This document shows positions 1-55,081 of a DNA stretch of 55,081 nt, piece after piece (position 1 is the first letter of the stretch; the number at the start of each line of letters is the position of its first letter). Where the stretch lies: the NCBI GenBank assembly GCA_018659585.1, contig JABJMC010000005.1, positions 1 through 55,081 on the forward strand. Reading direction: 5' to 3'. The notes under the pieces were generated by a model. It was not told the origin of the DNA and did not search any database. It was given only the letters and a program-made list of their open reading frames with translations. A program made the translations under genes and the position numbers. The stretch is from Candidatus Peregrinibacteria bacterium (GTDB lineage: Bacteria; Patescibacteriota; Gracilibacteria; UBA1369; UBA12473).

Positions 1-207
1 AGCACCAACAAAACCATCAATAAAGCCTTCTACCAAGCCAATAAAAGCACCCGCTACAGAAATTTCATACCAAGGATAAGCGCCAACGAGAAAACCAAGT
101 TGAGCTTCGAGATAGCCTGTGTAAACAGACAATAGGGTGGCTACAAATAAGCCAAGACCCCAAAGAAGGCCCATACTAAGGCCTGCAGCTTTCCAGCAAA
201 GTTTCAT
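1..207 (-). CDS. Holin-like small membrane protein (3' end outside window)
   Basis: The minus-strand frame is open from ATG at 207 to the left edge (69 codons), so the C-terminus is missing. The translation starts MKLCWKAAGLSMGLLWGLGL, followed by two hydrophobic segments and the motif GLVEGFIDGFVGA. The GLxWGxGLF start and the GFIDGF motif match a small family usually annotated as bacteriophage holin or hypothetical membrane protein in many bacteria, including CPR. I assign it by pattern memory, and a role in lysis is not implied. The gene lies directly downstream of L27 on the same strand. No Shine-Dalgarno sequence precedes the ATG; the upstream bases are instead pyrimidine-rich (CCCTCCTTTGT). 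Confidence 0.6.
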   Translation of the reverse strand, partial: MKLCWKAAGLSMGLLWGLGLFVATLLSVYTGYLEAQLGFLVGAYPWYEISVAGAFIGLVEGFIDGFVGA

Positions 208-248
208 ACAAAGGAGGGTTAAATATATTTCCTAATAAAAAAAGGAAA

Positions 249-521
249 TTAATTGACATGAACATGCATCTTGCGAAAAATTCGTCCATCAAATTTCTTA
301 ATCCGCTTTTCAGTAAAAGAGACTTTTCCGCCTTTAGTTGCGAACAAGGTGTGATCACGTCCAACACGAACGTTGTCTCCAGGTTGAAAAACAGTCCCTC
401 TTTGGCGGATAAGAATACCTCCGGCATTTACAGTTTGACCAGCATAACGTTTTACGCCAAGTCGTTTGGCATTGGAGTCGCGTCCGTTTTTCGTGGATCC
501 TCCGGCTTTTGTCTTTGACAT
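249..521 (-). CDS. rpmA: 50S ribosomal protein L27
   Basis: A 90-residue protein with the L27 signature: [20 protein letters not shown] at the N-terminus, then [20 protein letters not shown] and the internal [14 protein letters not shown] motif. L27 is part of the 50S subunit, and its N-terminal tail reaches the peptidyl-transferase centre. The tail here starts with the mature-type sequence and has no cleavable extension of the Firmicutes type. The usual partner rplU (L21) is not adjacent: the upstream neighbour is an HNH endonuclease gene. The length is normal for the family. The start ATG is unambiguous because the conserved tail begins there. Confidence 0.97.
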
Positions 522-607
522 CGCTTAAAGGGATTATTTTTTAAAGCGGCCACAATTTATAAGAAATTTGGAGTTATAGCAAGGGTTTTTTTGGAATAGG
601 GCCCAAC

Positions 608-1420
608 TCAGAGCCGCCTTTCTGCGCAAACTTTAAGGTCGATTGAATGCGCGATGGCGTGATGTTCCTTGCATAAAGGGGCCACATAGCGTGGATCGTG
701 CCGGTTGGTGAGAGCGAAGCGCTGGGTGTGATGAATGGCTTGCGCAGGACGCGTACAACCTGGCACAGAGCAACATTTGCCATGTTCTTTGGTGAGGATT
801 CGGCGAGTTTTGGCGGGAATGTAGCGCGAGGTAGTCTCAGGCGCCACTTCGCCAAGTTGCTCTTTTTGCTGGGCGATCTCGAGGTCACGTTTCTGAAGAA
901 ATTCAAGTAAGAGGTCATTAATGTTGATGCCTTTTTGCTGGAGTTCGATAAGACGACTTTGAACTTCGGGTGAAAATGATAAATTTTCAGGTTGGGGTCC
1001 GTGCCCGGGCACAGATTCTTCTCTGTTAAATTTCTCATCACGGACAAGTGTCTCAACCGCACTTTTTGACAAAACTTGAACTTGCGTAGATAAAAATTCC
1101 TCATTCTCTGGTGTCGCAATTGAGGCCACGCGCGCGAGTTTGTTCACGCTAACTTCGCCAGTTACGAGGAGGGCGTGAAGATGTGGTGTTTTCTGAAATT
1201 TTTCATCTAAACTAAGAACACGTTTAACCTGTTCCTTAGTCAGTCCAGCCAACTTAGCTGCATATTCAAAAATTGAACCAAAGCCATACTGCTTATAAAC
1301 ACGACGCTCAAAAATATCCGGAAGAATCCCAATAAATTTACGGCGCCACTCAAGGGCATTGCGGCCGTAGTTGAGAGCGAGTTTGTGAAGCTCGCGATTA
1401 GATAACTTTTTTATATTCAT
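608..1420 (-). CDS. HNH endonuclease family protein
   Basis: 270 residues. The C-terminal part (about 205-265) is an HNH nuclease core: RILTKEHGKCCSVPGCTR gives the two CxxC-like zinc cysteines, AIHHTQRF supplies the HH pair, and APLCKEHHAIAH the second zinc and histidine site. The N-terminal about 130 residues are helical and basic and resemble the helical region in front of HNH domains in DUF222-like proteins. Such proteins are common as solitary genes of unknown role in many bacteria. It could act in a mobile element or in defence, but nothing adjacent shows which. ATG at 1420 is the first start after an upstream stop, and no Shine-Dalgarno is visible. Confidence 0.85.
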   Translation of the reverse strand: MNIKKLSNRELHKLALNYGRNALEWRRKFIGILPDIFERRVYKQYGFGSIFEYAAKLAGLTKEQVKRVLSLDEKFQKTPHLHALLVTGEVSVNKLARVASIATPENEEFLSTQVQVLSKSAVETLVRDEKFNREESVPGHGPQPENLSFSPEVQSRLIELQQKGININDLLLEFLQKRDLEIAQQKEQLGEVAPETTSRYIPAKTRRILTKEHGKCCSVPGCTRPAQAIHHTQRFALTNRHDPRYVAPLCKEHHAIAHSIDLKVCAERRL

Positions 1421-1596
1421 TTTATGGGGTTAGGTGTGCCCTGATTTTGCACTTCTTAACAGGTTAAATCAAGCATTTTAATATGACAAAACTCATGGTG
1501 AGTTCATTATCACCTTTTTCGTATTGCAGGGTTATTAAATCGTGGCCTGCGATTTAGCGTAAACTGTACTTTGTCGTGTTAGCGCTTTAAGATTTC

Positions 1597-2622
1597 TTAC
1601 CTAAATTTCTTTCCTTCATAACGGACTATTTCTAAATTTGTTTGCTGTCCAAGGATTTCTTTGGAGAGAGGGTCATTGTAATCAGAATCGTAAACAACTT
1701 TTTTAATACCAGCGTTTAAGATCATTTTGGTGCAAATCACACACGGAAAGGTATTGCAATAAAGCGTGCTACCTTCGATATTGATACCGAATTTAGCGGC
1801 TTGAGTGATGGCATTTTGTTCGGCGTGTGTTCCACGACAAATTTCGTGACATTTACCTGATGGAATGCCCATTTTCTCACGCAGACAACCACCAACTTCG
1901 GCGCAATGTGGCACACCACGAGGAGCACCATTATAACCAGCTGTTAATTGTTGCCCGTCCTTTGCAATAACTGCCCCTACTCCCCGACGAAGACAGGTTG
2001 CCCGTTTAGCCCAGGTGTAGGAAATTTCCATAAAAATTTCATCAAAAGTAGGCCGAACATTCCCCTCCCACAACTCAATAAAATGCTCAAATTTTTGATC
2101 TAAATCTTCGAGCGATCCTTCGTTGAGAATAAGATGATCAACTTGGTCTAAACATTTTTTAACTTGTTGGCCTTCTGGGGGTTCACCAACTCCCTTTTCT
2201 TTTTCTAGTTTTTGCATCACAGTGTCGCGATCTAAATCTAAACCACCGCGCCTTCTTTCTAAAATTCGATTTACAAGGAGATCACTATTAGCGGTTACTC
2301 CTAAAACCTTGAAATTTGGTAATTCACGCAATTCCTCGATACAAGCCGGATTACGAATACCGTCAATAACCCAGTTTTCATCGGGGTTACTTGCAACTTT
2401 TTCGCGGGCTTTTAACCCTAATACGCCAGCACCATGTTCGGAGCGCAAAGAATTTCCAACCTGTTGGAGGTTTTCACGAGTGTGTTCTAAGCCACGAATT
2501 GTGGCTTCTTCGCGGACCATATCAGATAGAGAAATGTATTTAAAGCCGCGTGCTTCGAGTCTTTTGGAGATTTCTCCTTTGCCGCTACCCATGTATCCGG
2601 TGAGGCCAATGTATTTTGCCAT
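1597..2622 (-). CDS. P-loop kinase-like / dCMP deaminase fusion protein
   Basis: 341 residues with two domains. Residues 1 to about 185 are a P-loop nucleoside or dephospho-CoA kinase-like domain (GLTGYMGSGKGE at 6-17, DGIRNP near 90, ERRRGG lid-like region near 125). Residues about 190-335 are a zinc-dependent cytidine/deoxycytidylate deaminase: THAEQNA (His and catalytic Glu) near 265 and FPCVICTK (two zinc cysteines) near 292, with an extra CHEIC segment typical of dCMP deaminases. The expected reaction is dCMP to dUMP for thymidylate supply. Yeast Dcd1 has a similar P-loop-like N-terminal extension. Whether the kinase half is active is unknown. A promoter TTGGAA-17-TATAAT lies upstream. 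Confidence 0.88.
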   Translation of the reverse strand: MAKYIGLTGYMGSGKGEISKRLEARGFKYISLSDMVREEATIRGLEHTRENLQQVGNSLRSEHGAGVLGLKAREKVASNPDENWVIDGIRNPACIEELRELPNFKVLGVTANSDLLVNRILERRRGGLDLDRDTVMQKLEKEKGVGEPPEGQQVKKCLDQVDHLILNEGSLEDLDQKFEHFIELWEGNVRPTFDEIFMEISYTWAKRATCLRRGVGAVIAKDGQQLTAGYNGAPRGVPHCAEVGGCLREKMGIPSGKCHEICRGTHAEQNAITQAAKFGINIEGSTLYCNTFPCVICTKMILNAGIKKVVYDSDYNDPLSKEILGQQTNLEIVRYEGKKFR

Positions 2623-2645
2623 AGTGAATGTTTTTAAGTGCCGCC

Positions 2646-2674
2646 ATTATAAGCCATTTTCCCGCCCCTTCCAA
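2646..2674 (-). promoter_or_regulatory. Sigma70-type promoter for the kinase/deaminase gene
   Basis: On the minus strand, TTGGAA (2674-2669), a 17-bp spacer and TATAAT (2651-2646). The predicted start near 2639 leaves a leader of about 17 nt. It lies back to back with the plus-strand promoter of the M23 gene. Confidence 0.65.
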
Positions 2675-2676
2675 CC

Positions 2677-2705
2677 TGGATTTTCTCCTGAAAATAAGGT
2701 ATAAT
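2677..2705 (+). promoter_or_regulatory. Promoter for the M23 peptidase gene
   Basis: A perfect TATAAT at 2700-2705 with a weak -35 (TGGATT at 2677-2682, 17-bp spacer). Transcription would start near 2712. This supports translation from ATG 2736 and not from the longer reading frame that begins at 2628, upstream of the promoter. Confidence 0.6.
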
Positions 2706-2735
2706 ATGGGGATAAAATTGTATTTTACCCAAATT

Positions 2736-4388
2736 ATGTCCTCACTATTGCGAAAAATATTGGTTGTTTCATTGCTCGGAACGTTCCTGATTGGAATGGG
2801 AATCCCAGCTGTGTGGGCTGAGGATTCAGAGGAAACCATAAAGATTGAGGAAGTTGTGGAACCAGCTGCTCCTGTTATTTCGGATGCAGTTCGAAATGCT
2901 TATTTGATGATCAAATTGCAACAATATTTGCAACAGTCCGAGCGAAACTACAACTCTCTTCAAGAAAAGATGGACTTAACAAAAGGAGAAATTGATGAAA
3001 ACCGTTATACAATTGATACTTTGGATGGTCAGGTTAATCAGCTGGATAAGTTAATTGTGGAAACTGATGACAAAATTAAAAGTGTTCAGACGCAAATTGC
3101 CGAAAAAGAACAGGAAATTCGTAATTCTCTAGAAACTATTGAATTTAGTCGAGTTCAGATTGATGGACAAAAAGAAGCAGTTGGATCTTATATTCGTCTT
3201 ATTTATTTTGAAAAAAATCTGAATTCTTCGAGTAACATGCAAACTAATTTTCTTAAGATGTTTTTCCGAACAGGAACAGTTTCAACCACTCTTCAGAACT
3301 CTACTTTTTTAGGAATGTTAGAAAAACAGGCTGAAAATTTGATTGATGGTTTGCAGTCTCTAGAGCGTCAACAGAAAAAGGAAAACTACGACATTACCCT
3401 TAAACAACAACAATTAGATGAACTTAATAAGGATTTAGAGGAAGAATATCGTAATTTGACGGCGCAACTAGAAGGTAAACAAAATTTTCTCAATGAAACT
3501 GAGGGCAGTGATGAAATCTACCGGGAATTGTTTGCTTCGTATAAAGCGGCTCAAGAGGCGATTTTGGAGGAAATTAATCTGTTTCAAACAAACATTTCCG
3601 CTTTGGAAGATCGTTTAGCTGAATACCAAGACACAATTACGGCAGAGGAATTAGCGGCAATTGATCAAATTCGTGTTGATTCCGAAGATGCCACGGGTAT
3701 TCATGATGCTTCTAATTTCTTGGATTTAGATTGGCCAGTTAGCCCAGAATTAGGTTTAACTGCTTATTTTGATGATGAAAAATATGTGGAATTATTTGGA
3801 GCATCTCATCATGCTATGGATGTAAGAATTGCGCATGGTTCGATTATTTATGCCCCGGCGGATGCCGTAGTTTACCGAGTGAATGATGCGGCCAAATTAG
3901 ACGATGAAACCGCTAAACTTGGATATGGGTATATTATTTTGGCGCACAGAAAAGGAACCATGACTTTGTATGGTCATATTTCCGGAGCTTTGGTTCAGGA
4001 GGGTGATTATGTTCACCGCGGTCAAATGATTGGGCTTACCGGTGGTACTCCAGGAACTCCTGGAGCGGGAGCGCGCACAACAGGCGCTCACTTGCACATG
4101 GAGGTTATTCAAGATGGAATTCGCGTTGACCCACTGGAATATTTACCACTAACTGAAGTCCCAACTGATTCACTATTGGAACAGTACTTGCCACTTCTAC
4201 AACAGCAGATTCAAGAAGAATTAGATGCTATCGCGGAAGCGGAGGCAGTAGCCGAAGAAACGGAAGCGGAGGTTGCTCAAGAAGAAGATCCTTGGGGAGA
4301 CCGCGATGAAGGTTTGGCTATTCCAATTTTGATTGAAGATTTAACGCCAGAACAAGAAGCAGATTTTTGGACGCAGGGTGAAAATTAA
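2736..4388 (+). CDS. Secreted M23 (LytM) murein endopeptidase with coiled coil
   Basis: 550 residues from ATG 2736. The N-terminus MSSLLRKILVVSLLGTFLIG is a signal peptide ending near VWAED. Residues about 50-310 are a long coiled coil of the EnvC/PcsB type. Residues about 335-480 are an M23 metallopeptidase: HHAMD (HxxxD) near 357, YGH, and HLHME (HxH) near 451 supply the zinc ligands and catalytic histidine, so the enzyme should be active. The Glu/Ala-rich tail is acidic. The probable role is cleavage of peptidoglycan cross-links at the cell surface during division. An in-frame extension to 2628 exists but would precede the promoter and the signal peptide. The gene ends tail-to-tail with the next one, overlapping by 4 bp. 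Confidence 0.92.
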   Translation: MSSLLRKILVVSLLGTFLIGMGIPAVWAEDSEETIKIEEVVEPAAPVISDAVRNAYLMIKLQQYLQQSERNYNSLQEKMDLTKGEIDENRYTIDTLDGQVNQLDKLIVETDDKIKSVQTQIAEKEQEIRNSLETIEFSRVQIDGQKEAVGSYIRLIYFEKNLNSSSNMQTNFLKMFFRTGTVSTTLQNSTFLGMLEKQAENLIDGLQSLERQQKKENYDITLKQQQLDELNKDLEEEYRNLTAQLEGKQNFLNETEGSDEIYRELFASYKAAQEAILEEINLFQTNISALEDRLAEYQDTITAEELAAIDQIRVDSEDATGIHDASNFLDLDWPVSPELGLTAYFDDEKYVELFGASHHAMDVRIAHGSIIYAPADAVVYRVNDAAKLDDETAKLGYGYIILAHRKGTMTLYGHISGALVQEGDYVHRGQMIGLTGGTPGTPGAGARTTGAHLHMEVIQDGIRVDPLEYLPLTEVPTDSLLEQYLPLLQQQIQEELDAIAEAEAVAEETEAEVAQEEDPWGDRDEGLAIPILIEDLTPEQEADFWTQGEN

Positions 4389-5113
4389 AACTGCGACTTA
4401 ACAACAAAATAAGCTGCTCCTCCTAAAAGAATAAGGACTAAGAGTAAGCCCCAGACTCCTTTGCCACTCTTTTTTTCGATCTTATAAAGATTAAGACCTT
4501 CGGCAGTTACTTTGGCCACACCAACGTACTGGTTGATGGTTTCGACAACGAGCTTGGCGCTTTTGTAATTGGGAAGACCGCGTTCTTTGTTATCTAGAAA
4601 AAAGTACTTTTCTTTATCTTTTTTGAGTTGAAGGTAAGGGTGATAATTCAAATGAAGTTTAGTGGTTTTGGTATGAATGCGTTCAACCTCTTCCTCACGT
4701 TCGTTTGTAGTTGGGATTGCTTGAGCCACATCATGTTCTTCTTGAAGAACTTCTTGGTCCGTTTTGACTGGTTCGACTGAGGAATAACTTTCTTCTTCAC
4801 GAACACGTTCAACATCCGCAAATTCTACTTCATCAAAATTAAAAACTACTCGCTTGCGACCTAAGTGCTCTTCAACGGTATTGCGCGCCCCATCAATCAG
4901 TAAAATTTGCTTTTGCTTAAGCATGATATAAGCCGTAAGCCCAGCTACAGATGGACCTAACAAAAGAGCGATTAAATTATATAAAGTCAGGGCTCCTATT
5001 ACAGAAATCCCAGCTCCTAATCCTAAAACTCCAATTATTCCAATAAGAGCAGGCATTGTTTTTTCGACATAAACAAAGGTCACCCGATCTTTTTCGTTGA
5101 TGGTTTTGAGCAT
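4385..5113 (-). CDS. Membrane protein of unknown function
   Basis: 242 residues, not assigned to a family. It has two closely spaced transmembrane segments near the N-terminus (MPALIGIIGVLGLGAG and NLIALLLGPSVAGLTAY), an acidic, Glu-rich middle region (about 85-140), a small folded part (HLNYHPYLQLKKDKEKYFFL to VVETINQYVGVAKV) and a C-terminal transmembrane helix (WGLLLVLILLGGAAYFVV). The charged middle is probably cytoplasmic. It overlaps the M23 gene tail-to-tail by 4 bp and lies downstream of the RND efflux genes on the same strand. No function can be inferred. Confidence 0.75.
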   Translation of the reverse strand: MLKTINEKDRVTFVYVEKTMPALIGIIGVLGLGAGISVIGALTLYNLIALLLGPSVAGLTAYIMLKQKQILLIDGARNTVEEHLGRKRVVFNFDEVEFADVERVREEESYSSVEPVKTDQEVLQEEHDVAQAIPTTNEREEEVERIHTKTTKLHLNYHPYLQLKKDKEKYFFLDNKERGLPNYKSAKLVVETINQYVGVAKVTAEGLNLYKIEKKSGKGVWGLLLVLILLGGAAYFVVKSQF

Positions 5114-5155
5114 GACAGTTTAGTTTAAAATTGGACGTTAGAATTTTAGCACATT

Positions 5156-5584
5156 CTATAATTCAGAACCATCTCCTAGTAATCCAAGTTCATCTAAATT
5201 ACTTAAAAGGAGCCTACTTGAAATCCTTGGCTTTCCAGGAGGAGAAAATGTCCTGATTCGATGGGCAAGAGGCTTAAGAGAAGGTGGTCTGGATCCTTTG
5301 AGACGTTTTCGTTCAACTCGCTCTCTTGATTTTTTCCTTCTTCTTTCAAGTCTAGCTTGGTGTCTTGGGATTTCTTCTAGCCAATTACTATAGCGTTCCT
5401 CCCACTCCTTCTGGACAAGGTCAAACTTTACACGCTCTACCCCCGAAGTGTCATTAAAAGCTTTTATTGGGTAAGTAGGTGCTTCTGTACCTTCTAACCA
5501 TTTAGAAAAAGCAATCGGGGGCATTCCTTCTAAATGCCGATCAGGGGGTAGACTCTTTTCTAGTCTAGGTGGCTTAAGATTCAT
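5156..5584 (-). CDS. Small basic protein of unknown function, coupled to RND gene
   Basis: 142 residues, rich in Arg, Lys and Pro (for example RLERRRKKSRERVERKRLKG), with no recognisable domain, signal peptide or membrane helix. Its ATG at 5584 lies inside the last codons of the RND transporter gene (11-bp overlap), which suggests translational coupling and supports it as a real gene. The length and low complexity leave some doubt. If real, it is co-transcribed with the efflux pump, but nothing ties it to transport. Confidence 0.5.
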   Translation of the reverse strand: MNLKPPRLEKSLPPDRHLEGMPPIAFSKWLEGTEAPTYPIKAFNDTSGVERVKFDLVQKEWEERYSNWLEEIPRHQARLERRRKKSRERVERKRLKGSRPPSLKPLAHRIRTFSPPGKPRISSRLLLSNLDELGLLGDGSEL

Positions 5585-8500
5585 GTTGTTTTTTTATTTC
5601 GTAACGACTTTCTACAATAAAATATAAAACAGGAATTACAAATAAAGTCAAAAGCGTAGAAAAACTAAGCCCAAAAATAATAGACACTCCCAAACTCCCC
5701 CACATCTCATCGGTAAGAGTTGTTGGTATAATAGCTAAAACCGTGGTGAGAGTAGTAAGGACAACCGGACGAAAGCGACGACTAGCCCCTTCGAGAATAG
5801 CTAATTCAATTTCCAGACCATCCTGACGTTGTTTATTAATGGCATCAATAATCAAAATCGCGTTATTTACCACAATTCCCACTAGAGCAACTACTCCAAT
5901 GAATCCTGGAAAATTAAGACTCATGCCCATAACAAGTAAACCACCGAAAACACCAATTAAAGCCAGTGGCATGGTCGACAAAATAATAAAAGGCTGAGCA
6001 TAAGAATTAAACTGCGCAATTAAAATCAAATAAATTAGAACCACCGCCACCCATAAAGCATAAAATAAATTTGTAAAAGACTCTTTTATTTCCTCATCTT
6101 CACCACCAAAGGAGACTCCAAAACCGTTTGGGAAATCATAACCTTCTAGTTCTTGCTGAAAGGCCGCTAGAACTTGCCCTGAGTTGTAATTAGGAAGAAG
6201 CTGGCTGCGGATAGTGATGGTTTTATCTAAATCGTGATGACTAATAGAACTTAAACTTCCGGCTAACTCTGCCTCGACAAAAGTACTAAGTGGGACTGGT
6301 CCCACCATGGTCATAATTTGTAATTGTTCAAGGTCTTCTAGACTTTCTCTATCTTCTTCGTTAAGACGCATAATAATGTCTGTTTCTTCACCGTTTTCAC
6401 GGAAAACACCCAGATCCATTCCACTTTGAGCATTGCGCAAAAAGCTGGCTACCGTGGTGGTGGTAAGACCAAGAGTTTGCATTTTATCGCGATCAAAACG
6501 AATTTGATATTCTTGAATAGATTCCTGAAGTCCATCGTCAATTTCTACGGTTCCTTCGACTGTTCTAAGAATGCCGGCTAAATCTTTGGCAAGGACTTGA
6601 AGTTGATCATTATCATCGCCAAAGACCCGGAAAACAATGGGGTCATCCGAGGGTGGGCCCTCCTCAAATAAAACGAAAGTTATCGTAGCCCCAACTAATT
6701 CGGGGGCCTCGATACCGCGCATTAATTCTATTATTTCGGCACTTGTCATTTCACGTTCATCTGGCTCAAATAGCATAATTGAAAAGTAGAGTGAATTTTC
6801 AACACTACTACTAGCTAAACTAAAATCAAATTCCGAGGCTCCTTGAGCTCCGGCTAAAGCCATAAAATGCTTTACACCGTCAATCGTTTTGATGTGCTCT
6901 TCAAGAACTTTCGTGGCTTCGTTACTTTTTTCTAATTCAGTCCCCTGCGGCAAAGTGACATTAATTGTAACCCAAGAACTATCCGCACTAGGGAACATTT
7001 CTACGGGAACTATTCCTGTTATTGGCAAAGCTAAAGATCCCACAAAAAGCAAACCTAACAGAAAAATTGCACCTCGACGGCGTTTTTTATTATGGAGCAA
7101 TAAGCTAAGAGCTGTCCGATATTTTTCACGCAAGACAGCAAAACGAATGCGTTTTACTTGCCGGGCTTCGGCTTCGGTTTGTTTAGGAATAAATTTAGAG
7201 GCAAAACAGGGCACCAAAACAATCCCTACAAAAAGCGCCCCAGATAAGGCAAAAACTACCATATAAGGAATCACTCGGATGTATTCACCCATAATCCCAG
7301 TCATAAATAACATGGGCACAAAAGCTGAAATTGTTGTTAATACCGCTGAAATAAGAGGAATCCCAATTTCATTAGCCGCCATTAAAGCGGCTTTGCGACG
7401 GCCGCAACCTGTAGAATGAACCATCCTATAGATGTTTTCTACCATTACAATTCCGTTATCCACCAACATTCCCAGAGCTAAAATCAGGGCAAATAAAGTT
7501 AGTCCATTAATACTCATTCCTGTAAAAACCAACATCCCAAAAGCAATCCCCAAAGAGAGAGGAATCACCATAGAAGCAATTAAAGCGGCTTGAATTCCCA
7601 GGAACAAAATCAAAATGGCACACACAATCAAAATACTAATTCCAACGTTACGCATCAGATTATTAATTTCTTTTTCAGCCTCAGCAATTCCATCCCAAAT
7701 CACTACTAATTCCGCGTCTCCTAGTTTTCCAGAATCTTGTAATTCTTGAATACGAGCGTGAATTTCCTCACCAACTTTAATAATGTTATCGCCCTGCCGT
7801 TTAATCACAGACAAACCAACGGAACTAAACTCTTCCCAAGTCCCATCGTCGGTAATACGGCTCACTCGAGCATAAGAATTCATGTCGCGCGTTGTTTCCT
7901 CGACCGTTGCTAAATAGCGCAAATAAATAGGTGTGGCATCTTCGGAATAGGTAACAACTAAATTCCGGATATCAGTTAGACTCTCGAACTCTCCGAGAAC
8001 ACGCAGGACGTAGTTTTGATTATTAATGGAAAGATCACCAACCGGAATATTAACGTTTTCAGTGTAAAAAACACGGGCAATTTGATCTAAAGTAACCCCA
8101 TAAAGTGCCAACCTATTGGCATCAACATTTATTTGAATTTCACTCTGTAAAGTTCCACTTACTGTTACATCTCCAACTCCCACAATCTCTTCTAATTCTT
8201 CTTCTAGAAGCTCTGCTTTTTCAGTAAGAAACTCTAGTCCTTTAGTACTAACTAAATTCATGTCTAAAATGGCAAAATCACTCATTTCAACTTTCATGAC
8301 CGAAGGATCTCCTGCATCTTCAGGCAACTGAGAACTAACTTCAGCCACTTTGTTTTGGACTTGTTGAACCTTGTCATCCATATCCACGTCATAGGAAAAC
8401 TCAACCATAATGCTAGATATGGAAAAGCTAGAGGTAGAAGTAATATTTGTAATATCATCAACCTCGTTAATTTGAGTTTCTAGTTTGTTGGTAATTTGCG

Positions 8501-8708
8501 ATTCAATGTCTTCGGGTGAGGCACCGGCATAATATGTTGAGATAACAGCGTACGGAATATTGATCTCCGGCGCCTGTTCACGCGGCAAAGTCGCATAAGC
8601 AAAAGTTCCCCAAATCACTAACATCATAGCCACTAAAGTAGTAATTCGGTGATTATCTATAAAAATTTTGGCAATACGCCCTACTATATTTAATTCTTTG
8701 TATTCCAT
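5574..8708 (-). CDS. RND family efflux transporter (AcrB/HAE1-like)
   Basis: 1044 residues, the usual length for RND pumps. Twelve transmembrane segments in the 1+5+1+5 arrangement can be followed, with two large extracytoplasmic loops. The N-terminus (TLPREQAPEINIPYAVIST, YYAGASPEDIE) is typical. The TM4 proton-relay motif reads LVDNGIVMVENI near 416 (one Asp; AcrB has two). The TM10 motif reads GIVVNNAILIIDAIN near 953 and lacks the lysine of AcrB, as in many HAE1-type pumps. It should export hydrophobic compounds or lipids using the proton gradient, with the adaptor encoded just upstream (6-bp gap). No outer-membrane TolC-type factor is in the window, which fits a monoderm cell. Confidence 0.95.
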   Translation of the reverse strand: MEYKELNIVGRIAKIFIDNHRITTLVAMMLVIWGTFAYATLPREQAPEINIPYAVISTYYAGASPEDIESQITNKLETQINEVDDITNITSTSSFSISSIMVEFSYDVDMDDKVQQVQNKVAEVSSQLPEDAGDPSVMKVEMSDFAILDMNLVSTKGLEFLTEKAELLEEELEEIVGVGDVTVSGTLQSEIQINVDANRLALYGVTLDQIARVFYTENVNIPVGDLSINNQNYVLRVLGEFESLTDIRNLVVTYSEDATPIYLRYLATVEETTRDMNSYARVSRITDDGTWEEFSSVGLSVIKRQGDNIIKVGEEIHARIQELQDSGKLGDAELVVIWDGIAEAEKEINNLMRNVGISILIVCAILILFLGIQAALIASMVIPLSLGIAFGMLVFTGMSINGLTLFALILALGMLVDNGIVMVENIYRMVHSTGCGRRKAALMAANEIGIPLISAVLTTISAFVPMLFMTGIMGEYIRVIPYMVVFALSGALFVGIVLVPCFASKFIPKQTEAEARQVKRIRFAVLREKYRTALSLLLHNKKRRRGAIFLLGLLFVGSLALPITGIVPVEMFPSADSSWVTINVTLPQGTELEKSNEATKVLEEHIKTIDGVKHFMALAGAQGASEFDFSLASSSVENSLYFSIMLFEPDEREMTSAEIIELMRGIEAPELVGATITFVLFEEGPPSDDPIVFRVFGDDNDQLQVLAKDLAGILRTVEGTVEIDDGLQESIQEYQIRFDRDKMQTLGLTTTTVASFLRNAQSGMDLGVFRENGEETDIIMRLNEEDRESLEDLEQLQIMTMVGPVPLSTFVEAELAGSLSSISHHDLDKTITIRSQLLPNYNSGQVLAAFQQELEGYDFPNGFGVSFGGEDEEIKESFTNLFYALWVAVVLIYLILIAQFNSYAQPFIILSTMPLALIGVFGGLLVMGMSLNFPGFIGVVALVGIVVNNAILIIDAINKQRQDGLEIELAILEGASRRFRPVVLTTLTTVLAIIPTTLTDEMWGSLGVSIIFGLSFSTLLTLFVIPVLYFIVESRYEIKKQHES

Positions 8709-8714
8709 TAATTC

Positions 8715-10637
8715 TTAATTTACGAGGATGCTTACTTGATCACCATCATCAAGCATATTCTGACCTTGAATTACTACCACTTCATCGGCGTTAAGTCCCT
8801 GAGAAATAGCAGCGTAACCATCAGTAATATCAGCTACTTCTACTAAACGCTCATAAGCTACTCCATCTTGAACCACAAACACAACATCACCGGAAATTGT
8901 GGAACTTACGGCCTCTAAAGGAACTACTGTTTTTACGGCTTCATCACTTAAACTAACATCTACTTCGGCACTCATTCCAGAAACAAGCGGTGTGCCTTTG
9001 ATATCACTAATATAGGCTTTTACTTTGTAAGTGCGAGCTGAATCTGGAATTGGTGAAAGATAATAAATCCAGGCCTCAAAACTAGTATCTGGATAAGCAT
9101 CGATATTAAGTTCCATCGTATCCCCTACTTTTAAATAAGGGATTTCAAACTCACTTACTTGGAACTCAACTTTGAAATAAGCAGTACTAACAATGGTTCC
9201 AATTGACATGCCCGCGGTAATAATTTCACCAGGTTGTAAATCAAAATTAGCTAACATTCCATTCATGGGACTCTCAATGACTCCAGTTTCAGATTGAATT
9301 TGGGCGGCCTCTAGTTGAACCTGACTGAGTGCTACTTGATGCTCTGCTAAAGCGATTTGTTGATTGTATTGAGCTCTTAAAACATCGAGGTTTTGGTAAG
9401 TTGAGCTAAGTTGATTATTAAGACTGTTAACAGATAGGGAGGCGCTTGATTCGCTCTGGGCTACTTGAGCCTCGATACTATCTAGATTGGCTTGCGCCGC
9501 CTCTAAATTAGCTTGAGCACTCTCAACTGAAGATTCGGCGCTTTCGATAGAAATATCAGAACCTAACTCTGTGCTTTCAAGCCCCTCTTTAGTGGCTTGA
9601 ATAGCAGCTAACTGGCTAGTAATAGTGCTTTGATCAACGTCGTATTGTGCTAAGTAAGCATCAAATATTGATTCATATTGATCTGGAGGACGTCGTTCTA
9701 AGCGAAGAATTTCTTCCATATCATCTACCACACTTAAGGTTAAATTTAAGGTTTCCTCGACCTTTTCTAACGCACTTTCAATGGTTGAACGCTCGTTATC
9801 TGAAGAAAGTCCATCTACAGTTTCGTCCGTACTTTCGTAAGAACGATAAGCATCTCGAAACGCCACATCCGCGTCCATTAAATAAATATGATAGACATTA
9901 GTGTCCAGGGCATTGCGGTAGTGATGGATATAAGTATTATCGTCATTTACTCCTAAAATTTCGTTTACATGTTTAAGCACGGCATCGGTGCTATCTAAGG
10001 CTGATTTTGCGTAGGTAATGGCTTGAGAACGACCTTCGCTAACACTTAAATCAGCTTGTTCAGTGGTGTTTTCTAAGCTTTGTTCGGCAATATTAAGAGC
10101 TGTTTCGGCTGATTCAATCTGTTCTTCATAAACGTCAATATTCGCGTCACCAGATTGTGAGGTAAGGCTTTGTGAGGTTCGGGCATAGCTTAATTGATCT
10201 TCGATCTCTTCAATACTCCACCCCATCGATTGAGTGTCTTCGTAAAGGCTAGAATAAAGAGCGCTTAAATTGCTTTGGGATGAACTAAGGGCAATTTCGG
10301 CTTGATCAATCCCGTTTTGGTAAGTGCTGTCTTCGTCTTGCTCAATACTTAAAATAACTACTCCTTCTTGAATTTCGCTACCCTCACTGACATTAACCTC
10401 GGTTACTTCGCCACTGACCATGGGAATCAAGTCAATTTGGGAAGCCGCTAAAATACTGGCGGGCAGGGTGATAGTTGGATTAAGTGTTTGTTCCGTAACA
10501 GTGGTTACTAAAACCTGTTTGGTGGTGCGTGGCACGGGGTTGTTACTGGCTGGAGTTTCCCCTCCTATCATGTGCAAACCCATAAAAACACCCAAGACAA
10601 CGGCTATAATTTTGATTAATCTTTTTTCTAAAATCAT
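8715..10637 (-). CDS. Membrane fusion (adaptor) protein for the RND pump
   Basis: 640 residues, long for the HlyD/AcrA adaptor family. The N-terminal helix (KIIAVVLGVFMGLHMIG) anchors it to the membrane. Biotinyl-lipoyl halves are at about 60-100 (PMVSGEVTEVNVSEGSEIQE) and about 455-480 (SPMNGMLANFDLQPGEIIT). Between them is a very long coiled-coil hairpin (about 110-440) rich in Ser, Ala and Gln. Beta-barrel and membrane-proximal domains follow (VGDTMELNIDAYPD, SAEVDVSL). The first gene of the operon with the RND transporter. The long hairpin without a partner outer-membrane channel suggests a role reaching across a thick wall. A promoter lies at 10659-10686. Confidence 0.93.
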   Translation of the reverse strand: MILEKRLIKIIAVVLGVFMGLHMIGGETPASNNPVPRTTKQVLVTTVTEQTLNPTITLPASILAASQIDLIPMVSGEVTEVNVSEGSEIQEGVVILSIEQDEDSTYQNGIDQAEIALSSSQSNLSALYSSLYEDTQSMGWSIEEIEDQLSYARTSQSLTSQSGDANIDVYEEQIESAETALNIAEQSLENTTEQADLSVSEGRSQAITYAKSALDSTDAVLKHVNEILGVNDDNTYIHHYRNALDTNVYHIYLMDADVAFRDAYRSYESTDETVDGLSSDNERSTIESALEKVEETLNLTLSVVDDMEEILRLERRPPDQYESIFDAYLAQYDVDQSTITSQLAAIQATKEGLESTELGSDISIESAESSVESAQANLEAAQANLDSIEAQVAQSESSASLSVNSLNNQLSSTYQNLDVLRAQYNQQIALAEHQVALSQVQLEAAQIQSETGVIESPMNGMLANFDLQPGEIITAGMSIGTIVSTAYFKVEFQVSEFEIPYLKVGDTMELNIDAYPDTSFEAWIYYLSPIPDSARTYKVKAYISDIKGTPLVSGMSAEVDVSLSDEAVKTVVPLEAVSSTISGDVVFVVQDGVAYERLVEVADITDGYAAISQGLNADEVVVIQGQNMLDDGDQVSILVN

Positions 10638-10658
10638 ACTTAAAATTTAGAGGTTCAA

Positions 10659-10686
10659 ATAATAGTACTTTCTCTTAAAAAGTCAA
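10659..10686 (-). promoter_or_regulatory. Promoter of the RND adaptor operon
   Basis: On the minus strand, TTGACT (10686-10681), a 16-bp spacer and TATTAT (10664-10659). The start near 10652 leaves a leader of about 15 nt. It diverges from the transporter promoter at 10701-10729. Confidence 0.6.
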
Positions 10687-10700
10687 GACCAAGACCTGAT

Positions 10701-10729
10701 TTGACTCCCCCATTCCAATCCGTCACAAT
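10701..10729 (+). promoter_or_regulatory. Promoter of the DASS transporter gene
   Basis: TTGACT at 10701-10706, a 17-bp spacer and CACAAT at 10724-10729. The start is predicted near 10736, about 23 nt before the GTG start at 10759. Confidence 0.5.
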
Positions 10730-10758
10730 ACGCATTAATAAGACTTAAACTCCCTCCT

Positions 10759-12627
10759 GTGATAAAAATCGCACTAAAACTTCTTCGCTCCCTATTTTTT
10801 ACGGAGATTTCTTCTTGGAAATCTCTTTTTCGAATATTTTTGTTTGTGGCGTTTTTGGTGGCCTTAATTTTTGTAGGTGATATGGGTCGGGTTTTCTTGA
10901 TTATTGGTATGGCTCTTTATTTGTTTACAACGGAATTATTGCCAGTTGATATGACCGCGCTATTGGTGATGATACTGGTGATTGTGACTGGATTAGTCTC
11001 ACCGGACGAGGGATTTTCGGGCTTTTCAAATAGTGCGACTTTGACGGTTTTGTCCATGTTTATCTTGTCTGCTGGGGTGGAAAGAACCGGTTTAATTAAA
11101 AAATTAGGGGGATACTTGTTTAAATTTGCGGGATCGTCGCAGTTTAGACAGATTTTGATTATTGCTCTTTTTATTGGTCCAATTTCTGGATTTTTGAATA
11201 ACACGGCCACAGTGGCAATTTTCCTACCAATGGTGGTGACTTTAGCGGTTCAAGCCAAAACCCCAGTCACTAAACTTTTAATACCACTTTCTTATATTTC
11301 GATGTTAGGAGGGACCCTAACTTTAATTGGTACTTCGACTAATATTTTGGCCAGTTCCTTGTTGTCACAGTATGATATGCGGCCTTTTGGAATGTTTGAA
11401 TTCACTCACATTGGCCTGATTGTGCTGGTGATTGGAATTGTTTATTTCCTTCTTATTGGAAGGTTTTTATTGCCGAGTCGTCAAAACGAAGCCTCTGAAG
11501 AAGAGTTTTTGCCATCTCATTTTCTATCCACAGTTCGGATTAATGAGGGATCTCGGTTTATTGGAAAAAGCGTTAAACAACTAGATTTTGAGACTAAATT
11601 TAATTTAAGGGTTCTAAAAATTGCTCGTGACGATAAGTCTTTTGTTAAAAACCTAAGTACTCAACCAATTCAAGAAGATGATTTATTGGTTGTTTCTGGA
11701 GACCAACAACGGATTATGGATTTTGACCGACGAAAAAAAGAAACTGTGGTGGCGTTTGATCATCCAGAGCGTCGGCGCACGCACGGTCGAATTGTTAAAA
11801 TCATTATTAAATCTAACTTTTTTCACCAAAAAACTATTTCTGAAATTCGCTTTTGGCGGCGCTATAATATTGCTCTTTTAGGAATCCATCGCGATGAATT
11901 ACACCCCGGACATATTGCAAATCTCAAACTCAAACACGGTGAGGTTCTTTTAACAAAGGTTTCTGAGACTAATCTGAAAAGGCTAAGGAAATCCAGGGAT
12001 TTTATGATTTTGGAGGAAGTGGAAGGTGAATATCGGGAAGATAAGACTTTGCAGGCTTTGGGTATAATTGCGGGTGTGATTTTGCTAGCCGCCTTTAATA
12101 TTTTGCCAATTGCGGTTTCGGCAATGATGGGTGTTTTATTGATGTTTTTAACGCGGATTCTGCGACCTTTTGAGGTTTATGACTCGGTTAACTGGGATGT
12201 TATTTTCTTATTAGCTGGTGTTATTCCACTGGGGATTGCCATGCAAAAAAGCGGGGCCGCGGATTTAATTGCGCATTCAATTGTGGCTTATTCTGGGTTT
12301 ATGACTCCCCTAGTGTTGTTGATGGTTTTTTACGCGCTTACGACCGTTCTTACCGAAATTATTTCCAATAACGCAGCTGTTGTTTTGTTGATTCCGATTG
12401 GGATTTCCGTGGCGGATAAGTTGGATTTAAACCCAATTGCGTTTGTTTTGGCAGTGATGTTTGCCGCTTCTACAAGTTTCTTGACTCCGGTTGGATACCA
12501 AACAAACACCATGGTTTATGGTACTGGTAATTATAAGTTTTCGGATTTTATAAAAGTTGGTGCCCCACTTAATTTAATCCTATTATTTGTGACGACTGGG
12601 CTGATTTATTACTTCTTTGGGATTTAA
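10759..12627 (+). CDS. SLC13/DASS-type anion transporter with RCK_C domains
   Basis: 622 residues. Hydrophobic N- and C-terminal halves each carry the inverted-repeat signatures of the divalent anion/Na+ symporter and CitM-like group ([56 protein letters not shown]). Two TrkA_C/RCK_C regulatory domains lie between them, at about 255-320 ([19 protein letters not shown]) and about 335-415. Likely substrates are sulfate, carboxylates or phosphate, and I cannot choose between them. The start is GTG at 10759. The next in-frame ATG falls after the first membrane helix, so GTG is preferred. The gene overlaps the next one tail-to-tail by 4 bp. Confidence 0.9.
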
Positions 12628-13421
12628 AGTTCAGTGATTTCGCGAGCGATTTTATCAAGTTTTGCGGCCATATCCATAAGGGAAGTAAGGTCGTCAATTT
12701 CAACACCTAAACTATCGGCGATACGAACTAATCGTATTAACATGTACATCCTGTCTTGAGGTCTGTTTAGTTTTCTCTGAATCACTCCCTGCCCTCCAGA
12801 AGAAATTAATTTGAAACCTCCCTTAGCATCCTTATTTCTAACTAGCCTGGTTTCACTTCCATCCTCTTCAATAAGCCTTAAAACAAATTCTCTTAAGGGG
12901 ACTGATCTTTCCATTATTCGCGTAATATTTCTTGGGAACTCTGGCTTAAAGTCATTTACATTATAATCAAAATGGACTTCTCCTAAAGCATTTTTAGCAG
13001 GAATATATCCCCCATCACCCCAAGGAATATATTTTTGAATTCTAAAACGGCCAGTACCGATGCTCGACGCACAAACTCGTGATGGGAAGCCTCTGACAAA
13101 AGGGAAAGCTTCTACCTCTTCTAAACCATCATCCTCTAGCACATTGTGAAGTGGGATTGGAGTGATTTGCGCCAAGGATGGATCAGTGTAGTGCAGATTC
13201 CCTCTTCTTTCAGTTATTACTCCTATATGCCCAAAACATTCGGTCATTCCATAGCGCACATCTAATCCAATTTCTTTGGCAACATCTCCCAAAATTTGTG
13301 CTCGCCCAAAACAATTATCACCCCACTCCATAGGCACCTCATAACCCGCATCCCTTAGCAAAAAGGAGAAATTATTATAAGGAATTTGTTGCTCAAACTT
13401 TGGTAGGTTGATGGATTTCAT
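12624..13421 (-). CDS. Putative Cys-His-Asp triad protein (NAT/transglutaminase-like fold)
   Basis: 265 residues from ATG 13421; a GTG at 13445 would add eight residues. Not a family I can name. Cys37 in WGDNCFGRA, His65 in CFGHIGVI and Asp80 in YTDPS fall where the triad of arylamine N-acetyltransferase or transglutaminase-like enzymes would be, with His-to-Asp spacing of 15. The gene at 22305 shows nearly the same spacing (Cys41, His68, Asp83), so the two look like distant relatives. The C-terminal part (about 150-265) is charged and ends in helices. No signal peptide is visible, so it is probably cytoplasmic. Acyltransfer, deamidation or proteolysis are all possible. Confidence 0.6.
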   Translation of the reverse strand: MKSINLPKFEQQIPYNNFSFLLRDAGYEVPMEWGDNCFGRAQILGDVAKEIGLDVRYGMTECFGHIGVITERRGNLHYTDPSLAQITPIPLHNVLEDDGLEEVEAFPFVRGFPSRVCASSIGTGRFRIQKYIPWGDGGYIPAKNALGEVHFDYNVNDFKPEFPRNITRIMERSVPLREFVLRLIEEDGSETRLVRNKDAKGGFKLISSGGQGVIQRKLNRPQDRMYMLIRLVRIADSLGVEIDDLTSLMDMAAKLDKIAREITEL

Positions 13422-13550
13422 AAGTCTGTTTTTTTTAGAGTGCACCTTCCTTTATTTTGATTAATATGTCAAGTAGCTTATTGCGAATATTGGTTTATTT
13501 AAGCTAAGATAAATAGTGGTTCATCTTTTTTGATCTTTAACTTCAGCATT

Positions 13551-14903
13551 ATGTCTAAGGGAGTTTCGCATTATATAGAACAAGCAAAGGTAGCAGCGGC
13601 CAAACGAATGGCCCACCGTAAAACTGTTAAAAGTTGGAAATTCGATACTATTGCCGTACATGGAATGTACTCTTTAGAAGAGGCAATAAATACTACTTGT
13701 GGCTCAATTGCCGAGCCAATCTTTACTTCAACCTCACAAGCTTTCCGTGATTCAGATGAAATGGAAGCTGGTTTATCTTATCAAATCCCAGCTTGGGCTT
13801 ATTCACGGATTCATAACCCAACTATTTTCTATTTAGAAGAAACATTAGCATTGCTCGAAACTTATGGGTCTGATTTAGACGCGACTGGGCTTTGTACTTC
13901 TTCTGGGATGTCAGCGATTAAACAAGCCATCGAACCATTAGTAGCTCAAATTGGAAATAAACCTGTTAATTTTGTTACTTCTACTCAAGTTTATGGAGGC
14001 ACATTTCAATTATTTAGTGTTCGTATGCCAGAGCGTGGAGTTGAACCACGTTGGGTAAAAGAGCCTGGGAATTTAGATGCCTGGGAAGAACAAATTGACG
14101 AAAATACTAGATTTTTGTACGCCGAAATGCCTTCTAACCCGCAACAAAGTTGTATTGATATTGAAAAAGTGGCGGAACTCGCCCATAAGCACAATATCCC
14201 TTTGGTTTTAGACACAACAATTTCTACACCAGCATTACTTAGACCTCTTACAAATGGGGCTGATATTGTAGTTCATTCTCTAACCAAAACTATTGGAAGT
14301 AGCGGTAGTTCATTAGGTGGGGCTATTGTTGCCCGTCATAATATTACGGCTCATTACTTGGATGAAGATCAAAAGAAAGACTATGCCTTATGGTTAAAAC
14401 TATTGCCTTTCCGTGACTCTGGGCCATGCATGACTCCATATAGTGCGTATTTCTTTTTAACTGAAATAAAGACTCTCCGCACAAAAATGGCTCAGTATTC
14501 TAGAAACATGGAAAAAGTGGTGGAGTTTTTGAATAATCATCCAAAGGTAGAAAAAGTAGATTATCTTGGGTTACAAGATCATCCTTTGCATGGTGTCGCT
14601 AAAAAATATATGCGCCTAGCGGATTCTGATGAAAACCTTTATGGCCATTTATGTTCGTTTATTGTAAATGGAAGCGTGGAAGATACGCGACGATTTTTTG
14701 ATAACTTGAAAATTATTGCGCGGGCCACTGATTTGGGACGAGTTAAATCAATTGCCACAATTCCGTCTATCTCTACCCATCAACAGCAAGGTGAAGAAGG
14801 CCGCGAAATGGCTGGCATTCCACCGAATATGGTGCGACTTTGTGTTGGTGGCGAAGATCCAACCGACATTATTAATGATTTAGATCAGGCTCTAAAAGCT
14901 TAA
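13551..14903 (+). CDS. Cys/Met metabolism PLP-dependent enzyme (cystathionine gamma-synthase family)
   Basis: 450 residues from ATG 13551; a TTG at 13530 is less likely. The fold-type I PLP enzyme is recognised from TSSGMSAIKQA, YGGTFQLF, the Asp-containing strand IPLVLDTTISTP and the PLP-binding lysine in HSLTKTIGSSGSSLGGA (near residue 246). The tail ending MVRLCVGGEDPTDIINDL is typical of O-acetylhomoserine sulfhydrylase, cystathionine gamma-synthase and methionine gamma-lyase. It should act on a homoserine or methionine derivative in the cytoplasm, but the exact reaction cannot be read. No other amino-acid biosynthesis gene is near, which in a CPR genome may favour a degradative or salvage role. 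Confidence 0.9.
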   Translation: MSKGVSHYIEQAKVAAAKRMAHRKTVKSWKFDTIAVHGMYSLEEAINTTCGSIAEPIFTSTSQAFRDSDEMEAGLSYQIPAWAYSRIHNPTIFYLEETLALLETYGSDLDATGLCTSSGMSAIKQAIEPLVAQIGNKPVNFVTSTQVYGGTFQLFSVRMPERGVEPRWVKEPGNLDAWEEQIDENTRFLYAEMPSNPQQSCIDIEKVAELAHKHNIPLVLDTTISTPALLRPLTNGADIVVHSLTKTIGSSGSSLGGAIVARHNITAHYLDEDQKKDYALWLKLLPFRDSGPCMTPYSAYFFLTEIKTLRTKMAQYSRNMEKVVEFLNNHPKVEKVDYLGLQDHPLHGVAKKYMRLADSDENLYGHLCSFIVNGSVEDTRRFFDNLKIIARATDLGRVKSIATIPSISTHQQQGEEGREMAGIPPNMVRLCVGGEDPTDIINDLDQALKA

Positions 14904-14941
14904 CAGAATAAACATCCGCCCTTTTTTGTTTAATAAAACAC

Positions 14942-15517
14942 ATGGGGGAATTACTACATTGTGAAGAGAGCGTGCTAGCTGAAGCTCTTTTTGATGCTGG
15001 AGTACTTGTTGATGATGTGGAAATAGATAATTACCCTCATGAGGCCTCAAGCCCTGAAGATCTTGTAGCTTCACAATTGCTAGCTCAAAGAATACGATTA
15101 GCATTCCCAACTTCAACTAAAAGACATGGAGAAGTGGCGCTGGAACATTATGGGCACGATCTGAGCGTGGTGGATCTTGCTGAAAAATACGGGGTAGAAC
15201 GTAACACTATTTATACCTGGCTGCGAACAGCCACGGCCGAACTAAGTTTACGCTTAGGCCCTTTATGGCAGGAACTTAGAGGAGGTTTGACTGATCAGGA
15301 TATCGATAAGCAAAAAAGTCAGCAAACATATTCTCCGCAAGAGGCCAGACTAATAATTGATCATCCACAGGTGAATGAAGCTATAGAACGGCGCATTCGA
15401 GAATTAGAAAGAGAAGCTCTTTTAAAGGGAGATCACTCTTTACGAGAAAAAGCTAAGAATCTACGAGGATTTCAACGCCTTTTAGAAAAAAGGGCACAAA
15501 AAAGGCCTGCTAATTAA
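14942..15517 (+). CDS. Helix-turn-helix protein, sigma-region-4-like
   Basis: 191 residues. Residues about 75-100 form a helix-turn-helix (LSVVDLAEKYGVERNTIYTW) like sigma region 4 or a Trp-repressor/Myb-like DNA-binding unit. The remaining sequence is charged and helical, with a basic C-terminus. Probably a small DNA-binding regulator; the target is unknown. TTTAAT at 14929-14934 ends seven bases before the ATG, which fits a leaderless transcript. The gene ends in an intrinsic terminator shared with the convergent RRM gene. Confidence 0.7.
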   Translation: MGELLHCEESVLAEALFDAGVLVDDVEIDNYPHEASSPEDLVASQLLAQRIRLAFPTSTKRHGEVALEHYGHDLSVVDLAEKYGVERNTIYTWLRTATAELSLRLGPLWQELRGGLTDQDIDKQKSQQTYSPQEARLIIDHPQVNEAIERRIRELEREALLKGDHSLREKAKNLRGFQRLLEKRAQKRPAN

Positions 15518-15535
15518 ATAGTAGGCCTTTTTCAA
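15500..15535. terminator. Bidirectional intrinsic terminator
   Basis: AAAGGCCTGCTA at 15501-15512 and TAGTAGGCCTTT at 15519-15530 form a 12-bp stem (one G-T pair) around ATTAAA. The stem has A residues before it and T residues after it, so it can stop transcription from both convergent genes. Its 5' half overlaps the last codons of the helix-turn-helix gene. Confidence 0.8.
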
Positions 15536-15547
15536 ATTTGAAAGAAA

Positions 15548-15805
15548 CTATCTTTCTTCGCGTGGACGAGCAACGTTAACGTTAAGTTCACGTCCGTCGA
15601 GCTCTTTACCGTGCCACATTTCGATGGCAGCTTGAGCTTCTTCAGCAGTTTCCATTTCTACGAAACCGAAACCACGTGATCGACCAGTAGCGCGATCACT
15701 CATGATGGTAGCAGATAAAACTGTACCAGCTTGTCCGAAAGCTTCCTTTAGGTCGTCGTCTTTGAGACCCCAAGAAAGGTTTCCGATAAATAATTTGTTC
15801 TCCAT
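15548..15805 (-). CDS. RRM-type RNA-binding protein
   Basis: 85 residues forming a single RNA recognition motif: RNP2 is LFIGNLSW at 5-12 and RNP1 is RGFGFVEM near 44-51. The size and sequence match the small glycine-rich-like RNA-binding proteins of cyanobacteria, Bacteroidetes and CPR, which bind single-stranded RNA and are often cold-induced. The protein ends shortly after the RRM, without a Gly-rich tail. A hairpin with a possible pseudoknot occupies the leader (15814-15847), which fits feedback or temperature control. The gene is convergent with the upstream helix-turn-helix gene and shares its terminator. Confidence 0.93.
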   Translation of the reverse strand: MENKLFIGNLSWGLKDDDLKEAFGQAGTVLSATIMSDRATGRSRGFGFVEMETAEEAQAAIEMWHGKELDGRELNVNVARPREER

Positions 15806-15813
15806 GTTTGAAA

Positions 15814-15847
15814 AGGTTAAAGAATGAGAACCGTAACCTGGTTCTCA
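15814..15847 (-). promoter_or_regulatory. Structured 5' leader of the RRM gene
   Basis: On the minus strand, TGAGAACC and GGTTCTCA (15847-15840 and 15832-15825) make a perfect 8-bp stem around the loop AGGTTAC. Six loop bases (AGGTTA) are complementary to TAACCT at 15819-15814, between the hairpin and the start codon. An H-type pseudoknot could therefore form next to the translation start. Regulation is inferred. Confidence 0.5.
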
Positions 15848-15963
15848 CTCTACTAACGTAGCTTCAAAACCAAACTTACGGCGGAAGGATAGCAGATTTT
15901 ATTAGGAAGTAAAGGGGAAATCAACGAAAAGGAACTTTTGTCAATAATCTTAAGATAGAATCA

Positions 15964-15992
15964 TTGACAGTTTTTCCTGATTTTAATACATT
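15964..15992 (+). promoter_or_regulatory. Promoter giving a leaderless hydrolase mRNA
   Basis: A perfect -35 TTGACA (15964-15969), a 17-bp spacer and TACATT (15987-15992), ending seven bases before ATG 16000. The predicted start of transcription coincides with the start codon. The TTG at 15964 that opens the reading frame is therefore best read as the -35 box. Confidence 0.65.
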
Positions 15993-15999
15993 TAAAAAT

Positions 16000-16755
16000 A
16001 TGATTTCCAAAAACAACTTTGTCATTTTAGCAGCGCTTTTTTTGTTTGTGGCTGTAATTATTGGGAAAAGTTTGATTGTGACGGGAGGGACTCCGATTGC
16101 GCGGGCAGAGGTTTTGGAGAATGATGGTGATTGTGTGCTTTTTTTACACGGAATTTCGCGCTCTTCTTATCTGATGGATGAGTTAGCCAATACTTTTTAT
16201 GAGGCCGGATATCAAACGGTAAATATTGATTATCCTTCGACTTGGTATGACTTAGATACTTTGACAGAAATGACTCTGGAAACATTTGTGCCAGAGTATT
16301 GCGCGGATCGGGCGGTGAATTTTGTGGGGCATTCCATGGGGGGAATTATTACGCGGAATTATTTGGCAAATAATGAGGTGCCTGATTTGGGACGCGTGGT
16401 AATGATTGCTTCGCCGAATAAAGGAAGTGAAGCCGCTGATTTTCTAAATAAGTATTGGATGACGCGAATGTTTTTTGGGCCGGCGCTGGAAGAAATTGGA
16501 ACAGGAGAAAAGTCGGTGCCGCTTAGTTTGCCGGAACCGGATTATGAGGTTGGAGTGATTGCGGGAACAAGTTCAAATAATTTTGTTTTGTCGCGAGTTT
16601 TGCCTGGCCCAGACGATAGTCGTGTATCTGTTGAGAGCACAAAATTAGACAGCATGGCTGATTATATGGAATTCCCGTACACGCATAGTTTTATTACTTT
16701 CAAGCAAAAAGTCCTGGATGCGACATTACGGTTTATTGAATTTGGGGAATTTTGA
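16000..16755 (+). CDS. Exported alpha/beta hydrolase (lipase-like)
   Basis: 251 residues from ATG 16000. The N-terminus (MISKNNFVILAALFLFVAVI) is a signal sequence or membrane anchor. The oxyanion region LFLHGISRSS (near 47-56) and the nucleophile elbow VGHSMGGII (Ser near 111) define an alpha/beta hydrolase of the lipase/esterase type. An Asp in GPDDSRVS (near 204) and His in YTHSF (near 228) complete a plausible triad. It is probably an extracytoplasmic lipase or esterase acting on host or environmental lipids. It ends with TGA, evidence that TGA is a stop codon in this genome, and overlaps the next gene tail-to-tail by 23 bp. Confidence 0.88.
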   Translation: MISKNNFVILAALFLFVAVIIGKSLIVTGGTPIARAEVLENDGDCVLFLHGISRSSYLMDELANTFYEAGYQTVNIDYPSTWYDLDTLTEMTLETFVPEYCADRAVNFVGHSMGGIITRNYLANNEVPDLGRVVMIASPNKGSEAADFLNKYWMTRMFFGPALEEIGTGEKSVPLSLPEPDYEVGVIAGTSSNNFVLSRVLPGPDDSRVSVESTKLDSMADYMEFPYTHSFITFKQKVLDATLRFIEFGEF

Positions 16756-17326
16756 TTTTAAATCCAAACTTAGCGAGAAGCCATAACGTCGCCACGATTA
16801 TGATTGGCACATATCCCCCCTCCCCAATAAGAGTGAGGTGAATTCCACCAAAAATAAAAAACAAATAAGTAAAATGCTGAACATACTTCCATTTTCTTTT
16901 TAGTAAAATCATGGAAAATTTGTTGGAGGTAAGTAGAACCGGAATCACAAAAATCAACCCTATAAGTCCCCAACCACACGCAGCGGTATCCCAGTTTTCT
17001 GGATTGGTGAGCCCATCCCAAATTGAGATCTCACGCATCATCAAAAATCCCACAAAATGAGCGATAAGAAGAAGTGCCGCGAAAATTCCAAATTCCTTAC
17101 GTAACATGGAAAATGTACGGAGGATTTTAAGATCAGGAAAAATGTCAGCCAGTGGTCGAATAAGTAATACTGCAATCAAAATATTCCACCCAGTTTCACC
17201 AAACTCGGAAAACTCGCGCGGTTCTACAAAAATATACAGCGGCAAAATGAGTGCTAGCCAAAACAGCACCTTTTTGAGGAGCATAAGGTATGAAATTTGG
17301 CCGTCGAGGATTATTTTTTTTAGCAT
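16733..17326 (-). CDS. Ferric-reductase-like transmembrane protein (MsrQ-like)
   Basis: 197 residues with six predicted membrane helices. The pattern resembles the ferric reductase-like transmembrane domain family that includes the haem-b protein MsrQ: histidines in LIAHFVGFL, YVQHFTYLF and GIHLTLIG could bind haem across helices, and the order of LRKEFGIFAALLLIAH and LKRKWKYVQHFTYL fits the family. In MsrPQ this subunit passes quinone electrons to a periplasmic methionine sulfoxide reductase, but no msrP is seen here. A second in-frame Met at residue 15 (MLLKKVLFW) could be the true start. Confidence 0.7.
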   Translation of the reverse strand: MLKKIILDGQISYLMLLKKVLFWLALILPLYIFVEPREFSEFGETGWNILIAVLLIRPLADIFPDLKILRTFSMLRKEFGIFAALLLIAHFVGFLMMREISIWDGLTNPENWDTAACGWGLIGLIFVIPVLLTSNKFSMILLKRKWKYVQHFTYLFFIFGGIHLTLIGEGGYVPIIIVATLWLLAKFGFKIKIPQIQ

Positions 17327-17438
17327 GGGCGTATTTTAGCACGAAAAAGTAGTAATTTGCCAAAACCTATTTTATGTTGCTTTTTTATAAATGTATGTTA
17401 GGATTCCAACCTCAAGTTCGAGATATTAAACAAATTAT

Positions 17439-19211
17439 ATGACACCATTTAGTGATCTTGGTCTGAATCCAATGATTCTGCAAGCTTTGGCAGAAATTGG
17501 ATTTGAAACCCCAACTCCCATTCAAGGGAAGGTTATCCCACATTTAATTAATTCAGAAAATGATTTGGTTGCTTTAGCGCAAACTGGCACCGGTAAAACC
17601 GCGGCTTTTTCTTTGCCTATTATTCATCAATTAGATGATTCTTCTGATCAGGTTCAAGCGTTAATTTTGTGCCCAACTCGAGAGCTTGCTATTCAAATTG
17701 CTAAAGATGTTGAGTCTTTTCTTAAATACTTACCTGGAACAGCGGTGTTATCTGTTTATGGAGGAGAAAGAGTTGATAAGCAAATTCGTGCTTTTAAAAA
17801 GAAACCAAAAATTGTAGTTGGGACTCCAGGAAGAACAAATGATCTAATAAGGAGAGGTGTTCTAAAAGTAAATCACTTAACTTGGCTTGTTTTGGATGAG
17901 GCGGATGAAATGTTAAATATGGGATTTAAGGAAGAATTAGACTCGATTTTGGAAACCACGCCGAACAGTAAACAGGTGCTACTTTTTTCAGCCACCATGA
18001 ACAAGGAAATACGGCGAATTGCTAATAATTATATGAAAAAGCCAGACGACATTACAGTTGGCGAAAAAAATAAAGGAGCTGATAATGTGCAACATTTCTA
18101 TTATGTAGTTCACGAAAGAGATCGGTATCAAACCTTGCGTCGAATTGCTGATGCAAATCCAGATATTCACGCGCTTGTTTTTTGTCGGACTCGAAGGGAA
18201 ACTCAACAAGTTGCCGATAAATTAATTCAAGACCACTATTCAGCCGAGGCTATTCACGGCGAGATTTCGCAGGACCAAAGAACGCACGTTATGAACCGGT
18301 TTCGTGACAAGAAAATTCAACTTTTAGTGGCCACTGATGTGGCGGCCCGTGGAATTGATGTGGCCAAACTAACTCATGTAATTAATTACAACATCCCCGA
18401 TAGATTAGATGCTTATGTTCATCGAAGTGGTCGAACTGGTCGTGCCAATAACAGTGGAATTTCGCTGGTGATTGTGAATATGCGCGAAAAATACAAAATT
18501 AGAATGTTGGAATCTAAAGTCGGCAAGTCTTTTGAACAAGCTCGCATTCCAAGTGGCGAAGATATTTGTGAAAAACAATTATTTAGCCTAGTAGACAAGG
18601 TTTGTAATATGGAGGTTAATGAAGCCCAAATTGGTAAATATATTGGTTTAATTAGTAAGAAATTCGAACATATGAGTCGGGATGAACTGATTAAAAAACT
18701 AATTTCTGAAGAATTTAATCGATTTTTAAATCACTACAAAGATTCCGCTGACCTAAATTCAAATGTGGGCTCCGAAAGGGCACCTCGCTACGACAAATCA
18801 CATGTTTTATTTGCGCGGTTTAACATTAATATTGGTAAGAGAATGGGGCTACACGTAAAAGAGCTTTTTAATTTTATAAACGAACAACGCGAGTTAAAGG
18901 GTGTAGAAATTGGAACTATTACTATCAAGGACAGCTACACTCTGCTTGAAGTAGATGAAAAATATAAAGATAAGGTTTTGGACTGTTTTGGGAGGGCTGA
19001 TATGAATGGAGTTAGTATGAAAATATCTTGTGAACAAACTGGGATTCGCTCTACACGTCAATCAAGCGGGAAAAGTGGGGCGGGGCGAAGAAAATCTGGA
19101 GGATATGGCGGACGAACTGGTGCCCCTTCAAGATATGGCCGGAGTAGTGGTAATGGAGGGAAAAAGCGCCACAGTGGCGGAGGCTCCCCTCGTCGAAAAA
19201 AACGCTACTAG
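17439..19211 (+). CDS. DEAD-box RNA helicase with DbpA-like RNA-binding domain
   Basis: 590 residues. All helicase motifs are present: Q motif (FETPTPIQGKVIP), I (AQTGTGKTAAF near 50), Ia (PTRELAIQ), II (VLDEADEML near 154), III (SATM), V (ATDVAARGIDV) and VI (HRSGRTGR near 328). Residues about 445-530 (VLFARFNINIGKRMGL to TLLEVDEKY) form a DbpA/CsdA-type RRM-like domain. The tail is an Arg/Gly/Ser-rich RNA-binding extension. Members remodel rRNA during 50S assembly, especially in the cold, or act in RNA decay. It stands 20 bp upstream of bipA/typA, probably in one transcription unit. No Shine-Dalgarno is visible. Confidence 0.95.
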   Translation: MTPFSDLGLNPMILQALAEIGFETPTPIQGKVIPHLINSENDLVALAQTGTGKTAAFSLPIIHQLDDSSDQVQALILCPTRELAIQIAKDVESFLKYLPGTAVLSVYGGERVDKQIRAFKKKPKIVVGTPGRTNDLIRRGVLKVNHLTWLVLDEADEMLNMGFKEELDSILETTPNSKQVLLFSATMNKEIRRIANNYMKKPDDITVGEKNKGADNVQHFYYVVHERDRYQTLRRIADANPDIHALVFCRTRRETQQVADKLIQDHYSAEAIHGEISQDQRTHVMNRFRDKKIQLLVATDVAARGIDVAKLTHVINYNIPDRLDAYVHRSGRTGRANNSGISLVIVNMREKYKIRMLESKVGKSFEQARIPSGEDICEKQLFSLVDKVCNMEVNEAQIGKYIGLISKKFEHMSRDELIKKLISEEFNRFLNHYKDSADLNSNVGSERAPRYDKSHVLFARFNINIGKRMGLHVKELFNFINEQRELKGVEIGTITIKDSYTLLEVDEKYKDKVLDCFGRADMNGVSMKISCEQTGIRSTRQSSGKSGAGRRKSGGYGGRTGAPSRYGRSSGNGGKKRHSGGGSPRRKKRY

Positions 19212-19231
19212 TATTATAAAAACTTACTTAT

Positions 19232-21046
19232 ATGGACTTATATAATGTTGCTATTGTTGCGCATGTGGATCATGGAAAAACCACGCTGGTTGATGCTCTT
19301 TTGAAAGCGAGTGATAGTTTTGATTCTCATAAAGGCTTAGCGGAACGAGCTATGGACAGTAATGATCAAGAAAAAGAGCGTGGAATTACGATTTATGCCA
19401 AGAATGCTGCTATTACACACCAGGGTAAAAAACTAAATATTGTGGACACCCCCGGGCATGCTGATTTTGGATCCGAGGTGGAACGCGTATTACGAACCGT
19501 GGATGCCGTGATTTTGGTGGTGGATGCCTTTGAAGGACCAATGCCTCAAACCAAATTTGTACTAAAAAAATCATTAGAACTTGGTCACAAAGTCCTGGTT
19601 GTAATCAATAAAATCGATAAGCCAATGGCGAGGCCAGACACTGTGGTGGACTTAACTTTTGATCTGTTTTCAAATTTGGGAGCCACGGATGAGCAGCTGG
19701 ATTTTCCTTATATTTATGCTAATGCCAAGGCCGGCATTGCTATCCAAGAGCTAGATGATGAGCAAAAGGATATTACGCCGTTGATTGATTTTATTCTTGA
19801 ACACGTTGCGCCGGCTGAGAGTAATACCGAGGCATCATTCCGAATGCAGCCAGCCACTCTTAAATATGATAATTTTTTGGGAAGAATTGCGATTGGAAGA
19901 GTTTATGAAGGAGTTTTGAAATCAAACCAAGCGGTTACGATTATTAAATCAGATGGCTCCAAGTACACAGCCAAAGTATCAAAGATTTTTTCTTTTGAAG
20001 GAATGAATCGCTATGAAGTTCAAGAGGCTCAGGCCGGAGATATGGTGGCAATAGCTGGTTTACCGGAAATTTATGTTGGGGAAACAATTACTAGTGATGA
20101 GGAGGCCGAGGCTCTACCCGCTATTAAAGTTGACCCACCAGCCCTAGCGATTGAGTTTATGGTGAATGACTCCCCTTTTGCCGGGCGCGAGGGGCAATAT
20201 GTAACGAGCAGACATTTAAAAGATCGTTTAGAAAAGGAACTCGAAACAAATGTTGGCTTAAAAATCGAAATTCAAAAAGGTTGTGATGGGGTCAAGGTTT
20301 ATGGCCGTGGTGAAATGCACATTGCGGTTTTAATTGAAACCATGCGCCGTGAAGGATTTGAATTACAAATTTCACAGCCAGAAGTGATTATGCAAGAAAT
20401 CGATGGACAAAAACATGAACCAATTGAGATGGCGGTAGTGAATGTCCCAGACGAAATGGCTGGTTCAATCATCGAAGCCCTGGGTCGTCGCAAAGGAATT
20501 ATGAAAAATATGAAGTCGGAAAATGGTAATACTATGCTGGAATTTGAGGTCCCAACTCGCGGACTTTTGGGATTCCGCTCTAATTTCTTACTTTTGACAC
20601 GCGGTGAAGGCACTCTTTATCATTCATTTGATCGTTTTGCTCCTCATGTTGGAAAGATTGAAAAACGCACGGTTGGATCTATGGTTTCTAGTGTTACTGG
20701 TGCTACCATGGCTTTTTCACTTTGGAAATTACAGGAGCGAGGACCTTTATTTATTGGACCAGCAACCGAAATCTATGAAGGCATGATTATTGGCGAACAT
20801 AACCAAGGAACTGATTTAGCAGTAAATCCGACTAAGAACAAAAAGCTGACTAATGTGCGCTCTTCCGGAGCTGACGAGGCTTTAACTTTGACGCCGATTA
20901 TTCCGGTTACTCTAGAAATGGCGATTGAATACATAAAAGATGATGAATATGCGGAAATTACGCCTAAGAAGGTTCGCTTACGTAAAAAACTACTAAAAGA
21001 ACATGATCGGAAAAGAGCCAAGGTTAAACAAGCTGAAAATTTATAA
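19232..21046 (+). CDS. typA: Translational GTPase BipA/TypA
   Basis: 604 residues, full length. G1 AHVDHGKTT (10-18), G2 in EKERGIT, G3 DTPGHADF (near 72), G4 NKID and a G5 region are present, followed by EF-G-like domains III and V and the BipA-specific C-terminal region ([20 protein letters not shown]). BipA binds 70S ribosomes and supports 50S assembly, stress responses and growth at low temperature in model bacteria. It follows the DEAD-box helicase by 20 bp, which suggests co-expression of two ribosome-assembly factors. The stop overlaps the convergent LOG-family gene by 23 bp. Confidence 0.97.
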
Positions 21047-22148
21047 CATCGTCTAGGGATAATTTAGATTTCACTCTTCCTTGTTCCCAGAATCCCCGGA
21101 GCACTTTTACTAAAGGGCTATGCAAAGATCGGGCAATTTTTATTTGAGCTGCCCCGTTTTCCCTAACATACTCGGGGTTTAAAAAGGTTTGAACCACATA
21201 AAAGGCTAAGTGGCTCAATTCACTAAAAGTTCTACTAGGCACATCTCGCGGATCTCTTAAGTCTATGGATTTTATAAAGGCGGGATTAAGTTGAGAGGGC
21301 CTAAAAGCCTGTTCTGGCAAAGCTATATCTCTGTTCCAAAAACCATTTGAATCTCCTTTTAGTTTTTTTAACACAGACAAGGGCTCATAGTTTGTTCCTT
21401 GCTGCAAAATTATCTTTCTAGAAAGAGCTTCGGGCCCAGCAATCGCCTCAAAAAGACGCATAAGATCCATCATTGGAGTGTCGTTGCCTGTGTGTGGCTC
21501 AGAAAAAATAATCGGCCAATCCATTTCTTTATTACGTTCATCTAGTACAGTGGCTGCTTCGACAGCCTCTTCCTGTAATGAGCCAACTCCTCCCCGCAAA
21601 TTAACTACCCCCATTGCCAATCTAAGTAAGAATTCTAAACGCCGGGGCATTAATTTAACAACTCCTAGGCGATGGTTATGAGGTCCAGGGATCTCTATTT
21701 TTACTAAAGGCTCCATGGTTACACCAAAATTTGTAGCTCCACCATTTATTGCTTGTTCTGTTCCTTCGTGTGCAGCCGCCATGGCGCCTGGCCCTGATCC
21801 AGTACTAGCTGTCATTTCACCCAAAAGGGCGGCTATTTCTCCAGCGACATTTAAGCAGTGTTGATATTCAATTCCGTTTACTCCACCAGGTAGGCGTCCG
21901 CCACCCATAAAAGTTACGGAAGGAGTTGTGGGGAGCATATTTAACCTATCAGCTAAAATTCTTAAAAAATCTCCTGATAAAACTGGGCCACCACCATTTC
22001 CTAAGAGTTCTTCATGGACAAGCAAAGAAGTTTGGTACATATCAGCAAAAGGATGACCACCCTGTAGCCGAAGTGTCTCCGGAGTGTCAGGTGATAATAT
22101 TTCAGCGGGACCCATCTCCCAGTAGTTATCAGGGGCTTTGTTTACCAA
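21024..22148 (-). CDS. LOG-family Rossmann-fold protein (nucleotide phosphoribohydrolase-like)
   Basis: 374 residues as opened by TTG 22148. The two LOG-family motifs are visible: GSGPGAMAAAHEG (PGxMxAxxxG, near 118-130) and LRGGVGSLQEE (GGxGTxxE type, near 185-195). These build the active site of nucleoside-5'-monophosphate phosphoribohydrolases such as LOG and PpnN. The N-terminal 70 and C-terminal about 120 residues are extra compared with short LOG proteins, giving a length between LOG and PpnN. The start is uncertain: TTG 22148 is the first start codon in the frame, and ATG 22115 (MGPAEIL) is a sound alternative. Base release from nucleotides is the inferred activity. Confidence 0.8.
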   Translation of the reverse strand: MVNKAPDNYWEMGPAEILSPDTPETLRLQGGHPFADMYQTSLLVHEELLGNGGGPVLSGDFLRILADRLNMLPTTPSVTFMGGGRLPGGVNGIEYQHCLNVAGEIAALLGEMTASTGSGPGAMAAAHEGTEQAINGGATNFGVTMEPLVKIEIPGPHNHRLGVVKLMPRRLEFLLRLAMGVVNLRGGVGSLQEEAVEAATVLDERNKEMDWPIIFSEPHTGNDTPMMDLMRLFEAIAGPEALSRKIILQQGTNYEPLSVLKKLKGDSNGFWNRDIALPEQAFRPSQLNPAFIKSIDLRDPRDVPSRTFSELSHLAFYVVQTFLNPEYVRENGAAQIKIARSLHSPLVKVLRGFWEQGRVKSKLSLDDVINFQLV

Positions 22149-22252
22149 ATTATGAAGTTATTTTGATTTCTTGAGTGCGAATAATTTACTCATTAAATAC
22201 TATCCTGTCAAACCTTCCAAAATTGATGTTGAAATAGACAAACTCATTACTA

Positions 22253-22281
22253 TTGACTAATTGGAAATAATAAGCTTTAAT
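22253..22281 (+). promoter_or_regulatory. Promoter of the gene at 22305
   Basis: TTGACT at 22253-22258, a 17-bp spacer and TTTAAT at 22276-22281. The start near 22288 leaves a 17-nt leader without a Shine-Dalgarno sequence. Confidence 0.6.
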
Positions 22282-22304
22282 ATCGACTCAAAAAAAACCA
22301 CAAT

Positions 22305-23138
22305 ATGCTAAGCCCAAATCACCCAGTATCAGAAATCGCCAAAGGTCTTCTTGATGTGCCGTTTAATGATTTTGAGATGTTTCATAACCCGGAAGGTACT
22401 GGAACTGTGGAACGTGGAGGATCATGTATTTTTTTGACTAACGAGTTTTTACGTCGGTTGCCCGATGATCAAAAAGCAATGATTGTAGCCGCTGTTTCTC
22501 AGGTTCACTACGCTACTGTTCTGGAGATTGAGGGGCAGGAGTATTTTTATGACCCATTTTTAAGGATGGAGCAGCCTGTTCCTTTACCTCAAGCTAAAGG
22601 AGAATTAGTAGAATTCCCTGGTAATCCTCAAGATATTGTAAAAAAGATAGGGTGGAGATTGGTCCGTACTTCCAAAAGAGGAAAACAAAAACTTGAGACG
22701 CACGTCCTGAGAAAAATTAATGGTTCTAATACTGATGCGCTTGCACATATTTATAGAGCCCCTCTTCGTGAAACTACTCCAATGAAGGAATCGGATTTAA
22801 CTTATGAAAGGAAGGGCATGATGGATATAGAAGTTTTTGAAGATATTAATGGTGTTTTACGATCCTTTTCGTTTAGATATCGATTCGCGTATGATCATGT
22901 TCCTATGTCTGCCTATAGTTCGGGAGGGAATGCTGGGCATAGTGATTATATAGGCGCGACTCCTGGAATGAACTATGGGAAAGTGGATTTCGTTGTTAAT
23001 TTAGCCCCAATCTTGGGACGTCTAAAAATGGGATATAAAGAATTTATGGAATATGTTGAACATGCTGCCGAAACAAGGCGCCGTCTTAGAGAGATTCGGT
23101 TTACGAAGGACCGGCTTACCCCACCGGAATGGCTTTAG
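22305..23138 (+). CDS. Putative Cys-His-Asp triad protein (NAT/transglutaminase-like fold)
   Basis: 277 residues. Cys41 in RGGSCIFLTN, His68 in SQVHYATVL and Asp83 in YFYDPFL are arranged as in arylamine N-acetyltransferases, where RGGxC, a THxxL-like strand and a D near a glycine follow in order. The His-Asp distance of 15 equals that of classical NAT. The fold is probably the papain-like/transglutaminase-like one. The C-terminal half (about 130-277) is unlike NAT and unrecognised. The protein at 12624-13421 has the same triad spacing. No signal peptide is seen. It could transfer acyl groups or cleave or modify peptides; the substrate is unknown. Confidence 0.6.
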   Translation: MLSPNHPVSEIAKGLLDVPFNDFEMFHNPEGTGTVERGGSCIFLTNEFLRRLPDDQKAMIVAAVSQVHYATVLEIEGQEYFYDPFLRMEQPVPLPQAKGELVEFPGNPQDIVKKIGWRLVRTSKRGKQKLETHVLRKINGSNTDALAHIYRAPLRETTPMKESDLTYERKGMMDIEVFEDINGVLRSFSFRYRFAYDHVPMSAYSSGGNAGHSDYIGATPGMNYGKVDFVVNLAPILGRLKMGYKEFMEYVEHAAETRRRLREIRFTKDRLTPPEWL

Positions 23139-23143
23139 GATGG

Positions 23144-23572
23144 CTATAATAAATAATCGCCACAATCCTGGTTTACTTCATATCCCTCTGCTTCCCAGGT
23201 ACTAATTCCACCATCTAATTCAAGGAGATTGCTAAATCCTGCCTCTCGCATTTGAGTTACGGCATCGGCACTTCTTCGGCCGCTTCTACAGTAAATTAAG
23301 TAAGAACCTTCTTTGTCTAGCAACTCTATTTGAGTAACAAAATCGACAGATTGGAAATCAATATTTTGGGCTGAAGCCAAGCAGCCAGCCGCGAATTCCT
23401 CTGGGGTACGCACATCAAGAACTTGTAAGTCGGAAATGCTCCCTTCTTCTAGAATTTGATTTGTTTCACTTGGTGTTTTTAAATAATCATCCGTCGCAAG
23501 TTCGGAGGGAGTACAAGCAACTAAAACTAATAGGACTAACACTAAGGTTAGAGATAATTTGAGGTTTTTCAT
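23144..23572 (-). CDS. Rhodanese-domain lipoprotein
   Basis: 142 residues from ATG 23572. The longer frame opened at 23656 would bury the signal sequence. The N-terminus MKNLKLSLTLVLVLLVLVAC ends in a lipobox (LVAC), so the protein should be lipid-anchored on the outer face of the membrane. Residues about 45-135 form a single rhodanese domain: LDVRTPEEFAAGCL, then the active-site loop YCRSGRRS with the catalytic Cys, and DGGISTWEAEGY. Such domains move sulfane sulfur or act in redox or thiol handling outside the cytoplasm. It sits close to the left end of the accessory region. Confidence 0.9.
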   Translation of the reverse strand: MKNLKLSLTLVLVLLVLVACTPSELATDDYLKTPSETNQILEEGSISDLQVLDVRTPEEFAAGCLASAQNIDFQSVDFVTQIELLDKEGSYLIYCRSGRRSADAVTQMREAGFSNLLELDGGISTWEAEGYEVNQDCGDYLL

Positions 23573-23716
23573 AAATGAGTTTTTAAAAGTGGCTGGCCAG
23601 TCGGGTCTAGTACCCTTTTGGCTGCATTTATCGTACCGGAACTTGCCTTGGGACACAATTGTAGCGTCTCAGGTGAAATGGGACATTTGGTGCAGTATAA
23701 AAAAGGGAAGAATAAA

Positions 23717-24049
23717 CTAATTAAGTTCAAATCCAATTTTTGTCTCAGGCGTTACAATGGAAAAATATGACAAAACAGAGTCTAAGTTAATTAACAAAAT
23801 TTCCCTAGAAACATATCTCTCCTTTGAGTAATGAGTCTCTCCAGTGGCATAATTCCCCCCATCTATAATTCTTTCCTTTTGGCTTTCTAAAATTTTAAAT
23901 TCTTCGACATCAAAACCCAGCTGTATTAATCGATCCAATTCCGCGTTAAACATATCTGCATACTTTTCTTCAACTCTCCCCGAGGGCAAGTGTTTCTTTA
24001 AAGATGCTAATTTTACGTAAGCTTTTTTTAATTCACCTTGATTATTCAT
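23717..24049 (-). CDS. Small protein of unknown function, mobile-element type
   Basis: 110 residues, soluble, with no known catalytic motif. The pattern (LKKAYVKLASLKKHLPSGRV, VEEKYADMFNAELDRLI, and a C-terminal SREILLINLDSVLSYF) is one I associate with small hypothetical proteins in integrated elements and defence islands of diverse bacteria. That association is from memory only. It opens the accessory region after the rhodanese gene. The leader has no Shine-Dalgarno. Confidence 0.65.
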   Translation of the reverse strand: MNNQGELKKAYVKLASLKKHLPSGRVEEKYADMFNAELDRLIQLGFDVEEFKILESQKERIIDGGNYATGETHYSKERYVSREILLINLDSVLSYFSIVTPETKIGFELN

Positions 24050-24100
24050 ACGTCTTACAGATTAAATTTTCTAAAATGGGAACATAAGATTTTTCACCTT

Positions 24101-24214
24101 TTAGTTAGGTGTGGATCGGCGATGCTCTCTAACGAGAACTCGCTTTCCATCTGAAAGCTTTCGATAGTGTTTGTGAACTTCCACTATCTTTTTGCCTTTT
24201 TTGGTTTTAGCCAT
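24101..24214 (-). CDS. Very small basic protein (37 aa)
   Basis: ATG 24214 to TAA 24101. The product begins MAKTKKGKKIVEVHKHYRKL and continues SDGKRVLVREHRRSTPN. The arrangement 'V..H.RKL.DG.RV.V..H.R' recalls short basic proteins near phage and mobile-element genes, where this unit often occurs once or in tandem. The sequence is well formed for a real small protein (no rare residues, high Lys/Arg) and lies next to another small gene on the same strand. It could bind nucleic acid. It is too short for confident assignment. Confidence 0.5.
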   Translation of the reverse strand: MAKTKKGKKIVEVHKHYRKLSDGKRVLVREHRRSTPN

Positions 24215-24268
24215 CTAAGACGGGTTAAAGAATAAATACAGGCGTAGGTTTAGTGCGCCCATGCTTAC

Positions 24269-24289
24269 CAATTACTTCATGAGTAATTG
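24269..24289. repeat. Inverted repeat, possible operator
   Basis: CAATTAC (24269-24275) and GTAATTG (24283-24289) form a perfect 7-bp dyad around TTCATGA, in the gap between divergent element genes. It could be a dimeric-repressor site or the stem of a small hairpin. Nothing else identifies it. Confidence 0.35.
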
Positions 24290-24374
24290 ACATGCCAGGC
24301 GACTAAACGCTAGCTGCTAATTCTGCCCGCCCTTTTGGGACAAACCTTACTTATGCCCCCATTTCAAATAACTT

Positions 24375-24401
24375 TTAGCACTCCTTAGTGTAAAGTGCTA
24401 A
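24375..24401 (+). promoter_or_regulatory. CIRCE-like operator (HrcA site)
   Basis: TTAGCACTC (24375-24383), nine bases, then AAGTGCTAA (24393-24401). The CIRCE consensus is TTAGCACTC-N9-GAGTGCTAA, so 17 of 18 defined bases match and the spacing is exact. CIRCE binds the heat-shock repressor HrcA and normally sits before groESL or hrcA-dnaK. Here it lies 42 bp before an unknown gene of the accessory region. Confidence 0.7.
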
Positions 24402-24442
24402 ACTGGAATGGTCAAGAAAGAACTACATTTTAAAATAGAATT

Positions 24443-25249
24443 ATGACAATTAATTTCACAAAATCTGAAGCCCTCGAAATTCTTGAGGGAAAGCGAAATT
24501 TAATCACTACTTATCGGTTCCCTGACGATCTAACAGATGATCCGCGCGATCTTTCGGATTTTAATCTCTTGGTTCGTGACTATTTCAATACCTTATGCGC
24601 TTACCTTGAAACACCATTGCTTAAATCGCTGGGTATTCAAAAAAAACTTAGAACTGAAAATCCCGCTATGTATTGGATTGAGCAATTTATCAAAATTATG
24701 ACTACGAGTTCACAAAATAAACTCAAATTTACTGGGACAAAAGAATTTGAATTCATTCGTCGAGGTCGGGAGAGGATACTAGTTCACGGATTTCAAAACT
24801 TAAAGGATTATTCTCAGGAAACCAAGCTTCGTGTCTCCCAACTTCAAAATCTTTTTTGCCAATTTGTAAAACTTAACGCGATTGAAGACTTAAATTTGGT
24901 AATTAGCAAAAAAACGCCACAGGCCTTAATTCGAGTAAACCTCGAAAAATGTGAATTGCATTATAAAAACTCCCCCATACAGTCCTTAACGCCCAAAAAG
25001 CTTCCACACGACATATTCAGACTTGCCTTTGACGAAAACCGTAACCGTCATGAATTCAAACTCTCTGAGTTAAACAAAATTGGCTATAGCAACGACGATG
25101 TAAAAGAAGGAATTGATAACTTTAATAAATTTCTAAAAAGAAAACTAAAAAGGATAGACACTCAATTACCTAATGATTTTTCTAAAGAACCACTGATTAG
25201 TTCTCCTTCTTCCACAATCAAAATTTCTAGGGTTTTCTTTAAAAATTAA
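24443..25249 (+). CDS. Unknown protein, first gene of the phage-like block
   Basis: 268 residues, no family recognised. The sequence is soluble and helical. The C-terminal about 80 residues (LPHDIFRLAFDENRNRHEF to FNKFLKRKLKR) resemble a winged-helix domain of the response-regulator type seen in some CPR hypothetical proteins, so DNA binding is possible. TAAAAT at 24431-24436 ends six bases before the ATG, and a CIRCE-like site lies upstream; together they suggest a leaderless, heat-responsive transcript. The gene precedes the ParB-methyltransferase gene by 116 bp on the same strand. Confidence 0.6.
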   Translation: MTINFTKSEALEILEGKRNLITTYRFPDDLTDDPRDLSDFNLLVRDYFNTLCAYLETPLLKSLGIQKKLRTENPAMYWIEQFIKIMTTSSQNKLKFTGTKEFEFIRRGRERILVHGFQNLKDYSQETKLRVSQLQNLFCQFVKLNAIEDLNLVISKKTPQALIRVNLEKCELHYKNSPIQSLTPKKLPHDIFRLAFDENRNRHEFKLSELNKIGYSNDDVKEGIDNFNKFLKRKLKRIDTQLPNDFSKEPLISSPSSTIKISRVFFKN

Positions 25250-25365
25250 CAGGTTATTCACCGCTTTAACTTTTAAATAACCGTACATTTAACGGTCACT
25301 ACTCTTTATGCTTGCCCTGCAAGCGCGGTTTTGGCGTACGCAAATTCATTTCTAACCCATTAATC

Positions 25366-26640
25366 ATGGAACAAGCCCTAAAGATTTTACAAGTCCCCAT
25401 CAAATCCCTTAACCCCGCCCCCTACAACCCCCGTACGTGGAGTCAAAAGGCCATCGATGACCTCACGGAGAGTATCAAAAGGTTCGGCTTTGTAGACGCA
25501 ATCCTTGTGAATAAAGCCTCTGGCCGCGAAAACGTTGTCATTGGTGGGCATTTTAGATTGAGTGTAGCGAAAAAACTAGGCTACAAAGAAGTCCCCGTCG
25601 TCTACTTAGACATTCCGGACAAAGCTAAGGAACGAGAGCTAAATCTTCGCCTCAACCGCAACACTGGAGATTGGGATCTAGAACTTCTTAAACAATTCGA
25701 CACTAATATTCTTTTAGATGTTGGTTTTGATGACTCTGATCTCGAATCCATTTGGAACGATGTTCTTGAAACCGAAGATGACGACTTCGATCTCGAAAAA
25801 GAAGCCACTGCCCTTAAAGAACCATTCGTGCAGCCGGGAGATCTATATCAACTTGGGCCACACAAGCTCTTATGCGGTGACGCCACCAACCCCGAAGATG
25901 TGGAGAGGCTTATGGATGGCCAGAAAGTGCCAATGATATACATGGATCCTCCGTTTAACATCGGTCTCAGTTATAACCACGGCATTGGCACTAAGAGCAA
26001 GTATGGCGGAACCGCAGTCAAAGACAATAAATCTACGCCAAAATACCGAGAATTTTTAAGAAAGTCCCTGCAAAACGCCTTGGATGCATCAACTGAGGAC
26101 ACTCATTGCTTCTGTTGGTCAGACGAGCGTTATATCGGCCTTATCCAAAGCCTGTACGAAGAGCTAGGCGTAACTAACCAACGTGTCTGCCTTTGGCTTA
26201 AGAACAACGCCATGGCCACGCCTCAATACGCGTTCAACAAGGTCTATGAACCTTGCATTTACGGCGTTCGCGGTAATCCTTATCTTTCCGAACAACACAC
26301 CAAATTTAACGAAGTTTTCAACAAGGAAATTGGCACGGGCAACCGTCTGCAGGATGACATTCTAGATTTATTTAACATCTGGCTGGTTAAGAGGCTCCCC
26401 TTCAACGAATACCAACATCCCACGCAAAAACCACCCACTCTCCACGAAAAAGCTCTTCGTCGCTGCACCAAAATCGGTGACATTGTTTTGGATTTGTTCG
26501 GCGGTAGCGGTTCCACGCTGATCGCCTGCGAACAACTTAAACGCACCTGCTACATGATGGAAATTTGCCCAACTTTTAGTTCTTTAATCATTACTCGTTA
26601 TGAACAACTCACCGGCCATAAAGCCAAAAAACTCAATTAA
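25366..26640 (+). CDS. ParB-like domain / DNA methyltransferase fusion
   Basis: 424 residues from ATG 25366. Residues about 1-110 are a ParB/Srx-type domain (PAPYNPRTWSQKAIDDL, VVIGGHFRLSVAKKLGY, LNLRLNRNTGDWD). Residues about 150-420 are a beta-class DNA amino-methyltransferase: motif IV MDPPFNIG, then the C-terminal SAM-binding motif LDLFGGSGSTLIACEQ. This pairing is typical of phage-encoded modification enzymes found beside terminase genes. It should methylate adenine N6 or cytosine N4 in an unknown sequence. The end overlaps the next methyltransferase gene by 41 bp in another frame. Confidence 0.92.
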   Translation: MEQALKILQVPIKSLNPAPYNPRTWSQKAIDDLTESIKRFGFVDAILVNKASGRENVVIGGHFRLSVAKKLGYKEVPVVYLDIPDKAKERELNLRLNRNTGDWDLELLKQFDTNILLDVGFDDSDLESIWNDVLETEDDDFDLEKEATALKEPFVQPGDLYQLGPHKLLCGDATNPEDVERLMDGQKVPMIYMDPPFNIGLSYNHGIGTKSKYGGTAVKDNKSTPKYREFLRKSLQNALDASTEDTHCFCWSDERYIGLIQSLYEELGVTNQRVCLWLKNNAMATPQYAFNKVYEPCIYGVRGNPYLSEQHTKFNEVFNKEIGTGNRLQDDILDLFNIWLVKRLPFNEYQHPTQKPPTLHEKALRRCTKIGDIVLDLFGGSGSTLIACEQLKRTCYMMEICPTFSSLIITRYEQLTGHKAKKLN

Positions 26641-27358
26641 AACAGGTCAGATCGTCCAGCTTGGAGATCACTTTCTTGCCTGTGGAGACTCAACTGATCC
26701 TGAATTGGTTTCTAATCTGTTAGAAGCGCATGAAGTCAGCTTAATTTTAACCGATCCGCCATACGGAGTGGATTATGTAAAAGCCAAAGAATTCATCGGC
26801 TCTACCGGCCACAAAGAAATCTTAAACGATGAACCTCAAAGTGATTCGAAATACCGGGATTTTACAACAGATTGGTTGGCGCTAGTTAAGCCAAGCATGA
26901 CCGCCAAGAACTCTCTTTATATCTTTAATTCCGACCGGATGATTTTCGCTTTACGCGAAGGGATGATCGCAGCCGGCTTTCGTTTATCTCAGTTACTCAT
27001 CTGGGCAAAGACTAGCTCGGTAATCGGAAGGCTGGACTATCTCCCCCAACACGAGCTCATTGCTTATGGTTGGACTGGCGCTCATGAATTCAAAAAAGGG
27101 AAAGATCATAGCGTTATCGTTTATCCGCGGACAAAAAAGAATAACCTTCATCCCACAATGAAGCCTGTGGGGTTACTTCGACGGTTAATCCTAAACAGCT
27201 CCAATATTGGAGATTTTGTTTATGACCCTTTTGGCGGCAGCGGCTCAACTCTAATCGCTTGTGAGCAGACTAAGCGCCGCTGCTTGATGATCGAGAAAGA
27301 TGAAAAGTACTGCCAAGTAATAATCGATCGTTTTAATAAACTAACCACATCCTTATGA
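26600..27358 (+). CDS. DNA N6-adenine/N4-cytosine methyltransferase
   Basis: 252 residues. Motif IV TDPPYGVDY (near 50) and the C-terminal SAM motif YDPFGGSGSTLIACEQ (near 208-223) define a beta-class amino-methyltransferase without an added domain. It resembles the catalytic half of the preceding gene (GGSGSTLIACEQ is shared), so the pair probably arose by duplication. Translation starts inside the preceding gene (41-bp overlap), and the stop overlaps the next ATG (ATGA). No partner restriction enzyme is adjacent, so it probably protects the element's own DNA. Confidence 0.92.
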   Translation: MNNSPAIKPKNSIKTGQIVQLGDHFLACGDSTDPELVSNLLEAHEVSLILTDPPYGVDYVKAKEFIGSTGHKEILNDEPQSDSKYRDFTTDWLALVKPSMTAKNSLYIFNSDRMIFALREGMIAAGFRLSQLLIWAKTSSVIGRLDYLPQHELIAYGWTGAHEFKKGKDHSVIVYPRTKKNNLHPTMKPVGLLRRLILNSSNIGDFVYDPFGGSGSTLIACEQTKRRCLMIEKDEKYCQVIIDRFNKLTTSL

Positions 27359-27774
27359 AAGATCCTCAGAAAACCATCACCACCAGGCAAAACAGTCAAA
27401 AAGCACTTTTAATTGAGCAACTTAATAAAGCTCCCATTGTTCAAGTTGCCTGTGAAAAGGTTGGAGTTGGACGCTCCACCTACTACCGATGGCGAAAAGC
27501 GAGTAAAAAATTCCGTAACGCCACCGACAAAGCCCTGCTCAATGGCAAGTTACTCATCAACGACATGGCAGAATCGCAACTTATAAGTGGCATTAGAGAA
27601 CAAAACATGACCGCCATTATCTTTTGGCTCAAACATCATCACGCGGATTACACCACGCGCGTGGAACTTTCTGGTGAAGTTAAGACAGCCGGTGAAAAAC
27701 TCACTCCAGAACAAGAAAAAGTTATTCGACAAGCCCTAAGTTTAGCCGCATTAACCCAACCTACTAATGAATAA
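27355..27774 (+). CDS. Terminase small subunit (HTH, phBC6A51-like)
   Basis: 139 residues. A helix-turn-helix near residues 27-45 (VQVACEKVGVGRSTYYRW) is followed by helices for oligomerisation (NDMAESQLISGIREQNMTAI, FWLKHHHADYTTRVE), as in small terminase subunits that recognise the packaging site. It starts at the ATGA overlap with the methyltransferase gene and overlaps the large-subunit gene by 8 bp, which supports the assignment. Confidence 0.8.
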   Translation: MKDPQKTITTRQNSQKALLIEQLNKAPIVQVACEKVGVGRSTYYRWRKASKKFRNATDKALLNGKLLINDMAESQLISGIREQNMTAIIFWLKHHHADYTTRVELSGEVKTAGEKLTPEQEKVIRQALSLAALTQPTNE

Positions 27775-29266
27775 TCTTCCTGAAATTATCAAAAATCAGA
27801 AACTAAGACGAAATTTGACTCAAGAAAGTCACTTCTACTTTTTCCACATCTATTTTGGTCACTACGTAAGGTACGAAACAGCAGATTTCCAGAAAGAAAT
27901 TTTTAAACTAACTGAAGACGAAAATATTCAAACCCTTGGAGTGGTTGCTTTTCGAGGCTCCGCAAAGTCTACAATTGTTAATATGTCCTACCCTATTTGG
28001 TCCATTCTTGGAAAACAGCAAAAAAAGTTCGTTCTTATCCTCGGTCAAACACAGCAACAAGCCAGACAACATCTTAAAAACCTCAAGGATGAGCTTGAAA
28101 GCAATAAATTACTCAAAGATGACTTAGGTCCCTTTGAGGAGCAAGAAGACGAATGGCATGCTTATTCACTTGTATTGCCTAAATATGGAGCCCGAATCAC
28201 CGCCGCCTCCAGTGAACAAAGTATCCGAGGAATCCGCCACCAAGCGTATCGCCCGGATTTAATTATCGGAGATGACTTGGAAGATCTTGCTTCGGTTAAA
28301 ACGCGTGAAAGCCGAGATAAAACTTTTCAATGGCTCACAAGTGAAGTAATCCCCGCTGGTGACAGAAAAACTCGACTTATTCTAATTGGCAACCTTCTTC
28401 ACGAAGACTCCTTACTGATGCGTATAAAGCACTTAATTAAGGATGGGGAGCTTCATGGTGTTTTCCGCGAATATCCCCTTCTAAATGAAAAAGGGCATTG
28501 TATTTGGCCCGGCAAGTATCCTGATAAAAAAGCTATCGAAGCTGATAAAAAGCGAGTAGGAAGCATTAAGGCTTGGCATCGTGAATATTTACTTAACATC
28601 GTTGATGATAATGAGAAAGTAATTCATCGAGAATGGATTAAGTATTATTCACAAACTCCTAAAAAAAACAAATCCTCTAATTACCGTTTTACAGCTTTTG
28701 CAATCGATCCGGCTATTTCTGAAAGGGATGGGGCTGACTATACGGCCATGGTAGCGGCGCATGTGTATGGCTATGGGGACGATGTGGTTATTTACATTTT
28801 ACCCAACCCTGTTTGTAAGCGGCTTACTTTTCTTAAAACAGTTTCGCAGGCACTCCTTTTATCATCACAGCTAACAACTGAAGGCCAAAGAAAACCACAA
28901 ATAATTGTAGAAGATGTTGCCTATCAAAGATCGCTAATTGAACAATTAAAAGCCAAACGAGTGAATGTAAAAGCGTTTAAACCAGGAGGACAAGATAAGC
29001 GAGCCAGGCTTTCTGCTGCTAGTTATTTTGTTCAAAATGGCCAAGTCTTATTCCCTAAAAAGGGTGCAGAAAAATTAACTCAACAACTTGTGAATTTTGG
29101 TATGGAAAGACACGATGACTTAGCGGACGCCTTTGCGATGCTAATATTGGAAATAACCAGACAAAAAGGATCTGGGGTAAGATTACCCACTTGTGATAGG
29201 ACTCCAGGGAAATTCAATAATGGTCCTTGGAGAGGACTTGGGAATATTTGGGGGAAGCAGTTTTAA
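27767..29266 (+). CDS. Terminase large subunit
   Basis: 499 residues. The ATPase domain shows a Walker A variant FRGSAKST (62-69) and a Walker B strand PDLIIGDDLED (near 162-172). The C-terminal RNase H-like nuclease has FAIDPAISERDGADYTAMV (near 310), IIVEDVAYQ and RHDDLADAFAML (near 447), giving the acidic metal ligands. It should cut and translocate DNA into a procapsid. No portal, protease, capsid or tail gene follows: the next genes are on the other strand. The element may be packaged by a helper phage or be a remnant. Confidence 0.92.
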   Translation: MNNLPEIIKNQKLRRNLTQESHFYFFHIYFGHYVRYETADFQKEIFKLTEDENIQTLGVVAFRGSAKSTIVNMSYPIWSILGKQQKKFVLILGQTQQQARQHLKNLKDELESNKLLKDDLGPFEEQEDEWHAYSLVLPKYGARITAASSEQSIRGIRHQAYRPDLIIGDDLEDLASVKTRESRDKTFQWLTSEVIPAGDRKTRLILIGNLLHEDSLLMRIKHLIKDGELHGVFREYPLLNEKGHCIWPGKYPDKKAIEADKKRVGSIKAWHREYLLNIVDDNEKVIHREWIKYYSQTPKKNKSSNYRFTAFAIDPAISERDGADYTAMVAAHVYGYGDDVVIYILPNPVCKRLTFLKTVSQALLLSSQLTTEGQRKPQIIVEDVAYQRSLIEQLKAKRVNVKAFKPGGQDKRARLSAASYFVQNGQVLFPKKGAEKLTQQLVNFGMERHDDLADAFAMLILEITRQKGSGVRLPTCDRTPGKFNNGPWRGLGNIWGKQF

Positions 29267-29274
29267 CTAACCTA

Positions 29275-29805
29275 CTACTGAATAGTACAGCCCCGAAGAA
29301 GAACATTCATTAACTTTCCTGTGTTCTTACCTCTCACTGTAATACTTTGCCCTTCTACTAACGATGTTGCTTTAGTTAGCTCTGAATCCTCTAACATACA
29401 TTGAACAGAGCCAATTACATTATTAGTTTTTAAGGCAACATACATATCATCAAGGATATCCTTCCCAATAGAACTAACTGTGCCGGAAACTTCTAGAATT
29501 TTCCCATCATAAAGTTCGTCAGCTAAAATTTCATTAGCGTCATATTCGTCATAAAGATCACGTGCAGAAATAACTATAGCCTCTTCTTGTTGTTCTACAG
29601 AAGAAACTTGTTGAGTATCTAATGAATCAGAAACCTTCGAGTCATTATTAATAGACCCAAATACTCCTAAAGCAATTAGAATTAAGATGGCTGTCATAAT
29701 CTTGTGACGAACAAACCAACTTCGAAGGTCGGCCTGACAATGTTTGCACTTCTTAGCAGAATCTTGAATTTGTTCCGAACATTTTGGACAGTCTTTGGTA
29801 GCCAT
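29275..29805 (-). CDS. Zinc-ribbon membrane protein with OB-fold domain
   Basis: 176 residues. An N-terminal zinc ribbon (CPKCSEQIQDSAKKCKHC, residues 6-23) is followed by one membrane helix (IMTAILILIALGVFGSI) and an extracytoplasmic or distal domain (about 85-176) resembling the tRNA_anti-like OB-fold (DGKILEVSGTVSSIGKDILD, SITVRGKNTGKLMNVLLRGC). Two cysteines in this domain (in SVQCML and LLRGCT) could form a disulfide. Its role is unknown. The gene starts 29 bases downstream of the structured RNA at 29835-29959, so the RNA could act as its leader. It is convergent with the terminase gene. Confidence 0.75.
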   Translation of the reverse strand: MATKDCPKCSEQIQDSAKKCKHCQADLRSWFVRHKIMTAILILIALGVFGSINNDSKVSDSLDTQQVSSVEQQEEAIVISARDLYDEYDANEILADELYDGKILEVSGTVSSIGKDILDDMYVALKTNNVIGSVQCMLEDSELTKATSLVEGQSITVRGKNTGKLMNVLLRGCTIQ

Positions 29806-29834
29806 AATTTCTTAGATTAGAAAATAACAAAAGT

Positions 29835-29959
29835 GGGCACCTAGGTCGCCCAACACATTTACTCCGCGAGGAATAGCCGAATTGGCTAGGTGCCCGCCTC
29901 CACCCAATTCGGGGGAAAACGAGCAATATCCTCGCAGAAATCTAATTGTGTTAAGCGAC
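29835..29959 (-). ncRNA. Candidate structured small RNA with pseudoknot
   Basis: Read on the minus strand, three nested helices form. The outer one is 13 bp: GTCGCTTAACACA (29959-29947) with TGTGTTGGGCGAC (29857-29845), including two U-G pairs. The middle one is 7 bp: GCGAGGA (29935-29929) with TCCTCGC (29872-29866). The inner one is 9 bp: CCGAATTGG (29912-29904) with CCAATTCGG (29885-29877). The 18-nt apical loop ends in GGGCACCTAG (29895-29886), fully complementary to CTAGGTGCCC (29844-29835) immediately 3' of the outer helix, a 10-bp pseudoknot. On the plus strand the two U-G pairs would become C-A mismatches, which fixes the sense. TATAAT at 29971-29966 predicts a start at 29959, and a T-rich run follows. 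It matches no RNA family I can recall. Confidence 0.75.
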
Positions 29960-29965
29960 GTCTGG

Positions 29966-29993
29966 ATTATAGCTTAAACAACCAGAAAGTGAA
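29966..29993 (-). promoter_or_regulatory. Promoter of the structured RNA
   Basis: On the minus strand, TTCACT (29993-29988), a 16-bp spacer and a perfect TATAAT (29971-29966). Transcription would begin at about 29959, the first paired base of the outer helix. The -35 box is weak. Confidence 0.6.
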
Positions 29994-30042
29994 GCCTTTC
30001 ATCAATCTATTAGCTTGATAAATATTAAAACTAGCAAATGAA

Positions 30043-30792
30043 TTACAACTCTACTTTTGCCATCGCCTTCCGATACGTACAAAAGTCACAATCATCACCT
30101 GACTCAGGTATCTGATCGGACATTAAACATTTATGAGCACCCAAAATCGCCTGCTCTACCCATTCATCATTTCCTTCGTGAGCAATAAGAGTAATATCAA
30201 ATTCAAGTTTTGCATCAAACGCTTCTTTATCCCTATCTCCGTTACAATAAACAAAATAGCCCGTATTAGAGACTTTGTAGCCATTTTGACGTAACAACCA
30301 CTGGTACACCTCCATTTGACGTTTATAGCCATCTTGCCAGTCTTGATCTAATACAGTTATCTCATCATTTTTACTCGTAGCTTTGTAATCTACAACGATG
30401 TACTCGTTCTTAGAATTTATCCAAAGATCATCAATTGCGCCGGTAACCGTCATCCCTGTAGGTTCGTGCACATATTGAACTCCTTTAAAATTTTCGCGCC
30501 ACTCGTCTAAGTCATCGTGGGCAACTGGCCGTGCATCCACACCGTATTTTTCAATAAGTGGATGTTGAGTGTCTGCGACTCTATGGATATCAAATTCCTT
30601 TTTTAAAAGAGCATCAACAGCTGAATTTAAATTAAAAGGGAATCCCGGTGGCTGCTTAATCCCGAGTTTATTATCGATATAAAAACACTTAGGGCATCTC
30701 AAAAATAAATCTATTTTGGAACGTGAGAGCTTCCACCGTTTACCTCCGAAATTCCAGTCTACTTGGCGTGGTATTTTGTAGTATTGGGACAT
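30043..30792 (-). CDS. Cas4/RecB-like PD-(D/E)XK nuclease, Fe-S cluster type
   Basis: 249 residues. The nuclease core is GAIDDLWIN followed by YIVVDYKAT (Asp and the D-x-K pair) and QMEVYQWLL (QxxxY motif), as in the RecB/Cas4 family. Four cysteines in pairs, FLRCPKCFY near residue 34 and DDCDFCTYR near the C-terminus, are placed like the 4Fe-4S ligands of Cas4 and AddB. Such enzymes are DNA exonucleases. No CRISPR array or cas1 is in the window, so the name Cas4 is structural only. It is the third gene of the operon behind the PLD-SNF2 helicase and methyltransferase (35-bp gap) and probably serves the same system. Confidence 0.85.
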   Translation of the reverse strand: MSQYYKIPRQVDWNFGGKRWKLSRSKIDLFLRCPKCFYIDNKLGIKQPPGFPFNLNSAVDALLKKEFDIHRVADTQHPLIEKYGVDARPVAHDDLDEWRENFKGVQYVHEPTGMTVTGAIDDLWINSKNEYIVVDYKATSKNDEITVLDQDWQDGYKRQMEVYQWLLRQNGYKVSNTGYFVYCNGDRDKEAFDAKLEFDITLIAHEGNDEWVEQAILGAHKCLMSDQIPESGDDCDFCTYRKAMAKVEL

Positions 30793-30827
30793 AAATTATT
30801 TGTTTAATTAATCGTGATAAGAGGCCA

Positions 30828-33800
30828 TCACTGTAAATTACTTTCTATTATTTGAATTTCTTCTGGCGTTAAATGATAAAGCTTATAAACTAAATTATCA
30901 ATTTCTCTCTCGAATTCTAAAGTATCAATTTTAGGATCCTTTTTCTTACTATCAAGAATACAATCAACAAGTGATTCTATTTGCGAAACTAATTCTCGGC
31001 AAACAGGAATAACTTCAGGAACTATTATCGGATTTAACGCTTGCACACTTAAAATCAAATCACCAGTTCCTGTCCTTGGAGAATTTTGCAACAAATAACA
31101 ACCAACTTTACTATTTAAAATAGCTGTTAAATATTTAACTTTCTCTCCCGTCATTATACAAGTACTGTCTTGACATAAAAACCCCTCTTCATCAAACAAA
31201 AAACGAATAATTGAACCTATTCTCTTCCACACTATTTTTTCTTTTTCAAACGATTCAATATATTCACTACCAGGATTATTATCTAGCTCTAACCAATGGT
31301 GTTGCCCATCATAATCTGCTTTTGTTTGATTTTTACCTGCTCGGGAATATTTGCACTGTCCACGATTTTTTAGTTTATTTTCATATTTCTTTAAATGTTT
31401 ATAGATAGCAGGATATTCATAATGCAAAGTTTCATAACTCCCAAATTTCGTGATAATAATATACTGATCTTCCCATCCGTGACCATAGCGCTTAATATCA
31501 CGGCCACGCAGAATAGGCCTAATAATTTTAGCACTTTTAAAATCTTCCTTAATTAATTCATTACGTTTTTTTCTATCTATAATAAAAGCTTCATTAAAGC
31601 CAGTTTTTATCCCAAAATTTATCTTCACATTCCATTCCTTAAGGGGCTTACCAAGTTTCTCAATTTTACTTTTAAGTAACAATTCCTTTTCACTCCCTAT
31701 AAACCATATATTTGAATTAATATTTTTAAGATGTACTCTATTTTCCAAAAAATAATTTAAAAGATCCTTTCCTGGCTCATAATCATTCTTGAAATGGCAC
31801 GCTTCTAAAGCATTTAAATTCGTACAATTTTCTAAAATTAAAATATTTGTATCTACGGTCGCATTTTCAAACATTTTAAAGCCACCAAAATTTAATAATT
31901 TTAAAGGATTTTTAGCAACAAAAAATCTTCGTAATACCTCTCCGTATCCACAATGCATCCATTTATTACTTGATATATAAGTAATTAAACCACTGTTTGG
32001 CTTAGATATTTTTACTCCCAATTCATAAAACAAACAGTAAAGATCTCCGCGAGCAGATGCTACTTGATAAATTTCTTTATATGAGCTCTTATGATCAGAA
32101 ATCTTTTCTAAACTAACATATGGAGGATTAGCGATAACCACATCAAACCCCCCTTTTCCTTGGAACACTTCCGCAAAATGTAATTTCCACAAGAAGAAAG
32201 GCTTATCATTTCTTAACTTCATTCCCTCTAATTTAGGCAATTCCTTTTCCTTGCCCTGCTCTTTTAACGTTTCCTCAATCAATTCCCATTCAAACATGTC
32301 AATTTTTTTCTTTATTTCACTTTTACGACTTTTTTGAGCAACATTAAAAAACTCTTTATGAAGACGATTAAGTTCTTGAGCTTTTTCCATTGATTTACCA
32401 ACTTTTTCAAATAAAGAACCATTTTGTTCTATTTGCACTTTATTTAATCCAGCTTCTTCCCTAGAAAGCGCTTTCATTTCTTTTTCAACTTCTGTTTTTT
32501 TATTCTTTGTAAGCTTGCCATCTGAATGAAGTTTAAAATACTCCTGTTGAAGCAAACTTTTCCTACTATTAATTTTTGCAAGGCGCTCCTTTTTTAATTT
32601 CTCCGTATCTAAAATCAACGATTCATCAAAAAGCTTTATCCCCTCATATTCCTCTAAAAGACTATTTCCTTGCATAATTTTATAATCCAAATTAGGAAGT
32701 GGTTTAATGTCTGTCATTTCATCTTCGTCCACCACCAAAGAAAGCCAAAGTCTAAGCTTAGCAATTTCAACCGCGCCCGAATCAACATCCACACCATAAA
32801 GTGAATTTTCGATAGCGTGACGTTTAAAATAATAAGGAGTTCTCTTTACTTTAAGTTTTTCAAAAATTCTAGTAGCATTTAAAGAACCTCTTGCACGCAC
32901 AATTTCATTCATCATTCCTACAAGGAATGCCCCCGAACCAATGGCAGGGTCGCAAACAGTTATATTGGCTAATTTTTGATCAATAAGTTCAGCGTGTTCA
33001 TGAATTAATTTTGGTAGTTTATATTTCCCATCATCTTTAATAACTCCTTGAATCTTCGCCATATCGTGCTCAACGGCAAAATCCCCAAGATGAATAAAAA
33101 TTTCAAGATCTTCTTTCGGTACTTTTTCCTCAAGTTCAGTCGTTAAATGATTAATTAAACTTTCTTGACACATATAATGAACAATTTCACGAGGAGTGTA
33201 AAAAGCTCCCTTAGATTTTCTATCTTTAATTTCAAGCAAATTCTCAAAAACTTTCCCCAACATTTCCGGATCAATAGCTACTTCTTTTTCCAATGGTTCA
33301 TCTTCTTTTATTGTAAAGTTATAGCGATCAAAAAAATCCAAAATCCCGGAACCTAGATCGCCTTCTTTTGTCTTATAATCATTGGAAAAAAGATCATTAG
33401 GAATAATGATATCAGTATTCACCCAATCATAACTTTGCAAAGGCTCAAAAAGGCCTCCATTTAAAAATGGGATTTTGCAATTAAATTTATCATAATAAGC
33501 ATTGTCCCGATCTGTTGCTAATGCTTCGTAAAAAAATGGTTCTAAAACTTCATTAAAAAAATTATCGTATTCGCAATATTTTTTATCGAAAAGTGCTCTC
33601 AAAAAATTCTTAGATCCCTCTCCCCACTCTTTTTCCTTATCCACCCCCAACCAACCTTTTCGTTGCAAAAAATATAAAAAAACTATTTGCCCAAAAAGCT
33701 TTTTGCCAAAATCTGCTGTATTGATTCCTTTAATTTCAAAATCCTTTTTAATCTTACTATCTTTCTCAATAATCTTCTCAAGTTCTTCTGTGAAGCTCAA

Positions 33801-34418
33801 AAAAAGATCTTTATATTTATTAAAAAAATCCTTTGTCACTATTTCTATACTAAAAGACTTTTCAATCTCTTTTAAAGTAGGGTTATGTTTATCCTCCTCA
33901 AGAATTGGCAATAATTGCTTTTGGGCGGTATGGCTATTCTCATTTTTACCAACAATAAAAGAAAATCTCTTCGATGGCGTTAGTTCTTCCTTAACTTTTA
34001 CTTTGTCCTTCCCTGCTCTTTCAAGGTTATACTCCATTTTAACCAATGAAAAGCGCCAATCATCGTTATTTGGTGAAACAAACGCAACCAATCCAGCATC
34101 TTTTTCCGCTCTAGTTTTTAAATGATGGGCCGCAAAATTCCTCTGAAGTGTACGCGCCCTTTCAAGTGTTGTTTCTTTTTCAAGATAAACAATTAAAATA
34201 TCTATTTTTTCTCCTTCTGGAGCTATATAGGTTCCAATTCTTTCATAATACTGAACCCCTTCATGAAAAGCATGCTTAACATATTGCTTAGGCCATACTT
34301 TAGCTTTGCTTTCGTCTATTTCATTTAAAAGCTCTTTCACAAATCTAATAAATAAATTCTTGTCAAAAGACCGATTAAAGGTTTCTCGAATTAAATTTTT
34401 GGCTTGTTTAGAATCCAC
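30828..34418 (-). CDS. Eco57I-like type IIG restriction-modification methyltransferase
   Basis: 1196 residues. The SAM-binding motif CDPAIGSGAFLVGMM is near 491 and the catalytic motif IV ANPPYVSL near 766, which define a gamma-class N6-adenine methyltransferase of the Eco57I family. The N-terminal about 180 residues (EGEKIDILIVYLEKETTLER, DWRFSLVKMEYN) form a separate domain often seen in such large enzymes. A charged insert (about 600-720) separates the motifs. The C-terminal part (RPILRGRDIKRYG near 970; SKVGCYLLQ) matches TaqI-type target recognition. The start is GTG 34418, directly after the stop of the upstream helicase gene, so translation is probably coupled. The product probably marks self DNA for the adjacent helicase-nuclease. 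Confidence 0.9.
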   Translation of the reverse strand: MDSKQAKNLIRETFNRSFDKNLFIRFVKELLNEIDESKAKVWPKQYVKHAFHEGVQYYERIGTYIAPEGEKIDILIVYLEKETTLERARTLQRNFAAHHLKTRAEKDAGLVAFVSPNNDDWRFSLVKMEYNLERAGKDKVKVKEELTPSKRFSFIVGKNENSHTAQKQLLPILEEDKHNPTLKEIEKSFSIEIVTKDFFNKYKDLFLSFTEELEKIIEKDSKIKKDFEIKGINTADFGKKLFGQIVFLYFLQRKGWLGVDKEKEWGEGSKNFLRALFDKKYCEYDNFFNEVLEPFFYEALATDRDNAYYDKFNCKIPFLNGGLFEPLQSYDWVNTDIIIPNDLFSNDYKTKEGDLGSGILDFFDRYNFTIKEDEPLEKEVAIDPEMLGKVFENLLEIKDRKSKGAFYTPREIVHYMCQESLINHLTTELEEKVPKEDLEIFIHLGDFAVEHDMAKIQGVIKDDGKYKLPKLIHEHAELIDQKLANITVCDPAIGSGAFLVGMMNEIVRARGSLNATRIFEKLKVKRTPYYFKRHAIENSLYGVDVDSGAVEIAKLRLWLSLVVDEDEMTDIKPLPNLDYKIMQGNSLLEEYEGIKLFDESLILDTEKLKKERLAKINSRKSLLQQEYFKLHSDGKLTKNKKTEVEKEMKALSREEAGLNKVQIEQNGSLFEKVGKSMEKAQELNRLHKEFFNVAQKSRKSEIKKKIDMFEWELIEETLKEQGKEKELPKLEGMKLRNDKPFFLWKLHFAEVFQGKGGFDVVIANPPYVSLEKISDHKSSYKEIYQVASARGDLYCLFYELGVKISKPNSGLITYISSNKWMHCGYGEVLRRFFVAKNPLKLLNFGGFKMFENATVDTNILILENCTNLNALEACHFKNDYEPGKDLLNYFLENRVHLKNINSNIWFIGSEKELLLKSKIEKLGKPLKEWNVKINFGIKTGFNEAFIIDRKKRNELIKEDFKSAKIIRPILRGRDIKRYGHGWEDQYIIITKFGSYETLHYEYPAIYKHLKKYENKLKNRGQCKYSRAGKNQTKADYDGQHHWLELDNNPGSEYIESFEKEKIVWKRIGSIIRFLFDEEGFLCQDSTCIMTGEKVKYLTAILNSKVGCYLLQNSPRTGTGDLILSVQALNPIIVPEVIPVCRELVSQIESLVDCILDSKKKDPKIDTLEFEREIDNLVYKLYHLTPEEIQIIESNLQ

Positions 34419-37400
34419 TTATAGTTTTGTCACTAAATATTCAGAAAGAATAACTTCTCTGGGTCCACTTGTTGATGCGGCACTTTCACCGACAGTTTCC
34501 AAGAAAAATTCTTCCGGAATATTAAGTTTTAATAATCCTAATATTTTCATTGGGTTATCTTCCTTACTCAAATTTTGAGAAAGTGTTTTAAATGTTTGTT
34601 TAGGTAACGCACTTTCTTCCACTAATCGCATAACTTCTTTTAAATACTCATCATCATCCTCTGTAAATCCTTGAAAGTTCTTAATAGCCTTTAATGTCTT
34701 TAAAACACTAACTCTCGCATCACGCCCCTTGGAAACCCCTTTCTCCTCTCCTACATCAGCCGTAGATAAAATAAAAGCCTCCTTATTTCTTTCAAGCATC
34801 TCATAGAAATCTTTACCCACACTTTGATGCTTCTCATCTTCTTTCGCTTTAAAAAAGCTAACTGCTTCAAAAAAATCAAGCTCCTCTGCTTGATCACAAG
34901 CAGAGGAAATAAAAAACTTCTCTAACTTACCTTTTCTGACATAACTTAAAACAGAATTTGATTTTCTGATTTTAACATTTTTTGAAGATCTGGCCTTCTT
35001 TGGGAGTCTCTTTATTTTTTCGTATAAATCCAAATCATTCTCTCGGATGGCCTTTATTTCATTTAAATATTCAAGCTCACTCTGCTGATCTTCGTCTTCT
35101 CCAGTAATTGTATTTTTTGAATTTAACTGCTTAAACAAATCATGTGATTTCACCTCCTCTCCTTCTGTAAGAAGCCTTGCATCATTCCCCAACATTTCAA
35201 TAAAAGCTCCAATTTTCAATTCAGCAGCTTCTTTTAGCTTAATTTCATCATTAGATTCATCTGTCGGGAAAAAATTATAAGTAAAAATCTCATCAAATTT
35301 AGTATCTACTCTATTAATACGACCAACTCGTTGAATCATTCGTGTTGGGTTCCACGGGATATCATAATTAATCACCACATTTGATCTGTGCAAATTCACA
35401 CCCTCAGATAATGTTTCTGTAGCAATAAGAATTTGGTAATCATCCTTTGGATGCCTAACATTCGCATCAAAATTTTCAATTACTTTTTCTCTAACAGCAC
35501 TACCAGATGAACCAGTATATACAATGACTGACTTACCAGCGTCCTTCAATTTTGCCTCAAGGTATTCTGCTGTCTCTTTTGATTCGGTAAAAATAATTAA
35601 TCGCTTATCTCTAAGCTTTGGAGAAGACTCCAATCTCTCTTTTAAAGATGTAAGTTTTGGATCTCTTGTTACTTGATCCCACATTGCTTTCACCTCTTTT
35701 AAAACAGCTAAATCATTATGCAAATCCACCTCAAATTCTGGGCTAAATTCTTTAGACTCATGCCTCTCTGCCTTATCATCATCAATTAATTTTTGAATTG
35801 CTACATCATCTTCATTTTCTAAAAACTCAAAAATCTTATTTGAATGCTTTTTACTCATATAAACATTCCCTTCTTCGAACTCATTAATAAAAGACTCATA
35901 CGACCAAATAAACCTATCAATACTTTGCTTAAATGCATAAAAGCTACTTTCCAATCTTTTTATTAAAAGGATTTTCATAAACTTCCCCATATTTCTTTGA
36001 CCTAACTCCTCTGAATGGCTGACTCCTCCCTTGTGGTAAAGCATTGGAGTATAACGAGTATACTTAAATTCGTTATTAAAGAGTTGCAAAGTTTTTGTGA
36101 AGACCTCATTTTCATATTCATTAAACTTATAATAAAAAGGTTTAGGGTTTTCCACTTTAGGAAATTTTAATTTTTGTGCCGCCAAATCATCTTTATAGTA
36201 TTTACTGATCTCAGTACGCGTTCTCCTAATCATCAAATACTTAAGCACCTTCTCTCTTATTTCTTTAGAATTCATTTTAACGGACTCCAAATATTCATCT
36301 CTGTCCTCCTTTCTATCTAATTTTCTAATTTTCCCATCAAGCCGGCTAAAGAAGCTCTCTATATCAGGCATATTGGGGATTGTGCTTTTTTTACCTTTCT
36401 GGAAAAGTTTAATCTGAGAGAGAATATCTTTTGGACTGTTGTTTAAAGGAGTTGCCGTTACAAGTATTACTCTTTTTCCACGACAAATTCGTGCTAACTT
36501 TTCGTAACTTGCCGTTGTTTCCGTTCTAAAACGATGAGCTTCATCAATAAATACGTTCTTATATTTACTAAGATCTGTTTTAAGCAGTTGGTCCAATTTT
36601 CCTATAGATTCAAATCGAGACTGCCTAATTTGAAAATCTTCGAAAACATTTGGCCAGGAACCTGGATTACTTCGATCCAACAGGGCCGGCGGAGCCAGCA
36701 CTAAATTACGGCCATCTATATGTTGTGCAAGCATAGAAGCCATATAAGTTTTCCCAAGACCAACAACATCAGATAAGAAAACCCCTCCATATTCTTCTAA
36801 AATCCTTTTAGCATTTGAAACAGCATCACTTTGATATTCTAAAGTTTTAAATCCTTGGGGTTTATAAAGGTTAACCTCTTGCCCTACTGCAAGCTCTCTT
36901 TTGAAATACTCATACAAAAATTTCAGGTACAGTTCGTAAGGAGTAAATTCTGCATACGGAGATTTTTTCTCAATTGTATTAACGTAAATTTCTGAAACAT
37001 CAACTGCATTTTCCCAAAGGGAATTAAATTGATTTAAAGCAAAATCATAATCAGATGGATTCTTAAGCTCAACATTAAATTCCAGATTATCCATTAGTCC
37101 CGATTGAGAAAAATTACTAGAACCGGTAATGACACGCCCCTTGTCTCTATCTCCTTCCTTAAAAGTCATCACATACAATTTTGCGTGGATTTTATCAGTA
37201 GGATAAGCTTTTATCTCTAATTTCCCATTACGAATCCATTCAATGAATTTACGCACGCCTTCCTCAATTTTTGACGTATCTTCCGACACTTCAAATTCCT
37301 TCAAAATTTGCTCTGGCATTTGTTTTTTTGTCTCAGCGTGTGTGTTTAAAGGTAATTCTTGCTGTTTTTTAGCCTTTTCTAAAAGATCATAAGTTCTTTT

Positions 37401-37595
37401 ATCAGTTTCTAATCCAATCAAAATCCGAACCTTATCTGTATCCTCAAGAGACGGATAAAGCTGATAAAAACCACTAATAAAAAAATAGCCAACTAAGGCA
37501 TCAAAATAATCACAATCCTTTATAAGGACTCTAAAACGCTCTAGCAAACTCTTGTCTTTCTCATTTGTGATGAAAGTTAAATCAGAATCACTCAT
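34419..37595 (-). CDS. PLD nuclease-SNF2 helicase fusion
   Basis: 1058 residues. Residues about 1-200 are a phospholipase-D-like domain with one HKD-type site (IHAKLYVMTF near 146, then GSSNFSQSG). Residues about 235-820 are an SF2/SNF2 helicase: VGLGKTYMAS (Walker A near 278), DEAHRF (near 350), TATPLNNSP, TLSEGVNL (near 730) and IQRVGRINR (motif VI near 755). The C-terminal about 250 residues are unassigned. It is the first gene of an operon with an Eco57I-type methyltransferase (no gap) and a Cas4-like nuclease. A TATAAT at 37628-37623 precedes the ATG by 27 bases. Helicase-PLD proteins of this type occur in restriction-like defence systems; DNA cleavage is inferred. Confidence 0.9.
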   Translation of the reverse strand: MSDSDLTFITNEKDKSLLERFRVLIKDCDYFDALVGYFFISGFYQLYPSLEDTDKVRILIGLETDKRTYDLLEKAKKQQELPLNTHAETKKQMPEQILKEFEVSEDTSKIEEGVRKFIEWIRNGKLEIKAYPTDKIHAKLYVMTFKEGDRDKGRVITGSSNFSQSGLMDNLEFNVELKNPSDYDFALNQFNSLWENAVDVSEIYVNTIEKKSPYAEFTPYELYLKFLYEYFKRELAVGQEVNLYKPQGFKTLEYQSDAVSNAKRILEEYGGVFLSDVVGLGKTYMASMLAQHIDGRNLVLAPPALLDRSNPGSWPNVFEDFQIRQSRFESIGKLDQLLKTDLSKYKNVFIDEAHRFRTETTASYEKLARICRGKRVILVTATPLNNSPKDILSQIKLFQKGKKSTIPNMPDIESFFSRLDGKIRKLDRKEDRDEYLESVKMNSKEIREKVLKYLMIRRTRTEISKYYKDDLAAQKLKFPKVENPKPFYYKFNEYENEVFTKTLQLFNNEFKYTRYTPMLYHKGGVSHSEELGQRNMGKFMKILLIKRLESSFYAFKQSIDRFIWSYESFINEFEEGNVYMSKKHSNKIFEFLENEDDVAIQKLIDDDKAERHESKEFSPEFEVDLHNDLAVLKEVKAMWDQVTRDPKLTSLKERLESSPKLRDKRLIIFTESKETAEYLEAKLKDAGKSVIVYTGSSGSAVREKVIENFDANVRHPKDDYQILIATETLSEGVNLHRSNVVINYDIPWNPTRMIQRVGRINRVDTKFDEIFTYNFFPTDESNDEIKLKEAAELKIGAFIEMLGNDARLLTEGEEVKSHDLFKQLNSKNTITGEDEDQQSELEYLNEIKAIRENDLDLYEKIKRLPKKARSSKNVKIRKSNSVLSYVRKGKLEKFFISSACDQAEELDFFEAVSFFKAKEDEKHQSVGKDFYEMLERNKEAFILSTADVGEEKGVSKGRDARVSVLKTLKAIKNFQGFTEDDDEYLKEVMRLVEESALPKQTFKTLSQNLSKEDNPMKILGLLKLNIPEEFFLETVGESAASTSGPREVILSEYLVTKL

Positions 37596-37694
37596 AATTA
37601 TAATTAAAGTAAATTTTAATCCATTATAGCTCTTATTACTTTTTCAACGAAATTTAAAAGAATCCTCTAGCTATCCCGGGTCTATCTGTCATCT

Positions 37695-37723
37695 ATGTGG
37701 GTAACAAAACCTTTAACCCACAT
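37695..37723. repeat. Inverted repeat before the serine recombinase gene
   Basis: ATGTGGGT (37695-37702) and ACCCACAT (37716-37723) form a perfect 8-bp dyad with a 13-bp centre, ending six bases before ATG 37730. The half-site ATGTGGGT also occurs at the ends of the two repeats at 39788 and 40894. It could be a regulatory or recombination site. Confidence 0.4.
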
Positions 37724-37729
37724 CTTGTG

Positions 37730-38998
37730 ATGGATACCGAAAATATCCCTATTAAGTATTGCCTGTATGCGCGTAAGTCCTCTGAGTCAGACGAACGGCA
37801 AGCCATGAGCATCGATTCTCAAATCAAAGAAATGCTCGATATTGCTGAACGAGACAAACTTAACGTCACCGAAATCCGCGAAGAAAGCAAAAGTGCCAAG
37901 GCGACTGGAGCGCGCCAGGAATTCAACAAACTCCTCAAGGATATTGATGAGGGAAAGTTTAATGCAATTCTAACCTGGGCTCCCGACCGTTTAAGTCGCA
38001 ATGCTGGAGACTTAGGTTCACTGGTTGATCGGATGGACGGAGGCAAGCTTCTTCAAATTCGAACTCATGGCCAAAATTTCACAAACACCCCCAACGAAAA
38101 ATTCCTTCTAATGATCCTGTGCAGCCAAGCCAAGCTAGAGAATGATAATAGAGGTAAAAACGTTAAACGTGGCTTACGCGCCAAATGTGAACGAGGCAAG
38201 CGCCCTGGGATGCCACCACTAGGTTACAAGCTCTACCGAGATCCCGAAGATTACTCCAAAGGGAGCACCATTCTTCTTGACCCGGAACGCGCGCCATTTA
38301 TTAAAAAAATGTTTAATTACGTAACCGAACACGGATTCAGTGGCCGCCAAACAAATGATTTTTTAACCGGAGAAGGATTCAGGACTAGAAGCGGTAAAAA
38401 CCTTTCTCTCAGCATGACATACCGTATTTATAAAGACACCTTTTACTTTGGTGAATTTGAATACCCGGTTGGGAGTGGGGTTGTTTATCAAGGAGTTCAC
38501 GAACCGATTATTACAAAAGAACAATGGGAAAAAGCTAATAGCATGCTTAAAACTTTTGAAAAAAAGAAATGGGGAAGCAACAACTTTTATTTCAGCCGCT
38601 TATTCAAATGCGGCGCTTGCCAATCCGGAGTCTGCGGCGAAACTCACACAAACCGCCACGGAAAAGAATACATCTACTACAAATGTACTAAATACGGTGG
38701 GAATAAACGTTGCGACGAAAAATACATTCGCGAAGACAAACTAGTTGAATCAATTGCCAGCCTAATCGACCAATTTAAAAACAAAGACTTACAAATCCAT
38801 AAAAAAGTAACCCGAGAGGTAGAAAAATTTAACGAGATGCAACGAATGACAATCGGCGAGAACGCCAAACAAATCAGTCCCACCGAATACATAGGTTATA
38901 TTCTAAAAAATGGGACTAGCCTAGAAAAAAGACAATTCCTGAAATGTCTGGAGGGACAATTGTGGTTGAGGAGTGGGGAGGTTGGTCTCAACTCTTGA
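37730..38998 (+). CDS. Serine recombinase (resolvase/invertase with recombinase and zinc-ribbon domains)
   Basis: 422 residues from ATG 37730; a GTG at 37697 is in frame but lies inside an inverted repeat. The resolvase domain begins KYCLYARKSSES, with the catalytic Ser near 17, and carries TWAPDRLSRNAGD. The recombinase domain follows (MPPLGYKLYRDP, FSGRQTNDFLTGEGF), and then a zinc ribbon (FKCGACQSGVCGE and YYKCTKYGG, RCDEKYI). The length is that of CPR-type recombinases, shorter than phage large serine integrases. It probably catalyses integration and excision of the element. Its last 11 bases overlap the convergent gene. Confidence 0.92.
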   Translation: MDTENIPIKYCLYARKSSESDERQAMSIDSQIKEMLDIAERDKLNVTEIREESKSAKATGARQEFNKLLKDIDEGKFNAILTWAPDRLSRNAGDLGSLVDRMDGGKLLQIRTHGQNFTNTPNEKFLLMILCSQAKLENDNRGKNVKRGLRAKCERGKRPGMPPLGYKLYRDPEDYSKGSTILLDPERAPFIKKMFNYVTEHGFSGRQTNDFLTGEGFRTRSGKNLSLSMTYRIYKDTFYFGEFEYPVGSGVVYQGVHEPIITKEQWEKANSMLKTFEKKKWGSNNFYFSRLFKCGACQSGVCGETHTNRHGKEYIYYKCTKYGGNKRCDEKYIREDKLVESIASLIDQFKNKDLQIHKKVTREVEKFNEMQRMTIGENAKQISPTEYIGYILKNGTSLEKRQFLKCLEGQLWLRSGEVGLNS

Positions 38999-39752
38999 GA
39001 TCTAATTCTTTTAACTCTTCGCTAACTTTATCCTCAAAGAACTCTTCTATAACATCGTAGAAAGCTCTATCTGATTTTTTGATTTTTTTTATTAAAATCC
39101 AAAACTTGGAAAATCGAATCTTCCATCTTAACAAACCAATTTTCCTTAATTTAATCACAGCAATCCTAGCTTCCATTAGAACTTTTATATAATTTTTAAT
39201 ATTTTTATTCAAAACATCTCTTTCAACAAACTCCTTAAAAGATTTCAAATTCCTTATATATTGCTCCCCCTGCACATCAGTAGGATTCACATTGGTAAGA
39301 GCTATTTCATATTGAATTTTAGTAGAATTTTCAAACTGTCTCCTAACATCCTCCATAATCCAAAAAAAATCCTTTGAAAAGCGAAATACATCAGCAATTT
39401 TGTTATCAATGTAACCACTTCCTGTTTTAATCTTTAGAAGATTCTCGTCAATAAGCCTAGCTTCAAATAATGGGAAAAAGGTGAAATCTACTGAATGAGC
39501 ATGATTTCTCATATTTTCTTGAATATTTTCAATTGTTTTTTCAATGTTTCCTTCCAAAAAATCTACAACCGTACTTTGAGTATCTATTAGGCTATTTATA
39601 CTATTCACCAATATTCTTTCTAAGTAATACAGGCCTTCTATTCTCTCTCTTTTTCGTCTTCTCCATTCAACAAAAAACCAAAATAAAACAGGCATTGAAG
39701 CCCCAATTGCTGCACCTATTAAGGTCTGCCATTCTTTTATAAAATCAATCAT
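38988..39752 (-). CDS. Single-span membrane protein of unknown function
   Basis: 254 residues from ATG 39752; eight further residues are possible from 39776. One N-terminal membrane helix (LIGAAIGASMPVLFWFFVEW) is followed by a basic stop-transfer stretch (RRRKRERIE), so the remaining about 220 residues are probably cytoplasmic. These are helical and charged and have no motif I recognise. Similar single-span proteins with a long helical body occur beside defence genes, but that is only an association. The gene is very AT-rich like the RM operon. It ends inside the recombinase gene (11-bp overlap). Confidence 0.6.
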   Translation of the reverse strand: MIDFIKEWQTLIGAAIGASMPVLFWFFVEWRRRKRERIEGLYYLERILVNSINSLIDTQSTVVDFLEGNIEKTIENIQENMRNHAHSVDFTFFPLFEARLIDENLLKIKTGSGYIDNKIADVFRFSKDFFWIMEDVRRQFENSTKIQYEIALTNVNPTDVQGEQYIRNLKSFKEFVERDVLNKNIKNYIKVLMEARIAVIKLRKIGLLRWKIRFSKFWILIKKIKKSDRAFYDVIEEFFEDKVSEELKELDLKS

Positions 39753-39787
39753 ATTTGAATTATACACCATTCCCATCCTTCACACCC

Positions 39788-39882
39788 CGCGGGTTTAGTG
39801 CCATTCCCAACTCCCACCAAAAGCCGCTCAACAAAAAAACAATTCTTTTAGAAACCCCTTCTCCTTCGAATGTGGGTCATAG
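39788..39882 (-). repeat. Direct repeat copy 1 (diverged copy of the tRNA-Gln downstream region)
   Basis: 95 bp resembling 40894-40991 over its full length (roughly 80% by eye). Shared blocks are AAGCCGCTCAAC, CCCCTTCTCCTT and GAATGTGGGTCATAG. On the minus strand it holds a short hairpin (TTCT/AGAA) followed by seven T residues, so it may keep terminator activity. The similarity ends exactly at the final TCATAG, and no tRNA sequence follows here. Confidence 0.7.
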
Positions 39883-39919
39883 GGAGAGTGGATGAGTTTT
39901 TCCCATTGCTAATGTGTCT

Positions 39920-39951
39920 AGGTGCTAATATTTTGAAAGGGCACCTTTTTT
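39920..39951 (+). terminator. Possible intrinsic terminator
   Basis: AGGTGC (39920-39925) and GCACCT (39941-39946) pair around 15 bases and are followed by T residues to 39951. It would stop plus-strand transcription ahead of the gene at 39975. Confidence 0.5.
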
Positions 39952-39974
39952 AAATTATTTTCTACACTTATTGC

Positions 39975-40760
39975 ATGTCAAAACATATGTTCACTAGCGA
40001 AGCTATAAAATGGGCACGATCCATAGATGCAAGTGGGATTGGACATAATAAAGAAAAAGAAATAGTGCTTAATCTATTAGGCCAGGTCCCAGAGGGTTCA
40101 AGTGGTGATTTTACACCATTGTTTGGTTTTTTGATCTCTCCCAAGCCTGCTTGTTATGTTTCTAAGGTTGAGCAAGAGGCAATGAATGAGATTCTCTTAG
40201 AGTCAAAGAAAATATATCCAGATGCCAAGATTAAAAAACACCTGTATGGCTCTTCTTGTCTTTATTCTCAGAGAAAAATCATTGCCAGAATAAAGGCTGA
40301 AAGTGATTTTGCTGAAACATTGGGTATTCGGACTGACTCCATTGGCGTAATCTTGGAGAAATCAAAGAAAGATCAAGAGGTTGAAGGTTTTATTTTAGGT
40401 TTCCCTGAATCTGCTATACATACGTGGAAAAAACTTAAGGTCTTGGACAAAAGAATTCCTAGACCTTTGGGTCTGTTGTTAGAACATTCTTTTAGTGAAT
40501 TCCAAAGATGGGATGAAGTAGATAAGGCTAAATTATTAGCCTTTAGAGACAGATTAGAAAAAACTCAGATAACAGTGGATGGTTACATTGTACATGCAGA
40601 GTTCAGAAAATTTTCAGAGAAGATATATAAAAAGTATTTCAATGCTTCTCAGGAAGATATTGATTTTTTGCTTAGTTTGGCCGGTCAAGACACGAAAACT
40701 ATGAACTATATAGATTCTAAGCTTCCAGGAAGGTGGTGGGAAAGTAGTAATTATGCGTAG
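39975..40760 (+). CDS. Protein of unknown function between the two repeats
   Basis: 261 residues, soluble, no recognised domain. Features are an N-terminal basic helix, a hydrophobic strand-rich middle (SSGDFTPLFGFLISPKPACY; EGFILGFPESAIHTW) and a helical, charged C-terminus ending PGRWWESS. TACACT at 39963-39968 ends six bases before the ATG, which fits leaderless translation. It sits alone between two diverged direct repeats, suggesting it came with a small insertion or a duplication of this site. Confidence 0.65.
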   Translation: MSKHMFTSEAIKWARSIDASGIGHNKEKEIVLNLLGQVPEGSSGDFTPLFGFLISPKPACYVSKVEQEAMNEILLESKKIYPDAKIKKHLYGSSCLYSQRKIIARIKAESDFAETLGIRTDSIGVILEKSKKDQEVEGFILGFPESAIHTWKKLKVLDKRIPRPLGLLLEHSFSEFQRWDEVDKAKLLAFRDRLEKTQITVDGYIVHAEFRKFSEKIYKKYFNASQEDIDFLLSLAGQDTKTMNYIDSKLPGRWWESSNYA

Positions 40761-40893
40761 TGCATTCGTTTTTTGGACTTTTTGTCGACTTTGTTAAGTA
40801 ATCGAGTTCATTAGAACCCTTACGTTAAAGCTGCTTTCTACGCGATAAAAACGCGTATCCTATATTTCCCCTCACGCCCCTCCTCCCCACCAT

Positions 40894-40991
40894 CGCGGGT
40901 CTAGTATCCTTTCCGACTGCCACCAGAAGCCGCTCAACGAAAAAAGGCGATTCCTTCCGGAATCCCCTTCTCCTTGGAATGTGGGTCATAG
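40894..40991 (-). repeat. Direct repeat copy 2, with the terminator of tRNA-Gln
   Basis: 98 bp matching 39788-39882. On the minus strand it lies just downstream of tRNA-Gln and contains a 6-bp hairpin, GATTCC and GGAATC (40949-40964), followed by GCCTTTTTT (rich in T through 40940). It is the likely terminator of the tRNA transcript. Compared with copy 1 the stem pair C-G changes to T-A, so the hairpin is conserved in structure. Confidence 0.65.
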
Positions 40992-41011
40992 ACCTGTAAA
41001 CATGCCAGTAA

Positions 41012-41086
41012 TGGCTGGGGCGCAGGGATTCGAACCCCGGAATGCATGGACCAAAACCATGTGCCTTACCACTTGGCGACGCCCCA
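41012..41086 (-). tRNA. tRNA-Gln (anticodon UUG)
   Basis: A complete cloverleaf reads on the minus strand. Acceptor arms TGGGGCG and CGCCCCA, D arm GCC/GGC, anticodon stem CATGG/CCATG with loop TTTTGGT (anticodon TTG), T loop TTCGAAT, discriminator G (expected for tRNA-Gln) and an encoded CCA end at 41014-41012. TAGAAT at 41109-41104 is a plausible -10 box. Copy 2 of the repeat downstream supplies the terminator. Confidence 0.95.
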
Positions 41087-41163
41087 GTAATGAATTCGTA
41101 TGTATTCTATCGATTTGGGCAGATTTGTCTATGTTTTTTTGGAAGAATGAGTACAATTAAGGC

Positions 41164-42855
41164 ATGGAAAATCAACGGGTAGCACAAATATTTCAGGAGA
41201 TAGGAGATATTCTAGAGCTTAAGGGCGAGAATCGATTTCGCTATCTTTCTTATCATCGGGCAGCACAAACTCTGCTTAATTTAAGTAAAGATATTCGAAA
41301 AATTTATGATAATGGTGAGCTGGAGGGAATCCCTGGAATTGGAAAGGCGTTGGCGGAGAAGATTGCGGAAATTTTGAACACGGGAAAATGCGGAACTCAT
41401 GAAAGATTGCTAGCAGAATTTGATAAAGGTTTACTCGAGTTATTAACAATTCGCGGGCTCGGTCCTAAAAAAATCAAAAAGTTCTACGATGAACTGGGCA
41501 TTGATAACATTGGAAAACTAAAAACTGCGGCCGAAAAAGGCGTGCTCGCTGACCTCGAGAGAATGGGTGAAAAGAGTCAGGCTGATATTCTGAAAGCTAT
41601 CCAAGAACACGAAAAGCATGTGGCGCGTTCTCATCTGATAACCGCCACTTTTTTGGCAGAATTTTTAATTGGCTACATGAAGGATTGCTCGAAGGTTTCG
41701 CGGGCAGAATATGCAGGAAGTTTACGTCGAGGGCGTGAAACTGTTGGTGATATTGATATTTTGGCCACTGGAAAAGATCACAACCAGATTATTCGTCATT
41801 TTTTAGCGCATCAGGACGTAAGTTTAGTGTTGGCGCAGGGCGAAACTAAGGCCAGTGTGATTTTGGAGGGTGGTGTTCAAGTGGACTTACGAGTTGTTGA
41901 TGAAAAGAGTTTTGGGGCGGCACTCTACTATTTTACGGGATCTAAAAACCACAACATTGCCACTCGTAAATTAGCCATTAAAAAAGGATTAAAAATTAAT
42001 GAATACGGAGTTTTTAAAGGAGAAAAATCGATTGCTGGGAAAACTGAAAAGGAGATCTTTAAAGTTTTGGGACTCCCCTACATCATTCCAGAACTACGCG
42101 AGGATCAGGGAGAGGTTCAGGCTGGATTTGACGGAAAATTGCCAAAATCAGTGGAGCTAGCTGACATTCGTGGGGATCTTCATTTACACACCAACTGGAG
42201 TGATGGGCGCAATACACTCGAAGAGATGGTGGCAGCGGCCCAAAAACTAGGCTATGAATATTTATGTGTATCAGACCATTCAACTTCGGCGCGCATTGCT
42301 AACGGATTGGATTTAGGGCGAATTAAAGATCAGATTAAACAAGTGGAGGCTCTCAATAAAAGACTGCGCGGATTTAAAGTTTTTAAAGGCGCAGAGGTAG
42401 ATATTCTGACAGACGGATCACTTGATTTTCCGGATGAAATTTTGGCGCAACTGGATTGGATAACGGCTTCGGTGCACTCTAAATTTACTTTGTCTTCGGC
42501 CGAACAAACCGCTCGCCTTATTAAGGCAATTTCGAATCCTTATGTGCATGTTTTGGGGCATCCAACTGGTCAAATTGTAAACCGACGTGAACCTTATGAA
42601 TTAGATATTGCAGCAGTGGCGCGAGCAGCAGCAAAAAACAACGTGGCTCTTGAAATCAATTCTAATATGAGGCTGGATTTAAGCGCTACTAACATTCGCA
42701 TTGCCAAGGAGCATGGCGTTAAGTTTGTTATTAACACTGATGCGCACAGTATAGATCAACTTGGGTTGATGCGGTTTGGGGTTACTACGGCGCGGCGTGG
42801 GTGGCTAGAAAAGGGAGATGTTTTAAATACCTTGCCTATTGAAGCTCTAGACTAG
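41164..42855 (+). CDS. polX: Family X DNA polymerase with PHP domain (PolX)
   Basis: 563 residues. N-terminal helix-hairpin-helix repeats (GELEGIPGIGKALAEKI, LLTIRGLGPKKIKKFY) are followed by the polymerase palm with YAGSLRRGRETVGDIDIL (metal Asp pair near 197-199) and QVDLRVV. A PHP phosphoesterase domain starts near 338 (GDLHLHTNWSDG, DHSTSARIANGL, INTDAHSID). Bacterial PolX fills gaps and trims 3' ends in base-excision repair. The usual length is about 570 residues, so it is complete. TACAAT at 41152-41157 ends six bases before the ATG, a leaderless arrangement. It overlaps the next gene tail-to-tail by 20 bp. Confidence 0.96.
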   Translation: MENQRVAQIFQEIGDILELKGENRFRYLSYHRAAQTLLNLSKDIRKIYDNGELEGIPGIGKALAEKIAEILNTGKCGTHERLLAEFDKGLLELLTIRGLGPKKIKKFYDELGIDNIGKLKTAAEKGVLADLERMGEKSQADILKAIQEHEKHVARSHLITATFLAEFLIGYMKDCSKVSRAEYAGSLRRGRETVGDIDILATGKDHNQIIRHFLAHQDVSLVLAQGETKASVILEGGVQVDLRVVDEKSFGAALYYFTGSKNHNIATRKLAIKKGLKINEYGVFKGEKSIAGKTEKEIFKVLGLPYIIPELREDQGEVQAGFDGKLPKSVELADIRGDLHLHTNWSDGRNTLEEMVAAAQKLGYEYLCVSDHSTSARIANGLDLGRIKDQIKQVEALNKRLRGFKVFKGAEVDILTDGSLDFPDEILAQLDWITASVHSKFTLSSAEQTARLIKAISNPYVHVLGHPTGQIVNRREPYELDIAAVARAAAKNNVALEINSNMRLDLSATNIRIAKEHGVKFVINTDAHSIDQLGLMRFGVTTARRGWLEKGDVLNTLPIEALD

Positions 42856-43459
42856 GATCCACTACGTCCTTTATTTCTTGGCACCCGTGTGGCAAGCCTG
42901 AGCCATCATCAAAACCACTACCACAAGAACCTACAAAAACTAGCCAGTCTTGATTTAGCATTTTAGGATAAGCGTCACCAGCGGCGTAACATTGACCAAA
43001 GTCAGCATTAAATTCGTCTAAGGTTTCGTAATCCATTAGGTTAGGGATGGCGATTAGGTGATACATCCCACTATCTTGCGACTCTTTCCCATAAGCAAAA
43101 TTATAAACAACTTTATTGACCCCTTCATAAGTGGCGACTAGCTCTTCAAAATACCCTTCTTCGTGTTCGGTACCGCATTCAACAGCCATGGCTGTTAGCT
43201 GTTCTACCGTGTAATTAAATTCCTTTTGATCAATAGTCCCAAAAGCTGGGATTTCGGTAGAATTAATTCTAATTGGGTCGACTGGGTTAACCTCTACTAA
43301 CTCCTTGAGTGGCTCTTCAATTGTTGTAACTTCTTCAGAGACTTCTTTTGGCGAAAACAAATAAAAACCGGCCATAACTAATATGGAAGCGACCACTAAC
43401 AGAGAAACAATTTTTTGCCACCATTTACATGGACCAGGCGAACTACAACAACAAGGCAT
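42836..43459 (-). CDS. Membrane-anchored protein of unknown function with Cys-rich N-terminus
   Basis: 207 residues. The N-terminus MPCCCSSPGPCKWWQK is unusually rich in Cys and precedes one membrane helix (IVSLLVVASILVMAGFYLF). The rest is predicted outside: an acidic linker, then a small domain with conserved-looking Cys (AVECGTEHEEGYFEELV, DFGQCYAAGDAYPK, GSCGSGFDD, PHGCQEI) that may form disulfides. The cytoplasmic Cys cluster could bind a metal or be acylated. I do not recognise the family. It is convergent with polX (20-bp overlap). Confidence 0.7.
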   Translation of the reverse strand: MPCCCSSPGPCKWWQKIVSLLVVASILVMAGFYLFSPKEVSEEVTTIEEPLKELVEVNPVDPIRINSTEIPAFGTIDQKEFNYTVEQLTAMAVECGTEHEEGYFEELVATYEGVNKVVYNFAYGKESQDSGMYHLIAIPNLMDYETLDEFNADFGQCYAAGDAYPKMLNQDWLVFVGSCGSGFDDGSGLPHGCQEIKDVVDPSLELQ

Positions 43460-43503
43460 GGGAAATTTGGTTAAAACATAATATCCGTATTCTACTCGGC
43501 TGT

Positions 43504-44058
43504 TTAGAAGTTGTCGATAAAGGCTGTTACTTTGCTTCTTAACTCTCCCAATAATCGTGGATCAATGGTTGCTAAATGTTCCTGCTCGGCTTGATATTTT
43601 GCCTGAACTGCTGCCACAAATTTTTCATAATCACTTCTGGTAACTTCTTTGTCATCAAATGCTTCGTCGCCAACATAAACATAATAAATACCGGCAACAT
43701 CATTATATTCTTTTCTTCGGCAAACTGCTTCTTGCCCCAAATAATGAGTTGTCATCGGGCCCGTAGGTTCCATTTGAGAACCTACGCCAGCCAGGCCTTC
43801 AACTTCAACTAACTGATGGTCAAAAACTGCACTTTCGGGATTAGCACTTAAAAGCCCAGGGATCTCATCTCCAGAGAGGCCGTTATCTTTTGAAACTAGA
43901 TCACCGTCTTCCATGGCCCCGACTATTTCGCCAGTTGCCCCTTCTAAAAGCTGATCAAACCACGCTAGAGCTTCTGCTGTTGCGTGGGCACTTTCAGCGG
44001 CATTTGGGGCTTTCGTCCACCTTGGTTTAGAATCATCTCCCCAATTTTCGTCTACCAT
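43504..44058 (-). CDS. Soluble protein of unknown function
   Basis: 184 residues from ATG 44058 (MVDENWGDDSKPRWTKAPNA); the frame opens further upstream at 44157 but lacks coding character there. It is acidic, with no membrane helix and no known motif. The middle includes GLAGVGSQMEPTGPMTTHYL and a C-terminal helical part. It lies 44 bp upstream of the membrane-anchored gene on the same strand, so the two may be co-transcribed. Confidence 0.6.
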   Translation of the reverse strand: MVDENWGDDSKPRWTKAPNAAESAHATAEALAWFDQLLEGATGEIVGAMEDGDLVSKDNGLSGDEIPGLLSANPESAVFDHQLVEVEGLAGVGSQMEPTGPMTTHYLGQEAVCRRKEYNDVAGIYYVYVGDEAFDDKEVTRSDYEKFVAAVQAKYQAEQEHLATIDPRLLGELRSKVTAFIDNF

Positions 44059-44175
44059 AGTAATTATGGTTATAGAATAAGGCGCTTTCGCGCGGTTGGG
44101 GGCGGAAGTTATTTTTGTTATTAACTTTAATTGTAAAGCTTTTTTGAAAAAAGTCAAGGGCGCTTTGAGCGAAAG

Positions 44176-44204
44176 TTGTTTTTCTAGGGAAAATAAACTA
44201 AAAT
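44176..44204 (+). promoter_or_regulatory. Promoter of rsmE, leaderless type
   Basis: TTGTTT (44176-44181), a 17-bp spacer and TAAAAT (44199-44204). The hexamer ends seven bases before ATG 44212, so the mRNA would begin at or next to the start codon. Confidence 0.6.
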
Positions 44205-44211
44205 TTCGGCA

Positions 44212-44970
44212 ATGACTAAAACTCTACATCGTTTCTTTATTCATCCTACGGCGCTCTGCGAAGATCGCGTGCTAATTTCGAACCGCGATCAAGTTCATCA
44301 AATGACGCGGGTTTTGCGAGTTAAGGAGGGTGATAAATTTATCGGCTTAATTGGTAATGGGAAAGAGTATGAGATTGAAGTTATGGAGATTTCAAAAAAG
44401 GAAATTGTGGGGAGGGTCGAATTAGAGCGAGAATGTCAGGGAGAACTGCCGATTGTGATGCGCGTTTTTCAGGGTTTGCCAAAACAATTATCTAAGTTTG
44501 AGGAAGTTTTAAAGCATGGAACAGAGCTAGGAGCGACCGAGTTCTATCCGTTAATTACAGCTAATTGTGAGGCTCAGGAAATTCGCAAACGAGAACGAAT
44601 GGAGCATATTTTAAAAGAATCGGCTGAACAAAGTGAAAGAGGGAGGATTCCGGTTTTGGGGCCAGAAATAAATTTTACGGACGTGTTAGATGGAGGCTGG
44701 CCAACAGGTTTAGAGGCGGAAGTGACGTTATTTGCCTATGCCCGAGAAGATAGTGTTTTATTAAGCGAAGTTTTGGCTGATATGGGTTCACCGAAATCAG
44801 TGAATATTGTGGTGGGACCAGAGGGCGGCTTCACAGATGAAGAAGTGGCTGCCGCTCACAAACAAAAATGGACTGTTTTTGGTTTGGGGCCACGGATTTT
44901 GCGTACCGAGACGGCCGGACCAGCGATTTTGAGTGCACTTTTGCTTGGTTCTTTTAGTAGTCTTAAGTAA
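44212..44970 (+). CDS. rsmE: 16S rRNA m3U1498 methyltransferase RsmE
   Basis: 252 residues of the SPOUT class. An N-terminal PUA-like part (HRFFIHPTAL, HQMTRVLRVKEGD) precedes the trefoil-knot methyltransferase core with VVGPEGGFTDEEV (near 201) and LGPRILRTETAGPAIL, the SAM-binding knot signature. It methylates N3 of U1498 in 16S rRNA. The next gene, rsmG, starts 11 bp after its stop, so the two rRNA methyltransferase genes form an operon. Confidence 0.96.
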   Translation: MTKTLHRFFIHPTALCEDRVLISNRDQVHQMTRVLRVKEGDKFIGLIGNGKEYEIEVMEISKKEIVGRVELERECQGELPIVMRVFQGLPKQLSKFEEVLKHGTELGATEFYPLITANCEAQEIRKRERMEHILKESAEQSERGRIPVLGPEINFTDVLDGGWPTGLEAEVTLFAYAREDSVLLSEVLADMGSPKSVNIVVGPEGGFTDEEVAAAHKQKWTVFGLGPRILRTETAGPAILSALLLGSFSSLK

Positions 44971-44980
44971 GATAAGGCCC

Positions 44981-45640
44981 ATGCAACAAGAATTCCAATT
45001 AGTCGCTTTGATGGACGCCATTGAAAAATGGAACGAAAAACTTAATTTGGTTTCTTTTAAAAATCGTAAAGAACTGGATATCAAGCATGTTCGAGATTCG
45101 CTGGCGCTATTGAATGTGTTTGAATTAGTTAAAGGGCAACGCGTGTTGGACCTTGGGGCTGGTGGTGGATTCCCAGGTTTGCCACTGGCGATTATGGCGC
45201 CTGAAACTGAGTTTGTTTTGGTGGATTCAACCACTAAAAAAATGCTGGCTGTTCAAGAAATTGCTAATGAATTAGGCTTAGAAAATGTAAAAACTGTGGC
45301 CGAGAGGATTGAGACGCTCGCGCACGATGATCGTTATCGCGAAGCGTACGGATTGGTAGTGGCGCGAGCACTGGCACCTTTACCAACCTTGCTAGAATAC
45401 GCCGCTGGTTTTGTCTGTTTGCACGGAATGTTTGTGGCTTACAAAAGCGCAGATTTTGAAGCGGAGCTAGAAGATGCTGGAAACGCCATGGAAAAACTAG
45501 GTTTTGAATTTATGGGGCCAGTTGATTATGCCTTGGACGAGGATATGGGCGCCCATTCACTCCTGATTTTTGAAAAAACTGAGGCCTTAGATGATAAGTA
45601 CCCCCGAAAAACTGGTACGCCTAAGAAAAGGCCTCTATAA
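44981..45640 (+). CDS. rsmG: 16S rRNA m7G527 methyltransferase RsmG
   Basis: 219 residues from ATG 44981 (MQQEFQLVALMDAIEKWNEK); the frame extends upstream into rsmE, but the family start fits 44981. The family motifs LNLVSFKNRKELDIKHVRDS, VLDLGAGGGFPGLPLAI (SAM site, near 50-66) and VVARALAPLPTLLEYA are present. It methylates N7 of G527 in 16S rRNA. It is the second gene of an operon with rsmE; the common neighbour mnmG is absent. Confidence 0.95.
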   Translation: MQQEFQLVALMDAIEKWNEKLNLVSFKNRKELDIKHVRDSLALLNVFELVKGQRVLDLGAGGGFPGLPLAIMAPETEFVLVDSTTKKMLAVQEIANELGLENVKTVAERIETLAHDDRYREAYGLVVARALAPLPTLLEYAAGFVCLHGMFVAYKSADFEAELEDAGNAMEKLGFEFMGPVDYALDEDMGAHSLLIFEKTEALDDKYPRKTGTPKKRPL

Positions 45641-45651
45641 AATTAGCCTTA

Positions 45652-45680
45652 TTGAGAATTTCCTGCTTTAATTGTATAAA
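45652..45680 (+). promoter_or_regulatory. Promoter of the surface-protein gene
   Basis: TTGAGA (45652-45657), a 17-bp spacer and TATAAA (45675-45680). The start near 45687 leaves about 16 bases before ATG 45703. Confidence 0.6.
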
Positions 45681-45702
45681 GTATGTTTTTTGACCCTCCC
45701 AA

Positions 45703-46323
45703 ATGATGAAAAATCTTAAAAATATTTTGGTGGCGGTACTGCTGTTAATTTTCATTTTTCCTAGTGTTGCTTTGGCTGCGGATTTCGCACCGGCAAGTGT
45801 GACCTGCGTTGACTCCGAAGGCACTTGTCTTAAGTCTAGCGACGGAGTTACTCCTGTAGATACTAGCTTGTACCGAGATTCAGATAACGATACCGGTGAT
45901 ATAATTGATGGTCCAAATTATAATATTATTATGACCCTTAATTTAGGGGGCAACTACGATATAACTAAATTAACTATTTGGCATAAGAGTTTTGACGTGA
46001 GAATTGGCGCATCTACTTTTGAGGATAGCGAAGTCCAATACAGTACAAATGGTACGGATTGGACTACTTTTGCTAATATCCCATCTTATGGTGGAATATG
46101 GGATCTTTCGGCAGATGTTTATGCATCAGCCACAGCTAACTATTTACGGATTATTGACTCTAAAAATAATTCTTACTCGGCTGAGTGGGGTCCAACTGAA
46201 TTTATTATAACTGGCACCTCCACTTCTGTTCCTGAAATGGAATTCTGGGCGTTAATATTAATTCTGCCAATCATGTTTTACGTGACTTATAAGGTTGTAC
46301 CTAAACGTCTTACCAACTTTTAG
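45703..46323 (+). CDS. Secreted protein with discoidin-like domain and C-terminal VPE-type anchor
   Basis: 206 residues. The signal peptide (KNILVAVLLLIFIFPSVALA, cleaved near AAD) is followed by a beta-rich domain (about 30-170) resembling F5/8-type C (discoidin) modules: GGNYDITKLTIWHK, VQYSTNGTDWTTF, ANYLRIIDSKN. The C-terminus has VPEMEFWALILILPIMFYV followed by a basic tail (KVVPKR). This tripartite tail (VPE motif, membrane helix, basic residues) resembles PEF-CTERM and related sorting signals of archaea and CPR. The protein is probably a surface carbohydrate-binding or adhesion factor. No sortase is in the window. It is convergent with the PiT gene (14-bp overlap). Confidence 0.75.
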   Translation: MMKNLKNILVAVLLLIFIFPSVALAADFAPASVTCVDSEGTCLKSSDGVTPVDTSLYRDSDNDTGDIIDGPNYNIIMTLNLGGNYDITKLTIWHKSFDVRIGASTFEDSEVQYSTNGTDWTTFANIPSYGGIWDLSADVYASATANYLRIIDSKNNSYSAEWGPTEFIITGTSTSVPEMEFWALILILPIMFYVTYKVVPKRLTNF

Positions 46324-47842
46324 CACCATTGGCCTTCTTTTTCTGATCTCGTTTGTCATGAACATGAGCTAGTTTGTAGACCAAAAAAACAACCAAAAGA
46401 CACATTCCAACTAAGCCGTAAATATTAGCCCAATAAAGAACCGAAACCGTGACTCCAGCCATTAACAAAGCAAAGAAAGCCGTCATAAACCACCCGCTAA
46501 TCACAGTTAAAACGCCGGTAATTCGGGAAGGAGCACAATCGCGATCCCAGGCCCCATCCGCGAGAGAAGTCCCCATGGCCACCATAAAAGCAACGTAAGT
46601 TGTGGAAAGTGGCAATTTATGAGAAGTAGCGTACGAAATCACGGCCGCCGCCACCATTAAATTCACGGAGGCGCGCATTAAATCAAAAGCGGTTTTTTCT
46701 TCTTGATCAGGCTGATGATCCCAACGATGGGCCATCCAATCTTGTATTTTTTGCGGAATAACAGCGAGTACAAGCTCAAAAAGAAAAGTTACGATTCTGG
46801 TTAATTTGCGAGAAAAAGAATTTGCACCCCAATCTCTAACCGCATCTTTTTCGTGACTGGCTAAATTAATGGAAGTGTTGAGTACGGTATTGGCTTTTTT
46901 TGATGTAAAAATAGCAAACATCATCACTGTTCCAGCACCAGCCAAAACCCAAGTAGGAGTGGGTAATTTGTCTGCTAAATCTGATCCCAAATAAGCATGC
47001 ACTCCTCCCACGGAAACTCCAATAAAATTCGCCAAATCATTCCCCGCAAAAGCCAAAGCCAAAGACCCCGTTCCAATCAAAATAATAATTTTTAAAATAT
47101 TGACTTTACTCCTGATTAAAACATAAGAAAGTAACGAAAATGCCACAAAAGAAACTCCCAAAACCGTGAGAGTATTTGCACTAATCCAATCTTTAAGCGT
47201 ATCAGTCATAAAAGCAGCGTGTTTACTCCCCTTCAATAAAAGGAAAAACATGAGTGAAGTCAGGGCCGCCCCACACCACAAAAATCCATACTTCTGCAGC
47301 CTTTGTTTGTAATCAAATGTAAAAATTAGGCGCGATAAAAATTGCACCACTAACCCAATCAAAAAAGCCACGCCAACAGATATCAAAATTCCCAAAATAA
47401 TCTTCATGGCCGAAGAGCTATTAATCGCTTCCCAGGCCCCATTCAAGGTACCAACTTTCCAAAAAGCCATCACCAAAGCAGCCCCAAATAATTCAAAAAC
47501 AATCGAGACTGTGGTGGAGGTTGGAAGACCAAAGGTCGAATAAAGATCGAGCAAAATAATATCCGCTAGAGCCACGGCCGTGAAAACCAAAATCGCCTCC
47601 TGGGCTGTAAAAAAAGTAGGATGAAAAATTCCTTTCCTTGCTACCTCAATAATTCCATCCGAAAAAGTGGCTCCAATCAAAACTCCGATGGACGAGACAA
47701 TCAAAATTGTCTTGCGCGAAGCCGCCTTGGTAGCAACAGCAGAATTCAAAAAATTCACAGCATCATTAGTAACTCCAACAAATAAATTCCCAACAGCGAG
47801 AGCAATCAACGCAATAATAGCCAGCAGTTCAAACATTCCCAT
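46310..47842 (-). CDS. PiT-family inorganic phosphate transporter
   Basis: 510 residues with about ten membrane helices. The duplicated PHO4/PiT signatures are present: GVTNDAVNFLNSAVATKAAS near the N-terminus with FGLPTSTTVSIVFELFG, and in the C-terminal half FAGNDLANFIGVSVGG with SHKLPLSTTYVAFMVAMGTS. A hydrophilic loop (about 325-370) separates the halves. It should import phosphate with H+ or Na+. ATG 47842 or 47836 (MFELL) could be the start. No PhoU-like partner gene (DUF47) is adjacent. Confidence 0.95.
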   Translation of the reverse strand: MGMFELLAIIALIALAVGNLFVGVTNDAVNFLNSAVATKAASRKTILIVSSIGVLIGATFSDGIIEVARKGIFHPTFFTAQEAILVFTAVALADIILLDLYSTFGLPTSTTVSIVFELFGAALVMAFWKVGTLNGAWEAINSSSAMKIILGILISVGVAFLIGLVVQFLSRLIFTFDYKQRLQKYGFLWCGAALTSLMFFLLLKGSKHAAFMTDTLKDWISANTLTVLGVSFVAFSLLSYVLIRSKVNILKIIILIGTGSLALAFAGNDLANFIGVSVGGVHAYLGSDLADKLPTPTWVLAGAGTVMMFAIFTSKKANTVLNTSINLASHEKDAVRDWGANSFSRKLTRIVTFLFELVLAVIPQKIQDWMAHRWDHQPDQEEKTAFDLMRASVNLMVAAAVISYATSHKLPLSTTYVAFMVAMGTSLADGAWDRDCAPSRITGVLTVISGWFMTAFFALLMAGVTVSVLYWANIYGLVGMCLLVVFLVYKLAHVHDKRDQKKKANGAKSW

Positions 47843-48095
47843 ACAAAAAATTGTTATTAAATAAAAAACTTCCCTGTGATATTAGAAAGTTTTGCAAAAT
47901 TAACCTATTAAGACATAAGTGCCTTTGATAAAACTTTTTCTAAAGTGCTACACAAAGAGATTTATATCGCCACAGGCCCGAGATGTTCGCTGCGTGTCCG
48001 CAGCTAAAATAATATCAAGGGTTTGGTGAATTGATGTGTCAAAGAGCGTCTGAATTGATAATATTTGATTTTGTTTTTTTTGAAAGGGAATAATC
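47843..48095. other. Intergenic region without a recognised gene
   Basis: Between the divergent PiT transporter and TrmB-like genes I see no ORF with coding character, no RNA gene and no clear hairpin. It is AT-rich. Confidence 0.6.
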
Positions 48096-48124
48096 TTGAC
48101 TTTTTAAGGTTTTTATGGGATAGT
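48096..48124 (+). promoter_or_regulatory. Promoter of TrmB-like gene 1, near-leaderless
   Basis: TTGACT (48096-48101), a 17-bp spacer and GATAGT (48119-48124), eight bases before ATG 48133. Confidence 0.5.
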
Positions 48125-48132
48125 GATCGCCT

Positions 48133-48891
48133 ATGTCACCTGATTCACATCTTTTTCGATTGTTGCTTAGAGCTGGACTTAAAGAAGACGAAGCCCAGTT
48201 ATATTTATTTGTATTGGATCATCCGGGATGCTCCGTGGCTGATGTTTATAAGGAGATGGGGCTTTCTAAATCAAGTGCCTACCGAGCTTTTGAAAGCCTT
48301 CGTGAACTAGAATTATTACGCTCCGACTCCCCTACCTGGCGCACTAATTTACAACCAGTTTCACTTACTGGTTTGATTCAAAAACTAGAAAATCAATTAC
48401 GCTCTGAAAAGCGTCTAATTAGTGATTTAAAAGGTTATGATTCGGTGCGGACTATGGATTCGCAATTTCCAGGAATTCAAACTTTTCGCGGAGATAAAGT
48501 TTTTGAAAAATATCATGAACTAGCTGAGCAGGATTTTGACACTAATTTAGTATTTGGAAGTTGGGAGGATTTTAGCTATACAACTGATTTGGTTTCGATA
48601 GAGAAGAAATTCATTAAAAATCGGATGAAACACGGTGGAAAAGCGCGAATTTTTATTACCAAAGACGGACCAAACACTCACGAAATAACAGATTACGACA
48701 CCGAAGAAAACCGCACTTCACGTGTTCTTTCCGAAAAATATCGAAAACCTACTTGGATTAACACTTTTGAGGGTAATAACTTGGTCTATATTTGGAATTT
48801 GGACGAACGTAAACAAACTTACGCTACTTTGGTCGACAGCAAACCAGTGGCTGACTTTTATAAAGACTTTATTTATTCACAAACCATCTAA
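48133..48891 (+). CDS. TrmB-like transcriptional regulator, copy 1
   Basis: 252 residues. A winged helix-turn-helix occupies about 8-65 (LRAGLKEDEAQLYLFVLDHP, VYKEMGLSKSSAYRAFESL), matching the TrmB family found in archaea and CPR. A short helix follows, then a C-terminal domain (about 115-250) with VFGSWEDFSYTT, KARIFITKDG and KPVADFYKDF, similar to the phospholipase-D-like effector-binding part of TrmB-like proteins. It is followed by an intrinsic terminator and then by a Cys-rich protein gene in the same orientation. The same pair recurs at 52961-55081. The two regulators share ends and length (252 and 254) and are clear paralogues. Confidence 0.85.
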   Translation: MSPDSHLFRLLLRAGLKEDEAQLYLFVLDHPGCSVADVYKEMGLSKSSAYRAFESLRELELLRSDSPTWRTNLQPVSLTGLIQKLENQLRSEKRLISDLKGYDSVRTMDSQFPGIQTFRGDKVFEKYHELAEQDFDTNLVFGSWEDFSYTTDLVSIEKKFIKNRMKHGGKARIFITKDGPNTHEITDYDTEENRTSRVLSEKYRKPTWINTFEGNNLVYIWNLDERKQTYATLVDSKPVADFYKDFIYSQTI

Positions 48892-48950
48892 TTTCCCAGT
48901 GAGTTGGGAAAGGTTTTCAGATTGAATTGGCCCTTTAAAGGGCCTTTTTT
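48892..48950 (+). terminator. Terminator after TrmB-like gene 1 (two hairpins)
   Basis: TTTCCCA and TGGGAAA (48892-48911) form a first hairpin directly after the stop codon. A perfect palindrome GGCCCTTTAAAGGGCC (48929-48944) followed by TTTTTT is a strong intrinsic terminator. The Cys-rich gene downstream therefore needs its own promoter. Confidence 0.85.
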
Positions 48951-48998
48951 GGTAGGCGTGTTTTGAAGGAGTTCACGGAAAGGACTACGCTGAAATCT

Positions 48999-50573
48999 AT
49001 GAAATGTACACTTTGCAAAAAATCGTTTGAGGTTTCGAAGGAGGAAGCAGCGTTTTGCGGCAAAATGAAAGTTCCTACACCAGCGCAATGCCCAACTTGT
49101 TGTCAGCGGCAATTGTTTGCCCTTCGCAACGAGCAATCTTTGTATCAGCGTCCGTGTGACTGTTGTAAAAAACCGATGATTGCTATGTTTCCAGAAGAAA
49201 GTCCTTACACTGTCTATTGTTCAGACTGTTGGTGGAATGACCAGTTTGAAGCGCGCGATTATGGTCAGGAATTTGATTTTTCGCGGCCATTTTTTGATCA
49301 ATTGAATGAATTAATGCGACGGGCACCGATTGCGAATTTGGCGATCGGTGATTCCGAAAACTCTGACTTCACTAATTACGCGATGTGGAATAAAAACTGC
49401 TATCTGATCTCAAGCTCTGACTATAACCAAGACTGTTACTATTCGACTTATATTTTTCGATGTGCGGATTGCGCGGATTGTTTATTTACGGATGATTCTG
49501 AACTTTGTTATGAAAGTATTGATTCCAAAAATTGTTATGGAAGTGCTTTTTTGCAGGATTGTTCAACTTGTACGGAGAGTTTCTTTTGTTTTAATTGTCG
49601 TGGCGCTCAGAATTTATTAGGATGCGTGAATGTGAAAAATCAGAACTATCAAATTTTCAATAAAAAAGTAACAAAAGAGGAGTTTGAAAAGGTTAAAAAT
49701 GATGTTTTGACGTCGCCCGAGAGTGTTTTGGAATTTCGGAAAAAATTCTATGAATTTAAGCGGAAATTCCTCCACCGCGGGGTGCAAACTGAACATAGTG
49801 TGGATTGTGTTGGCGATCGTTTAACGCGCTGTAAAGGATGCGTGAATTCGTTTGATTTAGTGGAATCGCAGGATTGTTTAAACTGCTCGCTCGGGTTTAA
49901 AGCGCGGGATTGTATGAATTCAGTGGGGCTCCCGGACGCGGAGCTTTGTTATGGCTGCATTGGTGTTCCGGGAGACTATAATTTGCGGTTCTGTGTTTTG
50001 GTGTGGCCGAAATCTAGTTTTTTGGATTATTCACTGTTTTGTCGGGCTAGTTCTAACTGTTTTGGATGTGTGGGGCTGCATAAAAATGAATATTGTATCT
50101 TAAACAAACAGTACACGCGGGAGGAATATGAAAAAATAGTGCCGCGAATTATTGAACATATGAAGGAAACCCAAGAATGGGGACAGTTTTTACCGCCACA
50201 AGTGGTGCCTTTTGCTTATAATGAAACTTTGGCACAGGATTATTTCCCTCTAAATCGTGAGCAGGCTGAAGAATTGGGTTATCGATGGCAAGAGGAATCT
50301 GCGATTACGGCTGTTGAGGGAGCCTTAAGTTGTCGTCATTGTGAAAGTTCGTATCAGATCACGGAACAAGAAAAACGCTTGTATGGAAAATTGGGACTAC
50401 CCAAGCCGGATTCTTGCCCTAAATGTCGCCACAAAATTCGAATTCGCTTAAGAAATCCACGGAACTTATGGGAAAGAAAGTGCTCGAAATGCAGTGAGGA
50501 TTTGCAAACTTCTTTTTCCCCTCAAAAAACCGAACCAATCTGTTGTGAAAGGTGCTATTTGAGTGTGGTATAA
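48999..50573 (+). CDS. Large Cys-rich zinc-ribbon repeat protein, copy 1
   Basis: 524 residues from ATG 48999; an in-frame TTG at 48963 coincides with a possible -35 (TTGAAG-17-TACGCT, seven bases before ATG). More than forty Cys occur, mostly as CxxC-type pairs. A zinc-ribbon unit at the N-terminus (CTLCKKSF, CPTCCQRQL, CDCCKKPM, YCSDCWW) is repeated at the C-terminus (CRHCESSY, CPKCRHKI, CSKCSEDL, CCERCY). Between lie degenerate Cys repeats and two copies of a unit 'GCVxxxxxxYxIxNKxxTxEEYEK' (LLGCVNVKNQNYQIFNKK; CFGCVGLHKNEYCILNKQ). I recall such proteins as abundant in Parcubacteria under misleading automatic names (CaiB/BaiF). Metal binding is very likely; the function is unknown. Confidence 0.8.
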   Translation: MKCTLCKKSFEVSKEEAAFCGKMKVPTPAQCPTCCQRQLFALRNEQSLYQRPCDCCKKPMIAMFPEESPYTVYCSDCWWNDQFEARDYGQEFDFSRPFFDQLNELMRRAPIANLAIGDSENSDFTNYAMWNKNCYLISSSDYNQDCYYSTYIFRCADCADCLFTDDSELCYESIDSKNCYGSAFLQDCSTCTESFFCFNCRGAQNLLGCVNVKNQNYQIFNKKVTKEEFEKVKNDVLTSPESVLEFRKKFYEFKRKFLHRGVQTEHSVDCVGDRLTRCKGCVNSFDLVESQDCLNCSLGFKARDCMNSVGLPDAELCYGCIGVPGDYNLRFCVLVWPKSSFLDYSLFCRASSNCFGCVGLHKNEYCILNKQYTREEYEKIVPRIIEHMKETQEWGQFLPPQVVPFAYNETLAQDYFPLNREQAEELGYRWQEESAITAVEGALSCRHCESSYQITEQEKRLYGKLGLPKPDSCPKCRHKIRIRLRNPRNLWERKCSKCSEDLQTSFSPQKTEPICCERCYLSVV

Positions 50574-50574
50574 T
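50569..50574 (+). promoter_or_regulatory. Extended -10 promoter of the gene at 50598
   Basis: TATAAT preceded by TGG (extended -10), overlapping the stop of the Cys-rich gene. The start near 50581 leaves a leader of about 17 nt. Confidence 0.5.
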
Positions 50575-50597
50575 GCTCCCCTTTCACCCCACGTTTA

Positions 50598-50891
50598 ATG
50601 GAAACTCATTCTGTGAGCACAGAAATCGATGAAGGCTGGCGCGGCGATAGATGTGTGATAGTAGATTTTAGATTTGAATACGTTGAGTCAATTTTTGAGT
50701 TAGGTCATGATCTTTCACCACTTGGTTTTGATGATCGATTTGTTTTAGAAGATTGCTCCAGAGCAATGCTTTTAGAAGTACAGAAAATTGTTCCGATTGG
50801 ATTATCGAAAATAGAATGTCGTAGCCGGCTCGTGCGTTGGTTTCCATCGGTGCTTGGAGAGACTGCTTCTACTGTTGACAAGATCGATTAA
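50598..50891 (+). CDS. Small protein of unknown function
   Basis: 97 residues, acidic, soluble, no recognised domain. Segments such as CVIVDFRFEYVESIFELG and LEDCSRAMLLEVQKIV look like a mixed alpha/beta fold. It has its own extended -10 promoter, and a consensus promoter for the next transcript lies inside its last codons (50875-50902). The ATG is the first in the frame. Confidence 0.55.
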   Translation: METHSVSTEIDEGWRGDRCVIVDFRFEYVESIFELGHDLSPLGFDDRFVLEDCSRAMLLEVQKIVPIGLSKIECRSRLVRWFPSVLGETASTVDKID

Positions 50892-50902
50892 ATAAGTATA
50901 AT
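50875..50902 (+). promoter_or_regulatory. Perfect consensus sigma70 promoter
   Basis: TTGACA (50875-50880), a 16-bp spacer and TATAAT (50897-50902). Both hexamers match consensus exactly, the only such case noted in the window. Transcription would start near 50909, in a region without a normal gene. Such promoters usually serve stable RNAs or highly expressed small genes. Confidence 0.75.
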
Positions 50903-51025
50903 AAATCTATCCACCCAGTAAAATGTGCTATTTATGAGTAGAATTTGATGCTTTTTAAAGCTGTCAGATTCGCTCCAATAGAACTTTGACAACTGGATGA
51001 TGAAAAGGTCGCTAAGTATGGGTGT

Positions 51026-51114
51026 CTCCTCTTTTTTTGAAACCCTTCAAGAAAAAAGGAGGCATCCACCAACCTCGGTGGCCTCCATGATATGGGACGA
51101 GCCTTAAGGAGGCC
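51026..51114 (+). promoter_or_regulatory. Leader with a chain of mutually exclusive hairpins
   Basis: Four segments can pair in sequence. Segment 1 (51026-51041) pairs with 2 (51046-51061), a 16-bp stem with one wobble and one mismatch around ACCC. GGAGGC (51058-51063) pairs with GCCTCC (51081-51086). GGCCTCC (51080-51086) pairs with GGAGGCC (51108-51114). Also CCACC and GGTGG (51066-51080) form a small hairpin inside the second pairing. The 1:2, 2:3, 3:4 order is that of attenuators and riboswitches. The regulatory role is inferred. Confidence 0.5.
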
Positions 51115-51142
51115 GGACCATAGTCTGAAAGGACAAGAGACA

Positions 51143-51322
51143 ATGCGTTCGAAAGTAAGGATCTCTCCGAGCATGAGGGTCTGGCAGGATACGATGTGTG
51201 CGTTTCAACGCCACTACACAAACCCAGCCACTCGAGACCCGAGTCAGACGATCGCGGAACTGAAGCTGACCATGAAGCAGGCCGACAGCTTGATCATCGA
51301 CCTCGACGGCTTGGTGCCTTAG
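51143..51322 (+). CDS. Small GC-rich ORF (59 aa), atypical composition
   Basis: ATG 51143 to TAG 51322; an earlier in-frame ATG at 51092 lies within the hairpin leader. AAAGGA eleven bases before the ATG is one of the few Shine-Dalgarno-like sequences in the window. The product begins MRSKVRISPSMRVWQDTMCA and continues with a helical QTIAELKLTMKQADSLI segment. Third codon positions are about three quarters G or C, in sharp contrast to the neighbours, which suggests foreign origin or a structured RNA that happens to be open. It lies downstream of the consensus promoter and hairpin leader. Confidence 0.45.
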   Translation: MRSKVRISPSMRVWQDTMCAFQRHYTNPATRDPSQTIAELKLTMKQADSLIIDLDGLVP

Positions 51323-52003
51323 AAATCGACACTGCGCTCCCCCGACCGGCCTATCGTTTTGGTCTGTCGGGGCGTCACGGCCTTTCACTTCATCATCCGG
51401 TTGTCACGAACTTTTTTAGTTTGATTTTTTGGCTCGCCTGCGGCTCGCTGCGCAAAACTGGAATTTCATCCCGTTTCGCGTGATAAGCAAAAACCACCCT
51501 TCTAGGCTTTCTATTAGTAGTTTTTATTTTTATTTTGCTACTCAGAGGTCCCTATGACGAGTGATTTTTAGTGAGGTGATCCTATCCTCGGTTTTTTTGA
51601 CTGCCTTGCTTTGGTTCAATATAGATGCCTGACCATAGCCGTCTGTTTTACGTGATCTTAAGTTGATCCTTGCGGATCGGTGTAAGAAACACCAGACTAT
51701 TACTAACGAACGGAAGTTCCTGGTCAAGGGAACCACCATCACAGAGCAAAGTCGGTGAAGGGAGAAGGGATTTTTGTCATCTTCTCACCTCGCCGCCTAT
51801 GCTCTATAAACGGTCCAGTCCGGGAAAGGGATTTACCCGTTTCCTAGAGGTTGGAGGGAAGCCGTTCTTTGCGTCCTCCTCAAGTTTTCAATATGTAATA
51901 TGAAGTGAAGGAGGGAAAGAGGGCCGAGAGTTTTTAAAGAGCAAGCGTTTAAAGAAGTTTGTTTTTGTTTTTGTTTTTGTTTTGATTTCTTATTTATTGA
52001 AAT
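51323..52003. other. Gene-poor, hairpin-rich island
   Basis: No convincing protein gene lies here. Stems visible include CCCCGAC/GTCGGGG (about 51340-51375), GATCC/GGATC and GGTGT/ACACC (about 51664-51693), GTTCC/GGAAC (about 51715-51734), GAGAAG/CTTCTC (about 51762-51786), GGAAA-GGG with CCC-(G)-TTTCC (about 51822-51843) and GGAGG/CCTCC (about 51852-51880). A minus-strand promoter TTGACG-17-TAATAT (52038-52010) would start transcription near 52003 and read leftward through it. I searched by eye for RNase P, tmRNA and SRP RNA signatures and found none. Short GTTTTT repeats occur at 51961-51983. Confidence 0.45.
51573..51598 (+). terminator. Probable intrinsic terminator
   Basis: GAGG and CCTC with an inner AT pair (51573-51589) are followed by GG and seven T residues (51592-51598). 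It would end the transcript that starts near 50909. The stem is short and bulged. Confidence 0.5.
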
Positions 52004-52096
52004 CATAAAATATTACCCTCACATTCAAGAATCGTCAAATTATTCCCCTAGCGCGAATAAAGGGTTGTTTTTTATGTCAGATATTTAACCTGAAAA

Positions 52097-52858
52097 CTAA
52101 TTCACCAAACTCGTAATCCCCAAAACTAATAGTAATGTGATTGTAACGTATTTAATGTATTTACTGCCTTGACTGTACTGCAAATGAACACCAATAAAGC
52201 CACCCAACCCCGCTCCAATCACTAAATAAAGCGCTAAGTGTGGATCAATTGTTTCGGTGGTAAGCAAATAAGCAGTCTGCGAACCATTCACAATCAAATA
52301 AGAAAGCATTGTATAAGCAATGGCAGTGCGGAATCCCAAGCCAAAAATAAACACTAGATACAAGGTAGTAAAAATTCCTACTCCTCCAAACAAGCCATTC
52401 AAAACTCCAATCCCCATGGCGTAAATAAATACTTCGAGAAGGACACGCCAATTAATTTTGCGGCGATGGGCTCGCTCATGGCCAATTTCACGTTTAACAA
52501 TCAGGTAAAAAGCACCAATTAACAGAGTAAATCCGAGTAAGGTTTTAAATAGATCCTCATTAAATTGATACTGAATAAGGTAAGTTCCAATGCCGGTTCC
52601 AATAAATCCTCCCATGGTAAGTGGTCCCAAAATTTTCCATCTAATACTGCTTTTCCGAAAATGAATTTGCCCACCCAACACGGTAATAGCCAGAGCCCCC
52701 ATCTTTACCAAAGCTAAATTACCAGCGTAACTCCCCGGGATCATCAACAAAAAAATCGGAAACATCATTAAAACATATCCCCCACCAGCAAAAGCCGCGA
52801 TTACAGCGGCTATAAAAGAAATCAAGCCGCCGATAAGGGGAATCAAGTAGTCAGGCAT
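52097..52858 (-). CDS. TauE/SafE (TSUP) family anion permease
   Basis: 253 residues with about eight membrane helices in two repeats. The family pattern is seen in FAGGGYVLMMFPIFLLMIPG and the second-repeat GIGVLNGLFGGVGIFTTLYL, with GGFIGTGIGTYL and GGFIGVHLQY. TSUP proteins carry sulfite, sulfolactate, sulfur compounds or small organic anions, and the direction of transport is not readable. It is divergent from the second TrmB-like regulator (102-bp gap), which may control it. A TTGTAT-17-TTATAT promoter places the start two to three bases before the ATG. Confidence 0.88.
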   Translation of the reverse strand: MPDYLIPLIGGLISFIAAVIAAFAGGGYVLMMFPIFLLMIPGSYAGNLALVKMGALAITVLGGQIHFRKSSIRWKILGPLTMGGFIGTGIGTYLIQYQFNEDLFKTLLGFTLLIGAFYLIVKREIGHERAHRRKINWRVLLEVFIYAMGIGVLNGLFGGVGIFTTLYLVFIFGLGFRTAIAYTMLSYLIVNGSQTAYLLTTETIDPHLALYLVIGAGLGGFIGVHLQYSQGSKYIKYVTITLLLVLGITSLVN

Positions 52859-52924
52859 TTATTTTTGATATAAGCTGTTGGATATGAACAATACAACATC
52901 AGCCTCTACTTGTACAAACTATTG

Positions 52925-52953
52925 TTTACAAAATCTTAAATTTATGGCAAAAT
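52925..52953 (+). promoter_or_regulatory. Promoter of TrmB-like gene 2, leaderless type
   Basis: TTTACA (52925-52930), a 17-bp spacer and CAAAAT (52948-52953), seven bases before ATG 52961. Confidence 0.45.
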
Positions 52954-52960
52954 TATCCCC

Positions 52961-53725
52961 ATGAATTTCAAAGATCACCTCTTATCACTGCTTAAGAAAA
53001 TCGGTCTCACCGATAGTGAGGCACAGTGTTATTTAATTATTCAAAAAAACCCCGAACTAACTATTAATGAGCTTGTTAAAAAGTCGGATTTATCACGAGC
53101 TCAGGTTTATCGTGTTTTTGAGCGTCTTCAAAATTTAAATTTAGTGACTTCCTCTTCTGAAAATTGGAGGCAAACTCTGCGAGCAGCTTCACTAAATGGC
53201 TTGGCAAATAGAGTGGGCCTCGAACAACGTAAATTGCGCAAAGCTGAACTGGAATTAAAGCGTCTTTCTAACCTGATGGAATTCTCTAAACATGTTCAGA
53301 TGGATGACCCAGTGGAAATTGTGACTGACCCGGAGCAAATTGCTCAAAAAGCATTTGAGGTACTGCACGGTGATTGGGATAGTTTCTTGGTTTACGGGTC
53401 AGCAGAAAGATTAATTGATGTGATTGGCAAAGAGCCAGAAGATGAGTTTGTGCGTGTTCGACGTAAAAGAGGAATTAGTGTGGATTGCGCTTTGACTGAA
53501 ATCGGTGATTATGCGCAGGAGTTTTTACCAACTAATGACCGAGACCTACGAAATGTAAGGCTCCGCATTGACCCCGAACTCCAAGATTCAATGGTTTATT
53601 TGTATGATGATGAGGCCGCGATTTGGCACATGGATGATGAGCTGGGGCCACGAGCTGTGATTGTAAAAGAGCCGACTTTGGTTCACGCCTACGAAGGTAT
53701 GTTTAAGGCTTTATGGAAAAATTAG
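52961..53725 (+). CDS. TrmB-like transcriptional regulator, copy 2
   Basis: 254 residues. The N-terminal winged helix (LKKIGLTDSEAQCYLIIQKN, VKKSDLSRAQVYRVFERLQ) aligns with copy 1 at 48133, as does the segment that follows (NWRQTLRAASLNGLANRV against TWRTNLQPVSLTGLIQKL). The C-terminal domain (VYGSAERLIDVIG, VRRKRGISVDCALTEIG, HMDDELGPRAVIVKEP) also corresponds. Both copies precede a Cys-rich protein gene, so regulator and Cys-rich protein form a duplicated unit. It is divergent from the TSUP gene. The ligand and targets are unknown. Confidence 0.85.
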   Translation: MNFKDHLLSLLKKIGLTDSEAQCYLIIQKNPELTINELVKKSDLSRAQVYRVFERLQNLNLVTSSSENWRQTLRAASLNGLANRVGLEQRKLRKAELELKRLSNLMEFSKHVQMDDPVEIVTDPEQIAQKAFEVLHGDWDSFLVYGSAERLIDVIGKEPEDEFVRVRRKRGISVDCALTEIGDYAQEFLPTNDRDLRNVRLRIDPELQDSMVYLYDDEAAIWHMDDELGPRAVIVKEPTLVHAYEGMFKALWKN

Positions 53726-53779
53726 TCTCATTTTGGAGAGACAATTTGTAATCTGTTAAAAGGGGCTTTTTGTCCTATT

Positions 53780-53808
53780 TTGGACACTTTCCTTAAAAGG
53801 ACTAGACT
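53780..53808 (+). promoter_or_regulatory. Promoter of Cys-rich gene 2, leaderless type
   Basis: TTGGAC (53780-53785), a 17-bp spacer and TAGACT (53803-53808), six bases before ATG 53815. The start of transcription falls on the start codon. Confidence 0.6.
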
Positions 53809-53814
53809 GGAATC

Positions 53815-55081
53815 ATGGCTGACTTAAACCAAACATGTCGGATCACGGGAAAGTCGTTCGTGGTAACAGACTGGGAGCAACAACTTTTGGACGGGATGGA
53901 AATCCCCTACCCCACAATTTGCATTGATGAACGACATCGGCGTCGACTGGCGCACCGCAATGAACGTTCAATCTATCAGGACGAGTGTGATATGTGTGGT
54001 AAATCTATTATTTCGGTGTATTCCAAAGACAAACTTTTTAAAGTTTATTGTCAGGATTGTTGGTGGTCAGATAAGTATGACTCAAGCGAATATGGTCGTG
54101 ATTTTGATTTTTCGCGTGGATTTTTTGAACAATTTAAGGAGTTGCGACTGGAGGTTCCACGAATTGCCTTGCTAAACACCCGGGCGCATAACAGCGAATT
54201 CTGCAATATCACAACTGATAACAAAAACTGTTATTTGGTTTTTGGCGGTGATTTTAATGAAGATTCAATGTACAGCATCTTTAACTTCCACTCCCGGGAT
54301 GTGTCAGATGTTTACTGGTGTGAGGAGTGCGAGCTCATTTACGACTGTATTAACTGTGAGAAATGCTATAATTCTAAATATGCGCAGAACTGTAACGCCT
54401 GCCGGGATAGTGCTTTTTTGTTTGAATGTCGGAGTTGTTCAAATTGTTTTGGTTGTGTGGGGTTACGTGGCAAGGAACATCATATTTTTAACAAACCTTA
54501 CTCAAAAGAGGAATATGAGAAAAAAGTGGCGACCTTTAAAATTCACACCTGGAGTGGAGTGCAACATATGAAGTCTGAATTTAAAAAATTTCGTCTTCAC
54601 TTTCCGCATCGTGATGCCCTTTTGGTAAATTGTGAAAATTCAACTGGCGAAAACATTCTAAATTCTAAAAACTGTGAAAATTGTTTTGATGTTATGGGGT
54701 GCGAAGATGTTAAGGATTGTTTGGTGGTACCAGAATGTAAGGATGTTCTGAGCTGCGATCACGTGGGGTATAAAGCCGAAAAATACTACGAATGTGTTGG
54801 GTCAATAACAGGTTTAAATTGTGCTTTTTGTACTTTTTCATGGTTTGGCTATAACAATTACTACAGCGATATGGTAACTAGCTGCCATGACATGTTTGGC
54901 TGCTCACAAATGAAAAAGCGGGAGTATTGCATTTTGAATAAATCCTACTCAAAAGAAGAGTATGAAAAGTTGCGCGCGCGAATTATTGAACATATGAAAG
55001 AAACTGGGGAATGGGGCGAGTTTTTTCCCATGGAATTATCACTATTTGCTTATAATGAGACTGTGGCCCAGGATTTATTTC
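53815..55081 (+). CDS. Large Cys-rich zinc-ribbon repeat protein, copy 2 (3' end outside window)
   Basis: Open from ATG 53815 to the right edge (422 full codons), so the C-terminus is missing. It is a paralogue of 48999-50573: shared blocks include YCQDCWWSDKYDSSEYGRDF (copy 1 YCSDCWW...GQEFDFSRPFF), DFSRGFFEQFKEL, and the unit CFGCVGLRGKEHHIFNKPYS near 218, repeated as MFGCSQMKKREYCILNKSYS near 363. The end reached (IIEHMKETGEWGEFFP, FAYNETVAQDLF) also matches copy 1. The N-terminal ribbon has lost several of the Cys kept in copy 1 (only CRITGK and CIDE remain). A leaderless-type promoter precedes it. The function is unknown; metal binding is inferred. Confidence 0.8.
   Translation, partial: MADLNQTCRITGKSFVVTDWEQQLLDGMEIPYPTICIDERHRRRLAHRNERSIYQDECDMCGKSIISVYSKDKLFKVYCQDCWWSDKYDSSEYGRDFDFSRGFFEQFKELRLEVPRIALLNTRAHNSEFCNITTDNKNCYLVFGGDFNEDSMYSIFNFHSRDVSDVYWCEECELIYDCINCEKCYNSKYAQNCNACRDSAFLFECRSCSNCFGCVGLRGKEHHIFNKPYSKEEYEKKVATFKIHTWSGVQHMKSEFKKFRLHFPHRDALLVNCENSTGENILNSKNCENCFDVMGCEDVKDCLVVPECKDVLSCDHVGYKAEKYYECVGSITGLNCAFCTFSWFGYNNYYSDMVTSCHDMFGCSQMKKREYCILNKSYSKEEYEKLRARIIEHMKETGEWGEFFPMELSLFAYNETVAQDLF

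What the first reader, a model, noticed from the sequence alone, without database searches (positions are those of the whole stretch)
29835..29959. Compact pseudoknotted small RNA with its own promoter beside a defence-like operon
Four perfect or wobble-only pairings (13, 7, 9 and 10 bp) account for 78 of 125 bases. The first three nest, and the apical loop pairs with the ten bases directly 3' of the outer helix, so helices can stack end to end without spacers. The two non-Watson-Crick pairs are U-G only when read on the minus strand. TATAAT at 29971-29966 predicts +1 at the first paired base (29959), and a T-rich run follows the last one. Promoter, strand and fold agree independently. The topology (nested hairpin plus loop-to-3'-tail pseudoknot) fits no riboswitch, ribozyme or retron RNA I know. 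It could be a regulatory RNA, an RNA antitoxin or guide for the neighbouring system, or a leader of the OB-fold membrane gene.
Basis: partly seen in the sequence, partly recalled or inferred. Interest (0 to 1): 0.85.

Follow-up and report, generated by a model that had tools for sequence, protein, structure and literature searches.

The report
Pseudoknotted leader RNA of CPR recombinases
The window holds a real, previously uncatalogued structured RNA that forms the first ~125 bases of a gene's message, and relatives in the same position begin the messages of site-specific recombinase, restriction-modification and surface-protein genes across Candidate Phyla Radiation bacteria, so it is probably an on/off control shared by mobile and defence genes.

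Summary
All four helices (13, 7, 9, 10 bp) and the -10 box are at the stated places, and the strand folds 6 sd better than shuffles. No Rfam family matches. I found about 35 relatives in CPR/Patescibacteria by BLAST, covariance models and a structural descriptor. The pseudoknot helix is kept in every one through compensatory changes: 120/120 cells pair in the 12-row alignment; raw arms of diverse members give 358/359 paired, 29 G-U and no A-C, so this strand is the RNA. RNAalifold on six unedited sequences finds the same helix unaided. A TATAAT-like hexamer ends exactly 6 nt before the first paired base in 28 of 35, and a same-strand gene follows at once in 23/25 loci against 29% expected. So it is a 5' leader, not a free-standing RNA beside the defence operon. 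Downstream genes are large serine recombinases (wider phylum, and a second copy in this same genome), R-M methyltransferases, and membrane or S-layer proteins. Best reading: a cis-acting attenuator in which the pseudoknot plus its U-run is the OFF state. New RNA class; mechanism inferred.

The parts
29966..29971 (-). -10 hexamer TATAAT, 6 nt before first paired base; TTCACT at 29993-29988 as -35-like
   Evidence: hexamer ends exactly 6 nt before P1 in 28/35 relatives
29835..29959 (-). structured leader RNA (whole element)
   Evidence: relatives
29947..29959 (-). P1 5' strand GTCGCTTAACACA
   Evidence: covaries
29845..29857 (-). P1 3' strand TGTGTTGGGCGAC
   Evidence: covaries
29929..29935 (-). 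P2 5' strand GCGAGGA
   Evidence: covaries
29866..29872 (-). P2 3' strand TCCTCGC
   Evidence: covaries
29904..29912 (-). H3 5' strand CCGAATTGG (core NAAYT covaries with the partner core)
   Evidence: helix 4
29877..29885 (-). H3 3' strand CCAATTCGG
   Evidence: helix 4
29886..29895 (-). pseudoknot 5' arm GGGCACCTAG (apical loop)
29835..29844 (-). pseudoknot 3' arm CTAGGTGCCC, directly 3' of P1
29915..29924 (-). P3a 5' strand GCTCGTTTTC of the competing fold
   Evidence: MFE; covariation
29892..29901 (-). P3a 3' strand GGAGGCGGGC; its GGGC is shared with the pseudoknot
   Evidence: MFE
29821..29834 (-). U-rich tract ACTTTTGTTATTTT after the pseudoknot
   Evidence: 3 or more T in the first 6 nt after the pseudoknot in 33/35 relatives
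29275..29805 (-). gene led by the RNA: zinc ribbon + transmembrane + tRNA_anti-like (OB-fold) protein, 176 aa; ATG 29 nt after the pseudoknot
   Evidence: same gene type behind the RNA in L170/L193 and L171/L196

Best explanation
It is the 5' leader RNA of the gene at 29805-29275 and one member of a new family of pseudoknotted leaders in CPR bacteria. Shown by sequence comparison: transcription is predicted to start at the first base of P1; the leader folds into P1-P2 with an apical domain; the apical loop pairs with the bases directly after P1; a U-rich run and then the start codon follow. Inferred: the leader acts in cis. When the pseudoknot forms, its GC-rich helix ahead of the U-run (and, where the start codon is close, ahead of the ribosome site) cuts expression. 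When its 5' arm is held in the competing P3/P4 fold, the gene is read. Recombinase leaders favour the pseudoknot (OFF). Leaders of restriction and surface genes are near balance and could be switched by a signal or binding factor that is unknown.
For: Position: in 23 of 25 loci a same-strand ORF starts at once, against 29% for intergenic control positions; the median gap from pseudoknot to ATG is 28 nt. TSS: -10 hexamer with 6-nt gap in 28/35; 63% have 5-6 of 6 matches against 6% at random places. Fold: 94.7% of 548 cells paired and 28 pairs changed on both sides, 0/500 shuffles as good; pseudoknot 120/120, 358/359 in raw arms with 0 A-C cells; found unaided by RNAalifold. Switch: both GGGC and RG of the pseudoknot arm also pair in P3a/P4, and in L179 one G-to-A change is matched in both partners. 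Energies: with a 9 kcal pseudoknot cost the two folds differ by -0.7 to +8.7 kcal/mol in non-recombinase members and -11.2 to +0.1 in recombinase members. U-run after the helix in 33/35. Near-identical leaders stand before unrelated genes in one genome (L200, L204). Leader presence follows recombinase lineages: 6 changes against 12.6 shuffled, 0/500.
Against: No expression, probing or ligand data. A terminator formed by a pseudoknot is unusual. The U-run is short (4-6) and weak in some recombinase members. The two folds could partly coexist (upper P3, P4 and kissing loop with P3a base open), which would make a rigid element instead of a switch. Downstream genes do not point to one ligand. L206 lies more than 200 nt from its gene.
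Confidence: 0.58

Rival explanations
1. Free-standing small RNA acting in trans: the pseudoknot plus U-run is simply its terminator and the downstream gene has separate or read-through expression.
For: Own promoter and U-run in nearly all members; 4-6 U after a GC-rich helix; two nearly identical copies in one genome.
Against: A same-strand gene follows immediately in 23/25 loci against 29% expected, and the leader tracks recombinase lineages. A trans RNA needs neither.
Confidence: 0.15
2. Constitutive 5' UTR element (mRNA cap or standby structure) that stabilises the message or places the ribosome, with no switching.
For: Recombinase leaders strongly favour one fold; helices abut without spacers and start at +1.
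Against: Conserved competing pairings that share bases in the class-level group and near-equal energies.
Confidence: 0.2
3. RNA partner of the large serine recombinase, comparable to the bridge RNA of IS110 elements.
For: RNA directly 5' of the recombinase gene in 16 loci including one in this genome; inherited with recombinase lineages.
Against: The loops covary with each other and not with target DNA; related RNAs precede genes that are not recombinases; serine integrases bind DNA by protein alone (general knowledge).
Confidence: 0.04
4. DNA-level element (attachment site, integron attC, operator or single-strand hairpin) mistaken for RNA.
For: Window P1 reads GCTTAAC...GTTGGGC, like attC R boxes (sequence itself); several loci are integrative elements.
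Against: G-U cells on this strand 29 against 0 A-C in the pseudoknot, and 45 against 7 in the nested helices; GTT of the R box is not kept in relatives; fixed promoter spacing.
Confidence: 0.03

Closest known systems
Riboswitches and attenuator leaders with pseudoknots (e.g. purine riboswitch kissing loops; preQ1, SAM-II, fluoride riboswitch pseudoknots)
   Same: 5' UTR, compact fold, junction with interacting loops, pseudoknot next to the expression platform
   Different: No Rfam match; no shared metabolic gene function downstream; the pseudoknot arm lies directly 3' of the closing helix and ahead of a U-run; rides with mobile and defence genes
Bridge RNA of IS110/IS621
   Same: Noncoding RNA just upstream of a recombinase gene in a mobile element
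   Different: Serine recombinase (PF00239/PF07508), not a DEDD recombinase; no guide-like loops seen; the same RNA also precedes non-recombinase genes
Type III toxin-antitoxin RNAs (ToxI and relatives)
   Same: Promoter, pseudoknotted RNA, U-run, then gene
   Different: Single copy, no tandem repeats; downstream genes are not ToxN-like endoribonucleases
ctRNA_pGA1 (RF00236)
   Same: Best sub-threshold Rfam score (22.7 bits, gathering 45), two hairpins then U-run
   Different: Below gathering score and explained by the GC helix plus U-run; no plasmid replication gene seen nearby

Membership tests
Any Rfam 15 family | Match at or above the gathering score | tested here: not met
   Window; eight relatives' loci gave no match at the leaders except a 28-bit plant miRNA score (gathering 70) overlapping the L235 leader
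Riboswitch | Conserved structured 5' leader of an mRNA | tested here: met
Riboswitch | Downstream genes linked to one ligand | tested here: not met
   Recombinases, R-M, OB-fold, SLH, nuclease and others
Riboswitch | Ligand binding changes expression | not testable with these tools
   needs the bench
Transcription attenuator | GC-rich helix followed at once by a U-run | tested here: met
   33/35 relatives; terminator-like site
Transcription attenuator | Mutually exclusive antiterminator pairing | tested here: inconclusive
   Shared bases and covariation in class-level members; not seen as clearly in recombinase members
Type III toxin-antitoxin | Tandem repeats of the RNA unit and ToxN-like gene | tested here: not met
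   One copy per locus; Pfam and PADLOC of downstream genes
Retron | Adjacent reverse transcriptase | tested here: not met
   No RT in the downstream or neighbouring genes scanned
Bridge RNA (IS110) | DEDD recombinase partner | tested here: not met
   Partners are Resolvase + Recombinase + Zn_ribbon_recom
Bridge RNA (IS110) | Loops complementary to target and donor DNA | not tested
   attachment sites not mapped here
Integron attC | R boxes RYYYAAC and GTTRRRY | tested here: not met
   Only the window copy fits; relatives keep TTGG without the GTT

The most novel reading that the evidence does not exclude
One pseudoknotted leader class is a shared, signal-responsive control that CPR mobile elements carry: first on their integrases, then copied as a promoter-leader cassette onto restriction-modification and cell-surface genes. 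The pseudoknot itself is the terminator or ribosome block, and a competing kissing-loop fold is the ON state.
Probability: 0.3. Interest if true: 0.9.

Novelty: new variant of a known kind. Interest (0 to 1): 0.76.

Why it matters
I found no earlier description in Rfam 15 or the open-access papers searched. Little is known about RNA regulation in CPR bacteria, and control of large serine recombinases, which are widely used as genome-engineering enzymes, is poorly understood. A conserved leader that links integrases, restriction systems and surface proteins would show how mobile genes are held silent and released in these hosts, and it can be tested directly with simple reporters.

Tried and rejected
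Exact-pattern scans of IMG/VR gave only chance hits or none; no match in phage or plasmid records. Integron attC reading: dropped (rival 4). Guide or antitoxin for the 30-37 kb defence operon: dropped because the RNA points away and the neighbours differ. Type III TA, retron, tRNA/tmRNA: not met. The first CM alignment (A6) misplaced P1 in three restriction-type members; coordinates were corrected by hand. The first loose descriptor gave many false hits and was replaced by a scored one with controls. L275 was assigned the wrong P1 anchor in the promoter table; its true upstream sequence (tgatatacttgaat) is.

Full report
Check of the observation. The minus strand of 29835-29959 contains the four pairings exactly as described. 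The strand folds at -62.7 kcal/mol, z -6.2, with no shuffle as good; the other strand is much weaker. The promoter at 29993-29966 scores 10 of 12. Rfam has nothing at gathering score here (the only window match is a tRNA at 41 kb), and low-threshold hits are chance-like. The program's best nested fold is a three-way junction that replaces H3 and leaves out the pseudoknot, so energy alone could not decide the topology.

Finding relatives. BLAST in related genomes gave one clear relative, G184/L002, 74% identical, with compensatory changes in P1, P2 and the pseudoknot. From that, more BLAST and one pattern scan of GTDB genomes gave six diverse copies. Contig names of contigs identical in length and sequence place two of them in Candidatus Gracilibacteria and Peregrinibacteria, i.e. 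CPR/Patescibacteria. A covariance model (R1) found 14 of 353 class genomes with the RNA. A second (R2) found 15 of 341 class genomes and 7 more among 380 genomes sampled across the phylum. G014 carries three copies.

Structure evidence. On the 12-row alignment (rows hand-fitted, with some unmatched inserted bases left out, so counts lean toward the structure) 94.7% of cells pair and 28 pairs change on both sides; sliding partners by one column drops pairing to 40-46%. The pseudoknot pairs in 120 of 120 cells with 6 of 10 pairs changed on both sides. Two checks do not depend on that fitting. RNAalifold on the unedited six-sequence alignment picks the pseudoknot helix by itself. Raw arms of 29 diverse members give 329 Watson-Crick, 29 G-U, 1 mismatch and 0 A-C, which also fixes the RNA strand; the arms were picked for complementarity, so the informative part there is the G-U against A-C asymmetry and the diversity of sequences. 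The class-level members additionally keep a competing set: P3a/P3b hairpin, a 3-4 bp P4, and the NAAYT/ARTTN loop-loop pairing that is also the core of H3. The GGGC and RG of the pseudoknot arm belong to both sets.

A leader, not a lone RNA. The -10 hexamer ends exactly 6 nt before the first paired base in 28 of 35 members. A same-strand gene follows immediately in 23 of 25 loci, 29% expected. In the window the ATG is 29 nt after the pseudoknot, and the 176-aa product is a zinc-ribbon, membrane, tRNA_anti-like protein. Two relatives precede the same kind of gene. Other class members precede type III methyltransferases with the res helicase next (L185, L187, L188), a Type ISP/IIG enzyme (L186), HsdM-HsdS (L192), S-layer or nuclease secreted proteins (L194, L195, L220), an fn3 protein (L223) and unassigned membrane proteins; one outside the class precedes an HTH protein at a distance (L216).

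Recombinase link. In L205 and L207-L212 the downstream gene is a large serine recombinase. To test this from the other side I took recombinase genes from 192 phylum genomes (115 had one) and scored 66 upstream regions with a P1-plus-pseudoknot descriptor. Eight have it. Seven score 28.2-36.4, above every far-upstream control (max 26.3) and every shuffle (max 20.5); the eighth (L246, 24.4) is above the shuffles but within the control range. In that compact form the pseudoknot reaches 14-20 bp and can end 10-11 nt before the ATG. The window's own genome has a second copy before such a gene on another contig (L295). On a recombinase tree, leader presence needs 6 changes against 12.6 for shuffled labels, 0/500; the leader travels with recombinase lineages. 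One element (L221) runs into a stretch that I read as tRNA-like and then proB, as integrative elements do (the tRNA reading is from the translated peptide and was not run through a tRNA finder).

Mechanism. Shown: predicted start at P1, two conserved competing pairings in the class-level group, a GC helix followed by U (3 or more T in the next 6 bases in 33/35), gene at once after. Inferred: pseudoknot = OFF (release of polymerase at the U-run and/or block of the ribosome site), P3/P4 = ON. Energies are near balance for non-recombinase members and favour the pseudoknot for recombinase members (the 9 kcal/mol cost is an assumption). The window 3' arm can also make a local terminator-like hairpin with the P1 3' strand. 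What sets the switch is unknown. A regulon-like input is suggested by near-identical promoter-leader cassettes before unrelated genes in one genome (L200, L204).

Novelty. I found no description in Rfam or in the papers searched; subscription papers and bioRxiv were not covered. Leader RNAs are a known kind; this class, its layout and its gene partners appear new.

Limits. Genomes are mostly MAGs without expression data; model E-values are rough; the L139 contig (Omnitrophota MAG) carries Gracilibacteria-like surface genes and may be misbinned; prevalence figures are from samples.

Noticed in passing
window 30043-37595 (-) and 37697-38998 (+): Defence-like operon: PD-(D/E)XK nuclease, type IIG R-M enzyme (1196 aa) and PLD-helicase (1058 aa), next to a large serine recombinase; tRNA-Gln at 41012-41086 may mark the integration end.
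   Followed up: partly
window 26600-29266 (+): DNA methylase, HTH small-terminase-like protein and terminase-like protein in a row: prophage packaging module ending convergent with the OB-fold gene; L002 has a terminase-small-like ORF at the same side of its OB gene.
   Followed up: partly
L221:14979-17549: Recombinase frame runs through a stretch that looks tRNA-like into a complete amino-acid kinase domain (proB-like), an in-frame fusion at a likely integration site.
   Followed up: partly
L200, L204 and L205 (genome G014): Three leaders in one genome; two are near-identical including upstream promoter sequence but precede unrelated genes (nuclease lipoprotein, membrane protein), as if promoter plus leader were copied as a cassette.
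   Followed up: partly
L139: Contig labelled Omnitrophota carries the RNA and S-layer genes resembling Peregrinibacteria ones; misbinning or cross-phylum transfer.
   Followed up: no
L179:1478-1670 and L176:1501-1670: After the U-run both have GGCACGGC, able to pair with the pseudoknot 5' arm region CGTGCC: possible third alternative pairing in type III R-M leaders.
   Followed up: no
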